From NCBI GenBank assembly GCA_023663185.1, contig JAMPHY010000013.1, positions 1 to 64,000 on the forward strand: a stretch of 64,000 nucleotides of DNA, written 5' to 3'. The translations under genes and the position numbers were made by a program. The notes under the pieces were generated by a model. That model was not told the DNA's origin. It worked only from the letters and a program-made list of their open reading frames with translations, and made no database searches. Below are positions 1-64,000 of this stretch, piece after piece (the first letter of the stretch is position 1; each line of letters begins with the position of its first letter). This stretch comes from Clostridiales bacterium. Lineage in GTDB: Bacteria > Bacillota > Clostridia > Lachnospirales > Lachnospiraceae.

Positions 1-349
1 TTAATTTTTCTTTATTATTACTAACAAAAGAAGAATAATTGCTTCCCCACAGTACTTGATAAATCTTTTCTCTTGTTTTCCACAAAATATGCCGCCCCAC
101 GCGATCGTACAACTCCGTCCGAAGCGCGCTCAGCATGCCTATTACTAAAAAAAGCACCACAAAAACCACAACATATCCTATAAAAAAAGGTACGCTCTTC
201 TGGGCTTCCGTTTGGTCAATCAGCCATTCCATGTAGAAAGGAAGTGCAGATTCTAAGCCTAAAAGCAGAATGATAACAAATATACATTTGCACAGTAGTT
301 TTTTATCTACAGTAAACATGAGTTTAACGACTTGAAAATAGTTTTTCAT
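1..349 (-). CDS. ABC transporter, N-terminal membrane part (partial)
   Basis: The frame is open from an ATG at 347-349 to the window edge, so only about 116 N-terminal residues are visible. They contain two strong hydrophobic stretches (about residues 20-38 and 52-75), joined by a short polar loop with the motif FYMEWLIDQ. A basic cytoplasmic stretch follows (RTELYDRVGRHILWKTREK). This is the usual start of the membrane domain of an ABC exporter of the peptide or multidrug type. No ATPase domain is in view. It lies 52 bases downstream of the radical SAM gene on the same strand and is probably its operon partner, so export of a modified peptide is the likely role. That role is inferred from context. 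Confidence 0.7.
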   Translation of the reverse strand, partial: MKNYFQVVKLMFTVDKKLLCKCIFVIILLLGLESALPFYMEWLIDQTEAQKSVPFFIGYVVVFVVLFLVIGMLSALRTELYDRVGRHILWKTREKIYQVLWGSNYSSFVSNNKEKL

Positions 350-401
350 TACTTGTACCTCGTATTATAAAATTTGCACATTTCTATATCGCAATAAGAT
401 A

Positions 402-1667
402 TTAATCATCATATAGATTTTTTATTACCATACACGTATACGGATTAGCATTTTTACAGTCTCCCGTAAGACGCAATGCTTCTACCCTGCAATTTTTAGC
501 CCCACAACTGTGTTTTTCTTTACATTTTTTGCATTGCCGTGTTTTCTTGATGTATTCCTTTCTAAATTCTTTGATAGCATCATTAGGATTGTTCCATATA
601 GCAGACAGTGACGCATCAATAGTATTACCTATAATGAATACTTCTTCCTCTGCAAGCGGACACATTTTCAAAACGCCATCTACGGTTAAAACCCCATTAG
701 TCACTCCGCCTTGACAACGATGACGCTTACCTTGAAATAAGGAACACTTATTAACGGGAAAATACTCCCTAAACAGTTCAGGATATCGTTCTTTCAATCT
801 TGGAATCTCTTCATAGCCAAAAGAAAAATCTGAATTATTAACAGGTGTTACAATAAATAATTTATGCTCATATTTAGGAAACAAATCCATAACAAGCTGT
901 TTTATATGAATGACATTGTCAACATTCTGTCTCATTACAGCGGTCTCAATAAAGACATCAATATTAGAGTATTTTTTTAGTTTTGTTAATGTTGTTATTG
1001 TATTCTCGAATGCAGTCTCGCGTCCGCGAATATTATCATGTACATGTTCAAAACCATCAAGACTGATTCCCATGGCATAATGGTACTTCTTAGTAACCTC
1101 AGCAAACTGAATAATTTTTTCTGTCAAAAATCCGTTGGTGTAAATGCATACCAAAAAGCCATTCTCCAAAAAATAAGTAGCAATCCTTTCAAAATCAGGA
1201 TTCAAAAAACTCTCTCCCCCAGACAAGCGAACCTGCACTGTATGAAGCATATCCAATTCAGGCTTAAGCCTAACAATATCTCCAAAAGAATACATCTTCT
1301 TTTGGGAAGGTTGTCCAAACCTTCCATAGCAATGGATACAGTTTAGATTACACGCATTTGTTAACTCAATCACAAGGGAACGCAAAGGAAATTTTCCCTT
1401 AAACAGTCCCAATACATTTTTGTTATATCTCGGCACATCACTGTCTATAATTATTCTTTTGTCATATAGGTCCCTAATAATAGACTGACTTATTAGCCGA
1501 GACAATTTTTCTTCAGTGTTTATTTTGCCATCATTAATTTCTTGAAGTAATTTGTAAATTACTTCATTGACATCCCATATCTTATTACTTTCAGTTGGTA
1601 TAACAACACTATATATTTTCTTTCCATAATATTTACTTATCCGCAAATTCGGATTTACTATAAGCAT
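402..1667 (-). CDS. Radical SAM/SPASM peptide-modifying enzyme with PqqD-like N-terminus
   Basis: This 421-residue protein carries the radical SAM cluster motif CNLNCIHCYG near residue 108. A C-terminal SPASM-type cysteine set follows (CQGG, then MCPLAEE, then CKKCKEKHSCGAKNC) for auxiliary iron-sulfur clusters. The first 80 or so residues look like a PqqD/RRE peptide-recognition domain, as in maturases of ribosomal peptides. I start it at the ATG at 1665-1667, because AAAGGGA sits seven bases upstream. The frame continues 32 codons further up but has no ribosome site there. The peptide gene 1962-2135 lies upstream and the ABC exporter downstream on the same strand. The natural substrate may be that peptide; the type of cross-link is unknown. 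Confidence 0.85.
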   Translation of the reverse strand: MLIVNPNLRISKYYGKKIYSVVIPTESNKIWDVNEVIYKLLQEINDGKINTEEKLSRLISQSIIRDLYDKRIIIDSDVPRYNKNVLGLFKGKFPLRSLVIELTNACNLNCIHCYGRFGQPSQKKMYSFGDIVRLKPELDMLHTVQVRLSGGESFLNPDFERIATYFLENGFLVCIYTNGFLTEKIIQFAEVTKKYHYAMGISLDGFEHVHDNIRGRETAFENTITTLTKLKKYSNIDVFIETAVMRQNVDNVIHIKQLVMDLFPKYEHKLFIVTPVNNSDFSFGYEEIPRLKERYPELFREYFPVNKCSLFQGKRHRCQGGVTNGVLTVDGVLKMCPLAEEEVFIIGNTIDASLSAIWNNPNDAIKEFRKEYIKKTRQCKKCKEKHSCGAKNCRVEALRLTGDCKNANPYTCMVIKNLYDD

Positions 1668-1961
1668 GGTAATTCCCTTTCTCTGCCGGTACGCTATTAC
1701 CTGAATCCGTAAGACTATGTATCTCAACACATTGCCAACTGCATATTTAAACAGTATTAGCATTGAAATTACTATCTTTGGTAAAAAAGAGCCATTTTAG
1801 ATTTTCCCCGCCAGATCCGGTATAAGAAATATTTTTCCACGCGGAGTTGGTGCAAACATTCTTCCCTTAATGGAGCGTGATGACATCAAGGCTCTTGTCC
1901 TTCTTTTACCCATCACTCTTGGTGCAGATTGTTCTTGACGATGAGGAAATATCGGTTTAGT

Positions 1962-2135
1962 TTACATATTATTGCCTCTTTTCATTTCAGCCCAGCGTTC
2001 GCCTTCCTGACTTACACCATCCGTCAGACAGACAGGGACTTCAAAATCATACATTCCTAATGTAATAGACTTACCCAGCCCAAATCTTCCAAAATTGCAT
2101 AACACCTCAATACTTTTCTTTTTTATATTTTTCAT
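1962..2135 (-). CDS. Small precursor-like peptide (AgrD-like or RiPP precursor)
   Basis: The peptide has 57 residues starting at the ATG at 2133-2135, with AGAGAGG six to seven bases upstream. A longer frame to 2186 lacks a ribosome site. It opens with a basic amphipathic stretch (MKNIKKKSIEVLCNFGRFG). A segment GKSITLGMYDFEVPVCL follows, then a charged tail. The run of small and hydrophobic residues, Tyr, acid and E-x-P resembles the autoinducer core and its flank in AgrD-type peptides, with Ser or Thr in place of the usual Cys. The two cysteines and the adjacent radical SAM gene also fit a modified-peptide precursor. Both readings are inference. It sits 255 bases downstream of the LytTR gene, across a terminator. 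Confidence 0.6.
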   Translation of the reverse strand: MKNIKKKSIEVLCNFGRFGLGKSITLGMYDFEVPVCLTDGVSQEGERWAEMKRGNNM

Positions 2136-2260
2136 TTTGAACCTCTCTTTCAATCTTTCATTTGATAATGCTACTCTATCATGCACTATAGCATCTCATA
2201 CTTCTTTTTCTTAAAATATACTTTCTTTGCGGTTAACGTATTATTTTTCAATTATTTTGA

Positions 2261-2269
2261 ACGTTTAAG
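2261..2269 (+). promoter_or_regulatory. Possible single LytTR half-site
   Basis: The nonamer ACGTTTAAG is identical to one half of the direct repeat between the regulator gene and agrB. It lies about 125 bases upstream of the small-peptide start. A second half at the expected 21-base offset is only a weak match (ACTTGAACG at 2282). Related AACGTATT sequences occur at 2235 and 2287. This is suggestive of LytTR control of the peptide gene and no more. Confidence 0.3.
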
Positions 2270-2318
2270 AAATATAAAACTACTTGAACGTATTTAGTAT
2301 ATGTAATGCACATAAATT

Positions 2319-2366
2319 ATAAGGAAGGCAATCCGAAAAATGCATTTGACGAATCGCCTTCCTTAT
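2319..2366. terminator. Hairpin terminator downstream of the LytTR gene
   Basis: ATAAGGAAGGC at 2319-2329 pairs with GCCTTCCTTAT at 2356-2366 around a 26-base loop. It ends the LytTR transcript on the minus strand. It also separates that gene from the small-peptide gene, which therefore needs its own promoter in 2136-2318. Confidence 0.6.
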
Positions 2367-2390
2367 GTTATAAACCTGCGTATATTGATA

Positions 2391-3122
2391 TCATATTTGA
2401 TTTTTTACTTGCCCTAGTAGCCTATGGGATATAGGACATTCAGCGCGATTTTTCATAATAATAAGCTTATCAGCATACAAAACTTCTGCAACGTTCTTCT
2501 TGTTCACTAAATACGCTCTATGGCATCGAATAAATTCTTCCCCAACTTCATCTTCTATATCTTTCATTTTACCAAAAAATTCCATTGATTTATTTATTGT
2601 ATGGACAATAAGCTTATGTTCATTAACCGATGTTTCAAAAAACATAATATCATTGTAGGCTAATGTTATTTTCCTTCCACCCCTTGTAATTGTAATCGTT
2701 TTTCCACTACCTCTTGAAATCTTTGCATATTTTTGATTTACATCTTCCATACACTCGCATATACGATGCTGAAGTTCTCGTGGCTCATCTTTCAAAATAA
2801 AATCCAATGCCTCTACCTTATATTGAAACGTTATGTATGACATTTCTGAATGAGATGTTACAAATACTATAAATCCTCTTGGATCATATTCTCTTATTTC
2901 TTTAGCAAGCACTAGCCCGTTCTTATTTGACTTTAAATCGATATCCAAAAAATAAAGCCCTGTATTTTTTGATTGCTTCAACTGCTCAATTAATTCTTCT
3001 GGTTTATCAGTGCTTATTCGTAACTTCATATCATATTCCTGAATCACTATAGCTGACTTAACATAATGAACTAACATATCCCGCTGTTCTTTAATATCCT
3101 CACAAATATATACATCTATCAT
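2391..3122 (-). CDS. LytTR-type response regulator (AgrA/VirR-like)
   Basis: This 243-residue protein has an N-terminal receiver domain (MIDVYICEDIKEQRD) with the phospho-acceptor aspartate in the segment LYFLDIDLKSNKNGL. The C-terminal half is a LytTR DNA-binding domain, recognised by ITLAYNDIMFFETSVNEHK and later FIRCHRAYLVNKKNV. Regulators of this type bind paired nine-base direct repeats; such a pair lies just upstream at 3139-3168. It is divergent from agrB and near a GHKL kinase, as in agr-type circuits. It probably controls agrB and may also control the peptide and radical SAM genes; that is inferred. Confidence 0.9.
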   Translation of the reverse strand: MIDVYICEDIKEQRDMLVHYVKSAIVIQEYDMKLRISTDKPEELIEQLKQSKNTGLYFLDIDLKSNKNGLVLAKEIREYDPRGFIVFVTSHSEMSYITFQYKVEALDFILKDEPRELQHRICECMEDVNQKYAKISRGSGKTITITRGGRKITLAYNDIMFFETSVNEHKLIVHTINKSMEFFGKMKDIEDEVGEEFIRCHRAYLVNKKNVAEVLYADKLIIMKNRAECPISHRLLGQVKNQI

Positions 3123-3138
3123 ATTTAAATACTCCCTT

Positions 3139-3168
3139 ACGCTTAAGTTATTTTATCCTACGTTTAAG
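3139..3168 (+). promoter_or_regulatory. Probable LytTR operator, paired direct repeat
   Basis: ACGCTTAAG at 3139-3147 and ACGTTTAAG at 3160-3168 are near-identical nonamers spaced 21 bases start to start. That is the two-helical-turn spacing known for AgrA/LytTR sites. The pair lies in the divergent space between the regulator gene (start 3122) and agrB (start 3237). It could therefore control both. Confidence 0.6.
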
Positions 3169-3236
3169 AACTAATAAATTATTTTCAAATAATTACTTTA
3201 TAATATATACCAAACTATAAAGGATGGTATTATTGT

Positions 3237-3812
3237 ATGAAAAAAATATTCAATAATGTTGCCAAAAAAATAATAAATATACTTGATGAAGATCATTCGT
3301 GTACAGAAATAGAATATCTGCAAATGCTTTATGGAATTCAAAACATCTTATATAATGTTGTTATTACCGGACTCATATTGTTTCTATCATATATTACAGA
3401 AACCTTTATTGAAACTCTTTTATTATTCACATTTTTTGGTATGCTACGTATCATTGCCGGAGGATATCATTGTAACAGTATCGAAAAATGTTTAACTACT
3501 ACCACTCTAATCATGGTTGGAGGCGGAAAATTTGTACAATCAATTCAAATAAACCTTCCTATATGCATCATTATTTGTATATTAGTAAATACAGTATTTT
3601 TTTCTTATATACCAAAAGGCACGCATAACAACCCCTATTCCCCAGAATATAGTATTAAACAACATAAACGCTTAAAATTAGTTTCCATCATCTTAACCAT
3701 AATTTCTATTTTCTCAAATTCCATCTTGCGCGGAGCAATTATTTACTCTATGTCTGTTGTTACAATTTTACTTTTTCCTACCATTAAACATAAATCTCCA
3801 ATACCTGAGTAA
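3237..3812 (+). CDS. agrB: AgrB-like autoinducer-processing membrane peptidase
   Basis: The protein has 191 residues. It shows the AgrB signature GMLRIIAGGYHCNSIEKC, with the catalytic pair His78 and Cys85 seven residues apart. Several membrane segments surround it (about 37-55, 60-72, 105-123, 146-160 and 164-182). AgrB cleaves the tail of an AgrD peptide and helps form its thiolactone or lactone ring at the membrane. No AgrD gene follows directly. Instead the 3' end overlaps the convergent kinase gene by 29 bases. The nearest peptide candidate is at 1962-2135 on the other strand. AGGATGG sits ten bases before the ATG. Confidence 0.9.
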   Translation: MKKIFNNVAKKIINILDEDHSCTEIEYLQMLYGIQNILYNVVITGLILFLSYITETFIETLLLFTFFGMLRIIAGGYHCNSIEKCLTTTTLIMVGGGKFVQSIQINLPICIIICILVNTVFFSYIPKGTHNNPYSPEYSIKQHKRLKLVSIILTIISIFSNSILRGAIIYSMSVVTILLFPTIKHKSPIPE

Positions 3813-5067
3813 AATATCCCGCCTCATATTCTGTATCCATAATTACATTATCGTAATCATTAATAATGGTCTTTATGTTATACAAGCCGGCTCCTCGCCG
3901 TTCCCCTTTGGAGCTAATGCCTATACTTCCAAGCTTATTGTAGTCTATATCGTGTTTTACATATGTATTTTTTATAACAAATGTTATATCACTATCCATT
4001 TTCATTATGCTAAAACATATACTAGGATTCTCACATTCCTGACAGGCTTCTATTGCATTATCTAACAAAATTCCCATTATTCTTACCAAATCAACTCCCT
4101 TCATATTAATCTCCTCAATTTTTTCGGTTATTTCAAGACTTACTTCTATATTAAGCTCTAAAGCATAATTTATTTTAACAAAAATTAGGCTTTTCAGTTC
4201 TACAATATCCAAATTATGCAATTTAGATATGGCATCATTTGCTTTTATAAGCTGTTTACTAATGGGAAATATCTGCTCATCATAATATCTTTTCAAGCCT
4301 TCCATATCATTTCCCTCAATATAACCTGCCATGCTCACCATGATATTTGCGTAGTCATGCTTAAAGACTCTGAGATTTTGGTAAAGTTCTTCAATTTGAG
4401 ACATATATTCCTGAAGATTATCATATGAATTTTGCTTCAATATTATTTTAGCATTAGTATCATATTCTTTAACGATTGTAGTCACCATTGAAAATGTTAA
4501 AAGAAAATACCCTGTATACAATATTATGCTGCTAAAAAGAACCGATGATGATGAACCTACCTGTTCAGCTACAGCAATATGCATAACAAAAATAATCATA
4601 CATAACATCAAATCCGTTCCAAGAATTGCTAAAATCCTCGGAGATAACATCAATGTTTTTCTTTTTGTTAATTTTACTGTCTTGCTGGACATAAACCGAC
4701 ATATTACAATAAAAATTGGATAATCTACAATCATATAAATAGGCCAATGATTGCTAACATTCAATCCTATAATATTCCAAATAAAATGAGTTAAGTTATC
4801 TACGATGACCAATAAAGTATACGAAAATACTATTAAGAATACATTTACCAACCAATCCTCTCGCTTCAGCCACACTATATACAAAATCAATATAATAAAC
4901 ATTGGTATAACAAATAAACTGCCAATTATATTACTAACAAATGCTATATTGACAACAAGTACAATAGTAATAACTATGTTTTGAATAATATTCAATCGAA
5001 AAGTCAAACAGCTATTAAATAATAATAAGTATGTAATAATACTCATTATTACAATCTGTATTTTCAT
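3784..5067 (-). CDS. AgrC-type GHKL sensor histidine kinase
   Basis: The protein has 427 residues. The first 200 or so form about six membrane helices, as in AgrC-type peptide sensors. A coiled segment leads to the phospho-acceptor motif LRVFKHDYANI, then the GHKL ATPase with the N-box GILLDNAIEAC and the G-box GERRGAGLYNI. It is the evident partner of the LytTR regulator at 2391. It is convergent with agrB, overlapping it by 29 bases, which is unlike the usual agrBDCA order. The gene starts 16 bases after the end of a short malQ-derived frame, so a captured malQ promoter may drive it. Confidence 0.88.
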   Translation of the reverse strand: MKIQIVIMSIITYLLLFNSCLTFRLNIIQNIVITIVLVVNIAFVSNIIGSLFVIPMFIILILYIVWLKREDWLVNVFLIVFSYTLLVIVDNLTHFIWNIIGLNVSNHWPIYMIVDYPIFIVICRFMSSKTVKLTKRKTLMLSPRILAILGTDLMLCMIIFVMHIAVAEQVGSSSSVLFSSIILYTGYFLLTFSMVTTIVKEYDTNAKIILKQNSYDNLQEYMSQIEELYQNLRVFKHDYANIMVSMAGYIEGNDMEGLKRYYDEQIFPISKQLIKANDAISKLHNLDIVELKSLIFVKINYALELNIEVSLEITEKIEEINMKGVDLVRIMGILLDNAIEACQECENPSICFSIMKMDSDITFVIKNTYVKHDIDYNKLGSIGISSKGERRGAGLYNIKTIINDYDNVIMDTEYEAGYFTQVLEIYV

Positions 5068-5083
5068 ATGTCTGCCGTCCTCT

Positions 5084-5185
5084 TCATTTATAAACTTTGG
5101 AAAGACATCCCCTAGTTTGATTTTCTTGTATTTTAATCTCAGACGGAATACTTGAAACAGGTAATAAAACTCCGCTTTTTCTCAT
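5084..5185 (-). pseudogene. malQ: Remnant of the 5' end of malQ (4-alpha-glucanotransferase)
   Basis: A 33-codon frame with a good ribosome site (GGGGG nine bases upstream) begins MRKSGVLLPVSSIPSE, which is the family-typical start of 4-alpha-glucanotransferase. The similarity then stops, the frame runs into unrelated residues and ends at 5084-5086. I read it as the broken start of malQ at the right edge of the agr-like island. It now lies directly ahead of the kinase gene. Recognition of the first 16 residues is strong; the breakage mechanism is not visible. Confidence 0.6.
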
Positions 5186-5314
5186 TACTATGTACCCCCT
5201 TTGATAAATTCAGTTTACAAGATTTCATTCCTAATTACAAGCAGTACATTCAACTATCTTACATTAATATGACTCAAACTTCACAATTATATAAGCATTA
5301 TTTTTAAAAAATAC

Positions 5315-6133
5315 TCATAACAACGCTATCATATCCTCAACCGACTCATATATCAAATCCGGCACAACCTCAGACTTCTTCACATCATCAAGCGACGCTT
5401 CTCCGCTTAACACGAGAATACTTGTCAAGCCGTTATTTTTGCCCGCGGCGATATCGGTATAAAGCCTGTCCCCGACCATCGCAGTCTGGGATTTTGAGAT
5501 ACCTGTTCTTGATATCATATAATCCACGATATCACCGTTTGGCTTGCCGATAATCCTATCAGGATAACGAAACGCCGACGCATGAATAAACTCATGGATA
5601 GCGCCTACATCGGGAATAAAGCCGTCTTCCGTCGGGCAGTTAAAATCAGGGTGCGTCGCAATATACGGCAGCCCCGACCTTACGAAGTCGCAGACTTTAC
5701 ACATCTTCTGGTAATCTAAAGATGTATCGAACGCCGTCACCACGATATCGGGCGATTTATCTTCCAGTATGACGCCCGCCTGCTCAAACTCTTCACGCAA
5801 AAGACTATTCCCTAAAAGAAAGACCTTTTTATTAGGAAAATGCTGCTCAAGATAATATATCGTTGCCTGCCCCGAAGTAACAATTTTATCTTCCGATACT
5901 TCCAATCCCATTTTATGCAGCTTTTCCACATATATTGCCGGACTTTTGGAAGAATTATTCGTCAAAAAAACATAGCTTCTGCCCGAATCCTCTATTCTTT
6001 TTAAAAATTCCTTTGCGCCGTCTATCCATTTATCCCCCAGATATATAGTGCCGTCCATATCCAGCGCAAAGCAGCGGATATTGTCTATAATAGAATTTTC
6101 ATTTTTATTATGTGTTAGAAAGATATTCCCCAT
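5315..6133 (-). CDS. HAD-IIA family sugar-phosphate phosphatase (NagD-like)
   Basis: The protein has 272 residues. HAD motif I is ALDMDGTIYLGD near residue 25, motif II TNNSSKSP, and the late motifs GKPNGDIV and MVGDRLYTDIAAG. The cap arrangement and length fit the NagD/p-nitrophenylphosphatase branch of subclass IIA, which dephosphorylates small phosphorylated metabolites in the cytoplasm. The exact substrate cannot be told from sequence. The ATG at 6133 has AAAGGA about 13 bases upstream, a rather long spacing. It is a single gene divergent from the DUF6062 gene. Confidence 0.9.
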   Translation of the reverse strand: MGNIFLTHNKNENSIIDNIRCFALDMDGTIYLGDKWIDGAKEFLKRIEDSGRSYVFLTNNSSKSPAIYVEKLHKMGLEVSEDKIVTSGQATIYYLEQHFPNKKVFLLGNSLLREEFEQAGVILEDKSPDIVVTAFDTSLDYQKMCKVCDFVRSGLPYIATHPDFNCPTEDGFIPDVGAIHEFIHASAFRYPDRIIGKPNGDIVDYMISRTGISKSQTAMVGDRLYTDIAAGKNNGLTSILVLSGEASLDDVKKSEVVPDLIYESVEDMIALL

Positions 6134-6320
6134 ACAATATTTATGTTCCTTTCACATTGCGCTCTTATTTCATGTCCTGCAACATACCGCTTTTAGTATA
6201 ATAAGCTTTTATCTTTCATGCAACCATTTTTATTATACTCTCAGTCCGCAGTTTTCCATTGAAACCCTTTTCACAATATGCTACTATAACAATATACGAT
6301 AATGAGAAGGAGCCGCACAG

Positions 6321-7082
6321 ATGAAAGAAAAACTCTACACCATTCCACTAAACGACGCAATTAACGCTCAGGACGAATGCCCGTTCTGCTACATAGAAAG
6401 AAATGTCGAGCAGGATTTACTCGATTTTACTTTAGGTTCAGGCTCGTCATATATGGAGAGCGACGTCCGCGAAGCCACAGACAAAGCCGGATTCTGCAGA
6501 ATGCATTTTAAAAAGATGTTCGATTACGGAAACACCCTCGGAAACGCATGGATTTTAAAAACCCACTATATAAAAATGAACAAGGAAATGCAGGAGCAGT
6601 TCAAAAACTACAAGCCCGGCAAGGTTTCCTTAAAGGATAAATTTAAGAAACAGAGCGAGCGCACTAATCCCATCGGCATGTGGGTGGCGGAGAAGGAAAA
6701 CTCCTGCTATATATGCAATCGTTTCCGCGATACCTACGAGCGTTACCTTGACACCTTCTTTGTAATGTATAAAAAGGATACGGAGTTTCAGGATAAAATT
6801 AAAAACAGCAAGGGTTTCTGCCTGCACCATTTTGGCGACTTATGCGAGGCAGCAGAAAGCCGCTTAAGCGAGAAGGAAAAAACCGAGTTTTTTGAAATGT
6901 GCTTCAAACTTATGGAGTCGAATATGGAAAGGCTTGCCGAAGACGTATCATGGCTGGTTGACAAGTTCGATTACCGCAACAAAGACGCCGATTGGAAAAA
7001 TTCCAAAGACGCAATCCAGCGCGGTATGCAGAAATTAAAGGGCGGCTATCCTGCGGACCCGCCGTATAAAATGAACAAATAG
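6321..7082 (+). CDS. DUF6062 family protein
   Basis: This 253-residue soluble protein starts MKEKLYTIPLNDAINAQDEC. It has paired cysteine motifs CPFCYIE, FCRMHFKKMFDYG, CYICNRF and FCLHHF. These repeats of C-x-x-C and C-x-x-H are typical of DUF6062, a Clostridia family of unknown function, and may bind metal. AAGGAG lies ten bases before the ATG. A terminator shared with the convergent gene follows. No pathway is indicated by its neighbours. Confidence 0.8.
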   Translation: MKEKLYTIPLNDAINAQDECPFCYIERNVEQDLLDFTLGSGSSYMESDVREATDKAGFCRMHFKKMFDYGNTLGNAWILKTHYIKMNKEMQEQFKNYKPGKVSLKDKFKKQSERTNPIGMWVAEKENSCYICNRFRDTYERYLDTFFVMYKKDTEFQDKIKNSKGFCLHHFGDLCEAAESRLSEKEKTEFFEMCFKLMESNMERLAEDVSWLVDKFDYRNKDADWKNSKDAIQRGMQKLKGGYPADPPYKMNK

Positions 7083-7090
7083 AAAAAATA

Positions 7091-7148
7091 AAAAGATGTC
7101 CTAAATCACCGTAACAGCAAGTACGGCGGCTTAGAACATCTTTTACAT
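7091..7148. terminator. Two-way terminator between 7082 and 7163
   Basis: AAAAGATGTCCTAA at 7091-7104 pairs with TTAGAACATCTTTT at 7131-7144, with one mismatch and an inner CCGT/ACGG stem. U or A runs lie on both sides, so it can end both convergent transcripts. Confidence 0.75.
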
Positions 7149-7162
7149 TTTAAGTACGTTAT

Positions 7163-7549
7163 TTAGTTTGATTCCTCTTCGTCGTTGAAGAACTCTTCGA
7201 CTTTTTCTTCCGCGTTATTAACCGCTTTTGCAGCATCCCCGGCAGCGCCGACTATTTTATCCTCTGCGTCAGCTTTCGCCGCGTCCAGACCTTCTTTGAA
7301 CTCCTCCGCCTTATCGGAAGCAGCCTCAGCCGCCTTCGTTAAATCCAGAGCAACATATTTACGGTCTGCGTCTGATTTTTTGTCAGCTCCCTCTGCGTCC
7401 AAGTCTTCGTCGAAGTCGTCATAATCGTCCTCTTCGTCAAAATACTCGTCCTCTAAAGAATCCTTCTTCTTTAAGTAATAATATGCACCTGCTGCAAGTG
7501 CCCCCAGAGCTGCTGTTGTCGCTACAAATTTTCCAAATTTTTTTGCCAT
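7163..7549 (-). CDS. Small acidic membrane-anchored protein, function unknown
   Basis: The protein has 128 residues when started at the ATG at 7547-7549, where AAAGGAG lies eight bases upstream; a longer frame has no ribosome site. The N-terminus MAKKFGKFVATTAALGALAA is a single hydrophobic anchor. A very acidic stretch (EDEYFDEEDDYDDFDEDLD) follows, then an Ala/Glu/Lys-rich region that should form a long amphipathic helix. The make-up recalls YtxH-like envelope-stress proteins, but no family motif decides it. Promoter and partners are unclear. Confidence 0.7.
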   Translation of the reverse strand: MAKKFGKFVATTAALGALAAGAYYYLKKKDSLEDEYFDEEDDYDDFDEDLDAEGADKKSDADRKYVALDLTKAAEAASDKAEEFKEGLDAAKADAEDKIVGAAGDAAKAVNNAEEKVEEFFNDEEESN

Positions 7550-7727
7550 GTGGAAGTCTCCTTTCACTTTTCCCCGTTTCTTATATAAATATATTAATAC
7601 TATTTTGTAAAAATGAAAAGAGAATATGTATAAAAAAAGAATTATTTTTTTCTAAAAGTTCAAAGTAACATTTATAACCACAACATCTTGTGTTTGATAA
7701 AAAAACTTAACTAGTTTTTTTAAATTG

Positions 7728-7756
7728 TTGAATATCGTTCGTTTTTATGTTATATT
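7728..7756 (+). promoter_or_regulatory. Sigma-A-type promoter of the TetR gene
   Basis: TTGAAT at 7728-7733 and TATATT at 7751-7756 are separated by 17 bases, about 55 bases ahead of the TetR start. Confidence 0.6.
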
Positions 7757-7810
7757 AGAGTTCGACTCACAAAGTCAATAATTCAATCTCACTTATGAAG
7801 GGATTCCTTA

Positions 7811-8413
7811 ATGAACGAAAAATTTTTTGATTTGAAGAAAGAGAAACAAGACCGCATGATTAACGCTGCGCTTAAGATTTTTGCCGCAAACGGTTATAAA
7901 CATGCCAGCACCGACGATATTGTTGCTACAGCAGAAATCAGTAAAGGTCTGTTGTTTCACTATTTCGGCAGCAAGCAGGGGCTTTATAGCTTCTTATTTG
8001 ACTACAGCGTTAAATATATGAAGCTTGAGCTGTCCAGAGGAGTCTCTGAGGGTACTACGGATTATTTTGAAATCCGTAAACAAGTTGAGCTGTCTAAAAT
8101 GCAGGTGCTTAAGAATTATCCCAACATGCAGCAGTTTTTAGACCGTTCCAAATCAGAGAGCGCAAGCGACGCGCTTTCAGTCATTGCTGACCAAAGCGGT
8201 ATACTCTCGGAAGTATATGCTGAGATTTACTCCCGTGTGGATAAGGGTCTTTTTATCGAAAATATTGAGTTAGAAAAGCTCCACACCATGCTTGAATACA
8301 CTATCCGCGGGCTTATGGACGAGCATTTTCAAGCTGCCTTATTCAATCCCGAAAAATTGTACGATGATATCGCAGGTTATCTTATGATGGTTAAAAAGCT
8401 TGCCTACAAGTAA
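7811..8413 (+). CDS. TetR family transcriptional regulator
   Basis: The protein has 200 residues. The N-terminal helix-turn-helix is typical of the family: MINAALKIFAANGYKHASTD, then ISKGLLFHYFGSKQGLYSFL. The remaining 140 residues form the variable helical ligand-binding domain and show no recognisable motif. It has its own promoter at 7728 and ends at a strong terminator. No exporter or enzyme lies next to it in the same direction, so its target is unknown. Confidence 0.93.
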   Translation: MNEKFFDLKKEKQDRMINAALKIFAANGYKHASTDDIVATAEISKGLLFHYFGSKQGLYSFLFDYSVKYMKLELSRGVSEGTTDYFEIRKQVELSKMQVLKNYPNMQQFLDRSKSESASDALSVIADQSGILSEVYAEIYSRVDKGLFIENIELEKLHTMLEYTIRGLMDEHFQAALFNPEKLYDDIAGYLMMVKKLAYK

Positions 8414-8444
8414 TTGCCAATTGCATAGAAAGATATTGTTACGG

Positions 8445-8476
8445 AAAAATGCTGCCTATTTCTTGGCAGCATTTTT
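8445..8476. terminator. Two-way terminator after the TetR gene
   Basis: AAAAATGCTGCC at 8445-8456 and GGCAGCATTTTT at 8465-8476 form a perfect 12-base stem with an eight-base loop. It overlaps the last codons of the convergent DUF2225 gene. Confidence 0.9.
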
Positions 8477-9319
8477 CTCTTTAACTTTCTTAACAATCAT
8501 ATCTTTTACTGTTCTTGCCTTATCCTTCATACGCGGATTAGCCGTATTTGACGTAATTATAGCTGATATCAGTCTGTTTGCCACATCGAACTGTTCAAAG
8601 CGCATAGCCGTAACAGAAATCAGGTAATCCACAGTAGTTTCGTCCATACCACACATCGGGAAATTCTCTGTCTGTCTTGCCGCAAGGAAGCCTTCCAGCG
8701 CATTGTTCAAAAAGGCATTCTCCTCTTCTTCAACCTGCTTCTTCTGCTGCTCATAATCCGGTAAAGACGTATCCAGATGTTCGCCCTTTCCGCGCAGAAG
8801 CCATGCCGTCTTTAGACATATGTAGGCTTTTTCGCTCGGCTTAGCCTGCTTTACTATGGCATTAGCAAGCGACAGTTTATAACGTTCAAGCGCTTCATCA
8901 TAGGAATATATCTCGCTTACTTCCTGTTTCGGTTTAAACGAGGCTGAGATTTTTTCCCTTATATTCTTTATCTGTGGCGATGTAAGGAACTTAAAGAACC
9001 TGCTAAGCGCTGCATATCCACAGTGCGGACACATGATTACATCATATTTGAGCAAGTCAACTTGGTCGTATTTCGGACGTAAATCCATGTCTGTTCCTGC
9101 TAATTTAACCTTGCCGACCTTTACAGTTCTTGCCTTAAATTCTTTGTCGCATACGGGACACTGAAAAGATTTATCAAACAGATAGTCCTGCTCCTGCATT
9201 ACCTGCGGCGCCGCCTTTGTTTCGCCGCCCTGCTCTTCCTTCTTCGCCTCCTCATATAAGTTCATGTTCTCCAGATTACCTAATCCGAATTGGCCCAAAC
9301 CCGATAATAAATCTGCCAT
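8456..9319 (-). CDS. DUF2225 family zinc-ribbon protein
   Basis: The protein has 287 residues. Two cysteine pairs, FQCPVCDKEF and MCPHCGYAAL, lie about 45 residues apart and suggest a zinc ribbon. A helical, TPR-like region follows (YKLSLANAIVKQAKPSEKAY and onwards). This is the DUF2225 pattern common in Clostridia; its function is not established. GGGAGGAG precedes the ATG. It follows glnS's promoter-distal end by about 60 bases on the same strand, so the order is glnS then this gene, possibly in one transcript. Confidence 0.85.
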   Translation of the reverse strand: MADLLSGLGQFGLGNLENMNLYEEAKKEEQGGETKAAPQVMQEQDYLFDKSFQCPVCDKEFKARTVKVGKVKLAGTDMDLRPKYDQVDLLKYDVIMCPHCGYAALSRFFKFLTSPQIKNIREKISASFKPKQEVSEIYSYDEALERYKLSLANAIVKQAKPSEKAYICLKTAWLLRGKGEHLDTSLPDYEQQKKQVEEEENAFLNNALEGFLAARQTENFPMCGMDETTVDYLISVTAMRFEQFDVANRLISAIITSNTANPRMKDKARTVKDMIVKKVKEKNAAKK

Positions 9320-9378
9320 TTGTAACTCCTCCCAACTCTTTTATTACTTTATAGTTTAAAACTCGCAAATTCGCGCTT

Positions 9379-11082
9379 TCAGTCTTTTTTGGGTAAGACA
9401 AAAGAACTCTTAAGCGATACTATCCTATTAAATACAAGCGCCTCCGGCTTGGAATCCTTACAGTCTACACAGAAAAATCCCTGCCTTACAAACTGGAAGC
9501 TGTCGTATGCTTTAGCATCTGCAACTGACGGCTCGATACGGCATTCTTTTAAAACCGTGAGCGAATTAGGATTCAAATTCAAGCTTCCGTCTTCATTATA
9601 AACGCCTTTTTCTTCATCTACAATATTCTCATACAGCCTTACTTCCGCCTTAATGGATTCAGACGCAGGAACCCAGTGTATAGTTCCCTTTACTTTACGC
9701 CCGTCCGGACTGTTGCCGCCCTTTGACGCAGGATCATAAGTACAATGCACTACCGTGACATTTCCGTTTTCATCTTTTTCAAATCCTGTACAGGTAACGA
9801 AATAGGCATGCATAAGCCTGACTTCATTTCCCGGAAAGAGCCTGAAATACTTCTTCGGCGGTTCCTCCATAAAATCGTCTCTATCAATATAAAGCTCTCT
9901 CTCAAATGGAATCTGTCTGGTTCCAAGACTCTCATTTTCCAGATTATTCGCTACAGTCAACATTTCCTTTTTATCTTCCGGATAATTGTCTATAACAAGC
10001 TTAATCGGCTCAAGCGCCGCCATTATACGCGGTTTCTTAAGCTTTAAGTCTTCCCTGATACAATACTCCAACATAGAATACTCAGCGGAAGAGTTCGCTT
10101 TGGATACGCCGCATAAATCCACGAAAAGCCTGATTGACTCCGGCGTAAAGCCCCTTCTCCTTAGAGCTGCGATAGATACAAGCCGCGGATCGTCCCAGCC
10201 GTCCACAATACCTTCTTCTACCAGTTTCTTTATATATCTCTTGCCAGTGACTACATTGGTCAAATACATTTTAGCAAATTCAATCTGTTTGGGTGGGTGC
10301 GGATATTCCAATTCTTCAACCACCCAGTTATAAAGCGGTCTATGGTCCTCAAACTCCAACGTACAGATAGAGTGCGTCACGCCTTCAATCGCATCTTCGA
10401 TAGGGTGCGCAAAATCATACATCGGATAAATACACCACTTATCGCCTGTATTATGATGAGACAAATGTGCGACACGATAAATAATCGGATCCCTCATATT
10501 AATATTAGGAGACGTCATATCTATTTTAGCGCGCAGCGTCTTCGCGCCGTCCGCATATTTTCCGTTCTTCATATCTTCAAACATACGCAGGTTATCTTCA
10601 ATACTTCTGTCGCGGTTCGGATCGTCCTTACCGGGCTCTGTAAGCGTCCCTCTATATTCGCGTATTTCGTCCGCGCTCAAATCCGAGATATAAGCCTTTC
10701 CCTTTTTAATCAGCTTAACCGCACATTCGTACATCTGTTCAAAATAATCAGAAGCAAAAAACAGTCTGCCTTCATAGTCCGCGCCAAGCCACTCCACGTC
10801 AGCCTTTATCGATTCTACGAACTCATTCTTCTCCTTAGTCGGATTGGTATCGTCAAAACGCATATTGAACTTGCCGCCGTACTCTTTGGCAAGACCATAA
10901 TTTAAAAGAATACTTTTGGCATGACCGATATGAAGATAGCCGTTAGGCTCCGGCGGAAATCTTGTACATACGGTATCGTATACGCCGTCCGCTAAGTCCT
11001 TATCAATAATCTGCTCGATAAAATTTCTTGAAACAACTTCCTTTTCTTCCGTTGTCGTCTCTATTTTCTCATTTTCACTCAT
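9379..11082 (-). CDS. glnS: Glutaminyl-tRNA synthetase
   Basis: This 567-residue class I synthetase charges tRNA-Gln with glutamine in the cytosol. The HIGH motif is [17 protein letters not shown] at residues 42-58. The KMSKS region is divergent ([13 protein letters not shown]). The C-terminal anticodon-binding beta-barrels are present ([13 protein letters not shown]). I start at the ATG at 11080-11082, with GTGGAG six bases upstream; an in-frame ATG eight codons earlier has no ribosome site. A DHH phosphoesterase gene lies upstream on the same strand, 59 bases away. Confidence 0.95.
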
Positions 11083-11141
11083 ATATTTCTCCACTTTTTC
11101 TGTCATTCGCTATTATATATTACCATATGAAAAATAAAATA

Positions 11142-12686
11142 TCAACAATCCTGCTGAGACTTCTCATAGGTTTTAAAAAATATATCACGTTCAACCACAT
11201 AAATATCGTGCAGTTCTTCGCAGCGTACCGCCAGAAAATCGCCGGGTTTTCCTAGCACGTACTTATCCTTGTCCCATGTGGTAAACACTTTGACTCTGTT
11301 GCTCAATTCTGTCGCATGGATATGACTGCCGCCGTTAGCAATGCAGACTTTGGCATAATCCGTAAGGTTAAGAATAGAGCCGTCCGCACGGTTATGGATA
11401 GTCGGTTTATATTCCGTCTTAACCGCACATTCCTCCATACTATAAACTTTATCGGTCAATATATACGATTTCTCAAGTTTACCCCGCCTGCTCGGATATA
11501 CTTCGCCCTTTATGCCTATCATTATAATAAGGTCCGGCTCTACTACCATATTCACATCGCCTTCCGCGGTTCTTATGGTAATCGGCGTGCCTGCCGGAAG
11601 CACGTCTGTCGCCTGCACGAAGCCTAATGCGACATTTTTCTTGACATAGGACTGCATATTTGAAGTATCTATTTCATATTCTTTTGCTATAATAATCTGG
11701 CTGTTATCAAAATAATCATTCAACCGCTCGCTGAAAAAAGCTTCCGAATGCAGAGTGGGATATTTTTCCTCATATAACGCTTTATTTATAAATCCGCCCG
11801 CCTTCTCATGATGTCCGCCGCCCGAACCGATTCCGTCCGCTAGAAAGGTGGCAAGCTCGTTAGCCTGTACCTCTTTGACACAGCTTCTAACCGAGAACTT
11901 ATAGCCCTCCGTCCAATCACTATACACTACACAGGTATAGACCTCCGCCACTTGCAGCAGGAAATCGCTGATAATCCCCAGAATATTTTGGTCGCAGGGG
12001 CGCGCCTTGATAATCGCATAATGATAATCGGCGTTATAAATATGCCGGATTAGCGCTACTCCGGCAATTTCCAGTTCATTAAGTGAAAGGTTGGAATTAC
12101 GGAACAGTTGTATCAACGATTTTTCATAAGGCAGCGTATCCCGCATATCCCTGTCGAGCGGACTGGAAATCTCAGTGAATTGATTGGTATCCGTATAAAG
12201 CCCATAATATAGCGCGGTTCCAAGAATAGTATCTTTAATCTTAATTCCTTCGTCTCGCAGCATCTTCCAGATAAGCGTCGAACAGCTTCCGAGGTCCGGA
12301 TTGATTTCATTCATTTCAATATCCCGTATTTCAACTCTATGGTGGTCGATAACCGCCACATTCTTGGCTGGTATCCTGCTGACATTACCGGCGCCGTACT
12401 GACAGTCCACGGTGATGAGCAGACCTTCAAGCTCATTATTAGGCGTTCCCTTTATCAGTTTGTCCGTATCTTCTATATATTCCGCCGGTATCTGTAAATG
12501 CTCTAACATCAGACATAAATTAGGCTTCTGGACCTTATTTCTTCCCGAATAAATCAGCCTGACGTCTTTTCCCTGCTTATCGAAGTATGTATACAGTGCA
12601 AAGCCCGATGCGAGAGCGTCTGCATCAGGATTGTCATGACATTGAATTACGATTGGATTATATGAATTTAAGTCTGATAATTTCAT
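11142..12686 (-). CDS. DHH family phosphoesterase, long form
   Basis: The protein has 514 residues. The DHH catalytic motifs are in order: CHDNPDADALASG (residues 17-29), VDCQYGAGN and IDHHRVE. The DHHA1 glycine motif IGSGGGHHEKAGGF is near residue 285. A further 190 residues follow with no motif I can name. DHH/DHHA1 enzymes hydrolyse short oligoribonucleotides, cyclic dinucleotides or polyphosphate; which applies here is unclear. It is larger than NrnA (about 320 residues) owing to the extra C-terminal domain. A second DHH protein is at 27875. Confidence 0.88.
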   Translation of the reverse strand: MKLSDLNSYNPIVIQCHDNPDADALASGFALYTYFDKQGKDVRLIYSGRNKVQKPNLCLMLEHLQIPAEYIEDTDKLIKGTPNNELEGLLITVDCQYGAGNVSRIPAKNVAVIDHHRVEIRDIEMNEINPDLGSCSTLIWKMLRDEGIKIKDTILGTALYYGLYTDTNQFTEISSPLDRDMRDTLPYEKSLIQLFRNSNLSLNELEIAGVALIRHIYNADYHYAIIKARPCDQNILGIISDFLLQVAEVYTCVVYSDWTEGYKFSVRSCVKEVQANELATFLADGIGSGGGHHEKAGGFINKALYEEKYPTLHSEAFFSERLNDYFDNSQIIIAKEYEIDTSNMQSYVKKNVALGFVQATDVLPAGTPITIRTAEGDVNMVVEPDLIIMIGIKGEVYPSRRGKLEKSYILTDKVYSMEECAVKTEYKPTIHNRADGSILNLTDYAKVCIANGGSHIHATELSNRVKVFTTWDKDKYVLGKPGDFLAVRCEELHDIYVVERDIFFKTYEKSQQDC

Positions 12687-12876
12687 TTAGGGCGCCTCGC
12701 TTCTTTAGCAGTTTTAAGTAAGTATACCAGTATTTTTTGAATTTGGCTAGAAAAATTATACAAATATTAATTTGTATATATTATATAGTAGTATTTACAC
12801 AATTTTGCTACAATTTTACCAAATATCGTTAAATATCGAAAATTTTACTAAAATTTAATATTTTCTTCTTAAATGA

Positions 12877-12904
12877 TTGACTTTTTAAAAAAAGGTAGTA
12901 TAAT
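12877..12904 (+). promoter_or_regulatory. Consensus sigma-A promoter for the chemoreceptor gene
   Basis: TTGACT at 12877-12882 and a perfect TATAAT at 12899-12904 have a 16-base spacer. The start of transcription should be near 12911, leaving about 220 bases of leader. Confidence 0.75.
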
Positions 12905-13131
12905 CATTGGCATAAATCAAAATAGTGTACTCTGCTACTTTGAATGAATTACTTAGTTATGCCCTATTTATGAAATGAACGCTCCGTAATCTCTGCAAGA
13001 TTCTACGAAATTTGTTCTAAGATGTAAATGTATCGACATACAATAAGTAACCCTAACGACAGAATCCTCTATTTTGATTTTGTAAATAGATGAATTATAT
13101 TATGTTTGTCAAAATGGAGGAGAGTTGAAAA
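12905..13131 (+). other. Long untranslated leader of the chemoreceptor gene
   Basis: About 220 bases lie between the promoter and the ATG at 13132. I see no riboswitch consensus (the c-di-GMP aptamer cores were sought), no open frame with a ribosome site and no terminator hairpin. The AT-rich stretch 12687-12876 upstream also holds nothing recognisable. Confidence 0.5.
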
Positions 13132-14832
13132 ATGGACAAAAGGGAAAGCATTGAAAAGAGGTTGACAGCCTCAATTTTTAAGGTATCCTTGATTACTGCT
13201 GCCGCTGCCCTTATAGGTGTAATAGCATTGATAGTTATATCGCTCAGATATACTAATGCTTTACATAATTACGGATTTGCACAGGGCGATATTGGAAAAG
13301 CGATGTTTGAATTTGCAGATATCCGCTCATCGCTTCGCGCGGCAATCGGTTATGACGATCAGGAAGCAATCGATACGGTAGTTAAACAGCATGACGAGAA
13401 GAGGATTGTGTTTGACGAATACTTTGCGCAAATCGAAAATACCATCGTATCAGCAGACGGGCGGACGACCTATGAGGCGATTAAGGCTGAGCTCGATGAT
13501 TATTGGAGGTTAGACGCTGAGATTATGGAGCTTGGCGCGACTACAGACCGCGCGCTCTGCGTTCAGGCACAGGAGATGGCTCTAAACGAATTAACAAGCG
13601 CATATAACAGCATATACAGCAAGCTGGAAAGTCTATTGAATGTAAAAGTCTCTGAAGGAAACAGACTTGACAGCGTGCTTTCAACTATCGCTATCATTCT
13701 GGTAGTTGCAATTATTGCTATCACAGGATTTTCATTATACTTATCCACACAAATCGGCAAGAAGATTGCAAGAAGGATTTCCAATCCGTTAGGGGCATTG
13801 GGCGAGCGTCTCAAAACATTTGCAGGCGGCGACCTTTCTTCACCATTCCCTCATGTTGAAACGGGAGACGAAGTTGAAGACATGGAGAATGACGCAAGCT
13901 ATATGGCGACTAACCTCGATTCAATCATCTTTGATATCGAAGAAGTCCTCGGACAAATGGCTGCCGGCAACTATACAGTCAGGTCCAAAGTTCCTGATAA
14001 GTATAACGGCGATTTCCAGAAATTATATACGTCTATGCGCGGCTTAAGAGACCAGATGACAGAGACTTTATTATCCATAGGTGAAGCTTCCAATCAGGTT
14101 TCCGCTGGTTCTGACGAACTTGCTACCGCTGCACAGTGTCTTGCAGAAGGCGCGACGGATCAGGCGCATTCAGTAGATGAACTGCATACGTCAATCTCTG
14201 AGATTACAGAAGAGATGGAGCAGAGCGCCAAGAGCGCAGACGAAGCTTATAACAAAGCTCAGGAATACGCCGTTGAAGCAGATGAAAGCCGTAAAGAAAT
14301 GGATACCATGCTTGCAGCAATGCAGAGAATCAATGACGCCTCCACTAAAATTGGCGATATCATTACAGAAATTGAATCCATCGCTGCACAAACTAACCTT
14401 TTGTCATTAAACGCATCTATAGAAGCAGCACGCGCAGGTGAAGCGGGACGCGGTTTCGCAGTTGTAGCCTCACAGATAAGAGAACTTGCCGACCAGAGCG
14501 CGAAGGCGGCTGTTGATACAAGAGAGCTGATTGAGGCTTCAATCCGTGAGGTTTCCGTGGGTAACAGCGTAGCAGACCACGCCTCAGCTTCGATTGAGTC
14601 AGTCGTTGCAGGAATTAAGCAGATAGCTGAGTTCTCCAGAGAATTGAAAGTCATGATGGAGAAGCAGGCAGATGCAATGCGTCAGGCTGAAATCGGAGTC
14701 AATCAGATTTCAGGAGTCGTACAGAGTAATGCGGCTACCGCTCAGGAAGCATCGGCAACCAGTGAGGAATTGTCCGCTCAGGCAACCATGCTTGATGAAC
14801 TCGTAGGACAGTTTGAACTGAAAAAGGCTTAA
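13132..14832 (+). CDS. Methyl-accepting chemotaxis protein
   Basis: The protein has 566 residues. Membrane helix 1 is at about 17-38, followed by a helical sensor of about 145 residues (4HB type), then helix 2 at about 183-204. A HAMP region follows, then a long coiled-coil signalling domain with the conserved hairpin tip AAQTNLLSLNASIEAARAGE. It should sense a ligand outside the cell and steer the CheA kinase. GGAGGAGAG lies before the ATG. No other chemotaxis or flagellar gene is in the window, so it is an orphan receptor. Confidence 0.95.
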   Translation: MDKRESIEKRLTASIFKVSLITAAAALIGVIALIVISLRYTNALHNYGFAQGDIGKAMFEFADIRSSLRAAIGYDDQEAIDTVVKQHDEKRIVFDEYFAQIENTIVSADGRTTYEAIKAELDDYWRLDAEIMELGATTDRALCVQAQEMALNELTSAYNSIYSKLESLLNVKVSEGNRLDSVLSTIAIILVVAIIAITGFSLYLSTQIGKKIARRISNPLGALGERLKTFAGGDLSSPFPHVETGDEVEDMENDASYMATNLDSIIFDIEEVLGQMAAGNYTVRSKVPDKYNGDFQKLYTSMRGLRDQMTETLLSIGEASNQVSAGSDELATAAQCLAEGATDQAHSVDELHTSISEITEEMEQSAKSADEAYNKAQEYAVEADESRKEMDTMLAAMQRINDASTKIGDIITEIESIAAQTNLLSLNASIEAARAGEAGRGFAVVASQIRELADQSAKAAVDTRELIEASIREVSVGNSVADHASASIESVVAGIKQIAEFSRELKVMMEKQADAMRQAEIGVNQISGVVQSNAATAQEASATSEELSAQATMLDELVGQFELKKA

Positions 14833-14870
14833 TGGTAAAAATACATTAAATACATAGCAATAAATAATAT

Positions 14871-14901
14871 GGCGTCGGTATTATCTGCCGACGCCGTTTT
14901 T
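14871..14901. terminator. Terminator after the chemoreceptor gene
   Basis: GGCGTCGG at 14871-14878 pairs with CCGACGCC at 14888-14895 and is followed by GTTTTT. It also sits at the end of the convergent SGNH gene. Confidence 0.9.
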
Positions 14902-15949
14902 AATTTTCCTCTTCCATCTGTCTTTGTATCTCCGCTTCATATGCGACAATCTTCTCTTCCCATATCTTCTGCAGCTCTTCTTCACCCCTGCGGTCCTTAA
15001 GCCCTGCCTCGTCTATAAGGAACTGTCCCAGATATGTTGAGAGCTTCTCCGCCCCCGACAAATTCATATGCAGTCCTGCATCGTAAGTATCAGTTGCATA
15101 ATCAATGCCGGTTTCATCTGTAAGCTCCAAAAAGTTAATATATGTCAAGTCGTTTTTATCTGCATACTCTTCTATTTGGACTTCCCATTCGTCGTACCAA
15201 TACGGATAGAGGCTCGGCGCCTTTATCAGAATGAGCCTTATGCCCTTTTCCTTACAAAGTTCGGTTATCATGTCCATATATTTCCATGCGTTCTCTCCGA
15301 AGCTGTAATCGCCTAAAATCCTGCCTTCCGGAACATTTTCGGCGGGCTTTACGTCCACCCTCATATAATAGCCATTATGCGACACTTTTCTGGAATTGAA
15401 CATATACTGCACATCTGTCCCCGAAAGCTCACTCCATCTGGTATGATACCTTAATATCGGGAATACATAGTCCAGAAACTTTTCATCAGGCTTCATGGAC
15501 GCCTTAATCGCTTTAACTTTAGAAGGCGACCACTTCATGCCTTCAAGCGACATGCGGTTATACGCCTCGCTCTGCGACGTATCGAACTGCAGCGACAACA
15601 CATTAAAAATCACCACTTCCGGCGTCTCGTAGCGCAGCGTGTCCTCCAGAAGATAATAAGACTGCCAGATGTACTGTTGCGCGCTGCCCCTGATATAACT
15701 GTTAATGCCGTAGTCCTCCCAAAGCTTGACCGGAGAAAAATTCTCATAGACCTCGCAATCACCGATAAATATAACGTCAAAATCCTTTACCTCATCATAA
15801 TATTCAGCGATAAACGCGCCTTCCACAATGCCGTCCACATACTTAGGCACAAGCAGCCTTTGTAAGAGAAAAAGACTTACAATCACGATAAGCGCTGAAA
15901 TTAACGCCCTTATTACTTTCCGTTTACGCGGAGTATATGTCGTGTCCAT
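14900..15949 (-). CDS. Membrane-anchored SGNH-like protein of a dlt-like operon
   Basis: The protein has 349 residues from the ATG at 15947-15949 (AAAGGAGAG six bases upstream). One N-terminal membrane helix (about 12-30) is followed by an extracytoplasmic domain. The block I motif is altered from GDS to FIGDCEVYENFSP. Late motifs YDAGLHMNLSGAEKLSTYLG supply the Asp/His pair seen in SGNH and DltD-like proteins. It closes the operon with the MBOAT, carrier and adenylating genes. The likely role is the last step of adding acyl or aminoacyl groups to a wall polymer. The nucleophile position is uncertain because the usual Ser is Cys here. Confidence 0.7.
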   Translation of the reverse strand: MDTTYTPRKRKVIRALISALIVIVSLFLLQRLLVPKYVDGIVEGAFIAEYYDEVKDFDVIFIGDCEVYENFSPVKLWEDYGINSYIRGSAQQYIWQSYYLLEDTLRYETPEVVIFNVLSLQFDTSQSEAYNRMSLEGMKWSPSKVKAIKASMKPDEKFLDYVFPILRYHTRWSELSGTDVQYMFNSRKVSHNGYYMRVDVKPAENVPEGRILGDYSFGENAWKYMDMITELCKEKGIRLILIKAPSLYPYWYDEWEVQIEEYADKNDLTYINFLELTDETGIDYATDTYDAGLHMNLSGAEKLSTYLGQFLIDEAGLKDRRGEEELQKIWEEKIVAYEAEIQRQMEEEN

Positions 15950-15962
15950 CTCATGCTCTCCT

Positions 15963-17570
15963 TTAAAAACGATTATAAATAAACTGGCTGGCGTCGTAGC
16001 CCATGCCATAAGCCCCCATCAGCAGAATTATCAGAAACAGTCCGTACCATATTATAAAACGTAACGGATACGGCTTGGCGGCGATTTTATCCCTCACGCT
16101 GCCATCGCGCTGCCACAGGCTCACGCCAATCAACATAAGCGTACCTACGGCAAGTATTATATAGTCAAGCGTCGTAAGCCCAATCTGCTTTATATCCGGT
16201 GCAAGCGGTATTTTCCAGTTCGCAGGATTAAACATGGACGCAAGCGCCTTAAACGTAAGCGTCAGCGTAGGATAGCAGTCGAATATTTTCAAAACGCTTA
16301 CTAACAGAAGTGTGCGCACTACCTGAAAAACTTTATACGCCATCTTCCCGTCCACGTTTACGCGGTTATGGAAGCGTGCATACAACGGCTCTAATTCTTC
16401 GGAAATCATCAAAACCGCCCAGTTTCCAAGCCCCCACACGATAAAATTCCAGCTCGCGCCATGCCAGATTCCCGTTGCAAACCAGACTATAAATGACGAA
16501 GCATATACCGGAAGCCGTTTCCCTATGTTTTTCCCCAAATACTTACGGGAAAATTTCGTAAATTTCTGTATAGCCTTGCTTGAGGAAATCGGATAAAAGA
16601 TATAGTCTCTGAACCAGTCGCCCATCGATATATGCCATCTGCGCCAATATTCCTTAAGCGATTTGGAGAAATGCGGACGATTGAAGTTTTCCTTCACGGT
16701 AATACCCATAGTTTCGGCTATACCAATCGTAATATCTATACCGCCGGTAAAATCCGCATATAACTCCAGCGTATATAAAATCATAACTGCAAACACATAC
16801 ACGCCCTGATAAGCCAGCTCGCCGCTTACTGTATATGTACCGCTTATGGTTTTTACAGCGATTAATACCCTGTCCGCTATAACCATCTTCTTAAAATAGC
16901 CCCAGAGCATACGTTGAAGCCCGTAGCAGACCGTTTTAGAATCAAAAGCGTGCTCTTCATACAGACTCGCCCCCAAATCACCATAACGGCTAATCGGTCC
17001 CTGTATCAACTGCGGAAAGAAAGAAACAAACAAGGCAAATTTAAACGGGTTCTTTTGCGCTTTAACAGTCCCCCGATATACGTCGATTAAATATCCCATT
17101 GCTTGAAATGTATAGAAAGAAATACCCATAGGCAAGGCAAGCGTCATAAATGAAAGCTGCTTTGTATTGCCAAAAGCATTAAGAACACCATTTATATTAG
17201 AGATAAAAAAATTAGTATATTTTACTACTGCGAGAATACCTATGTTGAGAATCATACACGCGCACAGCCATCTAAGACGTACCTTTTTACAGCCGTCTTT
17301 GTAAGAGCGTCTCTCATCTTTTGACATCTCTTCCTTATGTTCCTTAAGATAATCGCTCTGCCTTAAGGCGCTTCTCTCTATATTTAGCGCCGCGAAATAA
17401 GTAGTAAACGTCGTAACCAGAATATAGATTAAATATTCCGCTCCTGCTATAAAATAGAAAATATAACTCGCAACAAGCAAAAGCTGCCATTGATACTTCT
17501 TGGGGATAAGATAATATGTCAGAAACAGAAGCGCTGCAAATCCCCAAAATTCATACGATGTAAAGAACAT
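15963..17570 (-). CDS. MBOAT family acyltransferase, DltB-like
   Basis: This 535-residue polytopic membrane protein has the MBOAT core. FNRPHFSKSLKEYWRRWHIS and the catalytic-histidine motif GIWHGASWNFIVWG (near residue 370) are both clear. The ATG at 17568-17570 follows AGGAG by six bases; an in-frame TTG two codons earlier is less likely. In dlt systems this protein passes an activated aminoacyl group from the carrier protein across the membrane. It is 12 bases from the carrier gene and 13 from the SGNH gene. D-alanylation of teichoic acid or acylation of another surface polymer are both possible. Confidence 0.9.
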   Translation of the reverse strand: MFFTSYEFWGFAALLFLTYYLIPKKYQWQLLLVASYIFYFIAGAEYLIYILVTTFTTYFAALNIERSALRQSDYLKEHKEEMSKDERRSYKDGCKKVRLRWLCACMILNIGILAVVKYTNFFISNINGVLNAFGNTKQLSFMTLALPMGISFYTFQAMGYLIDVYRGTVKAQKNPFKFALFVSFFPQLIQGPISRYGDLGASLYEEHAFDSKTVCYGLQRMLWGYFKKMVIADRVLIAVKTISGTYTVSGELAYQGVYVFAVMILYTLELYADFTGGIDITIGIAETMGITVKENFNRPHFSKSLKEYWRRWHISMGDWFRDYIFYPISSSKAIQKFTKFSRKYLGKNIGKRLPVYASSFIVWFATGIWHGASWNFIVWGLGNWAVLMISEELEPLYARFHNRVNVDGKMAYKVFQVVRTLLLVSVLKIFDCYPTLTLTFKALASMFNPANWKIPLAPDIKQIGLTTLDYIILAVGTLMLIGVSLWQRDGSVRDKIAAKPYPLRFIIWYGLFLIILLMGAYGMGYDASQFIYNRF

Positions 17571-17582
17571 AAGCAACTCCTC

Positions 17583-17810
17583 TTATTCGTCTTCTAACCT
17601 CTCAATCAGCTCATACAACGCCTGTGCTGAATTAAAATTCTCCGGCGTTATATCTTTTGCCGTTATGTTTACGTCAAACTTATCGTTTATCTCTGTTATA
17701 AGACTCACGATATCAAAAGAATCCAAAATCATGTCGTCAATCAGATTTTCCTCTGTCTCAAAATCAACATCGGGGTGCAAATCGCTTAAAATCATCAATA
17801 GTTCGTCCAT
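17583..17810 (-). CDS. Acyl/aminoacyl carrier protein, DltC-like
   Basis: This 75-residue acidic protein has the phosphopantetheine-attachment motif MILDSFDIVSLI (Ser near residue 31), as in DltC and acyl carrier proteins. GGAGG is seven bases before the ATG. It lies between the adenylating enzyme (34 bases upstream) and the MBOAT gene (12 bases downstream). It should therefore carry the activated group between them. Confidence 0.9.
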   Translation of the reverse strand: MDELLMILSDLHPDVDFETEENLIDDMILDSFDIVSLITEINDKFDVNITAKDITPENFNSAQALYELIERLEDE

Positions 17811-17844
17811 TGTAATCCTCCATTCTTACTTAGCCAGTGAAAAA

Positions 17845-19365
17845 TTATTTTTCACTATTTAAATATGTCTTTTTTAAAGTAACCCTGTCTATTTTTCCAT
17901 TTGCGGTAAACGGAAGTTCTTCGACCTTGATAGTTCTGTTCGGCAGCATATAGCGGGGAAGCTTCGACTTTAATTCCACTGTCAGCTCCTTCTCCGAGAG
18001 CTCTCCGACAAAGTATAAAACTATCTTGGATTTCTTTTCATCATAAATACACGCCGTCATGCGCACGCCTTTAACCATCGCGGCATTGACCTCTATCTCG
18101 CCTAATTCGATACGGTGCCCCATATGCTTAATCTGATAATCCTTGCGGGAAACAAAAACCAACTCTCCATTTTCATTCATACGCCCGATATCTCCGGTCT
18201 TATAGATAAGCTCCGGATAAGCGTCATTTAACGGATTTTGCACAAAAGCTTCGCTGGTACGCGCTGCGTCATTATAATATCCTAGCGTCAAGGAAGTCCC
18301 TCTTACACATATCTCCCCTTCTTCATTATCCGCCGCAGGCTGTCCGTCTTCTTTTAATAACAAAATCTCGCGGTTGGGGAAGGGATGTCCTATCGGAACC
18401 GCTTCATCGTCTGCAAGCTCGCGCTCTACCTTATAATAACAGCACATTCCCGTACTTTCCGTAGGTCCGTAAAGATTGGTGAACGCCGCATTCGGCAGGA
18501 CGCTTCGCCATATCTTAAGCTGCTTTACGGGGAATACCTCGCTGCCAAAAGCAACCGTATGCAGATATTCCGGCTTAACAGTCGAGAAAGTATCGAACGC
18601 GCTTACCAATGTGAGCGCCGATACCACCCAGCAAATAGTATTTATCTTATATGTATTCAAATACTCCATAAGTGCGATAGGTCTTGAAAAAAGATTTTTC
18701 GGAATAAGGTAAGTAGTCGCCCCAAACTTAAGCGTCGGATACAGCTCTTTTAAGCAGGCGTCAAAGTAGAGCGGCGCCTGATTGCCAAATACCGTATCCT
18801 CGTTAAATTCAAGCACTTCCGAAAGCTGCTCGATATAATCTATAACTGACCTGTGGCACGCCGCCACGCCTTTAGGAATACCGGTTGAACCGGAAGTAAA
18901 CACAATATAAATCGGATCTGTGTCTATCGCTTTGCGGTAAATAATATCAAGCGCGGCGTCATCAATTTCCGTATTAACTATCTCATCATAAAGAATAATC
19001 TCGCCGCCTTTTAAATCAAAACCTCCTGCAATCTCAAGCGTATCTTTATCGCAGATGATAAGCGGCGAACACACGTTGTCTAGTATTAGCTGAATCCTTC
19101 CCGCCGGCATCTCTTCGTCAATCGGGACATAGAAATTACCACCTGTAACCACTCCGAAAAAGGTCGCAACTTCCTGCGGGGATTTACGCATGAAAACCAC
19201 GACGGGCTTTTTATATATCCCCTTATTATGAAGAAAGCTGCCGATACTGCGGCTTAAAGTATACACTTCCTTAAAGCTTAAGGACTGAGCGCCATCGGAA
19301 AAAGCGGTTTTGTCGGGCTTTTCTTCCACTATATGATTAAGGTATTTTAAGACGTTATTATACAT
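17845..19365 (-). CDS. AMP-forming adenylating enzyme, DltA-like
   Basis: The protein has 506 residues. Adenylation motifs are in order: IVFTSGSTGIPKGV (about 150-163), NLYGPTEST, YKTGDIGRMNENGEL, and a C-terminal lysine loop PFTANGKIDRVTLKK. It activates an amino or other carboxylic acid with ATP and loads it on the carrier at 17583. Length and partners match DltA, D-alanine--carrier ligase. However, the pocket residues are not distinctive enough to fix D-Ala, and it also resembles stand-alone NRPS adenylation domains. The start codon overlaps the preceding lipoprotein gene by eight bases, so translation is probably coupled. Confidence 0.85.
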   Translation of the reverse strand: MYNNVLKYLNHIVEEKPDKTAFSDGAQSLSFKEVYTLSRSIGSFLHNKGIYKKPVVVFMRKSPQEVATFFGVVTGGNFYVPIDEEMPAGRIQLILDNVCSPLIICDKDTLEIAGGFDLKGGEIILYDEIVNTEIDDAALDIIYRKAIDTDPIYIVFTSGSTGIPKGVAACHRSVIDYIEQLSEVLEFNEDTVFGNQAPLYFDACLKELYPTLKFGATTYLIPKNLFSRPIALMEYLNTYKINTICWVVSALTLVSAFDTFSTVKPEYLHTVAFGSEVFPVKQLKIWRSVLPNAAFTNLYGPTESTGMCCYYKVERELADDEAVPIGHPFPNREILLLKEDGQPAADNEEGEICVRGTSLTLGYYNDAARTSEAFVQNPLNDAYPELIYKTGDIGRMNENGELVFVSRKDYQIKHMGHRIELGEIEVNAAMVKGVRMTACIYDEKKSKIVLYFVGELSEKELTVELKSKLPRYMLPNRTIKVEELPFTANGKIDRVTLKKTYLNSEK

Positions 19366-20008
19366 TGCCCTGTACTCCGTTTTCCACTACGGTAGACCTG
19401 TATTCAATGGATATGATTTCATCTGCCTGAACAATAAAGCAGAGCTTCATGCCGTCCTTAACATAGATTATTATTCCGCCGTTCTCTTCGCCATCTCCGT
19501 ATGTCTGCTGCAACTTTTCAAGCGAGTCTCCTATACAGACGCCCTCCGCCGTAGATACGGAATCGTCCTTTAAAATAACCGTAGATACATAGTCTATGTC
19601 ATTTGTAGGATAAGTTTCAAGTTCAAAGCCGTTATAAGTATATATCTTATCCAGACCTTCAAAAGCGCAGCTTGCCGCCTCGAAATATGAAGCTGGTTCG
19701 CCAAGCGCTTCGATTATAGGCGCTGCCTCCGCGTCCATTGTAACAGATACGCCATTATAACTAAACACATAACCCTTAGCAGCCGCTAGCGCCTGTTCGC
19801 TTTCGGTCTGCGTGTCGTCTTTTACATCGGACGAACCCGTATTAGCTGCCGAAGTATCTGTTCCCTGCGTCTGCGTATTGCCTGATTCAATCGTCTGCAC
19901 GTCGCCCTCGATTACTTTTTCGCCGTTACTTCCACAGCCCGATAATAAAAGTAATGAGGCGGTTAGTATTATTGCTATTGCTTTTTTTATTGCTATTGCT
20001 TTTTTCAT
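19358..20008 (-). CDS. Lipoprotein of the dlt-like operon
   Basis: The protein has 216 residues from the ATG at 20006-20008, preceded by GGAGGAG. The signal peptide with lipobox LLLLSGCGSNG places the lipid-bearing Cys near residue 25. A Thr/Ser/Gln linker follows, then a folded domain of about 140 residues (MDAEAAPIIEALGEPASYFE onwards) containing two further cysteines. I cannot name the family. It lies between the transglutaminase-like gene and the adenylating enzyme, overlapping the latter by eight bases. A role in the same cell-envelope process is inferred. Confidence 0.75.
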   Translation of the reverse strand: MKKAIAIKKAIAIILTASLLLLSGCGSNGEKVIEGDVQTIESGNTQTQGTDTSAANTGSSDVKDDTQTESEQALAAAKGYVFSYNGVSVTMDAEAAPIIEALGEPASYFEAASCAFEGLDKIYTYNGFELETYPTNDIDYVSTVILKDDSVSTAEGVCIGDSLEKLQQTYGDGEENGGIIIYVKDGMKLCFIVQADEIISIEYRSTVVENGVQGNV

Positions 20009-20068
20009 GTTACTCCTCCGTTCGTTTCTTATTACTGTCACGAGTTTAGGCTAAACTCCGGTTATCAA

Positions 20069-21895
20069 TTAATTAACCATCGGATATAGAGAATGGTCGT
20101 AATTATGAGATTTATAGTGTTTATCTGAATACTCCATCATCTGTGCGTCGTTCCACATAAATATAACCGGGTGGTCTTTTCTGGGCGTAGTATCAAAGTG
20201 ATACCAGCCGTCCCCCACGTTTACAAGATTCCAATAGTGATGGGACTTGGAGGGGATTTTTTCAATATCTATATTTGCAATGCCTGCCCTTGTAAGCAAT
20301 ACCTTCGATGTACAGGCGTATACGTAACAGTCTCCTTTACCATATACTAAGCCTTCATAGGCTCCCCTTACCCAGTCCTCCTTCGCAGAATCACTAATAT
20401 AACCGACATGTCTGACTACATAATCAAAAATCGCTCTCGCCTGCTCAAGCTGAGTCATTTCAGGAGTAATAATCTTAGCAAGAACTGCATCAGCAGCGGC
20501 ATATACTTCATTTATATCATATACTCTCGGAGCTACGGTAAGGTGAACTGTAACTTCCGCTGTGTTGCCCGCTATGTCCGTAGCCGTATAAATAACAGGA
20601 TATATTCCTTCTGCATTCAAGTCTACCTGCGATGTATCCACCGTCATAAGCAGACCGTCAGGACAGTTATCGGTGACTGTAACATCTTTTCTGTAAGAAA
20701 CGCTATCGCCTATAAATATCTTTAAATCTTCTGCCCCTTCGATAACCGGAGGCTCAGTATCCTCTATAAGAGTGAGCTTCACCTGCTTTACTACATCGTT
20801 ATTTTCCTCATCGGTATATACTATTTCTAAGTCCTGAGTACCTATGTACGATAAATCCGGCTCAACCACAAATGCCGCAGACACCTGCGTAACATCGTCT
20901 ATCGAAATAGTAAAATCGTCTGCGCTTACAGGCAGTAGTGCATAACCTTCAATATTTCGCACTCTTACTTCCGGCGCTGTCGTATCTACAATATGCAGCA
21001 TAGATTTATAAGTCTGACCGTCCGCGTTTATTAATACCTCATAGTCTCCTATCTTCGTATAATCAATGCTTTCTACCTGAGTCGCAAACGAAACATCGTC
21101 TGCCCCAATGATGAAGCTTTCAACCGCAGGGGGCTTGTCCCCCGCTTCTACCGTCACATCTGCAAGTACAGGAGAAATAAACAATTCTACCTCATATATC
21201 GACTGGTTGTTCCCCTTATCTGTCAGCATTACCTTGACAGACTGGCTGCCTGCCTTTGAAAAATCAGGACTTTCCACATAGGCAATCTTAGTCTGCGTAG
21301 CGTCTGACACTTCTGTCACAAACATATCAGCCTCGCAGCTCTCTCCTAATTCAAGCGCCACATTTACCGGAGTTGCCTGCGGTGCAATCGTATCTTCTAT
21401 AATAAGCTTACACCAATGCACAAACAAACCGCTTTTTACTTTTATATTATACTCGCCCGGCTCTGATATATTAAACGGCTGACTATTTGAAGTAAAAAAT
21501 GCGTTTTTATCAGAATTTCGCATAAAATCAGATGCAGAAACCTCTACTCCCGCCTCAACCCTGCACACACTATAAGCGAGGCTGTTTATATAATATAAGC
21601 TTCCTGCTATAAGCGCAGCGATGAGTATCAGAAATGACATTGTTGTCACTACAATTCTTCTACGTCTTCTCCGTCTGCGTCTGTTTAATTCTTCGTCGTC
21701 CTCGGCTTCTGTGACATCGTTGTCAGTATTCTCTGTTTTGGTTTCTTTATTGTTAGAATATTCTATATCTTCGATATCTTCTATCTCTTCTATATCTTCA
21801 TCGTCAAGGTATTCGCTGTCTTCTATATTCTTTTTATTATCAAGATATTCGGCATTTTTTCCTTTTTTTCTCTTTTTTCTTTTTTTAGAGCCCAT
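20069..21895 (-). CDS. Membrane-anchored protein with Ig-like repeats and a transglutaminase-like domain
   Basis: The protein has 608 residues. A basic and acidic cytoplasmic tail (KKRKKRKKGK, then EDIEEIEDIEDIEY) is followed by an Arg-rich stop and a membrane helix (about 80-105). Several Ig-like modules follow (about 110-460), with the VTDNCPDG and VIYTATDIAGNTAEVTVHL pattern typical of the last. The C-terminal 130 residues are a transglutaminase-like fold with the triad in YGKGDCYVYAC, SHHYWNLVNV and YHFDTTPR. Such surface proteins can act as peptidases or cross-linkers. It heads the dlt-like operon, 60 bases before the lipoprotein gene. GGAG lies 12 bases upstream of the ATG. Confidence 0.85.
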   Translation of the reverse strand: MGSKKRKKRKKGKNAEYLDNKKNIEDSEYLDDEDIEEIEDIEDIEYSNNKETKTENTDNDVTEAEDDEELNRRRRRRRRRIVVTTMSFLILIAALIAGSLYYINSLAYSVCRVEAGVEVSASDFMRNSDKNAFFTSNSQPFNISEPGEYNIKVKSGLFVHWCKLIIEDTIAPQATPVNVALELGESCEADMFVTEVSDATQTKIAYVESPDFSKAGSQSVKVMLTDKGNNQSIYEVELFISPVLADVTVEAGDKPPAVESFIIGADDVSFATQVESIDYTKIGDYEVLINADGQTYKSMLHIVDTTAPEVRVRNIEGYALLPVSADDFTISIDDVTQVSAAFVVEPDLSYIGTQDLEIVYTDEENNDVVKQVKLTLIEDTEPPVIEGAEDLKIFIGDSVSYRKDVTVTDNCPDGLLMTVDTSQVDLNAEGIYPVIYTATDIAGNTAEVTVHLTVAPRVYDINEVYAAADAVLAKIITPEMTQLEQARAIFDYVVRHVGYISDSAKEDWVRGAYEGLVYGKGDCYVYACTSKVLLTRAGIANIDIEKIPSKSHHYWNLVNVGDGWYHFDTTPRKDHPVIFMWNDAQMMEYSDKHYKSHNYDHSLYPMVN

Positions 21896-21989
21896 ACAGA
21901 ATATTCTCCAATAATTTCATGTAATTCCTGCTTTTTATAACCCTATGTACTTTAATACAAATAGCGCAATTTGTCAATATGTACTTCAT

Positions 21990-22715
21990 TTAGCGGCATT
22001 TCTGCGTAATAAGGTTATCATATTCTCCCCGTACACGATTGCAGCACTGTACTGCCTTTCTTGCAAGAACCTCCATTACGTCCAGATAAGCTCCGTTAAG
22101 AATGTTGTCCCGCTTAATCAAAGACAATTCGGTACAGGCAAGCAGCACCGCCTCAGCGCCCTGTTTATTAAGAGCCGCGGATATCTGATAAAAACGCGCC
22201 ATATCTACGCTTTTTCCCGCTTTTACCTCATCATATATGATACTCATAACCTTCTTTTGATTATCTATATCCGGCAGTACGACTTCAATTCCCCGCTTTT
22301 CAAGAGTCTTTTGAAATAATCCGCTCTTTATGGTGCCGTCCGTCGCCATTATGCCTACTTTGCTTACTTTTTCCTCTTCCAGACACAAGGCAGTCTCTTC
22401 TATTGCATTTATAATAGGAAGCCCGATTTTTTCTTCCAATTCCTCATGGAAATAGTGCGCGGTTATGCACGGAATTGCTATTATGTCAGCGCCAATCTCC
22501 TTAAGCTTCTTACCGCAGTAAACCATCTGCGTAACCGGATTTTCTTTGCTTTCTCCTATTATATATCCGGTTCTGTCAGGTATGGAAGGCATACTGTATA
22601 CAAGAGTATCCATGTGCTCTTGGTCGGTCTTTGCATCGCTCATCTGCACAAGCAACTGCATAAAATACGCCGTCGCCATAGGTCCCAGCCCGCCTATTAT
22701 ACCGAGTTTAGTCAT
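21990..22715 (-). CDS. Aspartate/glutamate racemase family protein
   Basis: The protein has 241 residues. It opens with MTKLGIIGGLGPMATAYF and has the two catalytic cysteines in AIPCITAHYF and LLACTELSLI, as in cofactor-free Asp/Glu racemases. Thr and Asn/His neighbours of both cysteines are kept. It should interconvert L- and D-aspartate or glutamate in the cytosol; the substrate is not fixed by the motifs. AGGGAAGG precedes the ATG. It lies 95 bases from the envelope operon on the same strand, so D-amino-acid supply for that operon is possible but unproven. Confidence 0.88.
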   Translation of the reverse strand: MTKLGIIGGLGPMATAYFMQLLVQMSDAKTDQEHMDTLVYSMPSIPDRTGYIIGESKENPVTQMVYCGKKLKEIGADIIAIPCITAHYFHEELEEKIGLPIINAIEETALCLEEEKVSKVGIMATDGTIKSGLFQKTLEKRGIEVVLPDIDNQKKVMSIIYDEVKAGKSVDMARFYQISAALNKQGAEAVLLACTELSLIKRDNILNGAYLDVMEVLARKAVQCCNRVRGEYDNLITQKCR

Positions 22716-22802
22716 AATTAAGCCTTCCCTTTCCTTATTATATATAGCTTCAACCCATTATAAATTTTTTGGACGCAAGTGTCAATTACCGTTAAGCGAC
22801 AG

Positions 22803-22859
22803 CAGTTCAACAACAGTTCGACAGACAGTTCAACCGCAGTTCCGACAGCAATTCAGCCT
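22803..22859 (+). repeat. Short phased repeats of a CAGTTC core
   Basis: CAGTTCAAC, CAGTTCGAC, CAGTTCAAC, CAGTTCCGA and a weaker CAATTCAGC begin at 22803, 22814, 22826, 22837 and 22849. The period is 11-12 bases, close to one helical turn. They lie between the racemase start and the T-box promoter. This could be a small degenerate tandem repeat or a protein-binding array. Confidence 0.4.
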
Positions 22860-22885
22860 GATACATTAAAAAAACGCCCAAACCA

Positions 22886-22914
22886 TTGACATACGGCTAA
22901 ATTAATTGTATCAT
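22886..22914 (+). promoter_or_regulatory. Sigma-A promoter of the T-box/metG transcript
   Basis: TTGACA at 22886-22891 and TATCAT at 22909-22914 are 17 bases apart, just ahead of the T-box leader. Confidence 0.7.
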
Positions 22915-22934
22915 ACACAATATATTAATATCAA

Positions 22935-23220
22935 AGGCTGTGAAGAGAAGAGTAAGTAGTTAGATATGTTACAGAGAACCTGATTAGGTGAGAGCAGGCG
23001 CAGAAGGAACTACTGAACATGGTCTCGGAGCCGCGCACCGAAGCTTTTATGCCAAGGCTGCGACGGGTGCACCCGTTATAGTGACAGACTATCGATGAAT
23101 CATTTCTCGTCCGTAGTTGATAAGGCTTATATTGTGAGATATAAGTGAATTTAGGGTGGTAACACGAAGCAAACGCTCTCGTCCCTGAAAAAGAAATTTT
23201 TCAGAGAGGAGGGCTTTTTT
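22935..23220 (+). ncRNA. T-box riboswitch, methionine type
   Basis: The leader carries the conserved T-box sequence AGGGTGGTAACACG at 23153-23166. It is followed by a terminator hairpin (CTGAAAAA/TTTTTCAG and flanking pairs, 23177-23214) and a T tract at 23215-23220. Upstream lies a stem I-like region (AGAGAACCTGATTAGGTGAG). The most likely specifier is ATG at 23019-23021, in GAACATGG. Uncharged tRNA-Met would pair with it and prevent termination, turning on the MetRS gene downstream. The specifier is assigned by position and by the nature of the gene, not by folding. Confidence 0.92.
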
Positions 23221-23264
23221 AGTACAAGTTATCACTATAAATATTAAGAAATGAGGTATGTAAA

Positions 23265-24893
23265 ATGAGACAAATTTTAATCGGGAATGCGTGGCCATAT
23301 GCAAATGGTTCCTTGCACATAGGACATATTGCAGGATTATTACCCGGAGATGTACTGGCAAGATATCATAGGGCAGTCGGGGATAAGGTATATTTCGTTT
23401 CGGGAAGTGATTGTCATGGTACTCCCGTGGCAATCAGGGCGAAACAGGAAAACAGGACGCCACAGGAAGTTAGCGATTTTTATCATCGGGAGTTTACAGA
23501 GTGTTTTGAGCGATTAGGATTCAGTTATGATGTATATACAAAAACATCTGCAAATGAGCATAAAGATTTCGTGCAGGAATTTCATAGAAAATTATATGAA
23601 AGCCCATATGTGTATGAAAAGGAAGTTCCACAGGCTTATTGTGAAAACTGTAAGACTTTTTTGGCAGACCGCTTTGTGTTGGGAAAATGTCCTAAATGTG
23701 AAAATGATACCAGAGGAGACCAATGCGATTTTTGCGGTACGGTTTTAGAACCTGAAACACTTATAGAACCCATATGCGCTGTCTGTGGGAAAGCTATTAG
23801 TTTCAAAAATTCCACTCACTTATATATTGCTATTTCAAAGATGAGGACAGAGTTAGAAGCATTGGTCAGCCAGCACCCGTCATGGCGCAAAAACGCCATT
23901 GCATTTACAAAACGATATATTAACGAGGGCTTAAGAGACCGTGCATTAACCAGAGATTTAGAATGGGGAATAAGCGTACCTAAGGAAAACTATGAAAACA
24001 AAACCATTTATATTTGGGCGGAAAATGTCTTAGGTTATCTGTCGGCAAGCAAAGTGGCTGCCAAAGGAGATGACAATGCTTTTTATAAGTTGTTGGGAAA
24101 AGACGCCAAGCACTATTATGTGCATGGGAAAGATAATATTCCATTTCATACTATTATATTACCTGCACTTTTACTGGCAAATGGCGGCGCATGGCATCTG
24201 CCGGACCAAATTGTGTCCAGTGAATACATGACTTTAGAGGGCAGAAAAATATCTACCAGTCAGAATTATGCAATATGGGTGAAGGATTTGTTAGATAAGT
24301 ATGAAGCTGATTCTATCCGGTATTTTTTCATTGTCAATGGACCTGAGAAAAAAGACGCAGATTTTTCATGGCGGGAATATGTTCACAGTCATAACAGCGA
24401 GTTACTTGGAGCATACGGGAATTTCGTGAACCGGACGTTAGCATTTATTGAAAAATATTGCGCTGGAGTGGTGCCGCAGGGCGTCAACAATGTTGATTTA
24501 GATAATCAAATAGACGGTTTGTATATTACGGTGGGAAAACTCATTGAAGGTGGATTTTTTAAAGATGCGCTTAATGAGATTTTTGAGTTTGTAAGAAAGG
24601 CAAACAAGTTTTTTGATACCAATCAACCCTGGGTTACACGGAATACGGATAAAACTGCCTGTGATAATACGCTTTACCAATGTGTCCAGATTATAGCTAA
24701 TTTAGCGGTATTGCTCTTTCCTTTTTTACCTTTTTCTTCGGAAAAGGTTTTAAAATGGCTGAGTATATGTAATAATTGGGAGAGGCAGCATGTTGCAGGC
24801 GGTTATCTGTTGCCGAAGGTTGAAATATTATTTCAGCGAATTGACAAAAAGGTAATTGAAATTGAAACCGAAAAATTGAAGGCTATTTTATAA
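23265..24893 (+). CDS. metG: Methionyl-tRNA synthetase, short form with divergent KMSKS
   Basis: The protein has 542 residues. Class I motifs are NAWPYANGSLHIGHIAGL at the N-terminus, and a zinc-knuckle insert with four C-x-x-C pairs (CENCKTF, CPKCEND, CDFCGTV, CAVCGKA; about 126-180). The KMSKS loop reads GRKISTSQNY near residue 326, so the second Lys is Thr. It ends soon after the anticodon-binding helices and lacks the C-terminal tRNA-binding domain found in many bacterial MetRS. It charges tRNA-Met and is under T-box control. The divergent loop suggests a second, possibly inhibitor-tolerant, MetRS type; another metG elsewhere in the genome is possible. Confidence 0.93.
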   Translation: MRQILIGNAWPYANGSLHIGHIAGLLPGDVLARYHRAVGDKVYFVSGSDCHGTPVAIRAKQENRTPQEVSDFYHREFTECFERLGFSYDVYTKTSANEHKDFVQEFHRKLYESPYVYEKEVPQAYCENCKTFLADRFVLGKCPKCENDTRGDQCDFCGTVLEPETLIEPICAVCGKAISFKNSTHLYIAISKMRTELEALVSQHPSWRKNAIAFTKRYINEGLRDRALTRDLEWGISVPKENYENKTIYIWAENVLGYLSASKVAAKGDDNAFYKLLGKDAKHYYVHGKDNIPFHTIILPALLLANGGAWHLPDQIVSSEYMTLEGRKISTSQNYAIWVKDLLDKYEADSIRYFFIVNGPEKKDADFSWREYVHSHNSELLGAYGNFVNRTLAFIEKYCAGVVPQGVNNVDLDNQIDGLYITVGKLIEGGFFKDALNEIFEFVRKANKFFDTNQPWVTRNTDKTACDNTLYQCVQIIANLAVLLFPFLPFSSEKVLKWLSICNNWERQHVAGGYLLPKVEILFQRIDKKVIEIETEKLKAIL

Positions 24894-24917
24894 AACAACT
24901 GTTATTTATTACTGATT

Positions 24918-24938
24918 AGGGGTGGTTATACTGCCCCT
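24918..24938 (+). terminator. Terminator after metG
   Basis: AGGGGTGGT and ACTGCCCCT form a nine-pair stem (two G-T pairs) with a three-base loop, followed by TTATCTTT. Confidence 0.55.
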
Positions 24939-24954
24939 TTATCTTTGCCGCAAC

Positions 24955-24996
24955 GGGTTTGAGTGTGTTGGTAAGTATGTCAAAAAGCCTTGTTAA
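24955..24996 (+). pseudogene. Remnant of an acetyltransferase 3' end
   Basis: Fourteen codons read GFECVGKYVKKPC and a stop, matching the end of the intact GNAT gene (GFECVGEYVCYKK). The 26 bases 24955-24980 differ from 26753-26778 at only two positions. The match stops exactly where the toxin gene's stop codon begins on the other strand. It is a decayed copy of the tail of a GNAT gene. Confidence 0.6.
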
Positions 24997-25351
24997 TCAA
25001 ATTCTGCTGAAACTCTTCTACTAATGTCATTACTGATATGTACGCATCCTGATATACTGCTTTAAAATCCACAATACAATCTGAAAGCTCCCCCGCATTT
25101 ATAACAGTCTGCTTATGAGTACGGATATAAGATGTTTCTTTCAAATGAAGTCTGGGATAATCCACAACCTGCATTTCAAAATCATAATGCTTATCTAAAT
25201 GCTCTTTCCTCGTTACTCTGGAAACTGGAAGAACAATATAATCATTACTGTCGGCTTGTCCAATAATTAATACAGGTCGCTTTTTAAATGCTGCTTTATG
25301 CAACTTGTTGTCATAATACTTGAAAACAGCCCAATATGCTTTCCCAATCAT
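24980..25351 (-). CDS. PemK/MazF-like toxin
   Basis: This 123-residue basic protein has the SH3-barrel pattern of the PemK/MazF superfamily. YWAVFKYYDN is followed by KKRPVLIIGQADSNDYIVLP, with the typical K-x-RP-V-L-I strand. Family members are usually ribonucleases that block growth until bound by an antitoxin. The gene starts inside the end of the Panacea gene (ATGA overlap, 25348-25351), so the two are co-translated. Its stop codon abuts an acetyltransferase remnant. Family assignment is by motif; activity is inferred. Confidence 0.75.
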   Translation of the reverse strand: MIGKAYWAVFKYYDNKLHKAAFKKRPVLIIGQADSNDYIVLPVSRVTRKEHLDKHYDFEMQVVDYPRLHLKETSYIRTHKQTVINAGELSDCIVDFKAVYQDAYISVMTLVEEFQQNLINKAF

Positions 25352-25842
25352 TGAGCATCCTCCATATCATCAAATTCATCATAATACATATCATAAACCG
25401 CATCATATGGTCTGATTTTTTCTGCATCCTTCTTAATGTCATCTATCAGCAACGGTCTGTTGCCATTTTCTCCTTCCTTAAGGTCTTTTCTGGAATTCTG
25501 CCAGGAAATCTCATTATGGGAAAGCTGACTCAATTTCCATGATGCCAAAACACCATATTGAAGCAGCACATTCTTTACAATATAAGCACTCCCTGTAGAC
25601 AGTTTTCTTTTATCCGCATAATCCATTCCATCAAGTGTATAGCACCTGCGTATTTCCGTTGATACTGGTCCATATTTCCATCCTTCAAAGCTTTCCTCAA
25701 ACATGGGTTCATTTAAGATGGCAAGACTTTCCCTTTGCACAAAATAAAGCAGCTTATGCAATTTCATTTCATCAATGACCTCTCCCGACTGCTTCTTATA
25801 CTCATCATAAATATATTGAGCTACATCAACAATTCTTTCCAT
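25348..25842 (-). CDS. Panacea-domain antitoxin (SocA/GepA-like)
   Basis: The protein has 164 residues. MKLHKLLYFVQRESLAILNE followed by EESFEGWKYGPVSTEIRR is the signature of the Panacea domain (formerly DUF4065, GepA/SocA-like). Panacea proteins are known antitoxins paired with many unrelated toxins. It precedes and overlaps the PemK-like gene by four bases, the standard antitoxin-first order. No separate DNA-binding domain is visible. The AT-rich space to 26026 should hold its promoter. Confidence 0.85.
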   Translation of the reverse strand: MERIVDVAQYIYDEYKKQSGEVIDEMKLHKLLYFVQRESLAILNEPMFEESFEGWKYGPVSTEIRRCYTLDGMDYADKRKLSTGSAYIVKNVLLQYGVLASWKLSQLSHNEISWQNSRKDLKEGENGNRPLLIDDIKKDAEKIRPYDAVYDMYYDEFDDMEDAQ

Positions 25843-26026
25843 TCAAACCGCCTCCGACGCATACACAACCATTAATAAATTAACAACCCTTAAACTTTAA
25901 ACTTTCATTTAAACATATTATATTCAATATTTCACAAGAAATCAACCAGCGCTTTTCTTCATCGCTCGTTTTATGATATACTCTAACTAAATATGGGCAA
26001 TTCACTAGTGATACAGGAGAATTATT

Positions 26027-26803
26027 ATGCTAAGGAAAACAAAAGCGATGTTCCTTGAGAGGTCAGAAAAGGCTTTCTCAAGGGACACAGAAGAAATTCT
26101 TCTGTTTGAATATGAAGGAGCCGTGGGAGGCTGGATTCACTATTATTCCCTTCCCGACGACAAATACTTGTCCACGGTAAGCTTCAATATCAGCTCCCAC
26201 ACAGAAATTGCCTTGCTGGAATTTCTTGATTTGGCTAAGGCACAGTTCAAAGGATATGATTTGTTCTTAGGCTATTCAAAGGATAACCATGCAGCAGTAA
26301 CCTTCTTAGCGGGCAATGGATTTGAATGTATCGAAGAAAACTACAATAATACGGCATTCTTAGAGAATTACGAGCCGATTACGATTACCGTAGGCGATAC
26401 TACAAGCGATAATGTCATTCGCATAACAAAAGAAAATTACGAGTATTTTCATACTCTCCATCGCCAAGTGGAAAGTGATATGTATTGGAACTCCGAGCGA
26501 ATTTATGCGGACATTGACAACTGGATTATCCTTGCCAAAATTTGTAATGGCGAAGCTATTGGTAATGTGTACTGCAAAACGGTCGGGGAGAACTGGTTTG
26601 AGATATTTGGCATGGATATGAAAGACGGTACTTTTGATACGGAGCTTTTGGGAGAACTATTAGGAAAGGTACTGGATACTACCAAGGAACTCGGTGGAAG
26701 ATTTGTGACGTTTTTCTGTGATAAGCAGGAGCAAGAAATTGTTAGTAGGCTTGGGTTTGAGTGTGTTGGCGAGTATGTATGCTATAAAAAGCAGCTTATT
26801 TGA
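26027..26803 (+). CDS. GNAT acetyltransferase, two-domain
   Basis: The protein has 258 residues. It seems to contain two GNAT-like halves. The first ends in NHAAVTFLAGNGFECIEENY (about residue 90-108). The second contains AKICNGEAIGNVYCKT and ends QEIVSRLGFECVGEYVCYKK. The acetyl-CoA loop Q/R-x-x-G-x-G/A is not clearly kept in either half. Family and substrate are therefore only general: N-acetylation of a small molecule or protein. CAGGAGAA precedes the ATG. A 26-base copy of its tail lies at 24955. Confidence 0.8.
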   Translation: MLRKTKAMFLERSEKAFSRDTEEILLFEYEGAVGGWIHYYSLPDDKYLSTVSFNISSHTEIALLEFLDLAKAQFKGYDLFLGYSKDNHAAVTFLAGNGFECIEENYNNTAFLENYEPITITVGDTTSDNVIRITKENYEYFHTLHRQVESDMYWNSERIYADIDNWIILAKICNGEAIGNVYCKTVGENWFEIFGMDMKDGTFDTELLGELLGKVLDTTKELGGRFVTFFCDKQEQEIVSRLGFECVGEYVCYKKQLI

Positions 26804-26880
26804 CATATGCCGCAATGCTAATGAATTTTATGAAGAAGAGGCAAGATTAACCATGTTACTGCGCGGTCGCCTTTAATTTG

Positions 26881-26905
26881 AACAGTTCGGAAATTCCGAA
26901 CTGTT
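26881..26905. repeat. Perfect inverted repeat after the GNAT gene
   Basis: AACAGTTCGG and CCGAACTGTT flank AAATT, giving a perfect ten-base stem. There is no T tract on either side, so it is an operator or RNA hairpin rather than a classical terminator. It begins about 78 bases past the GNAT stop. Confidence 0.6.
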
Positions 26906-27023
26906 GACTCTTCATCAAGTATTTGAAGATTGTAAAGATTTTTCAAAAATAAGTTGATAATTTAAGAAGAACATCATATAATATAGATACAGATATGAAT
27001 CTGTTGCACATAGTGCATTTATA

Positions 27024-27083
27024 TTAGGGCTGACCGAAAGGTCCTGGTCCACCGGCTGGCGGGGATTTACCCCGCCATTTTTA
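27024..27083 (+). ncRNA. Structured leader RNA upstream of a DUF3800 gene
   Basis: A compact GC-rich block stands out in an AT-rich spacer. GACC-GAAA-GGTC at 27032-27043 is a tetraloop hairpin. CTGG-TCCA-CCGG follows, then GGCGGGG-ATTTA-CCCCGCC at 27058-27076, followed by ATTTTTAT. It ends about 20 bases before the DUF3800 start. Structured RNA motifs upstream of DUF3800 genes are a known class; whether this is one of them needs a covariance-model search. The last hairpin could act as an attenuator. Between 26906 and 27023 I see nothing else. Confidence 0.55.
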
Positions 27084-27103
27084 TACATCGAAAGGGCGGT
27101 CAA

Positions 27104-27781
27104 ATGAAGGAAAAGGTACTTAGTGTTTTTATAGATGAATCTGGAGATTTTGGACAATATAATCCGGCTGCTCCAAACTATTATGTTGCAATGGTTATAC
27201 ATAACCAGGAAATAGATATTTCAAGAAATATTGAATCTTTGGAAAGACAAATAAGTAATTGGGGCTATCCGAAACATGCCATACACACTGGACCATTAAT
27301 CAGGCGTGAAGGCGTTTACAAAAATGATTTGAGAGAAAAAAGAAAAGCATTATTTAATGCACTGTATCATTTTACTCGTTTATTGGACATTAAATATCTC
27401 TGTCCAGTTATCAATCAAGGGACTTGTGTAGAAAAATCCAAATTGGCATATACAGATAAGCTGACAAAGGAGATTGCAAATAAGTTACGGGCAAATTACA
27501 CATATTTTACTTCTTTCGATAAGATTATTGTTTACTACGATTATGGACAGGTCGAATTGGCTCAGATATTGGTATCTGTGTTTAATACCATATTTTCAAA
27601 TGTTGAGTTTAGAAAGATAGAAACAAATCAATATAAATTGTCACAAGCGGCAGATTTAATTTGCACAATTGAAGCTATTGCGCAAAAGAATGTACTTACC
27701 AAGTCAGAAAGTGAATTCTTCTATTCAAAACGTGATTTTAATAAGAATATATATAAGAATATTGTCAAGAAAAAGTTATAG
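27104..27781 (+). CDS. DUF3800 domain protein
   Basis: The protein has 225 residues. It starts MKEKVLSVFIDESGDFGQ, the acidic DESG motif that marks DUF3800. Later come YYDYGQVELAQILVSVFNT and a closing SQAADLICTIEAIAQ segment. The fold is thought to be RNase H-like and the family is common on mobile DNA, but its function is not settled. AAAGGGCGG lies before the ATG. The structured leader upstream and the nearby toxin pair place it in an accessory region. Confidence 0.85.
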   Translation: MKEKVLSVFIDESGDFGQYNPAAPNYYVAMVIHNQEIDISRNIESLERQISNWGYPKHAIHTGPLIRREGVYKNDLREKRKALFNALYHFTRLLDIKYLCPVINQGTCVEKSKLAYTDKLTKEIANKLRANYTYFTSFDKIIVYYDYGQVELAQILVSVFNTIFSNVEFRKIETNQYKLSQAADLICTIEAIAQKNVLTKSESEFFYSKRDFNKNIYKNIVKKKL

Positions 27782-27874
27782 ATAAATTCCCTTCAAAAGA
27801 CCACATGACCGCTTGAAAAAGAATGACTTTTCTTTTATAATAAAATATATATTATTAGTAAAGGAGACTTCGTT

Positions 27875-28795
27875 ATGAGATTAGTTACCCGTTCCGATTT
27901 TGACGGACTGGCATGCGGCGCCTTATTAAAAGAAATCGGTCTTATAGACAGTTGGAAATTTGCACACCCTAAGGATTTACAGGACGGTCTTGTAGAGATT
28001 ACCGAGAATGACGTACTTGCCAATGTTCCTTTTGTAGAAGGCTGTGGTCTGTGGTTCGACCATCATTCCAGTGAACACGAGCGCAATCAGTTAGCAGGAA
28101 AATATAAAGGCGAAAGCCGCATTACCCCTTCATGCGCCCGCATTATTTATGAATACTACGGCGGAGAAGAACGCTTCTCCCATTTTGACGACATGATGAT
28201 AGCTGTGGACAAGGTAGACTCCGGCAATTTGACTATAGACGAGATTCAAAATCCTGAAGGCTGGATTCTTGTAGGCTTTCTGATGGACCCTAGAACAGGT
28301 CTGGGAAGATGGAGAAATTTCACTATCTCCAACTATCAGTTAATGGAAAAACTTATGGAGTGCTGCAGAACCATGAATACCGACGAAATTCTCGCGCTGC
28401 CCGACGTTCAGGAGCGTATCGCCGTATATCGTGAGCAGGACGCTAAGTTTAAAGAAATGGTACGCGCTCATACCCGTGTGGAAAAAGATGTAATAATCTC
28501 TGATTTGCGCGGCGTAGATCCTATCTACTCCGGTAACAGATTCTTAATCTACAGCATGTATCCCGAACAGAATATCTCTGTCTGGATAGTAAACGGCAAA
28601 GGCGGTCTCGGCTGTTCCGCGGCTGTTGGCTACAGCGTGTTAAATAGAACCTCCAACGTCAACGTCGGAAGCCTTATGCTCAAATACGGCGGCGGAGGTC
28701 ATAAAGCTGTCGGCACCTGCCAGTTCAGCGACGAGGATATGGACACCAAACTTCCGCAACTTATAGACGAGATTGTGAATTATAAGGCAGAGTAG
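27875..28795 (+). CDS. DHH family phosphoesterase-like protein, short form
   Basis: The protein has 306 residues. It begins MRLVTRSDFDGLACGALLKE, where RSDFDG takes the place of the usual DxDxD-containing loop. It also shows WFDHHSSE (DHH motif near residue 64) and a C-terminal KYGGGGHKAVGTCQF (DHHA1 type). It is probably a metal-dependent phosphoesterase acting on small nucleotide or polyphosphate substrates. AAAGGAG is seven bases before the ATG. The gene is single and unrelated in sequence to the longer DHH protein at 11142 outside the motifs. Confidence 0.85.
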   Translation: MRLVTRSDFDGLACGALLKEIGLIDSWKFAHPKDLQDGLVEITENDVLANVPFVEGCGLWFDHHSSEHERNQLAGKYKGESRITPSCARIIYEYYGGEERFSHFDDMMIAVDKVDSGNLTIDEIQNPEGWILVGFLMDPRTGLGRWRNFTISNYQLMEKLMECCRTMNTDEILALPDVQERIAVYREQDAKFKEMVRAHTRVEKDVIISDLRGVDPIYSGNRFLIYSMYPEQNISVWIVNGKGGLGCSAAVGYSVLNRTSNVNVGSLMLKYGGGGHKAVGTCQFSDEDMDTKLPQLIDEIVNYKAE

Positions 28796-28869
28796 ACATA
28801 CATATGCAAGAGTATATAGGGTATCTAGCCAAAAGGCTTGATATATAGAAATTCAAGGAGGATTATTGC

Positions 28870-28908
28870 ATGAAGAAAACAAGTAAATCAAAGGTGATTG
28901 CAGCATAA
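28870..28908 (+). CDS. Possible 12-residue leader peptide
   Basis: ATG follows AAGGAGG by about seven bases and encodes MKKTSKSKVIAA, then a stop. It is followed three bases later by a strong hairpin and then by the RNHCP gene. It is either a true leader peptide or the start of a gene cut short by a deletion. Confidence 0.4.
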   Translation: MKKTSKSKVIAA

Positions 28909-28910
28909 CC

Positions 28911-28942
28911 GGGAGGTTTGCTAACAATCTGACAAACCTCCC
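28911..28942 (+). promoter_or_regulatory. Hairpin between leader peptide and RNHCP gene
   Basis: GGGAGGTTTG and CAAACCTCCC form a perfect ten-base stem with a 12-base loop. The following AAAAGGTTTATGATTTT is only partly T-rich. Its position suggests an attenuator-like or RNA-stability element. Confidence 0.5.
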
Positions 28943-28979
28943 AAAAGGTTTATGATTTTACTTTTAGGAGGATAATCCC

Positions 28980-29393
28980 ATGAATAGGGAAAATAAGAAA
29001 AAATCACTTGATAAGGGTTATTATAAAACGCATCCATGTAATGAAGTATTTGTATGTAAAGTTTGTGGCAGAACAGTTGTTCCAAACAATGCAGGAAGTA
29101 CACACAGAAATCACTGTCCCTACTGTTTGTCCAGCCAACATCTGGACAATGAACCGGGAGACCGTATTGCTGATTGTGGCGGCATCATGGAGCCTATTGC
29201 AGTATGGGTTAGAAAAAACGGAGAATGGGCAATCATTCACCGTTGTAAAATTTGTGGGGCATTGAGTTCTAACCGTATTGCAGCGGACGATAATCCCATG
29301 AAACTAATGTCTCTTGCCATGAAACCAGTGTCTTCACCACCCTTTCCATTAGAGCGGATTGAAGAAATGACGAAACTGATGGGCGGAGAATAA
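28980..29393 (+). CDS. RNHCP domain zinc-binding protein
   Basis: The protein has 137 residues. The name-giving motif RNHCPYCLSS is present, preceded by FVCKVCGRTVVP and followed by HRCKICGALSSNRI, giving three cysteine pairs likely to bind zinc. RNHCP proteins are small and of unknown function. The ATG follows AGGAGG. It may be the second gene of a short transcript behind the 12-residue leader frame, and it ends at a strong terminator. Confidence 0.88.
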   Translation: MNRENKKKSLDKGYYKTHPCNEVFVCKVCGRTVVPNNAGSTHRNHCPYCLSSQHLDNEPGDRIADCGGIMEPIAVWVRKNGEWAIIHRCKICGALSSNRIAADDNPMKLMSLAMKPVSSPPFPLERIEEMTKLMGGE

Positions 29394-29432
29394 CCATTAC
29401 CACAATCATAACTGAATAAGTAACACAGCGTC

Positions 29433-29469
29433 AGAGCGTATAGAAATCAAATCTATACGCTCTATTTTT
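29433..29469. terminator. Two-way terminator between RNHCP gene and addA
   Basis: AGAGCGTATAGA at 29433-29444 and TCTATACGCTCT at 29452-29463 form a perfect 12-base stem followed by ATTTTTAT. Confidence 0.92.
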
Positions 29470-29524
29470 ATGTAAAGGAGAGATTTTGCATTCTGCACCT
29501 CTCTTCCTATTACTATTTACTACT

Positions 29525-32500
29525 CTATTCCACCATAATCTCCTTCCCCAGTGCAAACGAATATATAATCTTCCGAATATCCATTTTTATGTCAACCTGT
29601 TCTCCGCCCAAAAGCTGCCCCAAAGCCTCCGCATAATAATCAAGCTGTGTATGATAACGCTTTATAAGCTCATCTTCCGTCTTTACGACGTCGGTCTTAT
29701 AATCAAGCACCACGAACTTTCCGTCCTCTTCAAAGAAAACGTCTATTATTCCCTGAATAAGCACAGTTTCTTCCGGTGGAAACGTATCATTTAAGCGATT
29801 TGCCGGAAGTCCCAATACAAATGGCTGCTCTTTATAAAGCTTCCCTTTTATGTCGGCATGCGCCATTCGTCCTGCGGCGCTGCTCTGCGTGAATTTCAAT
29901 ATCTTCTGCGGCGAGATAACGTCGCGATATGACTGCGGCATTTTTCCATCGTCAATCATTTTCTTAAGCTGTACATCAACCAGCTCTTTTCGCGCTTCTT
30001 CGTTGTCTACGCCAAGCAATGCTTTAAAGTCAAAAAGCTCCATCGCCTTATGATACGCGCTGCCTCGCTCTGTCCCGCTGACTGCCTCTTCCTGCTTGAT
30101 AAATTTCGGCAAATAGGGCACAATCGTCTCTTCATCAAACATAGGAAATGAAAAATCTATCTCTTCCTTCATTCCCGCCTTTTTCAACTCCGATACCGTC
30201 GTCTTAGCATATAGGTCCTTAAGACACTCATAGGGATATTGATATGCAAACCGCTCTTCCATCGTCTTTATAAGCTGTGTATCAAGCTCACCCGCCTTAT
30301 ATAACGTACTGCTTAAGGCAAGCTTTCTTCTGTTTTCTTCCCTCTCTAGCGTCTCTTTTATCTCGTCTCCGGCTATATCCTCGTATTTTAAGACAGTTAC
30401 CTGTATTCCCGTCTCTTCTTTATAAAATTCTGCCTCGGCAGCGGGAAGCTGTCCGTACTCCTCCCAGACTTTATCAAAGCATTTATTCCTGGCAACCGAA
30501 TAAAGCAGAATATCCATAAAGCTATCCGCCTGAAGCAGTATATCATAAGGAAGCTTTCTGTTTTTACAGCCTTTTATAAGTGAAAGCGAAGCAAGCTTCT
30601 TCTCAATATTCTTTACCGTTCCAATCAGAATAAGCTTCTCCTTAGCCCTTGTCATTGCCACATACAATATTCTGAGTTCCTCAGCAAGATTGTCTTGCCT
30701 AAGTTTAGCCGCAATGTAATTTCTTCTCAAATTACGGCTTGTTACGCGCAGTCTCGCATCAATATAGTCTACGCCGATTCCTTCCTCCACGTCCATAACC
30801 AGATGAGCGTTTGTATCCCTGTTATTAAAGCTTTTTGAGAGTCCGGCAACAAAGCATATAGGGAACTCCAAACCCTTGCTCTTATGGATACTCATAATCC
30901 GCACTACGTCCGCATTCTCGTCCTGCAAGTTGACTTCGCCATAGTCCACGTCATACTTTTCCAGTTGTTCTATATATCTTAAAAAGTGGTACAAGCCATA
31001 ATAACTTGTTTTCTCATAATCGACAGCTTTTACAATTAACATCTCCACATTTCCACGCCGCCTGCTGCCGCCGGGCTTCGCCGCCACATATGACAGATAC
31101 GAATAGTCCCTGATAATCTCCTGCAACAGCTCATGCACAGGCATATATACCGCCATGTCCCTGTACTGTTCTATCTTATTTATAAAAAGCTTAATTTTCT
31201 CCCGCAGCGCATTGTCGCTTCCCATACTTGCATATTCTGCCACCGCATCATACAGATGTCTTTTCCCCTGTGACTCCGCCTTAATAAGCGCAATCTCTTC
31301 TTCCGAAAAGCCGCCGAAAATCGAATGCAGCACTCCATAAAGCGAAATATCCTGAATCGGATTGTCCAATATTCTTAAAAAATGCAAAAGTTCCTGAATC
31401 TCCGTGGACGCAAAATATCCGGTCTTAGACGTAACATGCGCCGGTATGCCCTCTTCCTCCAAAATACGCTTAAATTCTTCGTCCCAGCCCGTAGTAGTGC
31501 GAAGCAGAATAACTATATCCCTATATGACGCTTTTTGCATAAGCCCGCTCTCATCATCAACCACCTGAAAAGAAGTTACGAGCTGTTTAATCCTTGAAGC
31601 AATAGCATACGCTTCTTCTTCTCTTTCTTCGGCATTATAAAGCAAAAGTTCAGTATCATTGTCATGGTTATTTATGGCAGCCGGATACGACGCGCCCATA
31701 AAGAGCGCCGCCTTTTCATCATAGTCTATTCCGCCCAGTTCCTTTATCATAACCTGTGAAAAAACCGCATTCGTGCTTGTAAGCACTTCTTCCCTACTGC
31801 GAAAATTCTTATGCAAATCTATCCGCATGGACTCGCTGCCTTCTATACCGTAAGCGTCATACTTTTCCATAAAAATCTCAGGTCTGGCAAGTCGGAACTT
31901 ATATATGCTCTGCTTGACGTCTCCGACCATGAAACGATTATAATTCTTATCCGCTTCACCCGAAATGACAGACAACAAATATTCCTGCACCAGATTGCTG
32001 TCCTGATACTCGTCAATAAGAATTTCTGCGAAATGTTCCCTATATTCCAATGCCGGCGCGTTAGGTATAATACTTCCGTCTTCACCTTTGCGAAGCAGAA
32101 TCGAAAGCGCAAAATGCTCTATATCGTCAAAATCCAATATGTTTTTGTCACGCTTAGCCTTATCAAACGCTTCCTTAAAAATAAGCGTCAAATCCGCCAA
32201 TGCGCATACAGCGGCGGCGCAAGTCTCAGACTGTCTTGCGATTTCTGCCGGCGAAGCTGCAAAATAATCCTTCTGTATCGCTTGAAGCAGCTCTTTTATC
32301 TCCGTGCGGGCGTTCTTTACAATCTCGCGTTTCAAAGCAGAAACGGTCTCATCTTTTTTAGACGGAAGCCTGTCAAAAGTTAAAGCGGCAAAGCTCTCAT
32401 AACGCCTCTCATAATCGGAAGTATCTAGCAACCGCTCTATATTTTCTTTTTCCCTATCGAGCAATTCTCCGTACATATACGGTCCGTCCGGCTCTTCGCA

Positions 32501-33247
32501 CATCGTTATGCACATATTCATACGCTCTAGGGCGCCTTTAAGCAAAAGCTCCGTATTATTCATCAAACGACTAACCCATGTTTCAGACTCAGGGCAGCCC
32601 GCTTTTCTTCCTCCAAACCATTCTTCTGCGCCAGAATAGTCCGCTTTTCTTTCTTCCAGCCATTCCTCAGGAAAAGGGTTACTCATAGCAAAATCATACA
32701 GCTTCAAAACTGCCTCTTCTACCGCCTTATCCCGACTGCCCGTACTGAAATATTCCATGCAGTTTAAGAAGCTCTCAGCTCCCTCACTATATTGCTGTTC
32801 TAACACATCGGCAAGCACATCTGCCTTAAGCAGTCTTAATTCTCCCTCGTCTGCAATTCTGAACCCCGGATCCAGACCGATTGTATGAAAATGGTTACGT
32901 ATAACAAACAGGCAGAAGCTGTCTATCGTCGTAATCTGCGCATTATGCAATAACGTCATCTGCCTCTGCAAATGCTCGTTTTCAGGCTCCGACATAAGTT
33001 TAAGCCCTATTGCATTTCTGACTCTTTCCCGCATCTGCGCTGCTGCCGCATTGGTAAAAGTCACCACAAGCAGACGGTCGATATCCACGGGGTTATCGCC
33101 GTCGCTTATCATTTTCACAATACGCTCTACCAATACAGCGGTCTTGCCTGAACCCGCTGCCGCAGATACCAAAAGGCTGCAACCATGCGTATCAATTACT
33201 TTTTGTTGTTCCTCCGTATATACAACGCCCACTTTGTCACTCTCCAT
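29525..33247 (-). CDS. addA: Helicase-nuclease AddAB subunit A
   Basis: The protein has 1240 residues. The UvrD-type helicase N-terminus has YTEEQQKVIDTHG and the Walker A SAAAGSGKTAVLVERI. DEYQDSN and VRIMSIHKSKGLEFPICFVA are also present. The C-terminal RecB-like nuclease motif is KFVVLDYKTDVV. With AddB it resects double-strand ends up to a Chi site for RecA-dependent repair. The start overlaps the end of addB by 11 bases and has only a weak ribosome site, so translation is probably coupled. Length is normal for the family. Confidence 0.96.
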   Translation of the reverse strand: MESDKVGVVYTEEQQKVIDTHGCSLLVSAAAGSGKTAVLVERIVKMISDGDNPVDIDRLLVVTFTNAAAAQMRERVRNAIGLKLMSEPENEHLQRQMTLLHNAQITTIDSFCLFVIRNHFHTIGLDPGFRIADEGELRLLKADVLADVLEQQYSEGAESFLNCMEYFSTGSRDKAVEEAVLKLYDFAMSNPFPEEWLEERKADYSGAEEWFGGRKAGCPESETWVSRLMNNTELLLKGALERMNMCITMCEEPDGPYMYGELLDREKENIERLLDTSDYERRYESFAALTFDRLPSKKDETVSALKREIVKNARTEIKELLQAIQKDYFAASPAEIARQSETCAAAVCALADLTLIFKEAFDKAKRDKNILDFDDIEHFALSILLRKGEDGSIIPNAPALEYREHFAEILIDEYQDSNLVQEYLLSVISGEADKNYNRFMVGDVKQSIYKFRLARPEIFMEKYDAYGIEGSESMRIDLHKNFRSREEVLTSTNAVFSQVMIKELGGIDYDEKAALFMGASYPAAINNHDNDTELLLYNAEEREEEAYAIASRIKQLVTSFQVVDDESGLMQKASYRDIVILLRTTTGWDEEFKRILEEEGIPAHVTSKTGYFASTEIQELLHFLRILDNPIQDISLYGVLHSIFGGFSEEEIALIKAESQGKRHLYDAVAEYASMGSDNALREKIKLFINKIEQYRDMAVYMPVHELLQEIIRDYSYLSYVAAKPGGSRRRGNVEMLIVKAVDYEKTSYYGLYHFLRYIEQLEKYDVDYGEVNLQDENADVVRIMSIHKSKGLEFPICFVAGLSKSFNNRDTNAHLVMDVEEGIGVDYIDARLRVTSRNLRRNYIAAKLRQDNLAEELRILYVAMTRAKEKLILIGTVKNIEKKLASLSLIKGCKNRKLPYDILLQADSFMDILLYSVARNKCFDKVWEEYGQLPAAEAEFYKEETGIQVTVLKYEDIAGDEIKETLEREENRRKLALSSTLYKAGELDTQLIKTMEERFAYQYPYECLKDLYAKTTVSELKKAGMKEEIDFSFPMFDEETIVPYLPKFIKQEEAVSGTERGSAYHKAMELFDFKALLGVDNEEARKELVDVQLKKMIDDGKMPQSYRDVISPQKILKFTQSSAAGRMAHADIKGKLYKEQPFVLGLPANRLNDTFPPEETVLIQGIIDVFFEEDGKFVVLDYKTDVVKTEDELIKRYHTQLDYYAEALGQLLGGEQVDIKMDIRKIIYSFALGKEIMVE

Positions 33248-36200
33248 CGTCCGCTATTGCCACATCTATTCCATCGTCCACTATTATCTGCGCGTCTGCT
33301 AAGTCGTCCGCTATTGCCTGCCGCATTTGCTCGATTGCCTCATCATGCGACATTTTTTCGAGCTCCCGCTTGTCATATCCCGCAATCTCAATATCATAGC
33401 CGCATACACTTTTATACTCGCAATATGTACATGCGTCGTTTCCGTTATGTTCACATGGGGTTACGGATATATCGCCCTGTAAAATGCCGCTTCCCAATTC
33501 CTTAATTTTGTGGTTTACATAACTCGAAACAACCTTCATATCCTCTTCGCTGATAATACCAGAATGGGCGGAAAAAGTTCCGTCCTTTTTCTTCTCTATC
33601 GGCAAAATATCCGACTTATTTGTAAATTCTCCATCTAAAAGACTAATCGCCCTCTCGTTATCGCTGACTACCCCTGTCATTTTAAGCTCCTGAAGCAGTT
33701 TGAGATTAAGCTGCTCAGGCGTCAAACTTTGTCCATCGTCTATCATGGGATCCGATATATGATAATATAACATCGCCGCTGGAACCACGTTTTTATCGGG
33801 ATATTTCTTCTTCTCCAATTCAACCGCCGCATTCATATAGACGACTAATTGAAGCTGTAATCCATAATATAACGCCGCCAAATCGAATCTGCGGCTTCCC
33901 GACTTGTAATCAATGACCTTGACATATACAGTATCGTTTTCTTCACAGGTATCAATTCTGTCAATTCTTCCGCGCAGCTTCATTTTTTCCTGACTGCTTA
34001 GGGCAATATTCACAGAATCCAGCTCATCAAGCGTCTGAAACGACATTTCAAAATGCTCCGGCAAAAAAGCCCCCTTCTTTAGCTGCGCCTGCATAGTATT
34101 TACGGTCCTTAAAAGAATCCTCTTTATACGCTGTAAAAGATATTTGTTTCTGGCGCTGCTGTACAAAATCGTCTCGCTGTATCCGACCGCATAGGCTTCA
34201 ATCGCTTCGTCCAATATCTTTTCCCCTATCTCGCAAGGGAAGTCTAACCATGTATAACCATACTCCGTCAGTTTATCCGCAAAAAGCTCCAGTACGCCGT
34301 GGAATACATTACCCATGTCCACAGCCTCAAAACTGTACTCTTCTCTTTCTTTTAACGACAAGCCATACTGTAAAAAATGCGCATAAGCGCAGGAAGCATA
34401 TTTTTCCAAACGGCTGACGCTGTTATACAATATGCTGCCATACAGAAGGCTGGTCACTTGACGAGAGAGCGGACTGTCCTTATAATAATAGAACGCCGTA
34501 TCCGTCAGCTTATCTATCCTCTCCTTATAAGCAGGATTAAAATAATAGCTGTTATAGAATGTGAAAAGCTTCCTTTCTTCACTTTCATCGAGCCTGCCCG
34601 CCGCATACTCCCTAAGCATATCCGTCAAAAAGCTGATTCCATCTTCACCGTTTACCAACTGTTCTTCCACAGGAAGCAGCTCCGGATTCCGCTTCATAAG
34701 CTGCGGATACAGCTTTTTAACCGTATCTATCAGATATGCCGGTCGCTTACTCTTACCGTCGTTTCCCACTCTTGCATATGATAAATACAGCATGTCGGAA
34801 GGCTTAGTCATATTCAGATACAGATATAAGCGCTGAATATACATCTGCTGCCTCGGCGTCGGCGCAAGCTCCCAGCCCGACTCCTGTAAAAATTCTCTGT
34901 CTATATCCGAAATAATACCGCCACCGCCTGTTCCTTTGGGAATATTATCATCATTTATCCCCATAAAAAACAGTATTTTAACCTGTTTTAAACGTGTTCT
35001 CTCTATATCTCCGATTACGATTCTGTCCACATTCTGAGGAATCGTTCCTACCGTAATTTCGGCAAAACCTGCGTCCAATATCTGCGCAAATTCCTGAAAA
35101 TCCATTTCTTCGTCACTAAGAAGCCCTTCTATCTGGTCTAGCAAATCAATTACCAATCCATAAATCTGCCCATATTCCTTAGCCCTAACCAGATTGCCTT
35201 TTGCTTTAAAACTCTCTTCAAAACTTTTAAGCTTAAGCTGCAGTTCGTTTTTTACCAAAAAATCATACAAAGCATGTACCAATTCGCCGGCTGTTTTGAA
35301 TGTTTCGATTAACGGCGCAAGCTGCTGCATAAGCTTCTCCCTCAGAGCATTATATAATTCAAGCGACTGTACGCCTTCTTCCCCGCCGTTTTCTTTATAT
35401 ACGAAAAGGCTGTTCCACTTGCTCTTCCCACGGATTCCGAATCTTCTTATATAATTTTCCAGCCTGTCAATATCCTCACGCTTAAATCCGCACAAGCCCG
35501 TCCTAAGATAATGAAATACCGACTCCCTATCGAAATCCCTAAGCACGATTTGCAACGCGCTCCGTATGTATTCGGTAAAAGGATTGAACAATATCCCTCT
35601 GGTCTGGTCCATATAGATAGGAATGTCAAACTTAGCAAACTCTTCTTCTATATCATTGGCATAGTCCGCCATACTTCCACTCACCACGGCAATATCACGA
35701 TAATGCAGCTCAGGTTCCCTTGCAAGCAGCCTTCGTATCTCTATGCAGACCTGCCGTACTTCCTCTTTCGGCGTGGACGCTTCAAGCAGATGAATGTTTT
35801 TAGGCTCATTATCATAAGTTTCTATCGGATACCTGAAAAGATGTTTCTCCAAATGTGCAAGCTCCGGATTGTCCGCGAATCTGGGTATCCGTCCATTAAG
35901 CCTCTCCTGACAGATTACCGCCGGAATCATCTCACAGCCGCATTCAGCCCCCAGCCTCCTTAAATCTTCGACGGTTTTCTTACTCAAATGAAAAAGCTTC
36001 TGCTCGCCGTCCAGCTGATAAGGATTTTCCACAATATCTATTGTAATGCTGACAATGACTTTACCTGCAAGGCGCATAAGCTCCTGAATCACGCGGTTCT
36101 GAATCGGCGTAAATCCGGTAAATCCGTCAAAAGCAATGACGCAGTTTTTTATAATCTCAGATTTAGGCAGAGCTTCTCTAAGCTTATCCAGAGTTTCCTC

Positions 36201-36731
36201 CGTAGTAATAAACTTCTCCTGAATATATGATAAAAAGCTGCCGTACAGAATTTGCAAATCATTCAGCTTATAATAAAGCGCACCTCTTTTCTGCGCGCTC
36301 TTGGCAATATCTTTAAGCTCCTTAATCCCTATGCCATACTGCATAAATTCCGAAATTGCCGATTTCACCTCATGGACATAGCCTATTTTATTCATGTGCT
36401 TCCCGATTACAGAGAGCTTCTCCTGCTCGCTTAGTGCAATTTTGCGCAAAATCAGACTCTTTCCGGTATCGTCAAGCACAGGAAGCTGCTCGTATCCCAC
36501 TTCTTCAAGTATCCTATGCGTAAGCCGTCCAAAGCTTAAAACATCAATATTCATAATGCCTTTTTTCGAGTGCTCTAAAACCAAGTCCATCTGCGTCTGC
36601 ATCGTAAACTGGTCCGGAACAATCAGCAGAAAATCTCGCTTCGGCTCGCGAAGCGACTCTTCTATTATATATTCATGAAGTTTTTTACTCTTTCCGGCGC
36701 CTGAACCACCGAAATAAAACTGCAGCGACAC
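33237..36731 (-). CDS. addB: Helicase-nuclease AddAB subunit B
   Basis: The protein has 1164 residues. The N-terminus LQFYFGGSGAGKSKKLHEY holds the nucleotide-binding loop of AddB. The C-terminal nuclease has VKVIDYKSGSRRFDL and a cysteine set (CEHNGNDACTYCEYKSVCGY) for the iron-sulfur cluster. It is the first gene of the addBA operon. Its promoter must lie in 36732-36900, where a long hairpin (36772-36843) sits in the probable leader. Confidence 0.96.
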   Translation of the reverse strand: MSLQFYFGGSGAGKSKKLHEYIIEESLREPKRDFLLIVPDQFTMQTQMDLVLEHSKKGIMNIDVLSFGRLTHRILEEVGYEQLPVLDDTGKSLILRKIALSEQEKLSVIGKHMNKIGYVHEVKSAISEFMQYGIGIKELKDIAKSAQKRGALYYKLNDLQILYGSFLSYIQEKFITTEETLDKLREALPKSEIIKNCVIAFDGFTGFTPIQNRVIQELMRLAGKVIVSITIDIVENPYQLDGEQKLFHLSKKTVEDLRRLGAECGCEMIPAVICQERLNGRIPRFADNPELAHLEKHLFRYPIETYDNEPKNIHLLEASTPKEEVRQVCIEIRRLLAREPELHYRDIAVVSGSMADYANDIEEEFAKFDIPIYMDQTRGILFNPFTEYIRSALQIVLRDFDRESVFHYLRTGLCGFKREDIDRLENYIRRFGIRGKSKWNSLFVYKENGGEEGVQSLELYNALREKLMQQLAPLIETFKTAGELVHALYDFLVKNELQLKLKSFEESFKAKGNLVRAKEYGQIYGLVIDLLDQIEGLLSDEEMDFQEFAQILDAGFAEITVGTIPQNVDRIVIGDIERTRLKQVKILFFMGINDDNIPKGTGGGGIISDIDREFLQESGWELAPTPRQQMYIQRLYLYLNMTKPSDMLYLSYARVGNDGKSKRPAYLIDTVKKLYPQLMKRNPELLPVEEQLVNGEDGISFLTDMLREYAAGRLDESEERKLFTFYNSYYFNPAYKERIDKLTDTAFYYYKDSPLSRQVTSLLYGSILYNSVSRLEKYASCAYAHFLQYGLSLKEREEYSFEAVDMGNVFHGVLELFADKLTEYGYTWLDFPCEIGEKILDEAIEAYAVGYSETILYSSARNKYLLQRIKRILLRTVNTMQAQLKKGAFLPEHFEMSFQTLDELDSVNIALSSQEKMKLRGRIDRIDTCEENDTVYVKVIDYKSGSRRFDLAALYYGLQLQLVVYMNAAVELEKKKYPDKNVVPAAMLYYHISDPMIDDGQSLTPEQLNLKLLQELKMTGVVSDNERAISLLDGEFTNKSDILPIEKKKDGTFSAHSGIISEEDMKVVSSYVNHKIKELGSGILQGDISVTPCEHNGNDACTYCEYKSVCGYDIEIAGYDKRELEKMSHDEAIEQMRQAIADDLADAQIIVDDGIDVAIADDGE

Positions 36732-36771
36732 TTTGCGGTTCTCCTTTACATAACTAATTGTCTCTAGTTCA

Positions 36772-36843
36772 GGACAAATGAATAAAAACGGGACTCCAAT
36801 GCCTGAAAAGCGGTAAGTCGTCCCTTATTTTATTCATTTGCCC
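36772..36843. repeat. Long imperfect hairpin in the addB-cysK spacer
   Basis: GGACAAATGAATAAAA at 36772-36787 pairs with TTTTATTCATTTGCCC at 36828-36843. Inside it GGGAC at 36790-36794 pairs with GTCCC. On the minus strand the inner stem GGGAC/GTCCC is followed by GTTTTTATT, so it can end transcription early in the addB leader. On the plus strand GTCCC is followed by TTATTTT. Confidence 0.6.
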
Positions 36844-36915
36844 TAAACTTATGTATATATTTATAATAGCATATAGGCAGTAATTTAGGAATTATAAAAA
36901 TTTTTTAAATTCCTA

Positions 36916-36944
36916 TTGACATATTTCTCGTATCGTAGTATATT
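36916..36944 (+). promoter_or_regulatory. Sigma-A promoter of cysK
   Basis: TTGACA at 36916-36921 and TATATT at 36939-36944 are 17 bases apart. About 60 bases separate it from the cysK start. Confidence 0.75.
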
Positions 36945-37010
36945 TCATATAAATCCTATTGATTAAGTAGTATTTAAACATTTAATAAAAAAACAGGGAG
37001 GAATTTTATT

Positions 37011-37949
37011 ATGGCAAACATTAAACACAGCGCAGTAGAACTTATCGGCAATACTCCTTTATTGGAGGTTGCAAACTATGAGAAAGCAAATCAAATCAAT
37101 GATGTAACAATCCTAGTTAAACTTGAATATTTCAATCCCGCGGGCTCCGTAAAAGACCGTATCGCACTCAGCATGATTGAAGACGCCGAGAAAAAAGGGG
37201 TGCTTAAACCGGGAGCTACGATTATCGAACCGACTTCCGGTAATACGGGTATCGGACTTGCGGCAATAGCTGCGGCTAAAGGCTATAAAGCAGTTCTGAC
37301 TCTTCCTGAAACAATGAGTATCGAAAGAAGAAAACTTCTTCAAGCATACGGCGCAGAGCTTGTTCTAACAGAAGGCAGCAAGGGCATGAAGGGCGCGATT
37401 GCAAAAGCCGAAGAACTTCAGGCTTCAACCCCCGGCTCTATTATTTTAGGGCAGTTCGTGAACCCTGCCAATCCTACCATACATAAAGCAACGACGGGAC
37501 CTGAAATCTGGAACGATACTGACGGTAAAGTAGATATCTTTGTCGCAGGCGTAGGCACAGGCGGCACAGTCACCGGCGTAGGAAGTTATTTAAAAGAGAA
37601 AAATCCGAATATAAAAGTCGTAGCGGTAGAGCCTGAAAGCAGTCCTGTTTTATCAGGCGGCGCCGCTGGAGCTCATAAAATTCAAGGTATCGGCGCGGGC
37701 TTCGTACCAGAGGTATTGGATACGGAAATTTATGACGAAATCATTAAAGTTTCCAATGAGGACGCTTTTGCCATTGGAAGAGAAATTGCAGTAAGGGAAG
37801 GCGTATTAGTAGGTATTTCTTCCGGCGCAGCGCTCTTTGCCGCGACAGAGCTGGCTAAACGTCCCGAAAATAAGGGGAAGACGATTGTTGCGCTGTTGCC
37901 TGACTCAGGAGATAGATATTTATCTACGCCGTTGTTTTCTGCTGAATAA
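37011..37949 (+). CDS. cysK: Cysteine synthase (O-acetylserine sulfhydrylase)
   Basis: This 312-residue PLP enzyme makes cysteine from O-acetylserine and sulfide. The PLP lysine is in [14 protein letters not shown] (near residue 46). The phosphate and substrate loops are [12 protein letters not shown] and [12 protein letters not shown]. The serine near the pyridine nitrogen is in [10 protein letters not shown]. Length is typical for CysK (about 310). GGGAGG precedes the ATG. It is a single gene with its own promoter at 36916; no S-box or T-box was seen in the short leader. Confidence 0.96.
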
Positions 37950-38007
37950 TATGTGTTGTTAATACTGCATGGCTGAATGGATAATAAATGGCTAAATGGC
38001 TGAATGC

Positions 38008-38193
38008 GACATGGACGCATATACTTCCTCTTGAGGTACGCTCTCGCTCCAGTGTATAAACAAACGAATGCCACGCTATGTGGCATTCTTATTGTTACGC
38101 AGCGGTACTAAGCTCAAAAGCTTAAAAAACAGCTTTTTCACTAAGTACCGGCGTTTTACAAGGACCTCAAGAGGAAATATATAAGTCCATGTC
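38008..38193. mobile_element. MITE-like element with long terminal inverted repeats
   Basis: GACATGGAC at 38008 through TTGAGGT at 38037 is matched in inverse by ACCTCAAGAGGAA at 38164 through GTCCATGTC at 38193. The arms are about 30 bases with a few mismatches. The roughly 125 bases between hold smaller hairpins (GAATGCCAC/GTGGCATTC near 38076-38098, AAGCT/AGCTT near 38110) and no frame. Size, long arms and lack of genes fit a miniature inverted-repeat element. No clear target duplication was seen. The rest of the 37950-38335 gap holds only the promoter region of the next gene. Confidence 0.55.
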
Positions 38194-38335
38194 GTTTAAA
38201 GGTTATGAATACTTACATGGTATTTTATATAAGAGATTTATACAATTAATTTGGGGAAGTGTTATAGCATATATCTAAGATACATGATATCATTCAAGTA
38301 GAAAATGAACATAATATCCGAAGGGAGAATTTCTT

Positions 38336-40075
38336 ATGGAAAAGATGAAAAACAAGAGTATTGCCGAGCGAATGAACAAGATGAGTTATCGCAATTTCAA
38401 CGTCAGCGTATATTGTCCGGTCGGCAATGTCAATCAGATTACCGATTTTGAAGCGTTTGAGGAAAAGTTCAAGCTTCTATCTGAGAATGTCAAAATCGGC
38501 AGGGTTTATCTTGAATGCTATCGCGGCATGGAGTGGTGCAGTAAAGAACATCTTATTAAAGTGAAGGAATATTTTGAGAGCAAGGGCATTGCAACCTCCG
38601 GCGGAATTACGACCTGTGACAGCAGCAATAACAACGGCTTTGTATCGCTTTGCTATTCTACCAAGAAGGGGCAGGATATCTTGAAAAAAGCGGTTGCCTT
38701 AAATGCAGAGGTGTTTGATGAATTTATTTTCGACGATTTCTACTTCCTCAACTGCCGCTGCGCCGAGTGTATAAAGAATAAAGGCGATAGAAGCTGGTCG
38801 CAGTTCAGACTCGACCAAAAGAAATGGATTACCGAAGAATTGGTAATGAAGACTGCTAAAGAAATCAATCCCGATATCAACGTAATTGTAAAATATCCAC
38901 AGTGGTATGAAGATTATAACGAGACCGGTTACGATCTTGTAATGGAGCCGGCGCTGTTTGATTCCATTTATACTGGAACCGAAACCAGAAATCCTTCCTA
39001 CTGCCAGCAGCATCTTCCTAAGTATTTAAGCTATTTTGTCATGAGATATCTGGAAAGCGCTGCTCCTGAGAGAAATCTCGGTGGCTGGTTCGATCCGTTT
39101 GAATGTACCTATAACCTTACCTCATACCTTGAGCAAGGATATCTGACTCTGTTTGCTAAGGCAAAAGAAGTGACCTTATTCTGTCTTGGCGCATTGATTA
39201 ATGCTCCCGATTTCCGCCTATTTTCTCCGGCTGTCGGCGAGATGTTTAATGAGATAGACGCTTATCTGGGCGAATTAGGCAATCCTATAGGCGCAGCAGC
39301 GTACAGACCCGAATATGCCAGAGGTGAAAATAACCTGCACAACTATCTGGGAATGTGCGGCATACCTTTTGAACCCTATATCAGCTATCCGGAAAATGAA
39401 AAAGTTATTTTCCTCACAGAAGGCGCAGCAGAAGACACAGATATCACGTCAAAAATGAAAAAGAGCCTTTTAAACGGCGCAGATGTAATAGTTACAAGCG
39501 GTTTTGTGAGAAAACTTGGCGATACGTTTAAGGATTTCGTCAATGTATCGTATTCTGCAAGAAAAGCTTTAGTCAGCGAATATGCAGACACTAAGGACAA
39601 CGGTTTGACCGTCAGCGGTAAATATTACGGAGATACCAAGATTTTAATACCCCAGCTTGACTACTGTACCAACGATATCTGGGAACTTGCCGCCGCATAC
39701 GGAACCGACAATAATTTCCCGCTTGTATTAAGGTGCAGCTATGGAAGCGGTCAGCTCTCAATTATCACTATCCCCGATAATATGGGCGACATTTATCACT
39801 ATCCAGCTCAAGTACTTAATGTAATCCGTAGCTTATTTACAAAGGAAATGCCCGCTATGATAGAAGGCTCCTCCAAAGTACAGATTTTTGTCTATGATAA
39901 CAACAAAGTTATTGTACGCTCAGACCTTGATTATTACGAAAGCGTCACAATCAAACTGGACGAGAGCATAACAGCCGTAAAAGAGTTGATAAGCGGAAGG
40001 AACATTCCCATTACAAACCACAGAATCACACTACAGATGTCCCCTGCGGTAAATTATGTACTTTCGTTGCAGTAA
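38336..40075 (+). CDS. Unassigned protein, possibly glycosidase-like
   Basis: The protein has 579 residues with no signal peptide, so it is cytoplasmic. The first 330 residues look like an alpha/beta barrel. FDEFIFDDFYFLNCRCAECI (near residue 127-146) resembles the acidic and cysteine-bearing loops of family 42-like glycosidases. GGWFDPFECT and a later Rossmann-like part (KVIFLTEGAA onwards) then precede a small beta domain at the end. I do not recognise a named family. It faces the sugar transporter operon, sharing a two-way terminator, so a role in using the imported sugar is a reasonable guess. Confidence 0.6.
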   Translation: MEKMKNKSIAERMNKMSYRNFNVSVYCPVGNVNQITDFEAFEEKFKLLSENVKIGRVYLECYRGMEWCSKEHLIKVKEYFESKGIATSGGITTCDSSNNNGFVSLCYSTKKGQDILKKAVALNAEVFDEFIFDDFYFLNCRCAECIKNKGDRSWSQFRLDQKKWITEELVMKTAKEINPDINVIVKYPQWYEDYNETGYDLVMEPALFDSIYTGTETRNPSYCQQHLPKYLSYFVMRYLESAAPERNLGGWFDPFECTYNLTSYLEQGYLTLFAKAKEVTLFCLGALINAPDFRLFSPAVGEMFNEIDAYLGELGNPIGAAAYRPEYARGENNLHNYLGMCGIPFEPYISYPENEKVIFLTEGAAEDTDITSKMKKSLLNGADVIVTSGFVRKLGDTFKDFVNVSYSARKALVSEYADTKDNGLTVSGKYYGDTKILIPQLDYCTNDIWELAAAYGTDNNFPLVLRCSYGSGQLSIITIPDNMGDIYHYPAQVLNVIRSLFTKEMPAMIEGSSKVQIFVYDNNKVIVRSDLDYYESVTIKLDESITAVKELISGRNIPITNHRITLQMSPAVNYVLSLQ

Positions 40076-40084
40076 TATCAAAAA

Positions 40085-40110
40085 AAGACTCCGGAAAACT
40101 CCGGAGTCTT
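40085..40110. terminator. Two-way terminator
   Basis: AAGACTCCGG at 40085-40094 and CCGGAGTCTT at 40101-40110 form a perfect stem, with A/T runs on both sides, between the convergent genes. Confidence 0.92.
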
Positions 40111-40127
40111 AATTATTGTATCAAATA

Positions 40128-41705
40128 TTAGTTACCTGATTTCCAAGCTTCATACTGTGAAGAGAACTCAGCTAAAACGTCCTGATATCCTGCTTCATCA
40201 AGAGCTGCCTGATAAGCTTCGATTGCGCCCGGAACATCTGCCTCTGAGTAACCACCGTTCTCAAGAGGGAATCCGTACTCATCAAATACCTTCTGGCAAG
40301 CTGTGTACTGAGCTTCTACAGGAGACTTATCAAAACGGAATCCTGCTGCGCTTGATGTTGTAGCTCCACCGTTGAAATCTTTGTACAAGTCGCCAAAACC
40401 GTCAGGCTGATTGTACATAGGTGTAACGATTGTAGCGGAAGCTGACTCCCACATAGAGTGGTTGTACTTACCGTTATCTGTCTGTTCTACATGTCCGTTT
40501 GCATCGTAGTTGAAGTCTTCGCCTTCGATACCGTATGTATAGATATCAGCAAGTTTGCTGTCGGTATAAAGCAGTCCCATGAAATCGATACAAGCCTGTG
40601 CCTGCTCAGGTGTGCTGTTTGCTGTTACGCAGTAGCAAGAACCAAGAGCTGATGTTGAATGTGCCCATCTGCCTGTATAGGACTGTAACACAACTTCCTG
40701 ACCATAACGGCTTTCTGCTTCATCATTAACCGGAAGGTCTGTCCACCATGTAATTGCCCAATCCTGTGACTGAGTTGTGGTATCGCCTGTTACCTTAGTA
40801 ACATCATCTTCAGAAATGTAACCTGCATCTGCCCACTTACCCATCAATGTACAGAACTCTAAGTACTCGTCAGTAAGAACAACATCTACAACTGTATCTG
40901 TGTCTCTGTCAACTGCAACCCAGTTAGATGTAGCATCTGCTGTGAAGAAATCAAAGCTGTCAATGTACCATCTGTAGAACATAGCTGTCTTCTGTGTAAG
41001 GTAAGGATATTTAAGTCCTTCTGCCTTAGCATCAGCAAGCATCGGCTCAAGGTCAGCAAGCTTCTTTACATTAGAGAAATCCCAACCGTACTTGTCAGCG
41101 ATTTCCTTACGAGCTATGATATCATAACCTTCTACATTGTCTTTGTATACAGGAATGTAGTAGTTTCTGCCATTATACTTGGTAGCTTCCCACTGTCCTG
41201 CGTCCATTGACTCATAAAGAGGTGTGCCCGGAAGTAAATCGGTAATATCATACACTGCGTTTGCAGGAACAAGGTCGTTTGTTCCGATGGTGCTTTCCCA
41301 TGAAGCTGTCCACAACAGGTTAATCTCGTTGGCAGCCAATGACATGTTAGCCTTATCTGTGTACTCTCCAGAACCGATATCAGTAAGTACGATCTGAACG
41401 TTAATCTTGTCTTTGATGTACTCATTGATAGCATCCTGTACTTTCTGAACCTGTGCGGAATCAGGAGTTGCAAGATTGAATGTGTTTCTTGTGATATTGA
41501 TTGTTACAAGATCACCTGAAGCAGCGTCCCCCCCCGTTGAAGCGGTATCTGTAGAAGAACCGGAATCTGACGGTGTGGTTGTCTGTGTGTCATTGCCCGT
41601 AGACGATGACTGGCTGCTGTCTCCGCTGTCGTTGCCACAGCCAACAAGTAATGTTGCTGTCATAGCGCCAGCTAAAACCAAAGCCAAAAGTTTTTTGATT
41701 TTCAT
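40128..41705 (-). CDS. Sugar ABC transporter substrate-binding lipoprotein
   Basis: The protein has 525 residues. The signal peptide with lipobox TATLLVGCGND puts the lipid-bearing Cys near residue 23, followed by a Ser/Thr/Asp-rich linker. The length and the type of fold (family 1 extracellular solute-binding, as in LplA) suit oligosaccharide capture outside the membrane. It follows two permease genes in the same direction. GGGAGG precedes the ATG. The ligand is not evident; relatives bind aldouronates or other plant or host glycans. Confidence 0.9.
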   Translation of the reverse strand: MKIKKLLALVLAGAMTATLLVGCGNDSGDSSQSSSTGNDTQTTTPSDSGSSTDTASTGGDAASGDLVTINITRNTFNLATPDSAQVQKVQDAINEYIKDKINVQIVLTDIGSGEYTDKANMSLAANEINLLWTASWESTIGTNDLVPANAVYDITDLLPGTPLYESMDAGQWEATKYNGRNYYIPVYKDNVEGYDIIARKEIADKYGWDFSNVKKLADLEPMLADAKAEGLKYPYLTQKTAMFYRWYIDSFDFFTADATSNWVAVDRDTDTVVDVVLTDEYLEFCTLMGKWADAGYISEDDVTKVTGDTTTQSQDWAITWWTDLPVNDEAESRYGQEVVLQSYTGRWAHSTSALGSCYCVTANSTPEQAQACIDFMGLLYTDSKLADIYTYGIEGEDFNYDANGHVEQTDNGKYNHSMWESASATIVTPMYNQPDGFGDLYKDFNGGATTSSAAGFRFDKSPVEAQYTACQKVFDEYGFPLENGGYSEADVPGAIEAYQAALDEAGYQDVLAEFSSQYEAWKSGN

Positions 41706-41777
41706 TGCTAAAAATCCTCCCTTTTATTTCTATTTATTTCTAATCCGCCGCACTATTGCATTGGATTGAAACCTAAA

Positions 41778-42710
41778 TTAACCTTTTACGGAACCTACCG
41801 TAAGACCTTTTACAAAGTATTTCTGGAAGAACGGATATACTACCATAATAGGAGCTATAACTACAACAACGGTTGCCATTGTTGCCGAATACTGCGGAAT
41901 ATTTCCACCCATCGCCGCTCTTGCCGCTGCCGGCACGTTCGAGTTATTAAGCAAAAACTCTATACTCTTCTGGATATTAACGAGCAGAAGCTGTAACGGT
42001 TTCTTAGCGTCGGACGTAATATAGAGCATCGCATTCTGCCAATCATTCCAATAAGCTGTAGCCATCATGAAGCCTACTGCTGCCAGCGAAGGTTTAAGCA
42101 GCGGAAGCGTAATCTGGAAAAAGGTACGATACTCGCCCGCTCCGTCGATTTTAGCAGCTTCCATAAGCTCTCCCGGAATGCTGTTCGCAATATAGGTTCT
42201 TAGTATTATAACATTCATGGTCGAAACGCACAGAGGCAGAATCAATAACCATAAGCTGTCTTTCAAGTGATAATAAGTTGTAAATATAATATATCCTGAT
42301 AAAGTACCGCCGTTGAAAAGCATTGGTATCAGCAGATATATTGATAAAAACTTGGATAAACGGAAATCCGGTCTGCTGATGGAATATGCAAACATACTCA
42401 TAAGCAGTAAGCCTAACAAGGTTCCGAATACCGTGATAAAAATCGTTACTCCATACGATGTCAAAAGCTGCTTGCCGTATTTTAATACGGACTCCATACC
42501 GCTTAACGACCACTTTTCAGGTATGAAAGCGAAACCGTTCTTATTGATTGCCTGTTCATCAGTAAACGCGGCAACAAATACAAGTATAACCGGCAGCGCG
42601 CAGAATAATGTATATAGCAGAAGGAAAAAGCCGAGTATATATTGTCCTATTCCCTTTTTCTCTGTTTTAGACATTGCCAAATCGGCTGAATTACCTTTTT
42701 TCTTACTCAT
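41778..42710 (-). CDS. Sugar ABC transporter permease (LplC/CUT1 type)
   Basis: The protein has 310 residues with six membrane helices. The cytoplasmic EAA loop GELMEAAKIDGAGEYRTFFQ contacts the ATPase. The C-terminus YFVKGLTVGSVKG is typical of the family. It lies 20 bases after the other permease and 72 before the binding protein. No ATPase gene is in the operon, so a shared MsmX-type ATPase encoded elsewhere is expected. Confidence 0.92.
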   Translation of the reverse strand: MSKKKGNSADLAMSKTEKKGIGQYILGFFLLLYTLFCALPVILVFVAAFTDEQAINKNGFAFIPEKWSLSGMESVLKYGKQLLTSYGVTIFITVFGTLLGLLLMSMFAYSISRPDFRLSKFLSIYLLIPMLFNGGTLSGYIIFTTYYHLKDSLWLLILPLCVSTMNVIILRTYIANSIPGELMEAAKIDGAGEYRTFFQITLPLLKPSLAAVGFMMATAYWNDWQNAMLYITSDAKKPLQLLLVNIQKSIEFLLNNSNVPAAARAAMGGNIPQYSATMATVVVVIAPIMVVYPFFQKYFVKGLTVGSVKG

Positions 42711-42730
42711 ATCTCAATCTCCTCCCCTTA

Positions 42731-43636
42731 TTAGAATAACGAATCTTCCGGTGAAATCTTGCGCACCATGCCATTAGCAAACAGCATTAGCAACAAGCCC
42801 ACAACGGACTGGAAAAGACTGGTTGCGGCAACAAAACCAAAGTTTGAACTCTTCAAAATCGCATTCAGCACATAAGAGTCAATAACCTGTGTCGTTTCGT
42901 ACAACTGTCCGTTATTTCTAGTTACCTGATAGAAGAGACCTGTATCGGAACGCATAACCGAACCAACGGAAAGAAGCAGCATAACCGTAATCATCGGAAG
43001 CAGCGACGGCAAAGTAATGTGCCAAATCTGTTTCCATTTATTAGCTCCGTCAATCTGAGCTGCTTCATAAAGCTCCGTATCAATACCAGCAAGAACTGAC
43101 ATATACAAAACCGAACCGTAGCCTACACTGTTCCAAATCTTAACTATGGTCAAAATTGCCGGCCACAATGAAGCGGTTGAATAAAATCTCGTACTCATGC
43201 CAAAAGTATGATTCAGAATACCTGTATCAGTACTAATGAATGCGTATACGATAAACTGTACTGCCGCATATGAAATAAATACCGGAACAATCATAATGGT
43301 CTGCATCGTCTTAGCCACTTTTTTAAAAAGGAACTGGTCGATTGCAATCGCAAGCACCACGTTTAAAAATGTTCCTAAGCCTGTGAAAATTATGTAATAC
43401 ATAAGAGTGTTCTTAGTCATAGTAATGAACGTACTCTTTGAAGCTATCAGGAACTTGAAATTATCAATTCCGTTCCACGGACTTGCCCAAATGCCTTTCG
43501 AATAATCAAAGTTCTTGAACGCCATTACCAGACCTGCCATCGGTACATACATGATAAAGAACAAAATCAAAAATACCGGCAAAGCCATCACTACATGCGC
43601 TCGGTGCTTCCATGTGTTTTGAAAAAAACCTTTCAT
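42731..43636 (-). CDS. Sugar ABC transporter permease (LplB type)
   Basis: The protein has 301 residues with six membrane helices. The first helix region reads HVVMALPVFLILFFIMYVPM, and the EAA loop is DTELYEAAQIDGANKWKQIW. It is the first gene of the three-gene transporter operon, with a promoter at 43685-43713. The N-terminal pattern is that of LplB-like permeases for complex sugars in Clostridia. Confidence 0.92.
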   Translation of the reverse strand: MKGFFQNTWKHRAHVVMALPVFLILFFIMYVPMAGLVMAFKNFDYSKGIWASPWNGIDNFKFLIASKSTFITMTKNTLMYYIIFTGLGTFLNVVLAIAIDQFLFKKVAKTMQTIMIVPVFISYAAVQFIVYAFISTDTGILNHTFGMSTRFYSTASLWPAILTIVKIWNSVGYGSVLYMSVLAGIDTELYEAAQIDGANKWKQIWHITLPSLLPMITVMLLLSVGSVMRSDTGLFYQVTRNNGQLYETTQVIDSYVLNAILKSSNFGFVAATSLFQSVVGLLLMLFANGMVRKISPEDSLF

Positions 43637-43684
43637 TGCAACTACCCCCTATTAACTTAATCGTTTTCGCAATTCGTTATATAT

Positions 43685-43713
43685 ATGATATAGCATTTTT
43701 GGATATTTTGCAA
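43685..43713 (-). promoter_or_regulatory. Promoter of the sugar transporter operon
   Basis: Read on the minus strand, TTGCAA (43708-43713) and TATCAT (43685-43690) have a 17-base spacer, about 50 bases before the permease start. Confidence 0.6.
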
Positions 43714-43777
43714 TACTTATTTGATTTTTTTTGTGCATTTTTAGTAAAACTGCATTAATCACACCGAAAGCGCACCG

Positions 43778-44203
43778 TCAATCTGCCAAGTTTTCCCTTA
43801 TTTTTTCAATCATTTCTTTATATTCCGCTTCACTTAAATATTTTTTATCAGGGTTCATTTGGAACGTGCCGCCCCATTCATCTTTATCCTTATATTTAGG
43901 AACCAGATGCATATGCAGATGGCAGCCGGTATCGCCATACGCGCCATAATTGAGTTTATCGGGCTTAAACGCCGCATGAATAGCCTTCGCTGCCTTTGTC
44001 ACATCAGCCATAAAGCGATTCCGCTCTTCTTCGCTTATATCCACAATCTCACTGACATGGTCCTTATAAGCCACTATACATCTCCCCGGTTTGCTCTGCT
44101 CCTTAAACAAAATCAACTGACTCACGTCCAAATCACAGATTTTAATGCCAAATTTTGCCAGCAGTTCGCCACCCTGACAGTAACCACAATTATTATCTTT
44201 CAT
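43778..44203 (-). CDS. HIT family nucleotide-binding hydrolase
   Basis: The protein has 141 residues. The histidine triad HLHMHLVPKYK is near residue 95. A N-terminal C-x-x-C (NCGYCQGG) may bind zinc. HIT proteins hydrolyse or transfer nucleotides on dinucleoside polyphosphates or AMP conjugates. It starts 12 bases after the glycogen phosphorylase stop and so is probably the last gene of that transcript. GGGGGG precedes the ATG. Confidence 0.92.
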   Translation of the reverse strand: MKDNNCGYCQGGELLAKFGIKICDLDVSQLILFKEQSKPGRCIVAYKDHVSEIVDISEEERNRFMADVTKAAKAIHAAFKPDKLNYGAYGDTGCHLHMHLVPKYKDKDEWGGTFQMNPDKKYLSEAEYKEMIEKIRENLAD

Positions 44204-44215
44204 ACTAATCCCCCC

Positions 44216-46525
44216 CTATTTAAGTTTCCAGATATCCCTGTTATATTCTTCTATCGTTCTATCAGAAGAGAAAAATCCCGCTTTTGCAATATTGACTAAC
44301 ATCATTCTTCTCCACTTATCCTGATTTTCATAGTCAGCAAACATCTTATCCTTCGTCTTAATATAATCCTCTAAATCAAGAAGCGTCATGAACCAGTCCT
44401 TATTCAACAGTTCCTTATAAAGCCTGTCCAAATTCTTCTTATGTCCTACTTTAACCGCTTCCTTGCTAACGATAAAATCAACTGCCGCCTTGATATCGGG
44501 ATTATTATTATAATAATCTTTGGATACATAGTCCGCCTTTTTATAATGCTTGATGACCTGCTCGGATTTTTCACCGAATATATATATATTGTCGTCGCCC
44601 ACCAGCTCATGAATCTCTACGTTTGCGCCATCGGAAGTACCCAGCGTTACGGCTCCGTTTAACATGAACTTCATATTTCCGGTTCCTGACGCCTCCTTAG
44701 ACGCAAGTGAAATCTGCTCGGAAATATCACAGGCGGGAATCATTTTCTCCGCGTATGATACATTATAATTCTCTACCATAAGAACTGTCATATACGGGCT
44801 TACGTCCTTATCATTATTGATAATCTCCTGCAATACCAAAAGCAGATGTATGATATCCTGCGCAATAATATAAGCTGGCGCGGCTTTAGCCCCGAAAATA
44901 AAGGTCATAGGTCTTACAGGCTTCTTGCCCGCCTTAATTTCCAGATATTTATGGATTATATACAGCGCATTCATCTGCTGACGCTTATATTCATGCAGCC
45001 TCTTAGACTGAATATCAAAGACAGAGTCTGGGTTTAGGGTGACTCCTTCTACTTCCTTCACATAAGCTGCCAAATCTTTCTTGCGGTTCATCTTAATCTC
45101 TGCAATTCTGTTAAGCACCCTCTCATCGTCCTTATATTCCAGCAGTTTTTCAAGCTTCGCCGCATCGGACTTATAGCCGTCGCCAATAGTTTCTGACAGG
45201 AATGTCGCTAACTCATGATTACAGGACAGCAGCCATCTTCTAAAGGTAATTCCGTTAGTCTTGTTATTGAATTTCTCCGGATAAATCTTATAAAAAGCGT
45301 TAAGTTCGGTATTCTTAAGGATTTCCGTATGGATTGCCGCTACGCCGTTTACCGAAAATCCGTAATGGATATCGATATGCGCCATATGCACCCGCTTCTC
45401 TTTATCGATAATTCTTACCTTCGGGCTCTTATATTTAGCTGCAGCCCTCTTATCAAGCTCTTTAATAATCGGAACAAGCTGCGGAACTACCTTTTCAAGA
45501 TATGCTAAAGGCCATTTTTCCAGCGCTTCCGCTAAAATCGTATGGTTTGTATAAGCGCAGGTCTTGCTGACTACCTCGATAGCCTCGTCCATCGTAAACG
45601 CTTTCTCATTCACCAATATCCTAATCAATTCCGGTATTATCATGGTCGGGTGCGTGTCGTTAATCTGGATTACAGCGTGTTCATACATGGTGCGTAAATC
45701 GTACTTCTTTTCTTTCATTTCCTTTAAAATAAGCTGCGCAGCGTTGCTTACCATAAAATACTGCTGGTATATACGAAGGAGCAGCCCCGCCTCGTCTGAA
45801 TCATCGGGATAAAGGAAAAGCGTAAGGTTTTTCTCAATGTTCTCCTTATCAAAGTCAATGCCCTTCTTGACAATCTTCTCATCTACCGACTCAATATCGA
45901 AAAGTCTCAACTTATTAACGCCATTATCATATCCTATTACGTCGATATCATAAAGTCTGGAGGTTACTTTGCGGTCGCCAAACTGCACCTCAAACATAAC
46001 ATCTGTTTTGTTAAGCCATGACTTATCTTCAATCCAGTCATTCGGCTCCGCTTTTTGCAATTTATCCTTAAATACCTGCTTGAAAAGACCGAAATGATAA
46101 TTAAGTCCGATTCCTTCTCCCGGCAGTCCCAAAGTAGCGATAGAATCCAAGAAGCACGCGGCAAGACGCCCCAGACCGCCGTTGCCTAAAGACGGTTCGG
46201 GCTCCACCTCCTCAATAGCGCTTAAGCTTTTGCCGTTCTTTTTCAAAATCTCGTCCAGCTTGTCATATATCCCCAGATTGATTAAATTGTTGGATAAGAG
46301 TTTACCAATCAGAAATTCCGCGGAAATATAGTATACTTTCTTCTCTCCCTCAATCGGCTCAGAAACCGCCATCAACCGCTTAGATAAAAGAAGAAGGCTG
46401 TAGTACAATTCCTCATTACTGCACTCAGCGACACTCTTCCCGCAGGCGTTCTTCGCCTGTTCTTCCAGTTCCTTCTCCAAGTTCATCACAAGTACGTCCC
46501 TTTTTAGATTACTTGCCTGTGTCAT
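44216..46525 (-). CDS. glgP: Glycogen/alpha-glucan phosphorylase
   Basis: This 769-residue PLP enzyme releases glucose-1-phosphate from glycogen or maltodextrin. Family motifs are [20 protein letters not shown], WEEDxx-type acceptor segments, [19 protein letters not shown], and the PLP-lysine region [26 protein letters not shown] lies seven bases before the ATG. It lies 29 bases after the kinase-DegV gene on the same strand and 12 before the HIT gene. A malQ remnant is found at 5.1 kb, far from this gene. Confidence 0.96.
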
Positions 46526-46554
46526 AAAAATACCTCCTTAAAATAAAGTTAATA

Positions 46555-49308
46555 TCACGTATCGCTTCCTAAAAGCGCCTCGTCCTTTGCATTTATATAA
46601 TAAGCAAAACCGAAAGTTCTTATACCTGCGTTACATGCAAGCGAGACAGAACTTCTGTGCATATATACCTTTTCAAACGGAACACACTTAAGCGCTTCAC
46701 GGCGTATCTGCTCCTGTTCGTCCACGCTGCAGCATACATGTGAGATATAAATAACATCTGTATTTATTCGTTTTTTATACAAAAGATGCCAGCGGATAAA
46801 TCGTCTCCACGCATTATCAAGCCTTCCTACCCTTATTCCCGACATCACCATACCGCTCTGGCTCATTTTAAAGCCGGGATGGAAACCAAACAACTCACAT
46901 ACTTTTGCCACTGTCTTATTAGCAAACCCATGCTGCGCAAAAATCATTGCCGACGGCATAATATAACGTGATTCCACACGTTTCTTCATACTTTCCACAC
47001 TTGTGCAGATTTTCTCTGCCGAATAGCCTTCTAGGGCAAGCTTAGCCGCATATAGAACTATTAGCGCCTGACCGCAGGATATCTGACCGGAATCAATCAC
47101 ATGCACATGGTCGAAGCACTTTGAGGCTGCCAGCGAAGCTTCGTAGCTTTTACCCATGTTTTTTGCCATAGATATATGGATAACCCGCTCTCCATGCGTA
47201 AGCGCCTCTGCAAAAAACTCCTCATATTCTTCAACTGTCGCCACACTTGCTTCCGCCTTGCTTGCCGAATCCGTCATATACTGGTTAAGGTTATCCGAAG
47301 ATATCTCCAATACATCGACAAAGCGCCCTTTATCCGTCTGAATATACAGATACAGCATTCCTATATCGTACTTTTCCAAAAGCTGCTCTGATAAGTCACT
47401 GACACAATCTGTAGTAATATATACCTTTTTAAGCTTATGATGATTAGTCTTTTGTACATTTTCTTCGTCTTGAATATTCTGTTGTACGTCACGATATTCA
47501 ACTATATCACCCGGAATGAATTTAAGAACTGCTTTTTCAAGCGCCATTCCCTGAATAGGCTTTTCGAGATATCCGTCAAAGCCTTCATCTAAAAGCCGCT
47601 GCTCCGCTTCTGCGGCTGAATTTGCCGACAGAGCGATAACTGCGCTGTCGCGGCACAAGCCGTTTTCCTGCTTTCGCAACAGTTTTAAAGTCTCGCTTCC
47701 GTCCATTTCCGGCATCATGTAATCCATTAAAATTACATGATAATACCTTCGTTTTGTTTTTTCAAGACACTCCGCGCCACTTTTCGCTACATCGACCTTT
47801 ACCTTCGTCGCTGATAGCAGCTTGCTCTCTACCATCGAATTCATCGGATTATCATCGACAATAAGCACGCGCGCCTCAGGAGCGGTAAAGCTCTGCCTGT
47901 ATCTGTCAATACCTTCCTTGCCAAGCGTAAGAAACTTCACATTGCCTATGGGAGTCAAATCTACTATCTCCTGTGAAAGCACCACTGTAAACGTAGAGCC
48001 TTTAGTGTAGATACTGTCCACCGTAATCTCTCCGCCCATTAAATCAACAAGCTGTTTCGTAATCGCAAGTCCAAGACCGCTTCCTTCTACCTTTCGATTT
48101 TTATTCGCGTCAACTCTGCGGAACACCTCGAAGATATGCTCCAGATTTTCTTTTCTAATGCCTATTCCCGTATCTGCTACGGATATCCTTAAGCTTACGG
48201 TTCCGCCGCCTGCGGAGTCGCTGTTCATGGGTTCACTGTTTACGGAGTTACTGCGCACAGTCTCCCCACGCACTGAAAGGGTTACGGAGCCCGTTTCGGT
48301 ATATTTCGCGGCGTTGGTAAGAATATTCAGAATTACCTGACTTACCCTCTTCATATCCCCGTACATTACAGAGGGTAGATTTTCATCAATATCCACGATA
48401 AAATCCAGCTTCTTTTCACTAAGACGCACCCTAATCATATCAATCAGACTGCCGAATAATTCAACAGTATTATACTGCTGGGGATTAATCTCCATTTTCT
48501 TCATTTCCACTTGCGAAAGGTCTAAAATGTCGTTTACCAGATTTAACAACATTCTGCTGGCACTCTGGATATTCCGCGCATATTCTCTGGTTCCGTCCTC
48601 ATTACTTTCACGCAAAATCATCTCATTTAATCCGATTATCGTATTGATAGGAGTACGGATTTCATGACTCATACTTGCAAAGAAGCTGTTTTTCTCACGA
48701 CTTGCCTTTTCTAACTCTTCCTGCTGCTTTTTTGCGACGTTTCTCTCAATCTCGAATAACTTCATCTGCATCTTAAGTATCGCGCCGCCAGCAAGACCTA
48801 CCACAAATACCGAAAAAATAGAATCCATAAACGCCGCGCCTCTTGACGCCATAGGCTCAATCAGCTCCGGATAATAGTAGCCAAAAGAATATGTAAACAC
48901 GTCCACCACTATCGATAATATAAGAAAGAATATCAGTTTTTTACCGGAAAACATAAGAAAGACATAGAATATCCCCAGCGCAAACCAAACCGTAGCTCCG
49001 CCTTCAAGACCACCGCTTAAGAAGAACATGGTCGGAAAAACCATCAAAATAACAAGGATACCTACAATAATCGCGGCAATGTCAATCCTGCGGTACTTAA
49101 AAGTAATTAAAATCTCTCCCACCATAACCGCAAGCAATATAAAGAGCGGCACTATTATGATATTTACGTCCATCAACAGAACACATTCCACTATTCCCAT
49201 CACGGCAAGCCCGCTGCCGACAAGGATAATCATTCTGAAAATGCGCTCCCGCAGCTCATAATCTCTTCTATATATAATCTCTGTTAATTTTTTATACAGT
49301 TTCTTCAT
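46555..49308 (-). CDS. Hybrid histidine kinase fused to a receiver and a DegV domain
   Basis: The protein has 917 residues from the ATG at 49306-49308 (AAAGGA 14 bases upstream; an in-frame TTG eight codons earlier overlaps that site). Five or six membrane helices (25-180) lead to a short coil and the phospho-acceptor His215 in SMSHEIRTPINTI. The ATPase has the N-box LTNAAKYTETG and GSGLGLAITKQL. A receiver follows (478-598; Asp529, Lys583). Residues 627-910 form a complete DegV-like fatty-acid-binding domain: VYITTDCVSDLS, VIHISMAKNMGKSYEAS, VIDSGQISCGQ. Fusion of DegV to a sensor kinase is unusual. It lies between another hybrid kinase and glgP. Confidence 0.92.
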   Translation of the reverse strand: MKKLYKKLTEIIYRRDYELRERIFRMIILVGSGLAVMGIVECVLLMDVNIIIVPLFILLAVMVGEILITFKYRRIDIAAIIVGILVILMVFPTMFFLSGGLEGGATVWFALGIFYVFLMFSGKKLIFFLILSIVVDVFTYSFGYYYPELIEPMASRGAAFMDSIFSVFVVGLAGGAILKMQMKLFEIERNVAKKQQEELEKASREKNSFFASMSHEIRTPINTIIGLNEMILRESNEDGTREYARNIQSASRMLLNLVNDILDLSQVEMKKMEINPQQYNTVELFGSLIDMIRVRLSEKKLDFIVDIDENLPSVMYGDMKRVSQVILNILTNAAKYTETGSVTLSVRGETVRSNSVNSEPMNSDSAGGGTVSLRISVADTGIGIRKENLEHIFEVFRRVDANKNRKVEGSGLGLAITKQLVDLMGGEITVDSIYTKGSTFTVVLSQEIVDLTPIGNVKFLTLGKEGIDRYRQSFTAPEARVLIVDDNPMNSMVESKLLSATKVKVDVAKSGAECLEKTKRRYYHVILMDYMMPEMDGSETLKLLRKQENGLCRDSAVIALSANSAAEAEQRLLDEGFDGYLEKPIQGMALEKAVLKFIPGDIVEYRDVQQNIQDEENVQKTNHHKLKKVYITTDCVSDLSEQLLEKYDIGMLYLYIQTDKGRFVDVLEISSDNLNQYMTDSASKAEASVATVEEYEEFFAEALTHGERVIHISMAKNMGKSYEASLAASKCFDHVHVIDSGQISCGQALIVLYAAKLALEGYSAEKICTSVESMKKRVESRYIMPSAMIFAQHGFANKTVAKVCELFGFHPGFKMSQSGMVMSGIRVGRLDNAWRRFIRWHLLYKKRINTDVIYISHVCCSVDEQEQIRREALKCVPFEKVYMHRSSVSLACNAGIRTFGFAYYINAKDEALLGSDT

Positions 49309-49312
49309 GCAG

Positions 49313-49346
49313 TAACCATGTTCCTTTCTCAACCTGCGAATTTGTG
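49313..49346 (-). repeat. Leader repeat, copy 1
   Basis: This 34-base segment just upstream of the kinase-DegV gene matches 53187-53219 at about 27 positions plus one gap. All differences are transitions. It holds the AAAGGA ribosome site followed by ACATGGTTA. Confidence 0.5.
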
Positions 49347-49360
49347 CCTAAAAGTCCTCT

Positions 49361-52111
49361 TTACTTCCCGTTTCTCAAAGCATCTCTGATACCCGACACA
49401 GTCTCTAACGCCGACATATAATCGGACATTTCCACTTTTTTCTTTACGGGTTCAAGCTTCTGCGCAAGTTCCTGCCCGTGATACTGGTACTTTTGCATTT
49501 CTGACAGTAGTGTCATCATTTTCCCGCCATCTAGCGCATATACGGCGTCCTCAAGTTCTGTTAAAAGTGTGTCGAACTTTTCTTCGCTAAGCTCTTCGGC
49601 GGCTATGACTGAATCGGATTCGTCCGACTTTTCCTTTTCACACTCCGTCATAGGTATGTCTGCACTTTCAGTTTCAAGGAACTGCTCCACCTCTTTTATC
49701 ACACGGCGGTATTCCACAAGCAGACCATCGTGGTTTGCCTTTATAAATTCAATATCATCGCTCTTTCCGGCATGCTCCAAATCCTTCGCCTTAGCGGAAA
49801 GAACATCGGCGCCGATATTTTTCATGCCGCTTTTTATCGCATGTACCCTGATAGTATAATCTTTCCAGTTTCCATCGGCAAAAAGTTTATTAAGCTGCTC
49901 TATTTCTTCCGCCGCGCCCTCGCAGCATACATTTAAAACATTCAGATACAACTCTTTTCCGCCGCAGTATAAGAGCCCTTTCTCTACATTCAAATCTCCG
50001 ACTGCAAATTCCTCGCTATGCTTTTCCGTAGACTCTTCATTAGTCTGGTATACCAGCTTCTTCTCCGGCAGATTCCGTTTCAGCACCCTTTCCAATACGG
50101 AAGTCTCAATCGGCTTCTCTACAAAATCATTGAAGCCTGCTTCCAGAAACATCTCACGGTTTCCCGGCGCTGCGTTCGCCGTCAGCACGACAATCGGCAC
50201 TCTTTGATAATAATGCCCTACCTTCTCACGAATACGATGCAAAGCCTCTATACCGTCCATCACAGGCATCATATGGTCCATGAACACAAGGTCATATGTC
50301 ATATCCTCAATCATATCCAACGCTTCCATTCCGCTTGTCGCATATGTCACCTTAATACCATACTCTTTAAGCAGACCTTCCGCCACGCGAATGTTTATCA
50401 TGTTATCGTCTACTATCAAAACATGCGCTTCCGGCGCGGTAAACCTGCCCTGACGCACCCACTGTTTGCCACCCTCTGCGCCTTTTCTTCCGTTCAGCAC
50501 CGAAACTACCGGCAATATGTAGAAAGGCTTATAAAGCTTGATAATATTAGGATTGGTGATATATTTTTCTCTCGGACGGTCGGTTACGATTATCACTTTG
50601 CTATGCTCTGAAAGCTCATCAAAGTATGGCTCGTCCTCCTGATATTCCTCCAGACTTATAAAAATATGCGTAAACGACTCAAGACTTTCCCTGCGCTTAA
50701 GCTCTGCTAAATTACGGCACGCATGACACCTGACTTGCAGGCGTTTCACCATATTGATAATAAGCGTGGTATATTCGTCCCTGATAGACATCATATCAAA
50801 CTGCTCCATATCGAAGTATGTAGCTATATTCATGTTTTCCCTATGCTCTACCTGTACAATCGGCTTATCATCAAGTACCTTTTGCGGCACTACGAAGGAA
50901 AAATTACTTCCTCTTCCTAGACGGCTCTTAACGGTAATCGTTCCGTCCATATGATGAATAAGCTCCTTAGAAATGGCAAGTCCTAGACCTACGCCGCCGC
51001 TCTGCCTATTTCTCCTTGTATCTACTTGCGTAAAGCTTTCAAACAACTTCTCAAGGCTCGCCGCCTCTATGCCGATTCCGGTATCTTTTACCGATACGCA
51101 GAGATTCACTCCGTAATTTTCTTTCCTGACCGTAACTGTAATGATAACGCCGCCCTCGCTGGTAAATTTAATGGCGTTATCCACCAAATTCATTATTACC
51201 CTTCGTATCTTCTTCTCATCGCCGTACAAGACGCTGGGAATATCCGCAGCGCAGTCTACGATTAATTCAATCTGTTTATCGCCCCTGCGCGCCATCGCCA
51301 TATTTATAATATCATTAATTGTAGAGGTGATATTATACGCTTCCTCTTCAAGATTCATTTTTCCCTGCTGTAATTGTGAAAAGTCCAGAATATCGCTGAC
51401 TAGCGACATAAGATTGTGTCCCGCATCCCTGATGTCAAAAAGCTCCTCGCGCACTTTCTCCGTATCCTGCTCTCTTAGCGCTATATCGCTCATTCCACAG
51501 ATTGTATTAACCGGAGTACGTATCTCGTGGCTTATATTTGCCAGAAAGTCGTTTTTACTCTGTTCTGCGTCCATAAGTGCTTCGACAACCTGATACATCT
51601 GCCTGCTTGCCTCATTACGATTCTTAAGCCACACATACAGCACAATCTCCATGCAGAAAACATTTCCAAGCTGATTCCATAAATAATCAATTGTCTCAGA
51701 TGGCAGCCTGCTTAAGTTATCCGTAATAACGGCATGATAAAAAAGTATAAAAAGCAGCGAACCTATCGTAACCCACAAAAATTCCGGTTTCCCATACAGC
51801 GCCACTAAAAGCAGCAAAATCATAAACATAGGAATAGTTGTTGTTACATCGTCAACCGCCGTAGCATACATAATGAGCATCGCCTGTATCATTATACAGG
51901 TAATCGCCGTCCTGACATTGATATTCCTGTATTTACTTATCAGTACAGAAAGACTTATAAAATAAGCCGTTAAGAAAAATATTATCAGCCATGCTTTTCC
52001 TTCTATGCCTGCTGCCAAAAAACACAACCTGACGGTATATATTCCATATATGGTATTAACGAATATTTCCATATTCCGTTGACTTTTCTTATTTTTATTG
52101 AGAAATTCCAC
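49361..52111 (-). CDS. Hybrid histidine kinase with receiver and HPt domains
   Basis: The protein has 916 residues and starts with GTG, preceded by GGGGGAG. About six membrane helices (15-165) are followed by the phospho-acceptor His195 in ANISHEIRTPVNTI. The ATPase has LVDNAIKFTSEG and GGVGLGLAISKEL. A degenerate receiver-like stretch without the acidic pocket follows (about 425-540), then a full receiver (563-680; Asp612, Lys666). The C-terminal HPt domain has His757 in RVHAIKSGMKNIG. A multi-step phosphorelay can thus run within one chain. It starts 12 bases after the HD-GYP gene, its likely partner. Confidence 0.93.
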   Translation of the reverse strand: MEFLNKNKKSQRNMEIFVNTIYGIYTVRLCFLAAGIEGKAWLIIFFLTAYFISLSVLISKYRNINVRTAITCIMIQAMLIMYATAVDDVTTTIPMFMILLLLVALYGKPEFLWVTIGSLLFILFYHAVITDNLSRLPSETIDYLWNQLGNVFCMEIVLYVWLKNRNEASRQMYQVVEALMDAEQSKNDFLANISHEIRTPVNTICGMSDIALREQDTEKVREELFDIRDAGHNLMSLVSDILDFSQLQQGKMNLEEEAYNITSTINDIINMAMARRGDKQIELIVDCAADIPSVLYGDEKKIRRVIMNLVDNAIKFTSEGGVIITVTVRKENYGVNLCVSVKDTGIGIEAASLEKLFESFTQVDTRRNRQSGGVGLGLAISKELIHHMDGTITVKSRLGRGSNFSFVVPQKVLDDKPIVQVEHRENMNIATYFDMEQFDMMSIRDEYTTLIINMVKRLQVRCHACRNLAELKRRESLESFTHIFISLEEYQEDEPYFDELSEHSKVIIVTDRPREKYITNPNIIKLYKPFYILPVVSVLNGRKGAEGGKQWVRQGRFTAPEAHVLIVDDNMINIRVAEGLLKEYGIKVTYATSGMEALDMIEDMTYDLVFMDHMMPVMDGIEALHRIREKVGHYYQRVPIVVLTANAAPGNREMFLEAGFNDFVEKPIETSVLERVLKRNLPEKKLVYQTNEESTEKHSEEFAVGDLNVEKGLLYCGGKELYLNVLNVCCEGAAEEIEQLNKLFADGNWKDYTIRVHAIKSGMKNIGADVLSAKAKDLEHAGKSDDIEFIKANHDGLLVEYRRVIKEVEQFLETESADIPMTECEKEKSDESDSVIAAEELSEEKFDTLLTELEDAVYALDGGKMMTLLSEMQKYQYHGQELAQKLEPVKKKVEMSDYMSALETVSGIRDALRNGK

Positions 52112-52123
52112 AGCGTTCTCCCC

Positions 52124-53179
52124 CTAATGCAACTGCCTGTATATCTTTCTTAGGATTTTAAAAATATCTGCATTGAACTTCTTGTCCACATCTGCCTCCA
52201 TCATGGATAAGGCTTCCTCAATATGATATGGATCTCTATATACACGATTCTCCGTCATTGCACAGTAAGCGCTCACCACGGAAATAATCTGTGCCGAGAG
52301 CGGAATTTCTTTGCCTTTTAAGCCGCACGGATAGCCGCTTCCGTCCCAGTTCTCATGATGATAATGCGCAATATCTATCGACATCTGTAAGAAATCATTA
52401 TAATCTCCGGTATCTCGTATGTCCTCCAAAATCCTTGCACCTATAGTGGTATGCGTCCGTATTACTTTCAATTCTTCTAGGGAAAGCGGCTCTTTTTTCT
52501 GCAAAAGGTCAGTGGGTATCGCCACATTGCCCAAATCGCATATAGGCGCCGCCAATTCTATCGTATCTATGTATGAATCGGATATCTGACTTCCGTACTC
52601 CTCCGATAACTGCATCGCTTCCGCCAATACACGACAGTTATAACTTAACCTCTCCATATGGTCTTTATCATAACATGCGTTTTCTCTCGCCACGCGGATA
52701 AGCGCATATAACACATTTTTCTTCTCCATCTCAAGCTGACGGAGCTGCTCTTCCACCGAAACCTGAAGCCGTCTGTTCATTTCCAGCATTTCGTTATTTG
52801 CTTCATAAAGCTTCAAATGCAGTTTAAGCCTTGCCTTTACCACCTGCGGTATAAACGGCTTGGTAATATAGTCCCCACCTCCGAGGTCAAAACCTTTTAC
52901 AACGTCCGATGGATCGTCGAACGCGGAAATAAAAATTATCGGAATATCTCTGGTCGCCGGATTTTCCTTCAATATCTTACAGAACTCATATCCGTCCATT
53001 TCCGGCATCGCTATATCCAGAATAATCAACTGCGGATTCAATCTGTTGACAATTTTAAGCGCCTGCACGCCGTTCTCCGCCAGTATCGGCTGATATCCCA
53101 TCTCCTGAATTATGTCTCTTAGCACAAATCTGTTAGAAGCAACGTCGTCTACAATAAGAATTTTTATTTCATCTGCCAT
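52124..53179 (-). CDS. Response regulator with degenerate HD-GYP domain
   Basis: The protein has 351 residues. The receiver has ILIVDDVASNRF, Asp55 in LIILDIAMPEMDG and Lys107. A coiled linker (about 125-155) leads to an HD-GYP domain with HYHHENWDGSGYPCGLKG near residue 272. The metal-binding HD pair is changed to CD (PICDLGNVAIP, residues 212-221) and the usual following Lys is Asn. Active HD-GYP proteins hydrolyse cyclic di-GMP; this one may bind without cleaving. It is the first gene of the signalling run. Confidence 0.9.
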   Translation of the reverse strand: MADEIKILIVDDVASNRFVLRDIIQEMGYQPILAENGVQALKIVNRLNPQLIILDIAMPEMDGYEFCKILKENPATRDIPIIFISAFDDPSDVVKGFDLGGGDYITKPFIPQVVKARLKLHLKLYEANNEMLEMNRRLQVSVEEQLRQLEMEKKNVLYALIRVARENACYDKDHMERLSYNCRVLAEAMQLSEEYGSQISDSYIDTIELAAPICDLGNVAIPTDLLQKKEPLSLEELKVIRTHTTIGARILEDIRDTGDYNDFLQMSIDIAHYHHENWDGSGYPCGLKGKEIPLSAQIISVVSAYCAMTENRVYRDPYHIEEALSMMEADVDKKFNADIFKILRKIYRQLH

Positions 53180-53186
53180 CTTTTAA

Positions 53187-53219
53187 TAACCATGTCCCTT
53201 TCCAGCCTGCAAATCCGCG
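53187..53219 (-). repeat. Leader repeat, copy 2
   Basis: This is the second copy of the 33-34 base leader segment found upstream of the kinase-DegV gene (49313-49346). It lies just ahead of the HD-GYP gene and again contains AAAGGGACATGGTTA. Confidence 0.5.
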
Positions 53220-53247
53220 TCTGTCCACATGTGTCCTACAATTTCTA

Positions 53248-53282
53248 AAAAAGGCTGAACCTGAGCTGATTCAGCCTTTTTC
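53248..53282 (-). terminator. Terminator after the phosphofructokinase gene
   Basis: AAAAGGCTGAA and TTCAGCCTTTT form an 11-base stem with a ten-base loop and T tracts. It separates the PFK transcript from the signalling genes. Confidence 0.9.
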
Positions 53283-53305
53283 TAATCCTATTTAAACGAA
53301 TGAGT

Positions 53306-54535
53306 TTAAGCCTTGCGTACTAAATGACGAGGCAGACCGTTTACAAATAACGGCTGTAATTCACCCATAATAAGCGGTCTTGCATACTTCTCATAACCAT
53401 CGTTAAGGTTTTTGCCGTCCGCTGTTATCCACTCGTCAGGCACTTTTCTTTCCACATTGGCAATCGCATGAATATCATATGCGCTTGTTCCGCACTGATA
53501 AGGAGCGTCTCCGTTTCTATCAAGAGTAATCATCATACCTGTCTTGCCTTCTTCTGCTGCATTTACGGCGTCAAAACCAACTTGGAACGCTTCGTTAATA
53601 TCGGTTAATGAAGCCAGATGCGTAGCCGCACGCTGCAAAGTTGAAAATTCGATAGCACGAGTCTTAAGACCTGTCTCTTCCGCAATCTTATTAGCAAGCA
53701 TAGCCGCCGTACCGGACATCTGCTTATGTCCGAATGCGTCTACCGCTACCTCCTTACCAAGCTCGCATACATAACGTCCGTCTGCAATACGCACGCCTTC
53801 TGATACCGCAATAACTACGGAAGACTTCTCATTAGCAAGCTTCTTAACGTCTTCCATGAACTTGTCCATGTCGAATACTTTTTCCGGTAAATAAATAGCG
53901 TCCGGACCGCTGCAGTCATCTCCCTTAGAAAGCGCCGCCGCCGCAGTAAGCCAGCCTGCGTTACGTCCCATAATCTCTACGATACAGATGGTAGGCTTAC
54001 GCGCGCCAAAAGACTCATTATCGCGGATAATCTCTTTCATGCTGGTTGCGATATACTTAGCAGCAGAGCCGTATCCGGGGCAATGGTCCGTAATCGGAAG
54101 GTCGTTATCAATAGTCTTGGGAACTCCCATAAATCTTTGCGGTTTGTTATGAGCCGCCGCATAGTCGGATAACATCTTCACGGTATCCATAGAGTCGTTT
54201 CCGCCTGCATAGAACAAACACTCGATATCGTGCTTCTCCATAATCTCAAAAATTTTCTCGTATACGTCCTCATGTCCTTCAATCTTAGGCATTTTAAAAC
54301 GGCATGAACCTAAGAACGCCGAGGGGGTTCTTTTCAATAATTCGATTCCCGTCTCATCGTCAAGGTATTCTCCGAGGTCAATCATATTATCCTGCAAAAA
54401 TCCCTCAATACCATGAACCATACCATAAATCTTTTTTACTCCCAGCTTCTTAGCAGCGGCATATACGCCCGCTACAGAAGAATTAATAACGGCAGTAGGA
54501 CCGCCGGACTGACCAACAACAATATTTCCCTTCAT
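53306..54535 (-). CDS. 6-phosphofructokinase, pyrophosphate type
   Basis: The protein has 409 residues. It starts MKGNIVVGQSGGPTAVINSS. The phosphate-binding loop reads YAGGNDSMDT, where Asp replaces the Gly of ATP-dependent enzymes. PKTIDNDLP has Lys where ATP enzymes have Gly. Those two changes are the known marks of PPi-dependent PFK. It performs the fructose-6-phosphate to fructose-1,6-bisphosphate step, possibly in both directions. The length is that of the long clade. It is a single gene with its own terminator. Confidence 0.92.
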   Translation of the reverse strand: MKGNIVVGQSGGPTAVINSSVAGVYAAAKKLGVKKIYGMVHGIEGFLQDNMIDLGEYLDDETGIELLKRTPSAFLGSCRFKMPKIEGHEDVYEKIFEIMEKHDIECLFYAGGNDSMDTVKMLSDYAAAHNKPQRFMGVPKTIDNDLPITDHCPGYGSAAKYIATSMKEIIRDNESFGARKPTICIVEIMGRNAGWLTAAAALSKGDDCSGPDAIYLPEKVFDMDKFMEDVKKLANEKSSVVIAVSEGVRIADGRYVCELGKEVAVDAFGHKQMSGTAAMLANKIAEETGLKTRAIEFSTLQRAATHLASLTDINEAFQVGFDAVNAAEEGKTGMMITLDRNGDAPYQCGTSAYDIHAIANVERKVPDEWITADGKNLNDGYEKYARPLIMGELQPLFVNGLPRHLVRKA

Positions 54536-54611
54536 TGCAAAATCTCCTTTAATATCTTAATTTTTAATTTCTCATGAAATTATACCAAAAAAATCCATAT
54601 GTGGCAAGCGC

Positions 54612-54644
54612 GAAAAAAGAGGGATTGAACCAACAGTTCAACCC
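54612..54644 (-). terminator. Terminator after the DUF1835 gene
   Basis: On the minus strand GGGTTGAAC pairs with GTTCAATCCC around TGTTG (54621-54644), followed by TCTTTTTT. Confidence 0.8.
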
Positions 54645-54661
54645 GCAAATTAACTCGAAAT

Positions 54662-55549
54662 CTATATTCGGCATATCATTCTGGCATATTTATTTTCTGA
54701 ATCTTCAACAATTTTGATTTTTCCTGTTTGAATAAAGTAATCTATCCTTTTTGCATACCACCAGTCCCCTATTCCAAGCGGGCTATTGCCAAGTATATCG
54801 CCAATCAGCCTTGCTTCTTTTATTGGCTTTGGGGAAATTCTTTTCCAGATTAGGAAATCATAAAAGTCCTGCGCCACTCCGATAAGCTTTCCATTGACAA
54901 ATGCGCGCAACGGGCTGTTATCTTCCTGCAAACTGCTCCATAACATAGCGTACATTCGGATTTCTTCCCCTGATAATTTACTTTCACAGTTTAAAAATCC
55001 GGCAAATTCTTCTGCGGCAACCTCGCCCCAGTTTTTACATGAAATAATGACATTATCGGGGCGGACTCTGTATTCGGGCAGTTTGACCACGCTTATTTCA
55101 TTCTGATACCCTTGAAGGCTTACGCATAAATGATAAAAGCCGCACCTTGAATATGGCGCGTCGCTATACCATATCCTAATCTTTTCGCCATCTGCTAAGT
55201 ATGCTTTCAGGCGTTCCATTTCAGCGCAATAATGTCCACATAACTGCATTAACTCCGTATCCATCGTATCATCTTTTGTGCCTCGTCCTTGTGCATACAT
55301 GGAATAAATCAGGTTCTTGCGATACTCACTATCTACAGCTTCCCTTATATCACCGATATCTAATAAAAAGCCAAGGCAGATAACTTCGTCCGGCGTTCCT
55401 TCAACCCAGCCGCAGTTTTCTCTTTCAGGCGGCTTCTTCTTTCCAACTGTCCATATAGCTGTAGGACCATCAATTTTGCTTGTGATAACAGTGCTTTTGG
55501 CTGCCTTCATTGCGGCGGCTTCACTTTCTCCGAATAATACTTCTATCAT
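54662..55549 (-). CDS. DUF1835/DUF3658 family protein
   Basis: This 295-residue soluble protein starts MIEVLFGESEAAAMKAAKST, as DUF1835 proteins do. A WYSDAPYSRCGFYHL segment follows in the middle. The C-terminal DUF3658-like part has RLIGDILGNSPLGIGDWWYA. The family is widespread in Firmicutes and uncharacterised. It lies downstream of the DinJ/PIN pair on the same strand, 15 bases after the PIN stop, and may share their transcript. Confidence 0.8.
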   Translation of the reverse strand: MIEVLFGESEAAAMKAAKSTVITSKIDGPTAIWTVGKKKPPERENCGWVEGTPDEVICLGFLLDIGDIREAVDSEYRKNLIYSMYAQGRGTKDDTMDTELMQLCGHYCAEMERLKAYLADGEKIRIWYSDAPYSRCGFYHLCVSLQGYQNEISVVKLPEYRVRPDNVIISCKNWGEVAAEEFAGFLNCESKLSGEEIRMYAMLWSSLQEDNSPLRAFVNGKLIGVAQDFYDFLIWKRISPKPIKEARLIGDILGNSPLGIGDWWYAKRIDYFIQTGKIKIVEDSENKYARMICRI

Positions 55550-55564
55550 TTTGATTCCTCGTTC

Positions 55565-55981
55565 TTACTTAACAGTGTCAATAATCTTCATCATCTCCGC
55601 CGGAGTAACAATGAACTTTTTATCTGGAAAATGTCTGGTATTCCCAGTCACAAGATATGCGCCATCTCTACGCTTTTCCATTGTTACTTCATAAAATATC
55701 AGGTCGTCCATGTCCGGAATCACTTCACCAGTTGAAGATGGGTACACCTCAACACCAAACGTTTCAATAGTCTCAAGAATCACATCAATGTCTTTCTCAT
55801 GAATGTGAAACTTCGAGCGATGTGCTACTTCTTTATACTCTGCCAAAATCTCCGAATGATACAGTGGCGTAATCCGTCCGTCAAGCACAGCCTGAATCAC
55901 CCGATAAGTCGCTGACTCCCTATTCTTCGTGAGCAATACTGATATAATCACATTGGTGTCGATTACTGCTAAGACAGACAT
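55565..55981 (-). CDS. PIN-domain toxin
   Basis: The protein has 138 residues. The PIN motifs are AVIDTNVIISVLL, SEILAEYKEV, PDMDDLIFYEV and the final acidic region GAYLVTGNTRHF, as in the PIN toxin family that cleaves RNA. The start overlaps the stop of the upstream RelB/DinJ-like gene (TAATG at 55979-55983), so the two form one antitoxin-toxin unit. Confidence 0.88.
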   Translation of the reverse strand: MSVLAVIDTNVIISVLLTKNRESATYRVIQAVLDGRITPLYHSEILAEYKEVAHRSKFHIHEKDIDVILETIETFGVEVYPSSTGEVIPDMDDLIFYEVTMEKRRDGAYLVTGNTRHFPDKKFIVTPAEMMKIIDTVK

Positions 55982-56295
55982 TATTTACCTGCTTTCCGCG
56001 CGGCACGGACCGCTGCAATCTCCGCGTTAATCTCCTCCGGCGTCATCTCTGGGAGTGTCGCCGCATTGAGCCTGATATTCTCAAGTGCCTGCAGTCCTCT
56101 TTCACGCAACATTTTTTCGTCAGTTTTGGGAAGTGTGGTTGCAAAAGGAAGTCCTTTTTCAATTCTTGTACGGGCAAAAAACATCCGAATAGCAGTTGGT
56201 ATATCTAGCCCCATTTTTGCATAAATATCTGCCACTTCATCACGCAAATCTTTGTCTAAACGAACTTGTACGAGCGCTTGTTCTGCCATTGCCAT
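55981..56295 (-). CDS. RelB/DinJ-type antitoxin
   Basis: The protein has up to 104 residues. The ribbon-helix-helix start ALVQVRLDKDLRDEVADIYA, then MGLDIPTAIRMFFARTRIEK, is the DinJ/RelB signature. The C-terminal Ala/Arg/Lys-rich tail would wrap the toxin. AAAGGGG is close to the first ATG; the second in-frame ATG, two codons on, has the better spacing. Its partner is a PIN protein rather than the usual YafQ/RelE fold. Confidence 0.85.
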   Translation of the reverse strand: MAMAEQALVQVRLDKDLRDEVADIYAKMGLDIPTAIRMFFARTRIEKGLPFATTLPKTDEKMLRERGLQALENIRLNAATLPEMTPEEINAEIAAVRAARKAGK

Positions 56296-56429
56296 AATCC
56301 CCTTTCTATCAATAGTTATGTTATATATTTTCTCATACTATTGTATGTATTATTCATATTTTTGTCAACAAAAGCCTTGCTATTGATTACAAGAGGGAAA
56401 AATAATTGTTTTACACTTATCCATACCTA

Positions 56430-57294
56430 TCAAAATGCAAATGGAAAATCAAATTTCTCCCCTACGGAGATGGCGTACCCTTCCGGCGCTTCAATAACTG
56501 TAAAACTCGCGCCGTCCCAGCCAATGATTTTTATGATTCCCTTTACAATTCTGGTATCTGCATCATTCGATGTGAAAGCCAGTTCTCCATTTTCATTGTC
56601 AACAAAGGTTCCCTTAAATTCCCCCACTCTGTAAATGGAAATAACGGCTTCATCATCTCCTGAATATCCTTGTCGGGTAATCATAGAGCTGTATATGCTT
56701 CCTGTTTCCTGATTATCTACAAAAAATCCGTACTTTGCTGACCGTTCCGGCATAACAAAGGATTCACCTGTTATCTTTGCTAATTCATTCGCAAGAACAT
56801 AAGCCCTGTTTTTAGTAATCTCTTCTAAAAAGGACTTTCTCCTTTGTTTGCTGATCAGCGGAATTGCTGAATCTACTCCAAAGACTATTTAATTCAGTAT
56901 CCCATATTACGAAAAACCATTGGGACGATACATTCATTTCTCCTTGAGTTTGGGCTGCCTGAGCTAACGGAGTGTACTTTTGGATAATCTTCTCAATATT
57001 CTCCAATTCTTCTTGCAAAGTGTCAGAACCTGATACCACATAGTCAACATCTGCCTTAATATTTTCAGAATAGTCATAGGTAAAATCTATTTCAAGTTCA
57101 TCAGCCAATTTATTCTGCTGTGTGTCCTTGTCGTTTTGCTTTGCATAATCTGACGTATCTGTGTCCGTATTTTCTGAATCTTCAATATACTCAACCTGCA
57201 CATCTTCTACTGCAATTCTCTTTTGTCCGTAAGCAGAAAGCGCAAATATTACTGCTGTTGCCGCTGCTGTTATCATTATAATTGGTTTTTTCAT
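56430..57294 (-). pseudogene. Frameshifted exported protein gene (LprI-like)
   Basis: Two frames form one gene. The first (57294 to about 56812) has a signal-like N-terminus MKKPIIMITAAATAVIFALS and a WFFVIWDTELNSLWSRFSNS segment. It then hits a stop 15 bases past a run of five A (plus strand 56827-56831). Removing one base there joins it to LLEEITKNRAYVLANELAK and on into the second frame, ending at 56430. The joined product has about 265 residues and resembles LprI-like lysozyme-inhibitor proteins, weakly. A GAGGAA ribosome site precedes the start. The run may be a sequencing error or a phase-variable site. Confidence 0.65.
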
Positions 57295-57405
57295 AATAAT
57301 TCCTCATTTTTTCTACACACAATAAAAATGGGAAAACTCGAAGCATAAATTCTATCACATACAACTTAAATCAGTTTTCTTTTGATATAAAACATGGATT
57401 TCAAA

Positions 57406-57819
57406 TCATTTTCCTACTAATTTACAAAACTCTTTGGGTGTAATCGCCTTCGTATCAGCACATTTATAATCTTCCATATTTCTTGTTACAATATAATCTG
57501 CCTTTGCTGAGACGGCACATTTGTCTTGCAGGCAGTCCTCAAAATCCTTAAATTCCACACTCTCAACTGCTTTGACTACTTCATCATGCCCTGTACTGAC
57601 TACTGATAACAAGGTACATATCTGTTTTAACATTTCCCTGCGAACGTTATCAGGCTTTTTTCTTAATATGAACCATATATTTGGCAAAGAATGGAACGCA
57701 ACACAACCTTGCACTTTTCCATCAGCACATATTTCCATTATTTTCTTTGCGTCATCGAAAAATTCTTCTCTTTCAGCAAGATAGTCAAGAATAACATTTG
57801 TATCAACCAATACCACCAT
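57406..57819 (-). CDS. PIN-domain toxin (VapC-like)
   Basis: The protein has 137 residues. The N-terminal motif is MVVLVDTNVILDYLAEREEF. The middle acid is in FKDFEDCLQDKCA, and the last motif is ADYIVTRNMEDY. All four PIN acids are present, so a Mg-dependent ribonuclease is expected. The start overlaps the end of the small upstream gene by 17 bases, as in toxin-antitoxin pairs. Confidence 0.88.
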   Translation of the reverse strand: MVVLVDTNVILDYLAEREEFFDDAKKIMEICADGKVQGCVAFHSLPNIWFILRKKPDNVRREMLKQICTLLSVVSTGHDEVVKAVESVEFKDFEDCLQDKCAVSAKADYIVTRNMEDYKCADTKAITPKEFCKLVGK

Positions 57820-58048
57820 ATTTTTCTTCCCTCGCTTCCGCCAGTTCTTTATCTGGATTAAAATCTATCGGAAAACCGCCTCTCAACTGCTCCAATCTCT
57901 GAAACGCTTTCATTTTATCTGATACTGTTGGATTGACCGTCTCATTTTCTTTATGAATCAATCTCTCGATTATTTCCAATATAAATTTCACATCAACATC
58001 TGACATATTAGCCACATGATTTATTACCTGCTCTTGTGCTGTGGACAT
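57803..58048 (-). CDS. Putative antitoxin partner of a PIN toxin
   Basis: The protein has 81 residues. The first half (STAQEQVINHVANMSDVDVK) is helical. The C-terminus FPIDFNPDKELAEAREEKYG has the charged, extended look of VapB-type toxin-binding tails. No ribbon-helix-helix or AbrB motif is clear. The overlap with the toxin gene is the main evidence. Confidence 0.7.
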   Translation of the reverse strand: MSTAQEQVINHVANMSDVDVKFILEIIERLIHKENETVNPTVSDKMKAFQRLEQLRGGFPIDFNPDKELAEAREEKYGGIG

Positions 58049-58193
58049 TGTAACACCGCCTTCCCATATCTGAGTATAGTTATTTGTTCAATAACTTTTC
58101 ACTGTTCTGTCAAAATTATTATATCACGCTCATATCAATCATTCCACAAAATTCTCCTCCAAACCTGTAAGGCAAAATTTCCTTTTCACCCTA

Positions 58194-59141
58194 TCATTGC
58201 AGCAGATATACAAAATATGCGGCGTAGCATACCAGCATAATAATACCGCCGCTGCGCTGAAGCTTCTGTTTACGCAGTACGCACAGCCAGAGCAGAACGG
58301 CTGCCGCTATGCAGGCAATGCTGTCAATGAGGAACGCATTGGAATAAACAACAGGTGTTATTGTCGCGGTAATTCCTACTACGAAAAGAATGTTGAACAG
58401 GTTGCTTCCTACGATATTTCCAACCGCAATATCCGCCTTGCCTTTTATTGCCGCCGTAGCAGAGGTGACAAGCTCAGGAAGCGAAGTTCCGAATGCTACA
58501 ATCGTCAGTCCGATAAGACGCTCGCTCATGCCGAATATCCTTGCAAGTTCAGTCGCCGCATCAACCGTAACGTCGCTGCCTATTACAATCATAACTCCGC
58601 CGATAAGAATCATTAAAAGTGTCTTTAATATACCACTTTTTTTATCATCTTCCTTTTTCTCTTCGACTACGGCAGCCGCCTGCCCTTTCTTCGTCATGCG
58701 CAGCAGATAAAGCATATACAGCACCATGCCGATTAACAGGATAATGCCTTCAAGTCTGCCTACTGTTCCATCAAAAAGCCCTAATGCCGGCAAAAGCAGC
58801 GACGCTGCAATTACAATGGGGATTTCATATTTGACTGTCGATTTCTGCACAAGCAACGGTGAAATTGTCGCGGTAATGCCTAAGATTAAAAGCACGTTCA
58901 TTATATTGCTGCCAAGTACGTTGCCTATCGTAATCTCCGCGCTGCCTTTCAACGCCGCAGAAGTGCTGACCGCAGCTTCCGGCAGACTTGTCCCCATCGC
59001 TACTATCGTCAGTCCAATAACAAGCTGCGGTATGCCGAACCGCTCGGCAAGGCTGCTCGCGCCCTCCACAAACCAATCGGCTCCCTTTACCAGCATAACG
59101 AAGCCTACTACTAATAATAACAGTTGTAATGCTATGTTCAT
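58194..59141 (-). CDS. Calcium/sodium antiporter family protein (CaCA, YrbG-like)
   Basis: This 315-residue membrane protein has ten helices and the two inverted alpha-repeats. AMGTSLPEAAVSTSAALKG is followed by IGNVLGSNIMNVL, and AFGTSLPELVTSATAAIKG by VGNIVGSNLFNIL. It exchanges Ca2+ or another divalent cation for Na+ or H+. AGAAGGGAG precedes the ATG. A terminator hairpin and a probable metal-sensing leader RNA lie between the promoter and the gene. Confidence 0.93.
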   Translation of the reverse strand: MNIALQLLLLVVGFVMLVKGADWFVEGASSLAERFGIPQLVIGLTIVAMGTSLPEAAVSTSAALKGSAEITIGNVLGSNIMNVLLILGITATISPLLVQKSTVKYEIPIVIAASLLLPALGLFDGTVGRLEGIILLIGMVLYMLYLLRMTKKGQAAAVVEEKKEDDKKSGILKTLLMILIGGVMIVIGSDVTVDAATELARIFGMSERLIGLTIVAFGTSLPELVTSATAAIKGKADIAVGNIVGSNLFNILFVVGITATITPVVYSNAFLIDSIACIAAAVLLWLCVLRKQKLQRSGGIIMLVCYAAYFVYLLQ

Positions 59142-59176
59142 TTTTCTTCTCCCTTCTTACTTTGGTACACTTATAT

Positions 59177-59215
59177 AAAAAATAAAGACCTTCGGCACTT
59201 TCGTGCTAAAAGTCT
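59177..59215 (-). terminator. Terminator inside the antiporter leader
   Basis: On the minus strand AGACTTTTAGCAC-GAAA-GTGCCGAAGGTCT is followed by TTATTTTTT. It lies between the candidate aptamer and the antiporter start, as expected for a riboswitch expression platform. Confidence 0.8.
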
Positions 59216-59267
59216 CGTACTTTCTGGTATTTCCTCGCATTAAATCAAGATTTAACATTTAATTATA

Positions 59268-59356
59268 TCTAAATACTAGCTCTGGAAATCGAAAGATGCG
59301 CAAACACGGTCTTCACCGGGGCATGTTGCTTACGCATAAATACTACTCCCTCTTAA
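59268..59356 (-). ncRNA. Candidate yybP-ykoY-type metal riboswitch
   Basis: The leader contains GGGAGTAG followed by a GC-rich hairpin set (CCCCGGTGAAGACCG, ATGCG/CGCAT) and CTTTCGATTTCCAGAGCTAG. The GGGAGTA box, a cation-transporter gene downstream and a terminator in between all fit the Mn2+-sensing yybP-ykoY class. The 3' loop is not a clear match by eye, so another metal-sensing class is possible. Confidence 0.45.
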
Positions 59357-59365
59357 CTTGTCATA

Positions 59366-59394
59366 AGATTATCATATGTGGGCAGCGGTGTCAA
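59366..59394 (-). promoter_or_regulatory. Promoter of the antiporter transcript
   Basis: On the minus strand TTGACA (59389-59394) and TAATCT (59366-59371) are 17 bases apart, just upstream of the candidate riboswitch. Confidence 0.7.
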
Positions 59395-59455
59395 TAAATT
59401 TTTTAGGTCAGGCAGATGATTAAATGGAGAGTTTATGATATAATTGATATATTTA

Positions 59456-59472
59456 TTGTACCAAGCGTACAA
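59456..59472. promoter_or_regulatory. Palindromic operator candidate of the MATE gene
   Basis: TTGTAC-CAAGC-GTACAA is a perfect interrupted palindrome. It lies 12 bases past a TATAAT at 59439-59444 and 33 bases before the ATG. A MarR- or TetR-type repressor site is likely, but no such gene adjoins it. Confidence 0.5.
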
Positions 59473-59505
59473 TTACACAATTAAAAAGGAGTTACATAAA
59501 AAACC

Positions 59506-60891
59506 ATGACCGAAAACAGCAAAGCACTATCCAGAGAAGAGCGCATGGCGTCGTCATCAATCATAAGTCTGATTGGCAGTATGGCGGTTCCTTCCATATT
59601 GGCGCAACTCATCAATATTCTTTACAGTATTATAGACCGCATTTATATCGGACATATGAAAGACGTAGGCGCGGCGGCGCTGACAGGCGTAGGCGTGACT
59701 TTCTGTATCACTGTGTTTATTTCTGCCTTTTCCGCCTTTATAAGCAACGGCGCAGCTCCGCTTGCTGCTATCTGGCTTGGGAAAAAGGACAAAGACCATG
59801 CGGAGAAAATCCTCGGCAACAGCGTTACCTTCCTTATTATATGGACAGTTATTCTTATGGCAGTCTTTTATACATTCCAAAGACCAATGCTCTATATGTT
59901 CGGTGCAAGCGACTCTACCATTGAATATGCGGTTTCTTATATCTCGATTTACTTAATTGGCACGATATTCGTAGAGCTTTCTCTTGGGCTTAACGCTTTT
60001 ATTATCTGCCAAAGTCAGTCCAAAATCGCTATGTTTTCCGTACTTATTGGCGCGATTGCTAATATAATACTGGATCCTATATTTATTTTTGCCTTCGGGC
60101 TTGGAGTCAGGGGCGCTGCAATAGCAACTGTTATTTCTCAGGCGCTAAGCGCAATATGGGTAGTGAGCTTTCTGATTGGTCCTAAGACTTCTATAAAGAT
60201 TAAAAAAAGCTGTATGAAGCTTGAAAAAGACATTCTTTTCAGTATTTTTTCGCTCGGTATCTCCCCTTTTATCATGCGTGCCACGGAGAGCTTCATAAGC
60301 ATTGTGCTTAACCACGGGCTGCAAACCTACGGCGGCGATTTATATGTCGGCTCGCTTACGATAATGCAGAGCGTTATGCAGATATTCTCTGCGCCAATCG
60401 GTGGTTTCACACAAGGCATGGCGCCGATTATAAGTTACAACTACGGAGCAGGTAATTTTGACAGGGTGAAAAAAGTGTATCGCTGCATGATAGGAATCTG
60501 CTTTATTTTCATGGCGATTTCAACGGTCTCCACTATTGTTGTCCCTGAATGGTATGCGTCGTTTTTTACCGACGATGCGCAGTTAATCGCGCTTGTCGGG
60601 GAGATTATGCCGGTATTTATGTTCGGTATGCTGATTTTCGGGTTGCAGAACGGAATCCAGCCTACATTCCTTGCCTTAGGACAGGCTAAAATTTCCCTCT
60701 TTATCGCCGTTTTCCGTAAGATTATCCTTTTGATACCACTCGCCATCATTTTTCCGCACTTTTTCGGCGTTATGGGCGTATATTATTCGGAGCCGGTTTC
60801 AGATATTTTGTCAGCCACTACAGCTACGATATTATTTGTCTGCAATATCAAGAAGATGTTGTCGAAGGAAGCATTAGAAAAGATACATTAA
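59506..60891 (+). CDS. MATE family multidrug/sodium antiporter
   Basis: This 461-residue protein has twelve membrane helices. The N-terminal lobe has SIISLIGSMAVPSILAQLIN and IIDRIYIGHMKDVGAAALTG, and the C-terminal lobe mirrors it (MQIFSAPIGGFTQGMAPIIS, YNYGAGNFDRVKK). Both are MATE hallmarks. It exports drugs or metabolites using a Na+ or H+ gradient. AAGGAG lies 14 bases upstream of the ATG, a long spacing. A palindrome in the leader suggests ligand-controlled expression. Confidence 0.94.
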   Translation: MTENSKALSREERMASSSIISLIGSMAVPSILAQLINILYSIIDRIYIGHMKDVGAAALTGVGVTFCITVFISAFSAFISNGAAPLAAIWLGKKDKDHAEKILGNSVTFLIIWTVILMAVFYTFQRPMLYMFGASDSTIEYAVSYISIYLIGTIFVELSLGLNAFIICQSQSKIAMFSVLIGAIANIILDPIFIFAFGLGVRGAAIATVISQALSAIWVVSFLIGPKTSIKIKKSCMKLEKDILFSIFSLGISPFIMRATESFISIVLNHGLQTYGGDLYVGSLTIMQSVMQIFSAPIGGFTQGMAPIISYNYGAGNFDRVKKVYRCMIGICFIFMAISTVSTIVVPEWYASFFTDDAQLIALVGEIMPVFMFGMLIFGLQNGIQPTFLALGQAKISLFIAVFRKIILLIPLAIIFPHFFGVMGVYYSEPVSDILSATTATILFVCNIKKMLSKEALEKIH

Positions 60892-60957
60892 AAATAACAT
60901 TAGAACATATACAAATGGCATTATTACATATAATAAACTAAGGGTTTGAGAAATTTA

Positions 60958-61701
60958 TTATTGTATAATAAGCTTCTCAAACTCTTCCTTGTTTCCATTA
61001 AAGATGTTCATATCAATATATTCTTCGTCACCGTTATATCCATCTAGCCGCTCAGTATCCGTATACTGCCACAGAGTCCAGCTATTTCCCATATCTACAA
61101 ACGGCGGATAATACACATTGCGTATCCACAGCGGATAGCCCTCGAACCCTTCTTTTATATACCTTTTGTATACTTTATAGGTCGTGTATATGATAGGCTT
61201 TGTTCCATATTCTTCCTCCAGAATAAGCAGCATTCTCTTGATATGCTCTACGGTCTGCTCCTTATCGGGCGGATTTTCCTTTTTATCACCATAATACTCG
61301 ATATCAATTACAGGTGTTATTTTGCCATGTAAATCTCCTACCGTATTTATAAATAACTCCGCCTGCGTCTTGGCGTCACTGTCGAAACTGAAAAAATGAT
61401 AGGCTCCTATCATTATATTTGTCTTTGACGCCTCCTGCCAGTTATAGTTAAAGCATTCGTCCACATGACTGCTGCCTTCCGTCGCCTTTATAAATGCGAA
61501 ATCCACGTCCTGACTTTCAATTTTTCCCCAATCAATAGCGCCTTGATAATGGGATACATCAATGCCACGCACGGAATATGAATTTACGAACAGTTTATTT
61601 ATATTGATATTTCTTGTCAATACAAGCGTTATCACCACGGCGGCGCAGATAACCAGCCCCGCACAGACAGCGGCAAGTTTTTTTATATGAGCTCTATTCA
61701 T
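60958..61701 (-). CDS. GH25 family lysozyme (muramidase)
   Basis: The protein has 247 residues. An N-terminal membrane anchor or signal (about 8-30) is followed by a single GH25 domain. GIDVSHYQGAIDWGKI has the first catalytic acid, AFIKATEGS and AYHFFSFDSDA follow, and TPVIDIEYYGDK has the Asp/Glu pair. WTLWQYTD comes near the end. It cleaves the muramic acid linkage of peptidoglycan outside the cell. No wall-binding repeats are present. It is a single gene, convergent with the MATE gene. Confidence 0.95.
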   Translation of the reverse strand: MNRAHIKKLAAVCAGLVICAAVVITLVLTRNININKLFVNSYSVRGIDVSHYQGAIDWGKIESQDVDFAFIKATEGSSHVDECFNYNWQEASKTNIMIGAYHFFSFDSDAKTQAELFINTVGDLHGKITPVIDIEYYGDKKENPPDKEQTVEHIKRMLLILEEEYGTKPIIYTTYKVYKRYIKEGFEGYPLWIRNVYYPPFVDMGNSWTLWQYTDTERLDGYNGDEEYIDMNIFNGNKEEFEKLIIQ

Positions 61702-61948
61702 TAAATTTTCCTATTTTCTATTATTTAACAGCTTATGAAAAGCATGGTTGAACTGCTTCATTATTTTGCCTATTGTCTTGATTTTATCACAACACAGACC
61801 TTTTTACTACCGTCTTTTCCTTATATCCTTCACTATATTTCACTTTTTTCCTTTTCCTATTGCTTTTTTTTGCCATTTTATCTATCATCTAATAGGGGTT
61901 ATGATAGTAAATCCTATACAAAATCGGAATAAACAGGGGAATAAATAT

Positions 61949-62809
61949 ATGTGGATAGCTGATAATTGGAAAGATTATGAAGTGATAGATACCTCTTCGG
62001 GTGAAAAACTGGAACGCTGGGGCAATTATATACTGGTAAGACCTGATCCGCAGGTCATATGGAATACGCCTAAGACACACTCCGGCTGGAAAAACAGGAA
62101 CGGACACTATCACAGAAGCGCAAAGGGCGGCGGTGAATGGGAATTTTTTAATCTGCCTGATGAATGGAGTATCAAATATAAGGACTTAACCTTTAACCTA
62201 AAGCCTTTCAGCTTCAAGCATACCGGACTTTTTCCCGAACAGGCGGCTAACTGGGATTGGTTTTCTTCTATAATAAAGAACGCCGGCAGACCGGTTAAAG
62301 TACTGAATCTGTTTGCTTATACGGGCGGCGCTACTCTCGCGGCGGCAAAAGCAGGCGCAAGCGTAACGCATGTGGACGCTTCAAAAGGCATGGTAATGTG
62401 GGCTAAGGAAAACGCTGCCGCTTCTGGACTTAGCGATGCTCCGATTCGCTGGCTTGTCGATGACTGTGTGAAATTCGTGGAGCGCGAAATCAGACGCGGC
62501 AATGTTTATGATGCAATAATAATGGATCCCCCGTCATATGGCAGAGGACCAAAAGGTGAAATCTGGAAAATAGAAGAGAGCATCTTCCCTTTCCTCGAAT
62601 TGACTTCTAAGGTTTTATCAGAAAATGCTCTCTTTTTTCTTATTAATTCATATACTACCGGCTTACAGCCTGCGGTACTGTCATATATGCTTGAAACGGT
62701 GATAGTCCCAAAATTTAGCGGACAAGTGCAGGCTTCCGAAATAGGTCTGCCCGTCAGTTTAAGTGGATTAACTCTTCCATGCGGAGCTTGCGGACGCTGG
62801 CAGCGTTAG
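61949..62809 (+). CDS. RlmI-like class I SAM-dependent methyltransferase
   Basis: The protein has 286 residues from the ATG at 61949 (AGGGGAA eight bases upstream). The frame runs 67 codons further up through low-complexity T-rich DNA and that part is not believable. The SAM-binding motif is VLNLFAYTGGATLAAAKAGA, the acid loop VTHVDASKGM, and the catalytic IIMDPPSYGRGPKGEIWK. This matches RlmI/RlmK-type rRNA cytosine methyltransferases, but the N-terminal PUA domain of RlmI is absent. Confidence 0.88.
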   Translation: MWIADNWKDYEVIDTSSGEKLERWGNYILVRPDPQVIWNTPKTHSGWKNRNGHYHRSAKGGGEWEFFNLPDEWSIKYKDLTFNLKPFSFKHTGLFPEQAANWDWFSSIIKNAGRPVKVLNLFAYTGGATLAAAKAGASVTHVDASKGMVMWAKENAAASGLSDAPIRWLVDDCVKFVEREIRRGNVYDAIIMDPPSYGRGPKGEIWKIEESIFPFLELTSKVLSENALFFLINSYTTGLQPAVLSYMLETVIVPKFSGQVQASEIGLPVSLSGLTLPCGACGRWQR

Positions 62810-62828
62810 CATGTTTGCTTTAAATTTT

Positions 62829-63380
62829 TTAGTAATAACGCAATTCATTAGCAATAATACCGAGCAGGCTTCCACCGAAAATAAGCGTAATTACAAGGCA
62901 AACTGCATACAGTATCAATGCGGCTTTGCAGAAATTAGATTTACTCCTCTTAGCGCCTGAACCGAACGCCCATACAAACAGCATGACAATATTGACACAC
63001 GGAACAAACAGAATAACAAGAAGGGTAATTATCCACTCGCCCAACGAAACAGGCTCTTCTAAATCTGTCTGCTGGTAAGGCTGTTGATAGGGCTGTTGCT
63101 GATAACCGCCGTTATTATACGGGTTCGGCTGATAGTTATTCGCGCTTGTGTACGTGTTCTGCTGGTAGTTATTCGCATTTGTGTACTCATTCTGCTGGTA
63201 GTTATTTGCGTTTGTATACGTATTCTGCTGATAGCTATTTGCATTTGTATACGTGTTCTGATTCTGTCCGTAATCCCCTCCCTGCGTAGAAGAGTCCTGA
63301 TAATAACCGTTCTGATTATTGTCAGGAGTCGGATTATCGGTTGGCTGGTTCTGATTCTGATACATGTTGTTACTGTCCAT
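62829..63380 (-). CDS. Membrane protein with Asn/Gln/Tyr-rich N-terminal repeats
   Basis: The protein has 183 residues from the ATG at 63378-63380 (GGGAGG before it; five codons further up is unsupported). Residues 1-105 are almost only N, Q, Y, T, P and G, with four 11-residue repeats of the NTYTNANNYQQ type. Two membrane helices follow (about 115-140 and 155-178). It belongs to the loose group of Gly/Gln-rich two-helix proteins of Clostridia with no known role. It lies 69 bases downstream of the DUF2752 gene, with which such proteins often pair. Confidence 0.8.
   Translation of the reverse strand: MDSNNMYQNQNQPTDNPTPDNNQNGYYQDSSTQGGDYGQNQNTYTNANSYQQNTYTNANNYQQNEYTNANNYQQNTYTSANNYQPNPYNNGGYQQQPYQQPYQQTDLEEPVSLGEWIITLLVILFVPCVNIVMLFVWAFGSGAKRSKSNFCKAALILYAVCLVITLIFGGSLLGIIANELRYY
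63135..63266 (-). repeat. Four 33-base coding tandem repeats
   Basis: Units at 63135-63167, 63168-63200, 63201-63233 and 63234-63266 encode the 11-residue repeats of the membrane protein. They are diverged mainly at third codon positions, so the peptide and not the DNA seems to be kept. Confidence 0.85.
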
Positions 63381-63449
63381 TTTTTCCTCCCTCATGTGTT
63401 TATGGATTCACATCGTTTGTTTTTGCGCGCCGCTTTTTCATATGCGACA

Positions 63450-63929
63450 CTATATAGTATAGCACAATACCCCTAAATCGTACAGTATTTGTTTATAATA
63501 TGGAAAAATTCTCTCGAAAACGTTGCCTGTGCTATAGACATACGGAGCTCTGGAAGGGAAAAAGTTATACATTCTCCACACATACAAGATAAGCAGGCAG
63601 ACTACAGCTATTCCGATAAGCTGCATTAACCATTTCGCCTTTCTCCCCAGTATATACCTGTTAAAACAAAAGTATATAAAAATACAGACAATCGGTATTC
63701 CCAGCGGATTTATCTGTATGGACTGCCGCACTCTTCCCGTTGCCAGATAAAAAAACGCCCTTGTCAGTCCGCAGCCGGGGCAGGGAAATCCTGTCATTAT
63801 TACCATCGGGCAAAAGGCGTGAAAAATCAAATTAACCAAAACCGTATAAACTATTAGAATTATAACTGCCAGTCCATAGTCTTTGATATCGCGAGTAACA
63901 CGTGTTATTGTTTCTTTAATGCTAATCAT
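63450..63929 (-). CDS. DUF2752 membrane protein
   Basis: The protein has 159 residues. The DUF2752 signature GFPCPGCGLTRAFFYLATG lies near residue 47-65. About three to four membrane helices are present (18-38, 80-97, 103-120). Its function is unknown; the cysteines may bind metal or form a disulfide. It is first in a probable two-gene unit with the repeat protein. The last 70 bases of the window, beyond its start, show no feature. Confidence 0.9.
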   Translation of the reverse strand: MISIKETITRVTRDIKDYGLAVIILIVYTVLVNLIFHAFCPMVIMTGFPCPGCGLTRAFFYLATGRVRQSIQINPLGIPIVCIFIYFCFNRYILGRKAKWLMQLIGIAVVCLLILYVWRMYNFFPSRAPYVYSTGNVFERIFPYYKQILYDLGVLCYTI

Positions 63930-64000
63930 TTATTCTTTATCCTAATCATTTATTCTGTTATTGCATTGCGCTAAGCATTAACATCTTTATCCCATACAAC

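Follow-up and report, generated by a model that had tools for sequence, protein, structure and literature searches.

In the Rgg/SHP-controlled RaS-RiPP systems of streptococci, signal and product are separate peptides, with Rgg as an intracellular receptor and SHP as a linear peptide. Streptide, streptosactin, and tryglysin are of this kind, and the available parts of the literature describe these radical SAM RiPPs as driven by peptide quorum sensing. In the Clostridium agrBDCA-CA_C0082 locus, expression of CA_C0082 is Agr-controlled, and some CA_C0082 homologues lie in full lanthipeptide clusters, according to the accessible part of the report (PMC10301443). SCIFF-derived ranthipeptides are reported to take part in the quorum sensing of clostridia (Chen 2020, as cited in the accessible part of PMC8326336). 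No Agr-controlled radical SAM RiPP appeared among the matches listed in our literature search, which drew on partial texts and covered subscription journals thinly.

Here, we analyzed a window of 64,000 nucleotides from a Lachnospiraceae-type genome, at the left end of which agr genes lie next to a radical SAM cassette. We read this block, with reasonable confidence, as a radical-SAM RiPP island under Agr control that was acquired horizontally and went into the 5′ end of malQ. As in the Clostridium locus, insofar as that source describes it, an Agr circuit adjoins a RiPP-modification gene; there, however, the enzyme is LanM-type and agrB and agrD lie together, whereas here the enzyme is a radical SAM protein and a displaced candidate agrD heads the modification unit. 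As in the streptococcal systems in the literature available, peptide quorum sensing accompanies a radical SAM RiPP, but with a membrane AgrB/AgrC pair and a LytTR-type AgrA; no Rgg regulator or SHP was found beside the radical SAM gene, and AgrA is the only regulator seen in as much of the island as is sequenced. The SCIFF ranthipeptides, as portrayed in the accessible text, are likewise radical SAM peptides tied to signaling, although they have six cysteines, whereas the precursor here has two, and the agr genes are physically linked. The island is most likely a variant of already known Agr-linked RiPP clusters.

Agr genes

The initial annotation had placed an AgrB with a His/Cys pair, an AgrC-like GHKL kinase, and a LytTR regulator here, and Pfam matches bear out all three. 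The AgrB-like peptidase (3237..3812, plus strand; PF04647, E 2.7e-26) contains GGYHCNSIEKC, in which the His and Cys of the catalytic pair lie seven residues apart. The AgrC-like sensor kinase (3784..5067, minus strand; PF14501, E 7.5e-20) has five hydrophobic segments above threshold and the H-box FKHDYAN, and the AgrA-like response regulator (2391..3122, minus strand) carries a LytTR DNA-binding domain (PF04397, E 6e-20). The Pfam domain matches of kinase and regulator exceed the Pfam cut-offs; against NCBIfam, AgrC scores 187 bits with NF046015 (cut-off 500 bits) and AgrA 227 bits with NF046049 (cut-off 400 bits), both below threshold.

The layout had been called unlike agrBDCA, and that order is indeed absent, with agrC and agrA on one strand and agrB on the other; gene order varies across the family. 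The convergence of agrB and agrC is not peculiar to this locus, as it recurs in the second agr locus of the same genome (contig C54), which has its own clear agrD, and in genomes G530 and G515. In the AgrB tree, the window row groups with seven others with support (97/89), and agrD lies away from agrB in five of those seven; as a caution, the branches of the window and G515 rows are long. Across 47 locus entries, including places fetched twice (L015/L032, L017/L033, and L019/L061), agrD was beside agrB in 31 and away from it in 5, one entry had no called agrB, and 10 had no agrD above 10 bits, among them L001, whose agrD is evident on inspection, and L015 and L017, which are the shorter versions of their loci.

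Radical SAM cassette and its putative precursor

The radical SAM/SPASM enzyme of the initial annotation was likewise found, as a 421-aa peptide maturase (402..1667, minus strand; PF04055, E 1e-17; SPASM PF13186, E 7.5e-8). Its profile has SkfB, PqqE, and 5wgg, which we take to be CteB, among its best PDB matches. It resembles the sactisynthases SkfB and 5wgg in its SPASM C-terminus and Cys-containing precursor, but differs in that the precursor is short with two cysteines and in that the enzyme reaches no NCBIfam cut-off among the matches listed (25 of 71 models). The PqqD-like domain that had been assigned to it, which would be an RRE binding the leader, is no more than suggestive: the N-terminal 98 aa match PqqD and no other Pfam family, at E 0.09 and below the cut-off, and the N-termini of the homologues in genomes G771 and G778 give no PqqD match. 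The ABC exporter gene is present as annotated; the contig begins at the first base of the window, which cuts the gene off after its first 116 codons (2..349, minus strand). A second copy of this 5′ part, 97% identical over 354 bp, lies at the end of contig C21. The full-length homologue in genome G779 (locus L006) has 534 aa and no C39 peptidase match, and we saw no leader protease in the cassette.

The initial annotation had suggested looking leftward for a further precursor gene, where the contig ends at the left edge of the window. Synteny suggests that the opposite end of the island lies on contig C37 of the same genome, which carries, in order, an ABC 3′ end, a 40-aa two-Cys ORF (MKKLINTISVKLSSRLGDLGQMIVSASGGDICKRVGGSGC; C37:135-257), a hairpin, and an intact malQ. 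The C4–C37 link is one of synteny rather than continuous sequence, since the assembly lacks the middle part of the ABC gene and contains another ABC copy on C21. In G779, a radical SAM homologue 89% identical to that of the window is followed by the ABC gene and then by a leader beginning MRKLINTILVEL, and a core ending VSASGGQVCKSVGGRGC lies on another of its contigs; none of 5,000 shuffles matched the 40-aa precursor as well as either piece. An adjacent short Cys-containing putative precursor accompanies the maturase both here, across the assembly gap, and in G779. In G771 and G778, a short two-Cys ORF lies beside the radical SAM-ABC pair, upstream of the radical SAM gene; these are candidate precursors by position and cysteines only, being matched in their similarity to the 40-aa ORF by 813 and 96 of 5,000 shuffles, respectively.

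The 57-aa ORF was rejected as the cassette precursor, given that there is a separate precursor whose leader and core are conserved and to which it shows no resemblance (scores against five precursor pieces were reached by 2,236 to 4,463 of 5,000 shuffles). The initial annotation had named, as evidence that would count against it, a separate agrD and precursor to the left, or homologous loci with the radical SAM part but no conserved agrB. Much of this applies: besides the separate precursor placed by synteny at the far end of the island and the AgrD-like look of the 57-aa ORF, the stretches examined around the radical SAM-ABC genes of G779, G771, and G778 carry no agrB. Accordingly, agr accompanies the cassette in one of four loci, and the pairing is known from one genome only.

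The 57-aa ORF as a candidate AgrD

The 57-aa ORF (1962..2135, minus strand), confirmed where the initial annotation had it, is the first gene of the radical SAM transcription unit and is preceded by AGAGAGG. As had been noted, no agrD follows agrB; the 57-aa ORF may nonetheless be one, the best reading being that of a divergent AgrD (the signal precursor) whose gene has been displaced, with statistics that are moderate and uneven. Its score with a model of 27 AgrDs was reached by 2 of 2,000 shuffles (1,840 scored). With a general AgrD model, it ranked highest among the small ORFs of the window at 6.1 bits, but this model is not decisive, because a G779 peptide without agrB nearby scores 14.0 bits and the clear AgrD of the C54 locus only 1.7 bits. 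Pairwise scores against AgrDs were reached by 98, 109, and 26 of 5,000 shuffles, and the ORF ranked second of 379 small ORFs in the window against the AgrDs of both G515 and G530 (tied for G530). With models of the sister-clade AgrDs, 49, 82, 1, and 4 of 5,000 shuffles reached its score, as did 9, 15, 0, and 0 of 804 small ORFs.

Its P-x-C-L is common to three of the five displaced AgrDs in its AgrB set. P-x-C-L occurs in 9 of 804 small ORFs and 8 of 5,000 shuffles and E-x-P-x-C-L in 1 of 804 and 2 of 5,000, although the counts for E-x-P-x-C-L, like those for the nucleotide motif ACGYTYAAG described below, overstate significance because the motifs were picked after the sequences were seen. The 57-aa ORF lacks a Cys at the usual AgrD ring position, and the curated NCBIfam AgrD model TIGR04223 matches neither it nor the clear C54 AgrD.

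Insertion at malQ

The block is probably foreign DNA. GC content is 31.9% in the window part of the island, compared with 37.5%–44.2% in 108 overlapping windows of equal size from the rest of the window. Its right edge is marked by a 112-bp direct repeat (5141..5252) whose other copy, C37:334-445, forms the 5′ region of intact malQ and differs at five positions. The insertion point is marked by a 33-aa remnant (5084..5185, minus strand) that consists of the malQ start codon and about its first 15 codons, followed by island sequence. In a same-genus genome (G007), malQ directly follows a HAD gene, an arrangement seen in 4 of 10 same-genus loci inspected; in this genome, the malQ start is retained on the HAD side and the intact malQ is on C37. 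The insertion at malQ is read directly from the sequence. The names malQ, HAD, and YycJ are presumptive, given from the look of the sequences.

Being the malQ start, the 33-aa ORF upstream of agrC was dismissed as a signal peptide; it scores one point higher than the 57-aa ORF against the G515 AgrD. A phage or plasmid origin was put aside on searches of collections and viral contigs: AgrB had no match in the phage collection, plasmid matches of the radical SAM enzyme and AgrC were distant only, and of two viral-contig scans, one gave no match and the other three weak radical SAM matches.

Candidate regulatory sites and proposed circuit

The S. aureus AgrA site has a 9-bp/12-bp layout. Between agrA and agrB lies a direct repeat, ACGCTTAAG-N12-ACGTTTAAG (3139..3168, plus strand), a candidate AgrA-type binding site at the agr promoter; a pattern derived from this very site matches it with no mismatches. 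Direct repeats have been described as AgrA-type sites in the available part of PMC4227749. The 9-mer of the agrB site recurs twice before the 57-aa ORF, as an inverted ACGYTYAAG pair (2261..2291) forming a candidate AgrA/LytTR site; its spacer is 13 bp, and a search there for an inverted N12-spaced site found none. Hairpins read directly from the sequence bound the units, including a strong one after agrA (2319..2366, minus strand; −25.3 kcal/mol, z −6.9) that separates agrA from the 57-aa/radical SAM unit. A promoter consensus scan gave 33 matches, compared with 32.9 in shuffles, and was uninformative. The Agr circuit and the radical SAM cassette are linked physically and probably also in regulation: one low-GC insertion holds the window part and LytTR-type repeats precede both agrB and the 57-aa/radical SAM unit. 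The proposed union of the two stands to this extent; its further element, a single peptide as both signal and substrate, is unsupported.

In the favored model, AgrB would process the 57-aa AgrD-like peptide into a secreted cyclic signal sensed by AgrC, and phosphorylated AgrA would bind the ACGYTYAAG repeats, switching on agrB in a positive feedback together with the unit of 57-aa ORF, radical SAM, ABC, and 40-aa precursor genes. The radical SAM enzyme would then modify the 40-aa precursor, probably by forming thioether-type links at the two cysteines near the C-terminus, and the ABC protein, if this copy is indeed the one continuing on C37, would export the product. Signal and product appear to be distinct peptides.

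Alternative explanations

The initial annotation had proposed that the same peptide, or a linked one, serves as signal and also as substrate of the radical chemistry. The 57-aa ORF has two cysteines and lies 294 bp upstream of the radical SAM gene with no terminator-like site listed between them, an AgrD-like ORF abuts a LanM gene in G515 in a comparable way, and short ORFs precede the radical SAM gene in G771 and G778 too. That the 57-aa peptide is the enzyme's substrate, perhaps shared with AgrB, and the signal itself radical-modified, is nevertheless improbable: a short two-Cys ORF belongs to the cassette itself, in G779 and, by synteny, in this genome, with candidates in G771 and G778, the 57-aa ORF is no closer to the precursor pieces than shuffles are, and C. 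acetobutylicum, as far as the available part of PMC10301443 describes, makes an active signal without needing its Agr-linked LanM-like protein. Fainter still is the prospect that the enzyme modifies the 57-aa AgrD-like peptide before or after AgrB, giving a radical-crosslinked autoinducer, and also matures the 40-aa two-Cys product; if true, one enzyme would serve both signal and product.

The agr genes and the cassette could also be mere neighbors, with agr having arrived or persisting independently and not controlling the cassette. The presence of agr in one of four loci, the hairpin parting agrA from the next unit, and the unequal GC of the two island halves (29.4% versus 34.3%) are consistent with this, but both sets of genes lie inside one insertion between malQ repeats and share the 9-mer, and we consider it unlikely. 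We consider it similarly unlikely that the 57-aa ORF is a spurious reading frame, with AgrD encoded elsewhere (e.g., at the C54 locus, which has its own agrD) or the circuit a relic. Searches of 116 relatives (E 0.01) and of the plasmid collection gave the ORF no match outside this genome, and malQ sequence here starts at the place that G530 and G515 use as the agrD slot beside agrC; the ORF has, however, a good ribosome site, a position that fits its AgrB clade, and the top rank among the window's small ORFs on the general AgrD model.

Significance

Because an Agr-style circuit is paired with genes for making, modifying, and exporting a peptide, this peptide may be made only at high population density. 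If the reading of an Agr-gated island with separate signal and product is right, the island would be a compact example of a radical SAM RiPP gated by a membrane Agr circuit instead of intracellular Rgg/SHP, with a candidate agrD heading the modification operon. It would also indicate that Lachnospiraceae have a small radical SAM peptide family, with the cassette placed beside different regulators.

Gene organization and insertion at malQ

Base 1 of the window is also base 1 of contig C4, in a 3.83 Mb genome of 54 contigs. Here, agrB (3237-3812, plus strand) lies between the genes for an AgrC-like kinase (5067-3784) and an AgrA-like LytTR regulator (3122-2391), both on the minus strand. Also on the minus strand are the 57-aa ORF (2135-1962), the gene of a radical SAM/SPASM enzyme (rSAM; 1667-402), and an ABC exporter gene (349-2), which the contig end truncates at codon 116. 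A strong hairpin (z -6.9) is located 3' of agrA; therefore, the 57-aa ORF, rSAM, and ABC genes probably form a separate transcription unit. ACGCTTAAG-N12-ACGTTTAAG is sited between agrA and agrB, and the 9-mer ACGYTYAAG occurs eight times in 64 kb versus 1.83 expected (two sites between agrA and agrB, two inverted before the 57-aa ORF, and four elsewhere). Because this motif was derived from its own sites, above all the agrA-agrB site, only the inverted pair before the 57-aa ORF could count as independent support.

At the window's right is a HAD gene. In the same-genus genome G007, malQ comes directly after HAD, and this neighborhood was present in four of ten same-genus loci inspected. On the HAD side, the source genome retains the malQ upstream region and ~15 malQ codons, followed by island DNA, while intact malQ is located on another contig, C37. 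The start of contig C37 falls inside the 3' end of an ABC gene of this kind; next come a ribosome site, a 40-aa ORF with the C-terminal end ..SASGGDICKRVGGSGC, a hairpin (z -6.9), and malQ. Both island junctions share a 112-bp repeat with five mismatches, which the insertion left as a directly repeated stretch from the 5' region of malQ (window 5084-5252 and L087:334-445, on C37). The GC content of the island's window part is 31.9% versus 37.5%-44.2% in 108 overlapping equal-size windows elsewhere in the window, and no gene resembling an integrase was observed in the sequenced portions of the island.

The simplest reading is a single island inserted at the malQ start, of roughly 6-7 kb by an estimate that sizes the absent ABC middle from the related locus L006 (genome G779). 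We connect C4 with C37 by synteny, as the ABC middle is absent from the assembly and on contig C21 (positions 1-354, locus L029) there is another copy of the ABC 5' part (97% identity across 354 bp), which lacks an accompanying rSAM. This copy starts 12 bp past a metallohydrolase-like gene, which we take to be YycJ-like, and its homology sets in almost exactly at the start codon. The initial annotation had suggested extending the window leftward to look for a further precursor gene, and the 40-aa ORF, placed there by synteny, supplies a candidate.

Distribution of the cassette

A pattern scan of an 84,980-genome collection, which detects close relatives only, recovered one relative, L006, with an 89% identical rSAM plus ABC. 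The leader MRKLINTILVELSQFRGLSLAVSA lies 3' of that ABC and runs to the contig end, and the core RKVSASGGQVCKSVGGRGC lies at the start of another G779 contig; each matches the 40-aa ORF above all 5,000 shuffles, and they represent either one gene or two copies. Searches for rSAM in overlapping samples, scoring at most four candidates per genome in the family, order, and class sets, detected it in 3/397 family genomes (E 1e-35; source genome, G771, and G778), 1/392 order genomes (E 1e-35; source genome), 2/391 class genomes (E 1e-25; source genome and a weak match in G230), and 1/116 relatives (E 1e-20; source genome). Just upstream of rSAM-ABC, G771 and G778 encode ORFs of 46 and 37 aa, respectively, each with two C-terminal Cys. 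Their matches to the 40-aa ORF were reached by 813 and 96 of 5,000 shuffles, so sequence alone does not establish kinship.

Among 348 ORFs taken from the window, C37, C21, and the cassette loci, an AgrB profile built from 42 sequences detected AgrB only in the window. Given this, and the two-Cys ORFs beside rSAM-ABC, the recurring unit is rSAM-ABC with a short two-Cys ORF; agr joins it in one of four loci, an outcome of the kind that the initial annotation named as counting against its proposal. The cassette's neighbor in L006 is a helix-turn-helix regulator with an adjoining small ORF, separated from rSAM by a transposase fragment. The regulator (~600 aa) adjoins a 56-aa secreted-looking ORF (L006:1063-3074), and the two may represent a further peptide-signaling regulator for this cassette. 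Beside the second precursor core in G779 (L090:895-1176), diverged pieces of that region were observed.

Identity of the 57-aa ORF

It had been proposed that the same or a linked peptide is both signal and rSAM substrate. A single peptide in both roles is not supported, and the 57-aa ORF bears no resemblance to the five precursor pieces (scores reached by 2,236 to 4,463 of 5,000 shuffles). Regarding a displaced AgrD, agrD adjoins agrB in 31 of 47 locus entries of the group. The window AgrB groups (97/89), in a tree carrying a program warning of long branches, with AgrBs of G530, G515, G090, G101, G112, G549, and G576; agrD is separated from agrB in G530, G515, G090, G101, and G112. A gap-free alignment pairs the 57-aa ORF with the G515 AgrD-like ORF (KSITLGMYDFEVPVCL versus KSAIFCMHEVEKPECL), with a score reached by 98 of 5,000 shuffles and ranking second among 379 small window ORFs. 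A model built from 27 AgrDs scores it at 6.1 bits, a value reached by two of its shuffles (1,840 scored of 2,000) and by five small ORFs (957 scored of 1,141), namely one unrelated and four that are AgrD or AgrD-like and lie beside agr genes; two of these four belong to the training set. Sister-clade models gave membership-dependent results (49, 82, 1, and 4 of 5,000 shuffles), and curated models gave no match. On balance, these comparisons favor the 57-aa ORF being AgrD, with appreciable room for doubt. Since it has no Cys at the usual ring position, a ring in the derived signal would need closing by Ser or Thr.

The source genome's second agr locus (contig C54, L001:1495-3424) encodes an AgrD with Ser and no Cys in the ring region (..GTFSHFLFGEPDFPVED), which the NCBIfam AgrD model did not detect. 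The G530 locus (L032:8992-16530) shares the agrA-agrB-agrC layout seen in the window; its agrD diverges from agrC and is followed by a DUF2712 secreted protein and, judged by eye, ABC-type genes, and the locus appears bacteriocin-like.

Comparison with known systems

Agr adjoining LanM-type RiPP genes is already known, and in C. acetobutylicum a LanM-like protein is described as an Agr effector dispensable for signal synthesis (PMC10301443). G515 fits this pattern: its genes include two for LanM, one for a C39 ABC exporter and a putative second exporter similar to it, agrB, agrC, and an AgrD-like ORF abutting LanM. The AgrD-like ORF (54 aa) of that genome lies in locus L033:9486-12091, where the pair of LanM genes is accompanied by at least one C39 ABC exporter. 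Rgg/SHP quorum sensing over radical SAM RiPPs is likewise known (PMC8326336, PMC8172795; further papers PMC13361665, PMC8092268). No combination of Agr with a radical SAM RiPP appeared in the literature searched, among the matches listed.
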